Shown here piece after piece: positions 1-23,876 of a DNA stretch of 23,876 nucleotides. The number at the start of each line of letters is the position of its first letter. Position 1 is the first letter of the stretch. Source of the DNA: Sphingobium sp. (lineage in GTDB: Bacteria > Pseudomonadota > Alphaproteobacteria > Sphingomonadales > Sphingomonadaceae); assembly GCA_030148625.1 (NCBI GenBank), contig JASBTC010000122.1, positions 1 through 23,876 of the forward strand. The letters run 5' to 3'. A program made the translations under genes and the position numbers. The notes under the pieces were generated by a model. The model had not been told where the DNA came from. It did not search any database and was given only the letters and a program-made list of their open reading frames with translations.

Positions 1-170
1 ATCGTCGGCACCGCATTGGTGCTGCCAATATAGGCCAGCTTGGGCTTGCCGCCCGACCCGGCCTCATATTTCCACGTCTGGCCGATCGTGTCGCGCTGGG
101 TCGGCCCCTTGTCGCCCGACGAACAGGCCGCGAGCAGCCCGATGGCTGCGATAGCGATGAAATGGCGCAT
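1..170 (-). CDS. Lipoprotein of unknown function (5' part only)
   Basis: The gene starts with ATG at 170 and runs off the left edge, so only 56 residues are visible. The N-terminus MRHFIAIAAIGLLAACSS is a short lipoprotein signal peptide with a lipobox ending LAAC, so Cys16 would be lipidated and the protein anchored in the envelope. The mature part begins SSGDKGPTQRDTIGQTWKYE and gives no family I can name. The start is supported by an AAGGAG ribosome binding site about 8 bases upstream. It lies 55 bp downstream of the sufE-like gene on the same strand and may be co-transcribed with it. Function unknown. Confidence 0.7.
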   Translation of the reverse strand, partial: MRHFIAIAAIGLLAACSSGDKGPTQRDTIGQTWKYEAGSGGKPKLAYIGSTNAVPT

Positions 171-225
171 GACTGAATCTCCTTGTCGGGACATTCAACG
201 CCGCAACTTGATGCAGGTTTCCCTT

Positions 226-642
226 TTAAGCGCTGTACCGCGCCGCTGTGTCGCGGATCAGGGCGATCATGTTGGGGATGCCCTGGGTCCGGTTGGAACT
301 CAGCTGATTTTTGAGGTCGAACGGGGCCAGCGCCCCCTCTATGTCCGCAGCGCCGATCGTGGCGGGACTTTTGTCCTGCACGGTCAGCAGCACCAGCGCG
401 ATGATCCCCTTGGTGATCGCGGCGTTGCTGTCGGCCAGGAAATGCAGCCTCCCATCGTCCAGCACGGTGGGATAGACCCACACTGCCGCCGAACAGCCAC
501 GCACCAGCGTCGCATCGGTCTTGAGCGCGTCGGGCATGGGTTCGAGCGCCCGGCCCAGATCGATCAGCAGACGATAGCGGTCGTCCGCGTCCAGAAATTC
601 ATATTCTTCGTAAATATCGGCCAGGGCGCTTGGATCGGTCAT
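226..642 (-). CDS. sufE: SufE-family Fe-S cluster assembly sulfur acceptor
   Basis: This 138-residue protein matches the usual SufE length and fold pattern. In this family SufE takes persulfide sulfur from the cysteine desulfurase SufS and passes it to the SufBCD scaffold in the cytoplasm. The diagnostic segment is VRGCSAAVWV, which contains the sulfur-accepting cysteine at residue 50. The C-terminal region with LSSNRTQGIPNMIALIR is also typical of the family. No suf operon is visible next to it; a stand-alone sufE-like gene is common in alphaproteobacteria. It could be the CsdE paralogue rather than SufE itself, since the sequence alone does not separate the two. The family assignment is firm; the exact partner is inferred. 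Confidence 0.9.
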   Translation of the reverse strand: MTDPSALADIYEEYEFLDADDRYRLLIDLGRALEPMPDALKTDATLVRGCSAAVWVYPTVLDDGRLHFLADSNAAITKGIIALVLLTVQDKSPATIGAADIEGALAPFDLKNQLSSNRTQGIPNMIALIRDTAARYSA

Positions 643-693
643 GGCCGCCCATATAGGGGGATTTGCGCGGCGGGGAACCTGCCTTTTGGACTT

Positions 694-918
694 TTACAAA
701 TCCACGCCCGCCGCGATCGCTTCCAGCTTGCGGATGCGTTCCTTGAGGTTCGCGATCTCGATGCGCGATCCCGCCGATGGCATGGCTTCGCCGCCTTGCC
801 GCTCGAGCTCGGCGCGCTTGAGTTCCAGCCAGCCGCGCCAGCCACGCAAGCCGCCAAAGGTCAGGATCGCGATCCCGGTGACACCCGAAAAAGCGAGGAG
901 GAGATTGGGGTCGGTCAT
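694..918 (-). CDS. Small membrane/coiled-coil protein, PspB-like layout
   Basis: This 74-residue protein has one N-terminal hydrophobic segment (about residues 5-22, LLLAFSGVTGIAILTFGG). A charged linker follows, then a C-terminal amphipathic helix (IEIANLKERIRKLEAIAAG) with heptad-like Leu/Ile spacing. The layout of one membrane helix plus a short RIxxLExI coiled coil resembles the phage-shock protein PspB, but the typical PspB C-terminal HPNWR ending is absent, so I do not assign the symbol. I chose ATG 918 over the in-frame ATGs at 930 and 933 because GGAAGG sits 5 bases upstream of it. It follows another small membrane-protein gene on the same strand with a 45-bp gap. It may belong to an envelope-stress set with the SPFH gene nearby; that is inference. 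Confidence 0.6.
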   Translation of the reverse strand: MTDPNLLLAFSGVTGIAILTFGGLRGWRGWLELKRAELERQGGEAMPSAGSRIEIANLKERIRKLEAIAAGVDL

Positions 919-963
919 TGGTCCTTCCATCATGGAATCATTGCGCGAGGCTGGATGCGCGGT

Positions 964-1224
964 TCATTCTCCGTCGCCCCATCGCCATCCGCCGTCGGTC
1001 TTGATCCAGCTGATCGTCAAAAAGATCGCGATCAGCGCGAACGCCGCCGCGCCCTTCGCTACGTCGCCCGCCAGGAAATTCACCGCCAGCAGCAACAGGC
1101 CGACAAAGATCGCGGTGGCCAGCCAGCCCTGCCAGCTCGCCGGCTTGCCACCGATCCCCCAGCGCTTGCGCACGAACCAATAGCCCGGGCGCACCGTCGG
1201 GCGCGGTGGATCAGTCCTTCGCAT
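964..1224 (-). CDS. Small two-helix membrane protein, unknown function
   Basis: This 86-residue protein has a basic N-terminus (MRRTDPPRPTVRPGYWFVRKR) followed by two hydrophobic segments at about residues 33-52 (GWLATAIFVGLLLLAVNFLA) and 57-73 (KGAAAFALIAIFLTISW). It ends in a short polar tail (KTDGGWRWGDGE). It is probably a small inner-membrane protein with two spans. Its start overlaps the end of the preceding ribbon-helix-helix gene by 14 bp, so translation is likely coupled and the pair belongs to one transcript with the SPFH gene. I recognise no family. Confidence 0.6.
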   Translation of the reverse strand: MRRTDPPRPTVRPGYWFVRKRWGIGGKPASWQGWLATAIFVGLLLLAVNFLAGDVAKGAAAFALIAIFLTISWIKTDGGWRWGDGE

Positions 1225-1426
1225 CGCCGGGCTCCTTCGGCGGCCGTCCGCGCGCGCGCTGCTCGGGCGCGGCCAGCTTTACGCCACGCCGTGCCAGCGC
1301 CTCGCGCAGCAGCACCTCGATCTGCGCATTCACGCTCCGCAGATCGGTCGCGGCCGAGCGTTCGAGCGCCGCATGGAGCGCGGGCTCGATGCGAAGCGCG
1401 AACGGCTTTTTGGGTGGCGCGGTCAT
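1211..1426 (-). CDS. Ribbon-helix-helix (Arc/HicB-like) DNA-binding protein
   Basis: This 71-residue protein has the segment KKPFALRIEPALHAALERSAATDLRSVNAQIEVLLREALARRG. That matches the strand-helix-helix layout of Arc/MetJ-type domains: a short strand (FALRI), helix A (ALHAALERSA) and helix B (SVNAQIEVLLREAL). The C-terminal tail is basic and proline-rich. Such proteins are often called HicB or toxin-antitoxin antitoxins, but no toxin gene lies beside it. It starts 12 bp after the SPFH gene and overlaps the next gene by 14 bp. It is therefore more likely an operon-linked regulator than a free antitoxin. The DNA target is unknown. Confidence 0.7.
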   Translation of the reverse strand: MTAPPKKPFALRIEPALHAALERSAATDLRSVNAQIEVLLREALARRGVKLAAPEQRARGRPPKEPGDAKD

Positions 1427-1438
1427 CGGTCCCGGTTC

Positions 1439-2347
1439 TTACTGGTACAGCGAGCCCGTGTTGACGACCGGCTGGGTGTCCCGCTCCGAACAAAGCACCA
1501 CCATCAGATTGGAGACCATCGCCGCGCGGCGTTCGTCATCCAGCTCGACGACATTCTTTTCGGAAAGCTGCTCGAGCGCGAGCTGCACCATCGAAACGGC
1601 GCCTTCCACCAGCCGGGAGCGTGCGGCGATCACCGCTTCGGCCTGCTGGCGGCGGAGCATCGCCTGGGCGATCTCCTGTGCATAAGCGAGGTGGGTCAGC
1701 CGGCATTCGTCGACGGTCACGCCGGCGAGCGCCACACGTTCCTGCAGTTCGACGCGCAATTCGTTGCTGACCTCGTCGGCATTGGACCGCAGCGTCACTT
1801 CCTTGTGCTCGATATCGTCATAGGGATAGCGCGATCCGATCGCGCGCACCGCGCTTTCGATCTGGATATGGACGAACTGCTTGTAATCGTCGACGTCGAA
1901 CAGCGCCTGCGCGGTATCGGTCACCCGCCACACCACATTGGATGCGATCTCGATCGGATTGCCGCGCAGATCGTTCACCTTGAGTTTTTCCGAGGTGATA
2001 TTGTGGACACGCACCGAGATCTTGGTGCGGGTCAGCCATGGCCAGCGCCAGCGCAGCCCGGTGGTCCGGTCGGTCCCCTGATAGTCGCCGAACAACAGGA
2101 TCGCCGCCGCCTGGTTGGGCTGGATCATATAGAAGCCGATCGCGACGAAGCAGAACAGCAGCACGGTGCCGACAAAAAACAATACCGGCACCACCGGCGG
2201 CTGCTCGCTCCCGACCAGCAGCGAGAAGGTGTAGAAGCCGGACGCCGTCACCGCCAGCAGGACGAGCAGCATCAGATAGCCGCTGAACGTGCTGGCCGTC
2301 CGTTCGGCAGTGGCGTTGAGCGCGGCCGAATGCAAACCCTGTGTCAT
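1439..2347 (-). CDS. SPFH/band-7 domain membrane protein
   Basis: The protein is 302 residues. Two closely spaced hydrophobic segments occupy about residues 20-75 (YLMLLVLLAVTASGFYTFSLLV and VLFFVGTVLLFCFVAIGFYMI). An SPFH (stomatin/prohibitin/flotillin/HflK) domain follows, beginning QPNQAAAILLFGDYQGT and containing GLRWRWPW and SNVVWRVTD. The C-terminal third is helical and Ala/Glu-rich, as in oligomerising band-7 proteins. Members form large membrane-bound assemblies that organise membrane domains or modulate proteases. I placed the start at ATG 2347, with GGAG about 8 bases upstream; an upstream in-frame ATG at 2401 would add 18 poorly conserved residues. It leads an apparent operon with the ribbon-helix-helix protein and a small membrane protein. 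The specific role is unknown. Confidence 0.85.
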   Translation of the reverse strand: MTQGLHSAALNATAERTASTFSGYLMLLVLLAVTASGFYTFSLLVGSEQPPVVPVLFFVGTVLLFCFVAIGFYMIQPNQAAAILLFGDYQGTDRTTGLRWRWPWLTRTKISVRVHNITSEKLKVNDLRGNPIEIASNVVWRVTDTAQALFDVDDYKQFVHIQIESAVRAIGSRYPYDDIEHKEVTLRSNADEVSNELRVELQERVALAGVTVDECRLTHLAYAQEIAQAMLRRQQAEAVIAARSRLVEGAVSMVQLALEQLSEKNVVELDDERRAAMVSNLMVVLCSERDTQPVVNTGSLYQ

Positions 2348-2423
2348 CTTGTTCTCCGTAATTATGATATCACAATAATATCGATTGAGCGGAGGAGGCA
2401 AGCGGATTCGGTTGGGACAAAGA

Positions 2424-2460
2424 AAAAGCCCTCCCCCGCGCGGGGCGGGGAAGGGCTTTT
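2424..2460 (-). terminator. Rho-independent terminator of the tol-pal operon
   Basis: Read on the minus strand, a 14-bp stem with one G-U pair (AAAAGCCCTTCCCC paired with GGGGGAGGGCTTTT) encloses a 9-base loop and is followed by a T-rich run (TTTTTCTTT). It begins about 33 bp after the pal stop codon. The symmetrical A/T flanks mean it could also work on the plus strand, but no plus-strand gene reads into it. Confidence 0.85.
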
Positions 2461-2492
2461 CGGTTTCGGAACCGGCGGTTCGCCGGCCCCGC

Positions 2493-3011
2493 TTACTGCA
2501 CCGTGACGGTCACCGCGCGGCGGTTGCGGGCCCAGGAGGCTTCGTCCGAGCCGAGGGCGTCGGGGCGTTCCTTGCCGAAGCTGATCGTCGAGAGACGGCC
2601 CGAATCGATGCCGAGGCTCGCGAGATAATTCTTGGCGGCATTGGCGCGGCGCTCGCCGAGCGCGAGGTTGTATTCGCGGGTGCCGCGTTCGTCGGCATGA
2701 CCCTCGATCGTCACGCGCACGCGCGGATATTGCTTGAGCCAGGCGGCCTGGCTGTCGAGCGTCGCGCGATCCTCCGCATCGACGTCGAACTGGTCGAGAT
2801 CGAAGAACACGCGGTCCGACGACACCTTCGCCAGGAAATCGGCCTGCGAGCCAGGCACCGGCGCCTCGGTGACGCCGCTATTGTCGCCGGGCTGCGTGGG
2901 TTGGGCTTCACCGGGGGGCGGACCCATATCCGCCGGCGGTTTCTTCGCGCACGCCGCCGCCATCAGCGCGAGGCTGGCGGCCAGTGCGAACTTCGTACCC
3001 AGACGGGCCAT
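2493..3011 (-). CDS. pal: Peptidoglycan-associated lipoprotein Pal
   Basis: This 172-residue outer-membrane lipoprotein links the Tol system to peptidoglycan. The signal peptide MARLGTKFALAASLALMAAAC ends in a lipobox with the lipidated cysteine at residue 21. A low-complexity Pro/Gly linker follows, then an OmpA-like peptidoglycan-binding domain: VFFDLDQFDVD, then IEGHADERGTREYNLALGERRA and the closing RRAVTVTVQ. The segment GHADERGTREYN is the diaminopimelate-contact region of the family. I chose ATG 3011 over an upstream in-frame ATG at 3038 because AAGGAG lies just upstream and the signal peptide starts there. It is the last gene of the tol operon, 87 bp after tolB, followed by a strong terminator. 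Confidence 0.97.
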   Translation of the reverse strand: MARLGTKFALAASLALMAAACAKKPPADMGPPPGEAQPTQPGDNSGVTEAPVPGSQADFLAKVSSDRVFFDLDQFDVDAEDRATLDSQAAWLKQYPRVRVTIEGHADERGTREYNLALGERRANAAKNYLASLGIDSGRLSTISFGKERPDALGSDEASWARNRRAVTVTVQ

Positions 3012-3098
3012 TTCGATCTCCTTCTTCACGTCAGACAATGATGCCCACCCTGTTGCCCGCCAGCGCGGCGGATCGTTACGATAGGGGAATCACTCGTT

Positions 3099-4469
3099 TC
3101 AGGGCAACAACGGTCCCCAGGCCGGATCGGATCCATTGACCGGGGTGGGAATCTTCCGCTCGTTGCGGCCGGTGAGGTCCACCTGCCACACGCTGGAGGT
3201 GCCGGAGCGCCCCTGGGTCGAGCGGAAGAACTGGATGACGCGGCCGTTGGGCGACCAGGTCGGCGCCTCGTCCTGCCAGCTATTGGTGAGCAGCCGTTCG
3301 CCGTCGCCATTGGGAGACATCACGCCAATGCGGAAATTGCCCGCCAGCTTGGTGAAGGCGATCAGGTCTCCGCGCGGGCTCCATTCCGGTGTCGCGTGGC
3401 GCCCGCCGCCAAAGCTGATGCGGCGCTGGTCGCTGCCATCGGCGTTCATCACATAGATTTGCTGGCCGCCCGAACGGTCGCTCTCGAACACGATCTTGGT
3501 GCCGTCGGGCGAGAAGCTGCCGCCGATATCGATGCCCGGCGTGTTGGTCAGTCGGCGCGGCGTGCCCCGGGCGGCGGGGATCGAGTAGATGTCGGTATTG
3601 CCGTTGACCGCCATCGAATAGAGGATGGTCTTGCCGTCAGGCGAGAAGCGCGGGGCGAACATCGAATTCTGCCCCTCCGTCACCAGCCGCTGCGTGCCGC
3701 TGCCGAGATCGTAGATGAAGATGCGCGGCCGGTTGTTGAGATAGCTCAGATAGACGATCTGTTTGTAATCGGGCGAAAAACGCGGGGTAAGCGCGATCGA
3801 CTGGCCATTGGTGATGAAGCGGTGGTTCGCCCCGTCCGAATCCATGAGCGCGAGCTGCTTGCGCCGATTCCCCTTGGGGCCGGTTTCCGCGATATAGGCG
3901 ATGCGGCTGTCGAAGAACGGGCTTTCGCCCGACAGCCGGGCATAGATGGCGTCGGCGCATTTGTGCGCGGCGCGGCGCCAGTCGCCGGGGGCGACCTCGA
4001 ACCCCTTGCGCGTCAGTTCGCTGCCGAGCGCCACATCGTAGAGATAGCAGCCTACCGTCAGCTTGCCGTCGCCATTGGCGCGGACGAAACCCTGGACCAG
4101 CGCCTGCGCGTCGCTGCCCCGCCAATAGGGGAATTGGGGTGCGGTCACTTCGGGAAACTGGATGTCGCGCACGGCGCCCGGTCCCTTGGGGCGGAACAGG
4201 CCGGAATTGCGGAGATCGGCCACGATCACGTCCGCGACCTGGCGGCCGAGCGTATCGGTGCTGCCGGCGGGCGTGCCGATTGATTGCGGCGTCGGCAGTG
4301 CGGGGACGGCGATGATCAGATCGTCGCCGCTCTCGTCGGTGACATCGACGCTGAGCCCTTCGCTCTGCGCGGGCTGGGCGCCGACGGGCGGCGGTGCCAC
4401 CTGCGCGACGGCCGGGCCGGCCGCCGCAATGGCGAACAGCGATATAAGGGTATTTTTCAGGGTCTTCAT
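3099..4469 (-). CDS. tolB: Tol-Pal periplasmic protein TolB
   Basis: The protein is 456 residues, slightly longer than E. coli TolB (about 430). A cleavable signal peptide (MKTLKNTLISLFAIAAAGPAVAQ) is followed by the N-terminal domain and then a beta-propeller made of repeats of the FSPDGKTILY / SFSPDGTKIVF / WSPRGDLIAF type. TolB is the periplasmic hub that binds Pal and TolA during cell-envelope constriction. Its ATG overlaps the tolA stop codon by 4 bp (ATGA), so the two are translationally coupled. An extra low-complexity segment after the signal peptide (APPPVGAQPAQSEG) accounts for part of the added length. The identification is secure. Confidence 0.97.
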   Translation of the reverse strand: MKTLKNTLISLFAIAAAGPAVAQVAPPPVGAQPAQSEGLSVDVTDESGDDLIIAVPALPTPQSIGTPAGSTDTLGRQVADVIVADLRNSGLFRPKGPGAVRDIQFPEVTAPQFPYWRGSDAQALVQGFVRANGDGKLTVGCYLYDVALGSELTRKGFEVAPGDWRRAAHKCADAIYARLSGESPFFDSRIAYIAETGPKGNRRKQLALMDSDGANHRFITNGQSIALTPRFSPDYKQIVYLSYLNNRPRIFIYDLGSGTQRLVTEGQNSMFAPRFSPDGKTILYSMAVNGNTDIYSIPAARGTPRRLTNTPGIDIGGSFSPDGTKIVFESDRSGGQQIYVMNADGSDQRRISFGGGRHATPEWSPRGDLIAFTKLAGNFRIGVMSPNGDGERLLTNSWQDEAPTWSPNGRVIQFFRSTQGRSGTSSVWQVDLTGRNERKIPTPVNGSDPAWGPLLP

Positions 4470-5329
4470 TGTCCTAGCCTCTTGTCGAACGCCGGCTTGA
4501 TGACTTTCCAGGCGTCATAAAATTCGGGCGGAAGTTTGAACGGCGCGGCGAGTTTCACCGCCTTGATCGCGCGTTCCTTGTGAAGATCGGCCTGGCTGCG
4601 ATTGCTGTCGGTGACGCCGGTCTGGCCGATCACCCTTGGTTCACCCATGATTTCACCATCGCTCGACAGGCGAACCTCGACGATCGTGCGAAGCTGCTCG
4701 GCGTCCGCGCCGGTGGGCGCGCGCCAGTGCGGCTTGAGCTGACGGCGAATCTCGCCGGCAAGCGATGCCTGTACCGCTGGCCCCGCAACCGCCGCGGGCG
4801 GCGTGGTGACGCGGCTCTGCGTCGGTTTGTCGGTCAGCCCGTCGACCAGGCCGGCGAGCCGTCCGGTCGGGCGTGCCGGCTTGGCCTGTGGCTTCGCCGC
4901 CGGCTGCGGCTTGACGGGTGCGGGCTTCGCCGGAGCGGGTTTGGCTGGCGCCGGTTTTGGCGGCGCGGGCTTCGGTGGTGCCGGCTTGGCGGGAACCGGC
5001 TTCGGCACCGGCTTTGGCGCGGGCGCCGGAGGCGTCGGTGCCGGGCGCGGCACGGGCTGTGGCGCCGGGGCTGGCGTCGGCACGGGTGTGGGTGGCGGCG
5101 TCGGCTCGACCGGGCCTTCCTCTTCGGCCAGTTTCGCCGCGGGTTCTTCCTGGCTCGCCACCGGCGCCATGCTTTCGAGCGCGACTTCGTCGGCCAGCGT
5201 CACTTCGATCGGCTTCTGCTTCAGGTCGAGCGGGTTGGGCGTCGCGAGAAAGCCGACCGAAAGCAGGCCGAACAGCACGACATGGCCGACAACGGCGACG
5301 CCAAGGCCCGTCTGTTCGGCGCGATCCAT
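4466..5329 (-). CDS. tolA: TolA-type energy transducer with a Pro/Lys-rich spacer
   Basis: The protein is 287 residues. One N-terminal membrane anchor (about residues 8-30, GLGVAVVGHVVLFGLLSVGFLA) is followed by a long Pro/Ala/Lys-rich periplasmic spacer (about 70-150, repeated PAPKPVPKP and KPAPAKPAP units). A C-terminal TolA/TonB-like domain follows (about 190-287, IRRQLKPHWRAPTGADAEQLRTIVEVRLSSDG). TolA couples TolQR proton-motive energy to TolB/Pal. The spacer is proline-rich and TonB-like, unlike the alpha-helical KA-rich spacer of enterobacterial TolA. Position in the operon supports TolA rather than TonB. The ATG at 5329 overlaps the tolR stop as TGATG; an adjacent GTG at 5332 is an alternative start that adds one residue. 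Confidence 0.93.
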   Translation of the reverse strand: MDRAEQTGLGVAVVGHVVLFGLLSVGFLATPNPLDLKQKPIEVTLADEVALESMAPVASQEEPAAKLAEEEGPVEPTPPPTPVPTPAPAPQPVPRPAPTPPAPAPKPVPKPVPAKPAPPKPAPPKPAPAKPAPAKPAPVKPQPAAKPQAKPARPTGRLAGLVDGLTDKPTQSRVTTPPAAVAGPAVQASLAGEIRRQLKPHWRAPTGADAEQLRTIVEVRLSSDGEIMGEPRVIGQTGVTDSNRSQADLHKERAIKAVKLAAPFKLPPEFYDAWKVIKPAFDKRLGQ

Positions 5330-5769
5330 CACTGCGCCTGTTCGGCGCCGGTGGTGACCAGCGACACCTTGTTCAGCCCGGCGCGGTTGAGCTCGCCCAT
5401 CACGCGCATGACATGGCCGTAATCGAGCGCACGGTCGGCGCGCAGGAACACCTGCGGCCCCTCCGCACCCTCGGCGGGCGCCTTGGCGGTCAGGATCGTC
5501 GCCAGCTCGGCTTCCTGAACCTCGGTATCGTCGACGAAGATCTTGCCGTCGCCGTCGAGCGAGATCTGCAGCGGCTGCTTGTCCTGGTCGAGCGCGCCGG
5601 CGCGGCTGTCGGGCAGGTTCACCGGCACGCCGGTGACGAGCAGGGGGGCGGTGACCATGAAGATGATGAGCAGCACCAGCATCACGTCGACCAGCGGCGT
5701 GACGTTGATCTCCGCCATCGGCGCGCGCCGTCCGCGGCTGCGCTGGGAGGGAAGGGGACCCATCGCCAT
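5329..5769 (-). CDS. tolR: TolR/ExbD-family biopolymer transport protein
   Basis: The protein is 146 residues, the usual TolR size. After a short basic cytoplasmic start it has [21 protein letters not shown], the single membrane helix with the conserved aspartate (VDVML) that takes part in proton flow through the TolQR motor. The periplasmic domain follows with [37 protein letters not shown]. It overlaps tolQ upstream (TGATG, stop/start sharing) and tolA downstream in the same way, giving tight translational coupling. The start ATG 5769 is the first of two near-adjacent ATGs; the second at 5763 is also possible. Confidence 0.96.
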
Positions 5770-6461
5770 CAGCGCTCGGTCTCGAGTTCGCGGCTCAGCG
5801 TCGAGTGGAAGCCGTCGGCGAAGCGGTTGAGCCGGGCCTCGAAGCGGTTGATGCCGTGGCCGAAGCGGTTGAAGGCGATGACCGCCGGGATCGCGGCGAA
5901 CAGGCCGAGCGCGGTGGCGAACAGCGCCTCCGCGATACCGGGCGCCACGACCGCGAGCGAGCTGTTCTGCTCCGCCGCGATCGCGGTGAAGCTGCGCATG
6001 ATGCCCCAGACGGTGCCGAACAGGCCGACGAACGGCGCAACCGCGCCGACTGTCGCCAGGATGTTGAGCCGATCGGACAGCGTATCGATCTCGGCCGCGA
6101 TCGCGGCGCCCATTGCGGTCGCGAGACGCGCGCGCGTGCCTTCGCGGTCGATCGCCTTGCGGCTCGTCGAGCGGCGCCATTCGGATACGCCCGCGGCGAA
6201 TACCTTGGCACTGGGCAGATCCGAGCTGCTGTGGATCTTGTATAGCGTGTCGACATCCTCGGCCTTCCAGAATTCACGCTCGAATTTCTCGGAGGCGCGC
6301 GCGGTTTTCCGCAGCCGGGCGGCGAAGCCGATGATGATCGTCCAGGTCCAGATGCTGGCGAGCAGCAATCCGATCATGACGAATTTCACCACCCAGTCGG
6401 CCTGGACGAAGAGCGCGACCGGGGAGAGGGTCGCGGCGTCGGTATTCAATATGGCATTCAT
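5769..6461 (-). CDS. tolQ: TolQ/ExbB-family motor protein
   Basis: The 230-residue protein has three predicted membrane segments: residues about 24-44 ([21 protein letters not shown]), about 130-155 ([22 protein letters not shown]) and about 170-195 ([30 protein letters not shown]). The [13 protein letters not shown] and [19 protein letters not shown] motifs are the family signature of the proton-conducting MotA/TolQ/ExbB stator. TolQ with TolR powers TolA. The gene starts 16 bp after the ybgC stop and overlaps tolR by one base. The length and operon position favour TolQ over ExbB. Confidence 0.97.
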
Positions 6462-6477
6462 CGCGGTTTCGGGATCC

Positions 6478-6924
6478 TCACAACAGCCGCTGGAACGCGT
6501 CTACCCAGGTTTGCGGCTGCCGCCTGGGCCGTCCGGAAGGGGACAGGAAGGCTGCGACGACATCCGCGTCCGCCACAATCTCATCCCCGCGCATGACTCT
6601 CTGATGAATGCGGCACGATGCCGCGCGGATTTCCTTCACTTCGCTTATAACGAGGAGCGCGTCATCGAGTTTCGCCGGTGCTCGATATTTGATGCTGAGC
6701 TCGGTCACGGCATAGACGCCCAGCCCCTCGTCATGCGCGCTGCGCTGGTCGATGCCGGCACGCGCGAGCATGTCCGACCGCGCGCGTTCCATGTAGCGCA
6801 GATAATTGGCGTGATAGACCACGCCTGAAAAATCGGTGTCCTCGAAATAGACGCGCACCGCGAAACGATGCGCTTTGCCGACGAGGCGCCCTTGATAGGG
6901 CAGGTCGGGTTGCTGTGCCGCCAT
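6478..6924 (-). CDS. ybgC: YbgC-type acyl-CoA thioesterase, first gene of the tol operon
   Basis: The 148-residue hot-dog-fold thioesterase carries the diagnostic segment VYFEDTDFSGVVYHANYLRYMERAR, with catalytic Asp31 (EDTD) and the His39 region. YbgC hydrolyses acyl-CoA thioesters and is the standard first gene of tol-pal operons. I start at ATG 6924 (MAAQQPDLPY): the open frame extends to 7062, but the added residues run back into a repeat and do not resemble the family. The next gene, tolQ, follows after 16 bp. The upstream region (6925-7147) contains the inverted repeat at 7032-7111 and must hold the operon promoter, which I cannot define with confidence. Confidence 0.92.
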   Translation of the reverse strand: MAAQQPDLPYQGRLVGKAHRFAVRVYFEDTDFSGVVYHANYLRYMERARSDMLARAGIDQRSAHDEGLGVYAVTELSIKYRAPAKLDDALLVISEVKEIRAASCRIHQRVMRGDEIVADADVVAAFLSPSGRPRRQPQTWVDAFQRLL

Positions 6925-7031
6925 GGCGGCAGGGTCTAGCGGCTGGGGGAAAGCGTTCAACCCCTTTCGCCTCGCGGGCGTAACGATTGGTCCTAGCTTG
7001 AGGTGTGTTGGCTGTGGATACCAACCCCACA

Positions 7032-7111
7032 CGTCATCCGAGCGCAGGCTGGGATCTGCCACAGGAGAAGGCGCGAACTGGTTGGAAGACCCCAGCCTGC
7101 GCTGGGGTGAC
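7032..7111. repeat. Paired inverted repeat between ruvB and ybgC
   Basis: Two 22-bp arms (7032-7053 and 7090-7111) are inverted copies matching at 20 of 22 bases. Each arm is itself a small hairpin around the core AGCGCAGGCT. The pair lies between two minus-strand genes rather than at a convergent junction, so transcription into ybgC from ruvB would have to cross it. It resembles dispersed sphingomonad intergenic palindromes, which is a recollection rather than a search result. Confidence 0.75.
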
Positions 7112-7147
7112 GCGTTCGATGGGCAGGGAGCGGGTTCGCTACCCGCC

Positions 7148-8179
7148 TCACTTCACGTCGAACAGCCCATCCTGCCCGGTCTCGGCGGGTGGATTGAGCC
7201 CGAGATGCTTCCAGCCGCGCGAATTCAGGCAACGGCCGCGCGCGGTGCGGGCGATCAGGCCGAGCTGGATCAGATAAGGCTCGATGACTTCCTCGATCGT
7301 GTCGCGCGGCTCCGAAAGGCCGGCGGCGAGCGTTTCCACGCCCACCGGTCCGCCGCGATAGATGTCGGCGATCATCATCAGATAGCGGCGATCCATCGCG
7401 TCGAGGCCGAGCTGGTCGACCTCGAGCCGGTTGAGCGCGGCATCGGCCGCTCTGGCATCGACGGTGGCGGTGCCCGCGACATTGGCGAAATCGCGGACGC
7501 GGCGCAGCAGCCGGCCGGCGATGCGCGGCGTGCCGCGCGCGCGCTTGGCGATCTCGTGCGCGCCGTCCTCGGCAATGGCGAGGTCGAGCAGTCCGGCGGC
7601 GCGGGTCACGACGCGCTCCAGCTCGTCCACGGTGTAGAAATTGAGGCGGACGGGGATGCCGAAACGGTCGCGCAGCGGCGTGGTGAGCAGGCCTTGGCGC
7701 GTGGTGGCGCCGACCAGCGTGAATTTGGGCAGGTCGATCCTGACCGAGCGCGCCGATGGTCCCTCGCCGATCATCAGATCGAGCGCGCGATCCTCCATCG
7801 CCGGATAGAGCACTTCCTCGACCGCCGGATTGAGCCGGTGGATCTCGTCGATGAACAGGACGTCGCCGTCCTCCAAATTGGTCAGCAGCGCCGCGAGATC
7901 GCCCGATTTGGCGATGACCGGGCCCGATGTGGCGCGGAATCCTACGCCGAGTTCGCGCGCGATGATCTGGGCGAGCGTGGTCTTGCCCAGTCCCGGCGGG
8001 CCGAAGAACAGGACATGGTCGAGTGCATCGCCGCGTGCGCGCGCCGCCGAGATGAACACGCGCAGATTCTCGCGCGCGGCCTTTTGCCCGACGAACTCAT
8101 CCAGGGATTTGGGGCGTAGCGCGGCATCCACGTCCTCGGGACGGCGATCGCCGGAAATGATGCGCTGGGGCTGTTCCAC
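7148..8179 (-). CDS. ruvB: Holliday junction branch migration helicase RuvB
   Basis: The 343-residue protein is the AAA+ motor that drives branch migration with RuvA. Walker A is GPPGLGKTT (about 60-68), Walker B is LFIDEIHRL, sensor 1 lies in [10 protein letters not shown] and the arginine finger region is LRDRFG. The C-terminal winged-helix DNA-binding domain ends [18 protein letters not shown] chose the GTG at 8179 because the family begins close to [27 protein letters not shown]. The open frame extends to 8290, but the extra 37 residues are not family-like. No strong ribosome binding site is visible at the GTG. Unlike the usual ruvA-ruvB operon, the plus-strand dipeptidase gene separates it from ruvA, so ruvB needs its own promoter, probably in 8180-8290. 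Confidence 0.96.
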
Positions 8180-8231
8180 GCGCCAGCCATAGCGCAAGCC
8201 CGGGCGCTGTCGAACCCCATCTCTGCATCGC

Positions 8232-8259
8232 TTGAGCAACCGTGGGCCGATGCTACTAT
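8232..8259 (+). promoter_or_regulatory. Candidate promoter of the dipeptidase gene
   Basis: TTGAGC (8232-8237) and TACTAT (8254-8259) are separated by 16 bp and lie 30 bp upstream of the ATG at 8289. Both boxes are one or two changes from sigma-70 consensus. This is a visual match only; the same interval must also contain the divergent ruvB promoter. Confidence 0.4.
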
Positions 8260-8262
8260 ATT

Positions 8263-8278
8263 CCGATTCGAAAATCGG
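8263..8278 (+). promoter_or_regulatory. Perfect small palindrome in the leader of the dipeptidase gene
   Basis: CCGATT-CGAA-AATCGG forms a perfect 6-bp stem with a 4-base loop between the candidate -10 box and the start codon. Its 3' arm overlaps the G-rich ribosome binding site (8277-8283). It could be an RNA hairpin affecting translation or a protein-binding site; nothing here decides between them. Confidence 0.4.
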
Positions 8279-8288
8279 GGGGATTGCC

Positions 8289-9398
8289 ATGGACCGTCGT
8301 CACTTCATGCTCGGGACCGGCGCTGCCGCGGCGACGCTTGCTCTTGGTGGTCCGGGTTTCGCCGCGCCGGCGGATGCGGGTATTCTCATCGACGGCATGT
8401 CGGGGCTGAGCGGTTTCGAAGAGAAGGATGGCCGGTCGGTGCCGACCAAGGCACTTGTCGACGCGATCCGCGGCGGCAAGCTGACCGCACTCAGCCAGAC
8501 GATGGGCGAAGTCGGCAATGGCCCCGAACGCTTTCTGAAGGCGGTCAAGGAAATCGCCGACATGGACCGGCTGATCGCCGAAAATTCCGCATTGCTGGTG
8601 AAGATCGACAGTGCGGCGGATCTGCGCGCGGCAAAGGCGAGCCGGCGACTGGGCATGATCTATAATTTCCAGGACACGACCGCGCTTGAAGGCGATGTTT
8701 CGCGCGTCGCGCTGTTCAAGACGCTTGGTCTGCGTATCCAGCAACTCACCTACAACAAGCGCAATCTGGCGGGTGACGGCTGTCTCGAGCCCGGCAATGG
8801 CGGCATCTCGGATTTCGGCCGGCAGGTGATTGCGGAGGTCAATGCCAATCGGCTGCTGCTCGATCTCAGCCATTCCAGCCAGCGGACGATCGCGGAAGGG
8901 ATCGCGGCGAGCAAGGCACCGCCCGCGATCACGCACACCGGTTGTCGCGACCTCGTCGATTTCCCGCGCAACACCTTCGATCGCGAGATGCGCGCGGTGG
9001 CCGACAAGGGCGGCGTCGTCGGCATCTATCTGATGCCGTTCCTGCGGCCAAAGGGGCAGCCGGGTCGCGAGGATTTGCTCCGCCATCTCGATCATGCGGT
9101 GAAGGTGGCGGGTGAGGATCATGTGAGCATCGGTACCGACGGTCCGCTGACGGGCTTCGTCGTCGACGATGCGGCGCGCAAGGCGCAGCGCGAATTCTAC
9201 GAGGATCGCGCCAAACGCGGCATCGCGGCGCCCGGTGAGGCGGCCGATGTGATGAACCTGGTCGAAGGCTATAACGATGTCGACCGGATGGAAAACATTG
9301 CGGCCGACCTCAAGGCGCGGGGCTGGACCGCGGCCCGGATCGACAAGGTGCTGGGCGGCAATCTCCTGCGATTGTTTGGAGATGTCTGGGGCGGGTAA
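8289..9398 (+). CDS. Tat-exported M19 (membrane dipeptidase) family protein with altered metal site
   Basis: The 369-residue protein starts with a twin-arginine signal ([21 protein letters not shown]), so it is exported folded. The body aligns with peptidase M19: LLLDLSHSS with His195, [10 protein letters not shown] with His216 and [11 protein letters not shown] with Asp284 keep the second-half ligands. The first-half ligands are changed. The usual DGHxD motif reads D35-G-M-S-G39, losing His and Asp, and the bridging glutamate position reads Gln128 (NFQDTT). A normal two-zinc site is therefore unlikely; it may be a one-metal enzyme, act on another substrate, or not be a peptidase. I start at ATG 8289, preceded by GGGGGGA. 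It sits between ruvB and ruvA on the opposite strand. Confidence 0.85.
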
Positions 9399-9409
9399 GC
9401 CCACCGCCC

Positions 9410-9493
9410 CGTCATTCCGGCGAAAGCCGGAATCTCGGTTTTCTGATCACCGGCAAAAGAAGAAGTGAGATTCCGGTTTTCGCCGGAATGACG
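9410..9493. repeat. Paired hairpin repeat at the dipeptidase/ruvA convergent junction
   Basis: Two 27-bp inverted arms (9410-9436 and 9467-9493) each fold on their own; the left arm is the stem ATTCCGGC-GAAA-GCCGGAAT with a GNRA-type loop. The left arm is identical over 27 bp to the left arm of the repeat at 22978-23063. Location just past the dipeptidase stop and before the ruvA stop suggests a bidirectional terminator or a mobile REP-like unit. Confidence 0.85.
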
Positions 9494-9532
9494 AAGTGTA
9501 TGTTGTGCAAAGGTCTCCGCGCGGATCGAACC

Positions 9533-10129
9533 TCAGCGCGCCGCCTTTTTGAGTGCGAGGCGCACCAGCGCGTCGAGGCTGGCGCCGTCGCCGAGTTCGT
9601 CCTCGGCCGCCGCAACGGCATTGCCGGCTTCGGCGGGTTTGAAACCGAGATTGAGCAGCGCCGAAACCGCATCGGCGGCAGCGCCGCCGGGTGCCGCGCT
9701 GACACTTCCGGAAAAGCCGACTGCGATGCCGCCGGCCTTGTCCTTCAATTCCATGACGATGCGTTGCGCCAGCTTGGGCCCGACGCCATTGGCGCGCGCG
9801 ACCATCGCCTTGTCGCCGCGCGCGACCGCCTGCGACAATTCGGCGGGGTCGAGCGTCGAGAGGATGGCGAGTGCGACGCGCGCGCCGACGCCCTGGACGC
9901 TCGTGAGCAGGCGGAACCAGTCGCGCTCGTCGGCCGTGGCGAAGCCCATCAACCGAATCGAATCCTCGGCGACGAGCATTTCGGTATGGATGGTCACGGT
10001 TCCGCCGGTCGGCCCGAGCGCCGTGAGCGTCCGCGACGATGCACCGACGAGATAGCCGACGCCGGCGACGTCGATCACGGCATGGTCGATGCTGGCGCTG
10101 ATGAGCTGTCCGCGGAGCTGTGCAATCAT
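9533..10129 (-). CDS. ruvA: Holliday junction DNA-binding protein RuvA
   Basis: The 198-residue protein has the three RuvA domains. The N-terminal OB-fold ([28 protein letters not shown]) is followed by paired helix-hairpin-helix motifs ([17 protein letters not shown] and [17 protein letters not shown]). A flexible acidic/Ala-rich linker leads to the C-terminal RuvB-contacting helices ([24 protein letters not shown]). RuvA tetramers bind four-way junctions and load RuvB. The ATG at 10129 begins the conserved MIA sequence. Upstream lies a single repeat arm (10156-10180) and a hypothetical membrane-protein gene; downstream the dipeptidase gene converges on it, separating it from ruvB. Confidence 0.97.
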
Positions 10130-10155
10130 ATGAGCTGCTTAACCCGACCCGGTTC

Positions 10156-10180
10156 CGTCATTCCAGCGAAAGCTGGAATC
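10156..10180. repeat. Single REP-like hairpin arm upstream of ruvA
   Basis: This 25-bp sequence is a solitary copy of the arm found at 9410 and 22978. The stem reads ATTCCAGC-GAAA-GCTGGAAT: one G-C pair of the other copies has become A-T on both sides, so the hairpin is kept. No inverted partner is present within the intergenic gap. Confidence 0.75.
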
Positions 10181-10241
10181 CATCGGATTTTAGTGACGCG
10201 CGCCATGTCCTCCGCGCGACTGCCATGGACGGGCCCGTCGA

Positions 10242-10985
10242 TCAGGACTCTGCGTTGCGCGCTCGTGCCAGCGGATCGCAGCGGCGCTTGGCCGCTGGCA
10301 TATCTGGTTCTGCCGCCGCCCATTCCGCTGTTTCAGCACGCTTCTTCCGCCGGGCTGGCGCTGTCGGCCAGACCCTGCGTCCCACTAGGGCGGCGAGCAG
10401 CAACAGGCCGATCGCTTCAAAAAGGCCGACGCTGCTGCCCATCAAGGGCGTGCCATCGAAAATATGGGGCAACAGGCTGCCGATGACGCTGATGGCAAGG
10501 CCCGGGCCGACAAGGATGAGCGCGGCGATCTCGATCGTCTGAAAGATGATGGGGCGTCCGGTAGGTACGGGCGTGCTGGGCAGGCCCGCAAGCTGCGTAT
10601 CGATCCGCCTGTTCAGGCGCCTTACAACCCATGCGTGACGCGCGATCATCAGCAACGGCCACCACATGACGAACAGTGCGGCGACGATGAGCCCCGCCTG
10701 CCCGCGCAGCGCGCCGAGCAGTGGGATCGTGCTGGGGGCAGGCATGAAGACCACGGTCAGAATGAAAATCGGCAAGGTGAGATTGAGTCCCACGCGCAAC
10801 TGTTGGTTGACGGGGCGCATCGTCTCGGTGAAATCCTCGACGATCGCGTCCCACTGGCGCGGAGTGACGATGGCCGCCGAACGGCCGTCGCTCGACAGCA
10901 GGCACAAGGATCCGTCGGGCGTGCGAAAGTGGCGATGGCGCAATCGCCGTTCAGCCGCCGCGCCAAGCGGTTTTTCGCTAATCAT
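10242..10985 (-). CDS. Hypothetical four-helix membrane protein between ruvC and ruvA
   Basis: The 247-residue protein starts at ATG 10985 (MISEKPLGAAAERR). It has a soluble N-terminal part (about 1-65), then four hydrophobic segments: about 67-85 (LNLTLPIFILTVVFM), 95-113 (GLIVAALFVMWWPLLMIA), 149-175 (IEIAALILVGPGLAISVIGSLL) and 187-203 (GLFEAIGLLLLAALVG). A basic tail (RRVWPTAPARRKKR) follows the last segment. I recognise no family. It lies in the same direction as ruvC and ruvA, with gaps of 64 and 112 bp, so it may be in the same transcript. Its place between two recombination genes probably reflects insertion rather than shared function. Confidence 0.75.
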   Translation of the reverse strand: MISEKPLGAAAERRLRHRHFRTPDGSLCLLSSDGRSAAIVTPRQWDAIVEDFTETMRPVNQQLRVGLNLTLPIFILTVVFMPAPSTIPLLGALRGQAGLIVAALFVMWWPLLMIARHAWVVRRLNRRIDTQLAGLPSTPVPTGRPIIFQTIEIAALILVGPGLAISVIGSLLPHIFDGTPLMGSSVGLFEAIGLLLLAALVGRRVWPTAPARRKKRAETAEWAAAEPDMPAAKRRCDPLARARNAES

Positions 10986-11049
10986 CGATGGATTCTCGTC
11001 ATTCCAGGGCCCCCGCGATCGACCATGCGGGCAGTGCGATGAGAAATCG

Positions 11050-11550
11050 TTAAAATCCGCGCCGACCCGTCATCCGCCGCGCGCTGGCCATATGATGGGC
11101 ATGGGTGATGGCGACGGCCAGTGCGTCGGCGGCGTCGGCGCCGGCGATCTTCGCGCCGGGCAGCAGGCGGGCGACCATGGCATGGACCTGCGCCTTTTCC
11201 GCCGCACCGGTTCCGACGATCGCCTTCTTCACCAGCCTTGCGGCATATTCGCCGACCACACAGCCCGAACGCGCCGCCGCGAGCAGGCAGATGCCGCGCG
11301 CCTGGCCCAGTTTGAGCGTCGATTGCGGATTGACGTTGACGAACACCTCCTCGACCGCCGCGCCGTCGGGACGGTGCCGGAGGATGAGATCGGTCAGCGC
11401 GGCATCGAGCGCGAGCAGCCGCTCGGGCAAGGGGGCCGCGCGATCGGTCTTGATCTGGCCATTGGCGATATGGCTCAGTCGGTTGCCCTCCGCGGCGATG
11501 ACACCCCAGCCGGTGATGGCCAGCCCGGGATCGAGGCCGAGCAGGACCAT
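11050..11550 (-). CDS. ruvC: Crossover junction endodeoxyribonuclease RuvC
   Basis: The 166-residue protein is the Holliday junction resolvase. The catalytic acids are visible: Asp in [14 protein letters not shown] (about residue 7), Glu in [12 protein letters not shown] and Asp residues in [16 protein letters not shown] near the C-terminus. The fold is RNase H-like and dimeric. I chose ATG 11550 because the family starts within a few residues of the LGLDPG motif. The frame extends to 11598 and would overlap yebC by 8 bp, an alternative start that cannot be excluded. It follows yebC with a gap of about 40 bp, the usual alphaproteobacterial order. Confidence 0.96.
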
Positions 11551-11590
11551 CGAAAACCCGCCCCCGGAACGGGGCGGCGCTGAAGGCAGA

Positions 11591-12331
11591 TCAGCCAAGC
11601 TTTTCCATCACCTCGTCGGGCACTTCGTAATTGCCCCAGACGGTCTGGACGTCGTCGTCGTCGTCGAGCACGTCGATCAGCTTGAGCAGACTGCCCGCGG
11701 TGTCGGCATCGACGACGACCTTGGTCTGTGGACGCCATGCAAGCTTGGCGCTTTCGGGTTCGCCCAGCACCGATTCGAGGGCCTTGGCGACTTCGTGCAG
11801 CATATCCTGCGCGGTCCAGATCTCATGGCCCTCGTCGGAGACGACGTCTTCGGCGCCTGCCTCCAGCGCGGCTTCGAACACCTTCTCCGCATCGCCCGCC
11901 TTTTCGGGATATTCGATCAGCCCCATCCGGTCGAAACCATGGCTCACCGATCCGCTGGCGCCCAGATTGCCGCCATTCTTCGAGAATGCGGTACGGACAT
12001 TGGTCGCGGTGCGATTGCGATTGTCCGACAGCGCCTCGACGATCAGCGAGACGCCGCCCGGGCCGAAGCCCTCATAGCGGATCTCTTCATAATCCTCGCC
12101 GCCCGCCTGGCTCGCCTTGTCGATCGCGCGCTGGATATTGTCCTTGGGCATGGATTGCGCGCGCGCGGCGTTGATCGCGAGGCGCAGGCGCGGGTTCATG
12201 TCCGGATCGGGCATGCCCATCTTCGCCGCCACGGTGAGCTCGCGGCTCAGCTTGGAGAAGGACGCCGCGCGCTTCTTATCCTGCGCGCCCTTGCGGTGCA
12301 TGATGTTCTTGAATTTGCTATGGCCTGCCAT
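11591..12331 (-). CDS. yebC: YebC/PmpR (TACO1) family protein
   Basis: The 246-residue protein begins with the family signature [22 protein letters not shown], followed by [13 protein letters not shown] and [28 protein letters not shown]. The middle domain has [22 protein letters not shown] and [11 protein letters not shown]. The family is described both as DNA-binding transcriptional regulators and, more recently, as ribosome-associated factors that help translation of difficult (for example proline-rich) motifs. Sequence does not settle which role applies here. It heads the yebC-ruvC-ruvA set, as in many alphaproteobacteria. The ATG at 12331 is fixed by the signature. Confidence 0.96.
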
Positions 12332-12738
12332 CGGAACCTGGATCTGCTGAGTGTTCGGTGGGCGAGGGCACTAGCGGAACGGGCAGGGTCAGGGCAACTG
12401 TTTGCTCGATCGGACGCGTTTCCCGCGGCGCAGTCTCATGATCGTGCGGACCATGATGGCCAATCCTCCTTTCGACATTCCGGACAGACATCCTCCCGAT
12501 ACGATTGTCGCCGACATCGGCATCGCCGCCCCACTGCCCGGCATGATCGCCCTGCCAAGCTGGCCATTCGCGCTCTTGTAAAGCCGCTGGAGTCTGATAA
12601 ATAAAACTGAGATCAATATCATATATGGATGCTCTTCTTGCGATCAGGCACCCGTCTCACCACGCAAATCATGACTTGTGACTCCGATGCTTCGACCGGG
12701 CCGGTGGCGGGACATGGCCGGTGCGCGGAACGCCGTCG
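12332..12738. other. Intergenic region between yebC and the acylase gene
   Basis: This 407-bp gap separates the housekeeping block from the accessory region. It holds the divergent promoters of yebC and the acylase, which I cannot place with confidence. It also holds an AT-rich stretch (12590-12625) unlike its surroundings and an operator-like palindrome (12607-12622). A 47-codon frame on the plus strand (12438-12581, MIVRTMMANPPFDIPDRHPP...) and a 77-codon frame on the minus strand (12389-12622) are present. Neither has a ribosome binding site or a recognisable product, so I do not call them genes. Confidence 0.5.
12607..12622. promoter_or_regulatory. Weaker copy of the TetR-type operator upstream of the acylase gene
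   Basis: CTGAGATCAATATCAT matches 12 of 16 positions of the palindrome at 17236-17251 (read on the minus strand TTGAGGTCAATCTCAA), including the central TCAAT. It lies in the AT-rich stretch 117 bp upstream of the acylase start codon. It may place the acylase in the same regulon. A match this loose could be chance in 24 kb, so the position is the main support. Confidence 0.4.
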
Positions 12739-15138
12739 ATGAGCTGGTTGCGCCGTGCCGGGCGCTATGCGCTTTATGGCATGGGCGGCCTTGCCGCATT
12801 GGCGGCCGTCGCGATCGGTGGCGGATATGTCTGGTTGCGTGGCTCGCTTCCTACCTATTCCGGCACGATCGCGCTCGACGGCATCGGCGCGGATGTGGAG
12901 ATCGTGCGCGATCGCCAGGCGGTGCCGCATATCTTCGCGCGCTCGCGCGCCGACGCTTTTTTCGGGCTGGGCTATGTCCATGCGCAGGATCGGCTGTGGC
13001 AGCTCGAAATGGCTCGCCGCGCGGGCAGGGGGCGTCTCGCCGAGGCAGTGGGCGCCGATGGGCTCGCGACCGACATGCTGGTCGCCGCGCTCGATCTCGA
13101 TCGCGTCGCGGCGCGCACCGATGCCCGCAACGATATCGGCACCAAAGCCGCGATCCGCGCCTATGTCGCCGGGATCAACAAGGCGATCGATACGCGCAAG
13201 GGGCCGCTGCCGCCCGAATTCCTGCTGCTCGGCATCAAGCCGGAGCATTGGAGCGAAAGCGATGTGAACCGGCTGGGCGGGCTCGCCGCGCTCGGCTTCG
13301 GGGACTGGCGCGACGAACTCATGCGTGCGCGCCTCGTCGCGCGGATCGGCTGTGGCCGGATCCGCGATCTTTACGCCTCGCCGGACGATCAGGGCCCCGT
13401 CACCTATGCAGGCGTGGCCGCCGACAATGGCAGCCGCGCCGAGACTTGTGGCGCGATCCGCTTCTCCGGCAAGGCGACGGCGGCGATCCCCGCTTTGCCT
13501 TTCGGCCGCGCGCTTCCCGCCTCGAACAGTTGGGCGATCGCCGGCGCGCGCACGGCGAGCGGCAAGCCGATGCTTGCCAACGATCCGCACGGCCCGCTCG
13601 GCGCGCCCGCCGACTATTATCCGGTCCGAATGATATGGCCGGGGTTTGAGCTGGTCGGTGCGTCGCGACCGGGATCGCCGGTGATCGCCAGCGGACGCAA
13701 TCCCGATATCGCCTGGGGCGTCACCGACATGATGGCGGACCAGACCGATCTGTTCGTCGAGCGCGTCGATCCGGCCGATCCGCAACGCTATCTCACGCCA
13801 TCGGGCTCGGCGCGGTTCGGCATGCGCCGCGTCCTCATCCCGGTGCGCGGCGCGGCGCCGAAGCAGGTCATGCTCAGATATACCCGCCACGGCATGGTGA
13901 TTTCCGATCTCGACAAGGATGCCGCGGCTTTGCTCGGCGACCAGATCGGCCCGGGCCATGTCATCGCGCTGGCCGGTCTCGATTTCCCCGACGGCAACCC
14001 GCTCGTCAAGGCGTTCCTGGCTATGGCGGAAGCGCGCGACTGGGCGGGATTCCGGACGGCGGCGCGCGATTTCGGGCTGCAGCACAATTTCGCCTATGCC
14101 GATCGCGCCGGCACGGTTGCGATGCTTTCGGCGGGCCATTTGCCGCTGCGCCGCGGAGATGGCTTCCTTCCAGTTCCCGGCTGGGACGCACGCTTCGATT
14201 GGCAGGGCTTCATCGCGCCCGATGCGTGGCCTGCCGAGCATATGCCGGACGCTGGCTTCATCGCCAACGCCAATAACCGCCTGGTCGCGGGCAGGGGCGG
14301 ATCGCTCGACAGCGCGAGCTTCGAACCCGGCTGGCGCGCGGCGCGGATCGGCGCGGTGCTCGCGCGGACGGCCAGGGCCGATGTCAGGAGCCAGGTCGCG
14401 CTCCAGACCGATATCGTCTCTGCGCAGGTTGAGGCGCTCCGCCCCATTCTTCTGGCAATGCGGCCGGGCCGCGACGCGGTCCGCGCGCGGACCATGCTCC
14501 TTGCCTGGAACGGCGCGATGGCCGCCGATCGCCCCGAACCGCTGATCTGGGCCGCATGGCAGCGCGCGCTCGGCCGCAAGCTGCTCCGGCCCGCGCTGGG
14601 ACCGCTTGCCGAGACCTGGCTCGCAGACAAGCGCCCGCGCCTCGATCGGCTGCTGCGGCCCGGCAGCCCCTGGTGCGGCGATTGTACCGCGCTTGCGGCG
14701 TCGGCGCTGGACGAGGCGATCGCGGATCTCGGACGCGAACAGGGAAGCGACATGGCCGCGTGGCACTGGGGCCGCGTCCACCGGGCGACCTTTCGTCACG
14801 ACATCTTCGCCGGTCTGCCGCTGATCGGGCGGCTGGTCACGCCGCGCGTGCCGGCGGGTGGCGACGCCTTCACGGTCAATGCCGGGGAAGGCAAGCTGTG
14901 GAGCGACGATCCGTGGACCGATGTCTATGGCCCGCGCTACCGCCAGATCATCGATCTCGCCGCACCCGAGCGCAGCCTGTTCATGATCGCGCCCGGCATT
15001 TCGGGCAATCCGCTCTCGCCATGGTTCGGCCATCTCGCCGGATCGTGGAGCGAAGGACGCTATTTCACGCTGGCGGGCGACGCCGCGTCGCTGCGCAAGA
15101 CTGGCGGGGGTGATCTGATCCTGCGGCGGAAGCGTTGA
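12739..15138 (+). CDS. Penicillin-acylase family Ntn hydrolase, membrane-anchored
   Basis: The 799-residue precursor has an N-terminal hydrophobic anchor or uncleaved signal (about 10-33, YALYGMGGLAALAAVAIGGGYVW). An alpha chain follows with VEIVRDRQAVPHIFA and FGLGYVHAQDRLWQLEMARR (about 75-94). The autocatalytic cleavage site is before Ser262 in PASNSWAIAG, the new N-terminal nucleophile of the beta chain. HNFAYADRAGTVAM carries the oxyanion-hole asparagine region. Family members cleave N-acyl amides: beta-lactam side chains, acyl-homoserine lactones, or N-acylated peptides. Which applies is not readable here. ATG 12739 is preferred over GTG 12721, with a weak purine-rich site upstream. It converges with the CocE-type gene and may share its TetR control. 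Confidence 0.92.
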   Translation: MSWLRRAGRYALYGMGGLAALAAVAIGGGYVWLRGSLPTYSGTIALDGIGADVEIVRDRQAVPHIFARSRADAFFGLGYVHAQDRLWQLEMARRAGRGRLAEAVGADGLATDMLVAALDLDRVAARTDARNDIGTKAAIRAYVAGINKAIDTRKGPLPPEFLLLGIKPEHWSESDVNRLGGLAALGFGDWRDELMRARLVARIGCGRIRDLYASPDDQGPVTYAGVAADNGSRAETCGAIRFSGKATAAIPALPFGRALPASNSWAIAGARTASGKPMLANDPHGPLGAPADYYPVRMIWPGFELVGASRPGSPVIASGRNPDIAWGVTDMMADQTDLFVERVDPADPQRYLTPSGSARFGMRRVLIPVRGAAPKQVMLRYTRHGMVISDLDKDAAALLGDQIGPGHVIALAGLDFPDGNPLVKAFLAMAEARDWAGFRTAARDFGLQHNFAYADRAGTVAMLSAGHLPLRRGDGFLPVPGWDARFDWQGFIAPDAWPAEHMPDAGFIANANNRLVAGRGGSLDSASFEPGWRAARIGAVLARTARADVRSQVALQTDIVSAQVEALRPILLAMRPGRDAVRARTMLLAWNGAMAADRPEPLIWAAWQRALGRKLLRPALGPLAETWLADKRPRLDRLLRPGSPWCGDCTALAASALDEAIADLGREQGSDMAAWHWGRVHRATFRHDIFAGLPLIGRLVTPRVPAGGDAFTVNAGEGKLWSDDPWTDVYGPRYRQIIDLAAPERSLFMIAPGISGNPLSPWFGHLAGSWSEGRYFTLAGDAASLRKTGGGDLILRRKR

Positions 15139-15169
15139 ATGTCGATATTGATCTCGCTGGACACACCGT

Positions 15170-15260
15170 CGTCATGCTGAACTTGTTTCAGCATCCATGC
15201 TGCAACCTGCGCCATCGCATCGGTTTGCAACATGGACCCTGAAACAAGTTCAGGGTGACG
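15170..15260. repeat. Paired hairpin repeat at the acylase/CocE convergent junction
   Basis: Two 30-bp inverted arms (15170-15199 and 15231-15260) share the core CTGAACTTGTTTCAG. The pairs at the base of each hairpin differ between arms but in a compensated way: TG...CA in the left arm and CC...GG in the right. The individual hairpins are therefore kept although the sequence changed. It lies between two converging genes and may act as a bidirectional terminator. Confidence 0.85.
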
Positions 15261-15297
15261 ATGTGAGAAGGGTGTGATCTTCTGATCCGCGCCCCGC

Positions 15298-17187
15298 CTA
15301 ATCACGCCAGGGCCGCAGGTCGACCGACAGGCTGCTGGGGTAAAGTTCGCTCCGCTGCACCTGCCAGCTTTCGGCCCTGGCTTCGGAATAGCGCCGGAAC
15401 GTGCCGGCATCCGCGCCGGCAAGGCTGAGGCGCAGCCGATGTCCGGCCTTGATCCGCGCCGCGACCGGGAAGGTCGGGAAGCTGACCTCGGCGACCTTGC
15501 CCGGCACCATCGGCATGGCATCGGCACGGGCGAAGCTCTTGGCGGGTTCCGGCTGGGAATAGGGAAGCCGATCCGCACGCGCCGGCTTGCGATGGACCGC
15601 GCGGAACAGACCTTCGGTGAGATAGGTCACCCGGCCATCGGGCGCGACGTCTTCGAGATAGGCGAAGAAGGCCGGATCGGCGGTGGCGGTTTCGACGAAC
15701 AGTGTCACGGCGGGGGTGCCGACCAGCTCCATGGCCCGCGGGAACGGTTCCGAGCTATAGGTCAGCAGCTTGCGATCGGCTTCGCGCCGGTCGCCATAGG
15801 CGGCCGGGGCGCCGATCTGCGTGGTCCAGCGCGTGGCGGTTCCGGTGGTCGCGGAAAAATCCACGCCGTAGCGGTCCGCACCGTCGGGGCCGGAGCGTCC
15901 GCCGGACAGCGAACCGCCCGCGCCCAGGCGGAATTGGGTGCGCTTCACGTCCGCCGGTGGCCATTGGGCCGTGGTCCGGAATATGCCCGCGCCCAGCACA
16001 TAATAATGGATCGCGCGCACCACTGGCTTGCCGGCCCGGACATTGGCGATGAACGCCGAGATTCTGGTCCATTGATCCTCGAACGACGGAAGCGGCGGGG
16101 TCGTGTCGGGAAAGAAGGGATCGGTCAGGCGGTTGCCGCCATGGGTGTTGGCGGTGATCCATACCTCCATCGGCACGTCCGGAAGTGACCGATAGCGCGC
16201 GAGCGTGCCCTCCGCGGTGCCGGCATCCATCCAGCTTGCCCAATATTGGACCGGCACGCGCCTGCGTGCGATGTCCGCCAGCCGGGAAGCCGGGCTCGAC
16301 GAGAACATGGTGAAGCCGTTCTCGCCCTTGTCGTCGCGAAATTCCGCGCGGCGATAATCGTCGGGTTTCCAGTGGCGCCGCGATGCGATCGCCTGGCGCA
16401 GCAGCGCATGATCTGAATCCGCGTCGACCGGCTGGAGGCGGGGCCAGAGGCGCGCGCAATCCTCGACGCGCGCGCCGCAATCGAATCCCTCTTTCGGGTC
16501 GAGCGACTTGCCATAGTCGCGCAGCAGCGTGTCGCCGCCCCACAGGCGCATCATCATGTCGTTGGCGACCCCGCCGGGCGCGAAGAGGTGGAGATACGCA
16601 TCGAAATCGCTCGCCCGGATGACCGCGCCGGTCAGCCCCGCGGGCGATCCGGTCGCCAGATCGGCGGTGTCCGCCATGTAGGAGACGCCCTGCGCGAATA
16701 TCTGTCCGTTCGACCACGGTCGGGTCTTCAGGTGCCTGATGATCACATCCATGTCGCGGATCTCGTCGGGACCGATCTCGACCATCCGGTCGCCGAAGGA
16801 TGCGGTCGAGCCGCGCGTGTCGACGATCGCGACGACATAGCCCTGGTCCACCAGCGCGCGATATTTGCCGCCTTCGCCGTGGATGAAGGTTCCCGCGCGG
16901 CCATAGCGGGTCTGGACGAGCAGCACGGGGTGCTTCCCCTCGGCACGGCCACCGGGAAACCAGAGACTGACGGCGACACGCACCCCGTCGGGCATTGCAA
17001 GATAATAGGAACGGTCGCTCCAGCCGGCAGGGCGCGCCGTGGCGGCGGCCGGCTGTGCGAGGGGCGGGGGCGCGGCCGTCCCCGTGCCGCCGACGCTCCC
17101 CGCGAGCAGCAGGGAGGTTAATAGCGCGCACCGGGCGAGCGTGCCGCTCACGCCTGCCTGTCCCCTCATCCATCCCAATCGCCGCAT
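15298..17187 (-). CDS. CocE/NonD-family secreted serine hydrolase (S15-like)
   Basis: The 629-residue protein has a Sec-type signal (ARCALLTSLLLAGSVGGTGTAAP, about 18-40). An alpha/beta-hydrolase domain of the CocE / X-Pro dipeptidyl-peptidase type follows. Key segments are LLVQTRYGRAGTF, VAIVDTRGSTASFG, the nucleophile elbow AQGVSYMAD (Ser169), WASWMDAGTAEG (Asp321) and ITANTHGGN (His349). These give a complete Ser-Asp-His triad. The C-terminal jelly-roll domain (from about 480, GTPAVTLFVETATADPAFFAYLEDVAPDG) is also typical. Known members are esterases, acylases and X-Pro peptidases. ATG 17187 has GGAG 7-8 bases upstream. The operator-like palindrome lies 49 bp upstream, and the serine hydrolase gene diverges from it. 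Confidence 0.92.
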   Translation of the reverse strand: MRRLGWMRGQAGVSGTLARCALLTSLLLAGSVGGTGTAAPPPLAQPAAATARPAGWSDRSYYLAMPDGVRVAVSLWFPGGRAEGKHPVLLVQTRYGRAGTFIHGEGGKYRALVDQGYVVAIVDTRGSTASFGDRMVEIGPDEIRDMDVIIRHLKTRPWSNGQIFAQGVSYMADTADLATGSPAGLTGAVIRASDFDAYLHLFAPGGVANDMMMRLWGGDTLLRDYGKSLDPKEGFDCGARVEDCARLWPRLQPVDADSDHALLRQAIASRRHWKPDDYRRAEFRDDKGENGFTMFSSSPASRLADIARRRVPVQYWASWMDAGTAEGTLARYRSLPDVPMEVWITANTHGGNRLTDPFFPDTTPPLPSFEDQWTRISAFIANVRAGKPVVRAIHYYVLGAGIFRTTAQWPPADVKRTQFRLGAGGSLSGGRSGPDGADRYGVDFSATTGTATRWTTQIGAPAAYGDRREADRKLLTYSSEPFPRAMELVGTPAVTLFVETATADPAFFAYLEDVAPDGRVTYLTEGLFRAVHRKPARADRLPYSQPEPAKSFARADAMPMVPGKVAEVSFPTFPVAARIKAGHRLRLSLAGADAGTFRRYSEARAESWQVQRSELYPSSLSVDLRPWRD

Positions 17188-17235
17188 GTCAGTCTCCGGA
17201 TATGTCGTGGTGCGTCGAATGCGCGTGCCGTATAA

Positions 17236-17251
17236 TTGAGATTGACCTCAA
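17236..17251. promoter_or_regulatory. Candidate TetR operator, divergent cocE-type/serine hydrolase promoters
   Basis: TTGAGATTGACCTCAA is a palindrome with perfect 5-bp arms (TTGAG/CTCAA) around 6 bases. Its reverse complement matches the site at 19569-19584 in 14 of 16 positions. It lies 48 bp upstream of the CocE-type start and 79 bp upstream of the chosen serine hydrolase start. It directly follows a TATAAT sequence (17231-17236) on the plus strand. The most likely ligand is the TetR protein encoded at 18801-19511. Confidence 0.7.
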
Positions 17252-17330
17252 GTTTATAAATTTGCAAGAGACGATGATGTCGACCAGCCCCTTCGGCGCG
17301 AGCATGCGCCGGATTGCCGAGGACAAGCGT

Positions 17331-18794
17331 ATGAAACCGACCGATCCCGCAGCCACGGTAGATACCGGTTCGCCGGGCGCTTCGCACGTGAACGCGCTTT
17401 CCCGGCGTGGCTTGTTCGGCCTGTCGGGCGCGCTGGCTTTTTCCGGCGCCATCGCCGCTCGCGGGCAGGCGGCGTCCGCGAGCGACCCGATTGCCGGGAT
17501 CGTTCAACATGCGATGGAGCAGGGCCCGTTTCCCGGCATTGTCGTCGCGGTCCAGAAGGGCGATCGGACACTCTATCGCCAGGGTTTCGGCTATATCGAC
17601 GTGGAGAACAGGGTCGCGGCGACGCCGGAGGCGGTGTTCCCGATCGGATCGGTCACCAAGACCATGACCGGCCTTGCGATCATGCAGCTCGTCGCACAGG
17701 GCAAGATCGCTCTCGACGACGTGGCGGGCCAATATATCGACGGCCTGCCGGCGCCGGTCGCCGCGCTGCGGATCCGCAATCTCGCGGATCATAGTGCGGG
17801 GCTGGTCGGCTATCTCGATGTGCCGGGCTTTCCGCGCACGAGCCAGGATCCGATTACCCGGCAACAGGTCGTAGGCTGGTTCGCGAAACAGCCGCTTCAA
17901 TTCGAGCCCGGGACGCGCTGGAGCTACAGCAATTCGGGCATCTACCTGCTCGGCCTGATCATCGAGAAAGTGTCGGGTCTCGGCTATGACCGCTATCTGC
18001 AGGACAATGTCTTCGCGCCGTTCGGAATGGCGAACAGTTCGATCACCGGCTGGGCCCGGCTGCAGCCGGGCCGGGCGCATGGCTACAGGCTTGGCCGCAA
18101 TGGGCTCGAAAATGCGCAGCGCTACGATCCGCTGGTCGCCTTTTCGGCGGGGGCGGTGCTCTCGACCGTCGACGACATGCTCCGATATCGCCGCGGCGTG
18201 TTTGGCGACGGGCCGACTACAAAGGCGGTTCGCGGGCTCATCCTTCAGCGCGACCGGTTGAAGAGCGGCACGTTGCTTCCCTATTCGCTCGGCTGCCTCG
18301 CCATCGCCGATTTCGAAGGACACCGGAAGATCGGGCATCCCGGCGACATTTTCGGCTTCAGCGCGCAATATGCCTATTATCCCGACGACGACGTCACGAT
18401 CGTGCTGCTTTCCAACATCCAATATGGCGGCATCTCGATCGTTTCGCTCGAACAGAAGATCGCGCGCGTGGTGCTGGGATTGCCCCAGCCCGTCATCGTC
18501 GATGCGCCGCTTTCCGCAGCCGATGCTGCGCGCTTCTCCGGCAGTTACGCGCTTGGCGAGATACGCTTTGCGGTCGATGCGATGCGCTTCGCCGTCAAGG
18601 ACGGCGGGCTGCAGGTCGGATTCGTCAAAGGCGGCGAGAGCGGTCCCGGGATTCCGCTGCGCTATCAGGGCAGAGGCGAATTCGTGTCGCGTTACGACGA
18701 CGAGCAGCGCTTCCGGTTCGAAGGTGCCGGCCGGCAGCGCAGGGTTTTCATGTCGTCCTACGGCTCGGTCTTCGAAGCGGTGGCGATTCCCTGA
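17331..18794 (+). CDS. Tat-exported serine hydrolase, class C beta-lactamase fold
   Basis: The 487-residue protein has a long N-region and then a twin-arginine signal (SRRGLFGLSGALAFSGAIAA, Arg25-Arg26). The catalytic domain carries the three penicillin-binding motifs: SVTK (Ser107 to Lys110), YSN (Tyr199 to Asn201) and HPG (336-338) in place of the KTG box. Members include esterases, D-amino-acid peptidases and beta-lactamases; the HxG form is common in esterase-like members. A C-terminal domain of about 100 residues follows (SAADAARFSGSYALGEIRF), as in related family proteins. I chose ATG 17331 because GAGGA lies 7 bases upstream; ATGs at 17274 and 17277 are alternatives. It ends 6 bp from the convergent tetR gene. 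Confidence 0.9.
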   Translation: MKPTDPAATVDTGSPGASHVNALSRRGLFGLSGALAFSGAIAARGQAASASDPIAGIVQHAMEQGPFPGIVVAVQKGDRTLYRQGFGYIDVENRVAATPEAVFPIGSVTKTMTGLAIMQLVAQGKIALDDVAGQYIDGLPAPVAALRIRNLADHSAGLVGYLDVPGFPRTSQDPITRQQVVGWFAKQPLQFEPGTRWSYSNSGIYLLGLIIEKVSGLGYDRYLQDNVFAPFGMANSSITGWARLQPGRAHGYRLGRNGLENAQRYDPLVAFSAGAVLSTVDDMLRYRRGVFGDGPTTKAVRGLILQRDRLKSGTLLPYSLGCLAIADFEGHRKIGHPGDIFGFSAQYAYYPDDDVTIVLLSNIQYGGISIVSLEQKIARVVLGLPQPVIVDAPLSAADAARFSGSYALGEIRFAVDAMRFAVKDGGLQVGFVKGGESGPGIPLRYQGRGEFVSRYDDEQRFRFEGAGRQRRVFMSSYGSVFEAVAIP

Positions 18795-18800
18795 ATGTCC

Positions 18801-19511
18801 TTATGGAGCGAGCCATGCGGCGAGGGCTGCGACGGGTTCGGCAAGGCCGTCCGGCGCCGGCTCGTCGGGATAGAAGATGCGCAGCCAGATCAGGCTGCTG
18901 GCGTCGGCGACGACATCGTCGTCGGCGCCCATCTCCGTCAGCAGTTCGAGCAGGCTGGGATCGGGATAGACGATCAGCTTGCGCACCAGTTCGTCCATCA
19001 TGCCGCCGAGCAGATAGGCGGCGAGCATGGGGACGCCGGGACCGGTGCCGCGACGACGGCGCACGCCCTCGGCGACGCGCTGATACCAGACCCGGTTGGC
19101 GTCCTGGCTGAGCCGGGCGAATTCCGGCGTCTCGTCCCCGACCTGGAGGATGCAGCGCATGAGTCCGGCATTGGCGCGGCATACCGAGATCCAGCGACGG
19201 TTGGTCAGCCGGATCGAATCATAGGCCGTCCGATCGCCGTCGCGCGGCGTTTCGAGATTGAAGAAGTTTTCCAGCAGGTCCGTAAGGACAGTGACCGCGG
19301 CGTCGGTCTTGTCCTTGAAGTAAACGTAAAAAGAACCCTCGGCCATTTCGGCGGTCTCGGTAACATCCGAGACACGCATCGCATGATAACCCTTCTTCTC
19401 AAGAACTTTTGCAGTCGCAATCTTGATGCGATCACGCGTTCTCAACCCCTTTTGCTTAGGAGGGTCGTTGCGATATGTGGCTTCGAGGTGCTCGATATAA
19501 GATAGATTCAT
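18801..19511 (-). CDS. TetR/AcrR-family transcriptional regulator
   Basis: The 236-residue protein has an N-terminal helix-turn-helix (about 47-68, VSDVTETAEMAEGSFYVYFKDK), diagnostic of TetR-type repressors. A larger helical ligand-binding domain follows. The N-terminus carries about 20 extra residues before the first DNA-binding-domain helix, ending in a basic stretch (PPKQKGLRTRDRIK), longer than in classical TetR. It is transcribed divergently from the maoC-transporter-ligase operon. The palindrome at 19569-19584 lies in the 99-bp gap, and near-copies precede the other hydrolase genes. The expected role is a repressor released by the substrate or its CoA ester. That is inference from position; the ligand is unknown. 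Confidence 0.93.
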   Translation of the reverse strand: MNLSYIEHLEATYRNDPPKQKGLRTRDRIKIATAKVLEKKGYHAMRVSDVTETAEMAEGSFYVYFKDKTDAAVTVLTDLLENFFNLETPRDGDRTAYDSIRLTNRRWISVCRANAGLMRCILQVGDETPEFARLSQDANRVWYQRVAEGVRRRRGTGPGVPMLAAYLLGGMMDELVRKLIVYPDPSLLELLTEMGADDDVVADASSLIWLRIFYPDEPAPDGLAEPVAALAAWLAP

Positions 19512-19568
19512 GGATTCATCTTGAAAAAATGGGATGCGAGCATTCTTGCCGATTGACGTTGGTTATAA

Positions 19569-19584
19569 ATGAGGCCAATCTCAA
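19569..19584. promoter_or_regulatory. Candidate TetR operator between tetR and the maoC operon
   Basis: ATGAGGCCAATCTCAA carries near-perfect inverted arms (TGAG/CTCA) around 6 bases. It agrees in 14 of 16 positions with the reverse complement of the site at 17236-17251. A TTATAAA sequence adjoins both copies on the same side. It lies 57 bp upstream of the tetR start and 26 bp upstream of the maoC start, suited to control both, including autoregulation. Confidence 0.7.
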
Positions 19585-19610
19585 AAAATGCAACCCCTGA
19601 TGGGAAATCA

Positions 19611-20102
19611 ATGACTCACACAGCCGTCACTCAGCCAAGCGCCTCGCTGCAACCCGGCGACCAGCTTGGTCCCTCGGAGTGGATCGAGGTCACCCAGAGC
19701 ATGATTAGCCAGTTCGGCGTCATCACAAAAGACCCCGATCCGATGCACATCGATCCCGAATGGGCGCGGTCGAACGGTCCTTATGGCGGGCCGATCGCTT
19801 TCGGCTTCCTCACGCTCGCGCTGCTGACCCATATGCTGCACGAAGCGGTCGGCACCGACCCGCAGGCGGAGCGGCGCGAGCCGGGGCATTTCCTCAACTA
19901 TGGTTTCAACCGCGTGCGCTTCATCGCACCTGTCCGGGCCGGCGATCGGGTGCGCGGACATTTCCAGGTGAGCGAGAAAGTCGCCGACGAACAGGATCGC
20001 TGCCTCACCACCTTCGCCTGCCGGATCGAGATCGAGGGTGGCGAGCGCCCGGCGCTGATCGCCGAGTGGCTGTCGATCGCCGTTCCGCCCGAAAAGGACT
20101 GA
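19611..20102 (+). CDS. MaoC-family hot-dog hydratase
   Basis: The 163-residue single-domain protein matches (R)-specific enoyl-CoA hydratases. The hydratase motif is DPDPMHIDPEWARSNGPYGGPIAFGFL, with Asp41 and His46 as the catalytic pair. Asp43 stands where many members have asparagine. Such enzymes add water to the double bond of trans-2-enoyl-CoA in the cytoplasm. I chose ATG 19611, preceded by GGGAAA; an upstream ATG at 19569 falls inside the operator. It is followed by the transporter gene after 2 bp and an acyl-CoA ligase that could supply its substrate. No dehydrogenase or thiolase is present in the window, so the rest of the route lies elsewhere. Confidence 0.9.
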   Translation: MTHTAVTQPSASLQPGDQLGPSEWIEVTQSMISQFGVITKDPDPMHIDPEWARSNGPYGGPIAFGFLTLALLTHMLHEAVGTDPQAERREPGHFLNYGFNRVRFIAPVRAGDRVRGHFQVSEKVADEQDRCLTTFACRIEIEGGERPALIAEWLSIAVPPEKD

Positions 20103-20104
20103 AC

Positions 20105-21382
20105 GTGACGTCGCGCGGAGTGTTCAACGGCCGCGAAACGGGCTTGTACGCGATCGGATCCTTCGGCACGGGCGCTTTCTCGACGGTGCCGACCGTGCTG
20201 CTCCTTTATTTCTGTACCGAGATCGTCGGGATTCCCGCGGCCACCGCGGCGCTGATCGTCTTTGTCCCCAAATTATGGACCCTGTTCTGGGATCCGTTCG
20301 TCGGGGGATGGTCCGACCGCACGGTGAGCCGCTTCGGGCGGCGGCGGCCCTTTCTCGTAGCTGGTGCGGCCGGGACCGGCATCGCGTTCGCCCTGCTGTT
20401 CGCGCCGCCGCCGATGGCGCCGGCGGGCCTCTCGCTCTGGGTGGGGCTGAGCTATCTCGCGCTCGTGACCTTCTATGCCCTTTTTGCGGTTCCCTATGTC
20501 GCGCTCCCGGCCGAATTCGCCAGGACCGCGTCGGATCGGTCGCGCCTTGTGGGCTGGCGCATGGCCGCGGCCATGATCGGCGTGCTCGCGGGGGCCTCGC
20601 TTGCGCCCATGCTCGTCGCCGCGGCCGGCGGCGGGCGGACCGGCTATGCCGTCATGGCGCTTTGGCTGGGCGCGACGTGCGCGATATCGATGCTCGCGCC
20701 CCTGTTCGTCCTGAGCGGCCGCGACGGGCCCGTGGCGACGGCGACGGTCGAGCGCGGAGCACTATGGCGCCAAATGCAGGCCGCCGTCCGCGACCGCGCG
20801 TTCCGATGGCTGGTGATCGCCTATATCCTCATGCTCGCGGCCGCCGGAATCATGTCGGCCTCGGCGCCTTATCTTGTCGTTCACGCGCTTTCGCGGAACG
20901 AGGCGGATATCGGCGTCGCGCTCGGAATCATGCTGGTCGCCACCAGCCTGACCGCGCCCGTGCTTGCATGGGCCGGCCGCCGTTGGGGCGAGGCTCCTGC
21001 GCTGACCGTATCGATCCTCGCTTATATCCTCGCCGCCGCGATCGTGGCACTCGCGGCGAGATACCATCATTGGCCGATGATGCTGGCCGGGTTCGCGCTG
21101 GCGGGGCCGGCATTCGCGGGGCTGCAGGTTCTCCCCTATACGATGGTGGCGCACCTGATCCATGCCCGTGCGGCCGCGGGAACCGCGGCGGAAGGGACGC
21201 TGACGGGCATGTGGACCGCTGCGGAGAAGATCGGCCTTGCCCTGGGGCCGCTCGCCACGGCGCTCGCGCTCGCGATGGTCCAACGGGATTATGCGGGCGG
21301 ACTGGCGGGGTTCGTCATGCTGGCGACCGCGGCGCTCGGCATGCTTTCGATTCCCTTGCTGCGACTGGCGGGACAGTCATGA
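20105..21382 (+). CDS. MFS transporter of the GPH (MelB-like) type
   Basis: The 425-residue protein has about 12 hydrophobic segments. The loop motif WDPFVGGWSDRTVSRFGRRRPF after the second helix is typical of the glycoside-pentoside-hexuronide:cation symporter branch (MFS_2). Despite the family name, members near catabolic genes in sphingomonads often sit in non-sugar clusters, so the substrate is not implied. The start is GTG 20105 (MTSRGVFNGRETGLYAIGSFG), 2 bp after the maoC stop. The ligase ATG overlaps its stop by 4 bp. It is likely the inner-membrane step that follows import by the nearby TonB-dependent receptor. Confidence 0.88.
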   Translation: MTSRGVFNGRETGLYAIGSFGTGAFSTVPTVLLLYFCTEIVGIPAATAALIVFVPKLWTLFWDPFVGGWSDRTVSRFGRRRPFLVAGAAGTGIAFALLFAPPPMAPAGLSLWVGLSYLALVTFYALFAVPYVALPAEFARTASDRSRLVGWRMAAAMIGVLAGASLAPMLVAAAGGGRTGYAVMALWLGATCAISMLAPLFVLSGRDGPVATATVERGALWRQMQAAVRDRAFRWLVIAYILMLAAAGIMSASAPYLVVHALSRNEADIGVALGIMLVATSLTAPVLAWAGRRWGEAPALTVSILAYILAAAIVALAARYHHWPMMLAGFALAGPAFAGLQVLPYTMVAHLIHARAAAGTAAEGTLTGMWTAAEKIGLALGPLATALALAMVQRDYAGGLAGFVMLATAALGMLSIPLLRLAGQS

Positions 21383-22947
21383 CCGACCTGCCACCACCGC
21401 TGCCCCGGATCAGCGATTATGCCGGCTGGCACGCGAGGCTGCGGCCGGATGCGGTCGCGCTCAAGCTGGACGACCGCGCCTGGACCTATGCCGAGCTGTC
21501 GGCCGCCGTGGACCGGCTGGCATGCGCGCTGCTCGCCGCCGGCATCGGCAAGGGCGATCGCGTTGCCACGCTCCAGCCGCCGCATCCGGCCTATCTGGTC
21601 GATTTTCTGGCGACCGCCTCGATCGGCGCGATCTGGGTGGGGCTCAACCCGCGCTACCGGCTCGAGGAACTGTCGCATGTCCTCACGGATTCGGAGCCGG
21701 CCATCCTCTTGGGCCGAAGGCATATCGGCGATCGCTGTTACGACACCGAACTGGCGGCGCTCGCGGCCACCTGCCCCTCGCTTGGGCGTATCATCCTCCA
21801 CGACAGTGTCGACGGTCCGCCGGGGATCGAGCCGATGGCGGCGTTCCTGCAGTCCGGCGACGGTATCGGGAAGGACAGGCTGGACACCGCGCGCGCCGGC
21901 TGTGGCGGCCGCGATCCGTGCCTGATCGTCTACACGTCGGGATCGACGGGTGCGCCGAAGGGCGCGCTGCTGCATCATGCTGGCCTGACCCAGTTCAGCC
22001 TTGCGCAGAACGACCTTTGGCCATTCCCGTCGCTTCGGGTGATCAATTATTTTCCGATCAACCATGTCGGTTCCGTCGTCGACTGCAGCCTGCCCTGCCT
22101 CGTCGCCGGCGGTACGACGATCTTCATGGAAAAATTCGATCCGGCCGAATGCCTGAGACTCATGGCGCGGGAACGGGTGACATTATGGGGTTCGGTGCCG
22201 AGCACCTTTCCGATGATTCTCGATCTTCCCGACTTTGCGGATCACGATCTTTCGGCGGTCGAGCTGATCATATGGGGCGGGGCGGCGATGAGTGGGGATG
22301 TGATCGCGCGCCTGGCGGCACTGGGGCCGGCGCTCGCGACCAATTACGGGATGACCGAAACCACCAGCGCGATCACCGCCATAGCGCCGACGCGCGACCT
22401 GGAACGGCTTGCCAATTCCGTCGGCCCGGCGTTTCCGGGCGTCGAGATCAGGCTGTGCGGCGCGGACGGCGCGCCGGTCGGGCAGGGTGAGGTCGGTGAG
22501 GTCCAGGCGCGATCGGCGCTGAATTTCCTGGGATATTGGCGCAGGGCCGATGCGACGGCCGAAGCATTCACCGACGACGGCTATTTCCGCACCGGCGACC
22601 TGGCGGTGCTGCGGCCCGACGGATGCTATCGGATCGTCGGGCGCATCAAGGAGATGTACAAGTCCGGCGGCTACAACGTCTATCCGCGCGAAGTGGAGGC
22701 GGTGCTCGAATCGCACCGCGCGGTCGAGGCCGCAGCCGTGGTCGCCATGCCGGATCCGATATGGCAGGAGGTCGGCATCGCCTTCGTCACGCTCGGCGCG
22801 CCCGTCGACCCCGCCGATCTCTATGCCTGGTGCCGCGCGCGCCTCGCCAACTACAAACTTCCCAAGCGCATCGAGATCGAGCGCGTGCTGCCGCTGCTTC
22901 CGATCGGCAAGATCGACAAGGCGGCGCTTCGGCGGCGGCTGGGTTGA
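21379..22947 (+). CDS. Acyl-CoA ligase (AMP-binding, class I adenylate-forming)
   Basis: The 522-residue protein activates a carboxylic acid to its CoA thioester through an acyl-AMP. It has the phosphate-binding loop YTSGSTGAPKG (185-195), the A5 motif NYGMTET (322-328), the A7 region YFRTGDLAVLRPDG, the hinge region VGRIKEMYKSGGYNVYPREVE and the catalytic C-terminal lysine in LPIGKIDKAAL. The form resembles FadD-like or aryl/alkanoate ligases; the chain length or ring preference cannot be read. The ATG overlaps the transporter stop (ATGA), so the maoC-transporter-ligase genes form one coupled operon. It probably feeds the hydratase. Confidence 0.93.
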   Translation: MTDLPPPLPRISDYAGWHARLRPDAVALKLDDRAWTYAELSAAVDRLACALLAAGIGKGDRVATLQPPHPAYLVDFLATASIGAIWVGLNPRYRLEELSHVLTDSEPAILLGRRHIGDRCYDTELAALAATCPSLGRIILHDSVDGPPGIEPMAAFLQSGDGIGKDRLDTARAGCGGRDPCLIVYTSGSTGAPKGALLHHAGLTQFSLAQNDLWPFPSLRVINYFPINHVGSVVDCSLPCLVAGGTTIFMEKFDPAECLRLMARERVTLWGSVPSTFPMILDLPDFADHDLSAVELIIWGGAAMSGDVIARLAALGPALATNYGMTETTSAITAIAPTRDLERLANSVGPAFPGVEIRLCGADGAPVGQGEVGEVQARSALNFLGYWRRADATAEAFTDDGYFRTGDLAVLRPDGCYRIVGRIKEMYKSGGYNVYPREVEAVLESHRAVEAAAVVAMPDPIWQEVGIAFVTLGAPVDPADLYAWCRARLANYKLPKRIEIERVLPLLPIGKIDKAALRRRLG

Positions 22948-22977
22948 GCAGGGTGTGCTGATCCGCTCACTTGCTCA

Positions 22978-23063
22978 CGTCATTCCGGCGAAAGCCGGAA
23001 TCTCACTTCCTGTTCGCCGCCGTTATAAGGAGAAGTGAGATTCCGGCTTCCGCCGGAATGACG
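22978..23063. repeat. Paired hairpin repeat at the ligase/receptor convergent junction
   Basis: Inverted 27-bp arms (22978-23004 and 23037-23063) are of the same family as those at 9410-9493; the two left arms are identical. The left arm folds as ATTCCGGC-GAAA-GCCGGAAT and the right arm, on the other strand, has a GGAA loop. Similarity continues a few bases further inward (TCTCACTT/AAGTGAGA). Confidence 0.85.
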
Positions 23064-23139
23064 GACGAAGGTGGAATCGGCGCATTGCTATTGAGTTGAG
23101 TGCGGTGCCCGCTGTCACGACAGGCACTTGCGCCATCGA

Positions 23140-23876
23140 TCAGAAGTTCACCCGATATTCCACGCCATAGGTGCGCGGTTCGCCCAGTGTGATCAGTTTC
23201 TGGCCGTTGAGTGTGTTGTCATAAAGGTCGAAGAGCCTGGTCATATAGGTCTTGTCGGTCACATTCTTGCCGAACAACGAGACGCGCCAGCGGTCATTGC
23301 CGGACGCCAGCGTCATCCGCAGGTTGAGCAGCCCATAGGCGCCGACGCGGCCGTCGGGATCGTTGTTGGTGGTCAGATAGCTGCGGCCACGAAGCTGATA
23401 TTCCGCCTGGACCGTCAGCGGGCCGATGCCCGTCGGGACCGTATATTCCGCATGGATGTCGCCGGTATAGGCCGGGGCGAAGGGAATGAAGCGCAGCGGT
23501 TGCCCGTCCGGAAGCAGCCCTTCCTCATATTTCGCGTCCTGCACCGCGATATTGCCGCCCAGCCGCAGCCGATCGCTGATACGCGCATCGACTTCGATCT
23601 CGACGCCCCGGCTATGGGCGCGGCCGGCGTTGAGGATGATCGGATTGAAGAAGGTGGTCGCGGGATTCTGCGTGGTGATCTGGATGTCGTTCCAGCGCAT
23701 CGCATAGACGGCCGCGTTGATCGAGAGGCGGCGGTCCAACAATTCGGCCTTCAATCCGGCCTCGTAGTTCCAGAGCGATTCGGGTCCGAATGCGATGCCG
23801 TTGGCGTCGCCCAGCGCGTCGTTGAAACCACCGCTCTTGAAGCCCTTCGACGCGGTGAGATAGGTCATCAGCGTCG
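23140..23876 (-). CDS. TonB-dependent outer-membrane receptor (C-terminal part)
   Basis: Only the last 245 residues or so are in the window; the gene continues past the right edge. The sequence is an outer-membrane beta-barrel: YLTASKGFKSGGFN, LWNYEAGLKAELLDRRLSINAAVYAMRWND, GVEIEVDARISDRLRLGGNIAVQDA, and a C-terminal strand ending in phenylalanine (YGVEYRVNF), the barrel-assembly signal. TonB-dependent receptors of this form in sphingomonads take up a wide range of compounds. It converges on the ligase gene with a hairpin repeat between them. It probably serves the same substrate as the hydrolases, but its promoter is outside the window, so shared control cannot be checked. Confidence 0.93.
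   Translation of the reverse strand, partial: TLMTYLTASKGFKSGGFNDALGDANGIAFGPESLWNYEAGLKAELLDRRLSINAAVYAMRWNDIQITTQNPATTFFNPIILNAGRAHSRGVEIEVDARISDRLRLGGNIAVQDAKYEEGLLPDGQPLRFIPFAPAYTGDIHAEYTVPTGIGPLTVQAEYQLRGRSYLTTNNDPDGRVGAYGLLNLRMTLASGNDRWRVSLFGKNVTDKTYMTRLFDLYDNTLNGQKLITLGEPRTYGVEYRVNF

What the first reader, a model, noticed from the sequence alone, without database searches (positions are those of the whole stretch)
17236..19584. Near-identical 16-bp palindrome in both divergent promoter regions of the hydrolase/CoA cluster
TTGAGGTCAATCTCAA (17236-17251, minus strand) and ATGAGGCCAATCTCAA (19569-19584) agree in 14 of 16 positions, are palindromic, and sit only in the two divergent gaps of this cluster. 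One gap carries tetR itself. This looks like the operator of the encoded TetR protein and would define a local regulon of five or more genes.
Basis: partly seen in the sequence, partly recalled or inferred. Interest (0 to 1): 0.7.

Follow-up and report, generated by a model that had tools for sequence, protein, structure and literature searches.

The report
Local TetR regulon with three operators
A DNA-binding switch protein in a Sphingomonas-like bacterium very probably recognises a short mirror-image DNA word in front of its own gene and of neighbouring genes that look made for taking up and cutting an amide- or ester-containing nutrient; the arrangement is of an ordinary kind, and we found no description of this particular switch.

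Summary
TGAG-N6-CTCA occurs exactly twice in the window (17237, 19570; 0.16 expected by chance), in the two gaps named. Sphingomonas colocasiae keeps the cluster with four sites, the fourth before a TonB receptor. Over 29 related loci plus the window, 40 sites not used for training were found; 37 lie at the starts of cluster genes. A clade with a changed recognition helix (AEGS to AAAT) carries TGAT/TGAC instead of TGAG half-sites. Best explanation: an autoregulated TetR repressor of a local uptake-and-hydrolysis regulon. Binding, repression and inducer are untested; the nutrient (acylated peptide-, amide- or ester-like) is inferred. New member of a known kind, well supported, of moderate interest.

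The parts
17237..17250 (.). operator 1, TGAGATTGACCTCA, in the divergent gap between the CocE hydrolase (-) and the S12 serine hydrolase (+); directly preceded on + by TATAAT
   Evidence: exact pattern; 34.7 bits with a matrix that excludes the window; matching site in S. colocasiae, L041:9972
19570..19583 (.). operator 2, TGAGGCCAATCTCA, in the divergent gap between tetR (-) and MaoC (+); directly preceded on + by TATAAA
   Evidence: exact pattern; 33.4 bits; same core in L001, L002, L003
   Evidence: 33.7 bits, no other separate window site above 10; matching site L041:4035 in S. colocasiae, 29.9 bits
12739..15138 (+). penicillin-acylase-family hydrolase; the ORF opens at GTG 12721, ATG 12739 is likelier
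   Evidence: PF01804, 616 bits; closest solved relatives D-succinylase and glutaryl-7-ACA acylase
15298..17187 (-). CocE/NonD (S15) hydrolase with an N-terminal export-like signal (by eye)
   Evidence: TIGR00976, 222 bits against cut-off 66; PF02129 and PF08530; cocaine esterase in PDB
17274..18794 (+). S12 serine hydrolase (beta-lactamase/D-peptidase fold) with a twin-arginine-like signal (by eye); start 17274 or 17331
   Evidence: PF00144; PDB matches to PBP-like enzymes, D-peptidases and beta-lactamases; far below the cut-offs of the class C beta-lactamase models among the 25 of 46 NCBIfam rows shown
18801..19511 (-). TetR-family regulator, 236 aa, recognition helix around A57-E58-G59-S60
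   Evidence: PF00440, 36 bits; AlphaFold2 pLDDT 91.9; FadR/EthR-like fold
19611..20102 (+). MaoC-like enoyl-CoA hydratase, first gene of the ligase operon
   Evidence: PF01575; Rv0130 (2c2i) in PDB
20105..21382 (+). MFS_2 / GPH-type transporter (start approximate)
   Evidence: PF13347, 217 bits
21379..22947 (+). AMP-forming acyl-CoA ligase (start approximate)
   Evidence: PF00501, 264 bits
23140..23868 (-). C-terminal part of a TonB-dependent receptor that runs off the window; its promoter, with a predicted operator, lies outside
   Evidence: PF00593; in S. colocasiae an operator (L041:18607) lies 41 bases before an in-frame ATG of the receptor that is followed by a signal-like peptide

Best explanation
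The TetR protein at 18801-19511 is an autorepressor of a local catabolic regulon. A dimer binds AT-flanked TGAG-N6-CTCA operators beside or over the promoters of (a) tetR and the MaoC-transporter-CoA-ligase operon, (b) the CocE and S12 hydrolases, (c) a penicillin-acylase-family enzyme, and (d) a TonB receptor whose promoter is outside the window. When the nutrient, or an acyl or acyl-CoA product of it, is present, the repressor lets go; the receptor and exported hydrolases then take up and cut the compound, and transporter, ligase and hydratase send the acyl part into beta-oxidation. Shown by computation: the sites, their conservation, their placement before these genes, and covariation with the recognition helix. 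Inferred: binding, repression, inducer type, and substrate class (amide- or ester-linked acyl compound, perhaps an acylated peptide). The confidence below is for the TetR-operator-regulon claim, not for the substrate.
For: A matrix from 13 relatives' tetR promoters, window excluded, finds three window sites at 33-35 bits. S. colocasiae has the same gene order with four sites. Over 29 loci plus the window there are 53 sites of at least 20 bits; 13 are training sites, and of the other 40 (the window's 3 included) 37 lie at starts of cluster genes (TonB receptor 17, MaoC 12, S12 5, TetR 5, CocE 2, MFS 2, ligase 1, acylase 1; one site can serve two genes). Markov-resampled sequence gave 2 such hits in 20 replicates of the whole set. 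A locus found by another route, plasmid pTHN of Novosphingobium sp. THN1 (TetR about 40% identical), has one site (33.4 bits) in its MaoC/ligase gap, next best 9.8. Covariation: with E/D at residue 58, half-site position 4 is G in 69 of 88 half-sites; with A58, in 0 of 18. Genome G164 holds both types 5.5 kb apart, each with its own operator type. Genome control.
Against: No binding, expression or ligand data. 10 of 29 loci have no site of 15 bits or more in front of tetR itself, so autoregulation is not universal; 4 of 29 (Idiomarinaceae) have no site at all. The A58 regulators form one clade (98/95 support), so the 69/88 against 0/18 contrast reflects about one event; the matrix also favours G. 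L011 and L028 keep E58 but have one TGAT arm; L013 and L014 one TGAA arm. 7 of the 22 strict genome matches lie elsewhere. Some TonB-receptor sites fall inside the longest reading frame; in the 8 such cases checked a later in-frame start lies 35-56 bases past the first base of the site. The sigma-70 scan found only one promoter-like site, over operator 3, at shuffle level, so promoter overlap rests on TATAAW boxes read by eye. Some loci are near-duplicates (L013/L014, L007/L024).
Confidence: 0.88

Rival explanations
1. The palindrome is the site of a different regulator encoded elsewhere that happens to control the same cluster; the local TetR uses another site.
For: 10 of 29 loci have no site of 15 bits or more in front of tetR itself. 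No direct binding data.
Against: The half-site changes together with the TetR recognition helix, also between two neighbouring paralogues in one genome. The site is present in clusters of other make-up that hold the TetR (L006, L020, pTHN). In 20 genomes without a detected relative the pattern is at control level, 5 against 4.
Confidence: 0.07
2. The two words agree because the two divergent promoter regions share ancestry or AT-rich promoter composition, without a regulator.
For: Both sites are next to TATAAW in AT-rich gaps.
Against: Dinucleotide shuffles and Markov-resampled sequence do not give it. It is kept in loci with 40-60% identical TetR proteins, where the rest of the tetR upstream sequence looks unlike (by eye), and it stands before unrelated genes.
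Confidence: 0.02
3. TetR is an activator or dual regulator at these sites rather than a simple repressor.
For: Distances from site to gene start vary.
Against: TATAAW touches the operator in both divergent gaps of the window, which fits blocking of RNA polymerase (sequence reading); most TetR proteins repress (general knowledge).
Confidence: 0.08

Closest known systems
FadR of Bacillus and SaFadR (TetR-family acyl-CoA-responsive repressors)
   Same: Among the closest by sequence in the PDB (3whb, 1vi0, 6el2) and top by Foldseek (3whc); FadR proteins control fatty-acid genes through palindromes (recalled)
   Different: 38.5 bits against an NCBIfam equivalog cut-off of 200; the regulon here includes TonB receptors and exported hydrolases
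EthR of Mycobacterium tuberculosis
   Different: Fold resemblance only; different regulon (recalled)
EdcR of Caenibius tardaugens (sphingomonad TetR repressor of estrogen catabolism, PMC8700777; passages seen)
   Same: Same logic: TetR gene beside a catabolic cluster, a palindrome over the -10 box of several promoters, proposed autoregulation
   Different: Operator TnnCnnTACnAnTnGTAnnGnnA, of which the window has no match with up to 2 mismatches; other genes and substrate
PheR of Sphingobium sp. SHPJ-2 (PMC13273656; passages seen)
   Same: A sphingomonad repressor whose loss raises catabolic genes and TonB receptors
   Different: Discussed there among IclR-family regulators; other binding site

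Membership tests
TetR/AcrR family of transcriptional regulators | N-terminal HTH of PF00440 | tested here: met
   PF00440 at residues 32-70, 36.2 bits against cut-off 24
TetR/AcrR family of transcriptional regulators | all-helical fold with C-terminal ligand/dimer domain | tested here: met
TetR/AcrR family of transcriptional regulators | palindromic operator near its own gene and its targets | tested here: met
   the operator role itself is inferred
TetR/AcrR family of transcriptional regulators | dimer binds the operator and is released by a ligand | not testable with these tools
   needs EMSA, footprint, ligand screen
FadR (TetR-type fatty-acid regulator) | NCBIfam equivalog cut-off | tested here: not met
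   NF053878: 38.5 bits against 200
FadR (TetR-type fatty-acid regulator) | response to long-chain acyl-CoA | not testable with these tools
   ligand assay needed
class C beta-lactamase (for gene 17274-18794) | NCBIfam class C equivalog cut-off | tested here: not met
   NF033085: 97 bits against 415; the broad fold family PF00144 is met
penicillin acylase family (for gene 12739-15138) | PF01804 over the full length | tested here: met
   616 bits, profile 1-673 of 675; the NCBIfam scan of this protein failed and was not repeated
EdcR regulon | operator TnnCnnTACnAnTnGTAnnGnnA | tested here: not met
   0 matches in the window with up to 2 mismatches, motif from PMC8700777

The most novel reading that the evidence does not exclude
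An undescribed TetR subfamily, spread patchily through Sphingomonadaceae, Caulobacteraceae, Hyphomonadaceae and others, governs interchangeable 'receptor + hydrolase + CoA-ligase' scavenging cassettes for acylated peptide- or amide-like natural products (hydrolases seen behind its operators include acylase, S12, S15, S58 and MlrC/M81 types). Paralogues living in one genome are kept apart by a change at recognition-helix residues 58-60 matched by a change at half-site position 4 (TGAG to TGAT/TGAC).
Probability: 0.4. Interest if true: 0.5.

Novelty: new member of a known kind. Interest (0 to 1): 0.36.

Why it matters
It gives a testable operator, target list and regulator for a group of sphingomonad and caulobacterial gene clusters whose nutrient is unknown; finding the inducer would help name the substrate of several uncharacterised hydrolases and TonB receptors. 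The matched change of helix and half-site is a small natural experiment in how TetR paralogues may avoid cross-talk.

Tried and rejected
Scan of the window's own genome: not possible, none is held. Reading the ATG at 19569 (inside operator 2) as the MaoC start: set aside in favour of 19611, because it would put the operator inside the coding sequence. Reading the long minus-strand ORF 12619-15033 as a gene: rejected, it has no Pfam match while the plus-strand ORF is a full-length penicillin-acylase-family protein. Reading the S12 gene as a beta-lactamase: not supported at equivalog level. A microcystin-type (mlr) pathway: considered because one Niveispirillum site lies between CocE and an MlrC-family gene and because L021 is from Sphingosinicella microcystinivorans. 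Among the window proteins scanned there is no MlrC-family hit, and the paper search (listing and starts of abstracts only) showed no TetR link, since its 'tetr' counts also match words such as 'tetrapeptide'. The sigma-70 scan was at shuffle level. A family that the structure tools do not list is not excluded by that. Literature searches for this regulator or cluster showed nothing that describes it; apart from the two papers of which I saw passages I saw listings only, and only the open-licence library was searched.

Full report
WHAT IS THERE. The window is from a sphingomonad-like bacterium: among the reference genomes searched, the closest TetR protein is 92% identical, in Sphingomonas colocasiae. 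The two words of the finding are at the stated places and differ at 2 of 16 positions. The exact pattern TGAG-N6-CTCA occurs nowhere else in the window; 0.16 matches are expected by chance. Genes around it: a CocE/NonD hydrolase (15298-17187, -), an S12 serine hydrolase (17274-18794, +), the TetR regulator (18801-19511, -), then MaoC, an MFS_2 transporter and an AMP-forming CoA ligase (19611-22947, +), and the end of a TonB receptor (23140-23868, -). Upstream lies a penicillin-acylase-family gene (12739-15138, +), which the finding did not include.

TEST ON RELATIVES. Of 300 protein matches, 120 were listed; I aligned the window's TetR with 33 of them and found 29 loci in reference genomes. 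Thirteen have the exact palindrome between positions 5800 and 6000, in front of tetR at 6001. A 26-base symmetric matrix from these 13, with the scored locus always left out and the window never in it, gave the window sites 34.7 (17237) and 33.4 (19570) bits and a third one, 33.7 bits, at 12608 in front of the acylase gene; no other separate site exceeds 10. In the loci, 17 of 29 have a site of at least 20 bits in the tetR promoter, two more (L022, L023) one of 15.9 and 16.2 bits, and 10 none of 15 or more; 25 of 29 have at least one site of 20 bits somewhere. With the full matrix, the S. colocasiae region shows the same gene order, with about 1.4 kb of extra sequence between acylase and CocE, and four sites: acylase 29.9, CocE/S12 32.7, TetR/MaoC 34.8 and TonB receptor 28.1 bits (the TetR/MaoC site is a training site, the others are not).

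PLACEMENT. Over the 29 loci plus the window (386,238 bases) there are 53 sites of at least 20 bits. Of the 40 that were not training sites, 37 lie in the zone from 250 bases upstream to 60 bases inside the start of a cluster-gene homologue, as projected from BLAST alignments; such zones make up 22% of the sequence (binomial p about 1.5e-21, too optimistic because some loci are near-duplicates). Of the 3 outside, two are 29 bases before TonB-receptor reading frames (L007:31, L016:6858), and one (L004:6752) faces an ORF without a Pfam match. Twenty Markov-resampled replicates of the whole set gave 2 hits in all, the highest 25.9 bits. Some receptor sites fall just inside the longest reading frame; in the 8 such cases that I checked, another in-frame start lies 35-56 bases past the first base of the site and leads into what looks by eye like a signal peptide. 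A locus found by another route, plasmid pTHN of Novosphingobium sp. THN1 (L068), has a single site of 33.4 bits in its MaoC/ligase gap, with the next best at 9.8.

GENOME CONTROLS. The loose pattern WWNTGAN8TCANWW gave 137 forward matches in 8 TetR-bearing genomes against 27 for the reversed pattern. Of the 72 matches in the four fully listed genomes, 13 score at least 20 bits and 11 of these lie in a tetR neighbourhood (the neighbourhood count is mine from coordinates, and 5 of the 11 are training sites). The strict pattern gave 22 against 0 in these 8 genomes, and 5 against 4 in 20 genomes of the family of G001 in which one search found no relative at E of 1e-25. Fifteen of the 22 lie within 20 kb of a tetR relative; nine of these are tetR-promoter sites, so 6 of the 13 others are near and 7 are not. 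The regulator is rare: 13 of 397 genomes of that family, G001 itself included, have a match at E of 1e-25 or better, several of them to more distant subgroups.

REGULATOR AND OPERATOR CHANGE TOGETHER. The recognition helix reads AEGSFY in the window and in most loci with TGAG sites (L016, L017 and L020 have SEGTFY, SDGSFY and SEGLFY). In L018, L019, L022 and L023, a supported clade (98/95), it reads AAATFY, and the half-sites are TGAT or TGAC, rarely TGAA. At 15 bits or more, half-site position 4 is G in 69 of 88 half-sites of 22 E/D58 sequences (window included) and in 0 of 18 half-sites of 3 A58 loci. Left out were L018, because it holds two regulators, and the four Idiomarinaceae loci, whose helix differs and which have no site; sites had to keep TGA or TCA on at least one arm. 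In genome G164 both types lie 5.5 kb apart: L045 (AEGSFY) with TGAGGATTGGCTCA and L055 (AAATFY) with TGATATCAGTATCA; the L055 protein is 100% identical to that of L018 over the matched 219 residues, so it is not a further example. That Glu58 reads the C opposite the G is my inference. Counter-examples: L011 and L028 (E58) have one TGAT arm, L013 and L014 one TGAA arm.

HOW IT PROBABLY WORKS. In both divergent gaps a TATAAW box directly precedes TGAG on the plus strand, so a bound dimer would cover promoter elements; the consensus scan does not confirm this. Derepression would yield the receptor, the exported hydrolases, and the transporter-ligase-hydratase set. Related loci put operators of this family before other hydrolases: an S58-family enzyme (L018) and an MlrC/M81-family gene (L062), and place enoyl-CoA hydratase genes in the neighbourhood (L006, L011). 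A nutrient with acyl-amide or ester bonds, perhaps an acylated peptide, is therefore the best guess, at perhaps 50%.

VERDICT. It is an ordinary TetR regulon in kind; I found no description of it, and it has a useful natural variant of its operator code.

Noticed in passing
window 12608-12621: Third operator in front of a penicillin-acylase-family gene, outside the coordinates of the finding.
   Followed up: yes
L018:5892, L019:5882, L022:5885, L023:5882: A clade of TetR relatives with recognition helix AAATFY carries TGAT/TGAC half-sites instead of TGAG.
   Followed up: partly
L045 and L055 (genome G164, contig C23): Two paralogous TetR genes of the two helix types lie about 5.5 kb apart, each with its own operator type.
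   Followed up: partly
L062:8350 (G399:C86): A 42.8-bit site in the divergent gap between a CocE hydrolase and an MlrC/M81-family gene in a Niveispirillum MAG, 17 kb from its tetR.
   Followed up: partly
L063:4198 (G399:C260) and G399:C232:71064: Strong sites on other contigs of the same fragmented MAG, the first inside the longest reading frame of a TonB-receptor-like gene; possible distant regulon members.
   Followed up: no
L066:4503 and a second palindrome 47 bases further (G001:C15): Two closely spaced palindromes, TGAGCTTTTATTCA and TGAGCTTTTACTCA, before another TonB receptor in S. colocasiae, perhaps the operator of a related regulator.
   Followed up: no
L010/L012 and L011/L015: Sphingomonas lycopersici and Sphingomonas sp. 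ERG5 each hold two TetR paralogues with different operator cores (AACTAT against GTTGAG or ATTGAG).
   Followed up: no
L021, L068: Relatives of the cluster occur in Sphingosinicella microcystinivorans and on plasmid pTHN of Novosphingobium sp. THN1 from Lake Taihu; any link to cyanobacterial peptides is untested.
   Followed up: partly
L024:6001-6700 and L024:2281-4078: The tetR and CocE homologues of this Hyphomonadaceae MAG each appear in two pieces in different frames, by frameshift or sequencing error.
   Followed up: no
window 8232-9398: An M19 membrane dipeptidase with a twin-arginine signal lies next to ruvB, upstream of the cluster; no operator of this type scores there.
   Followed up: no
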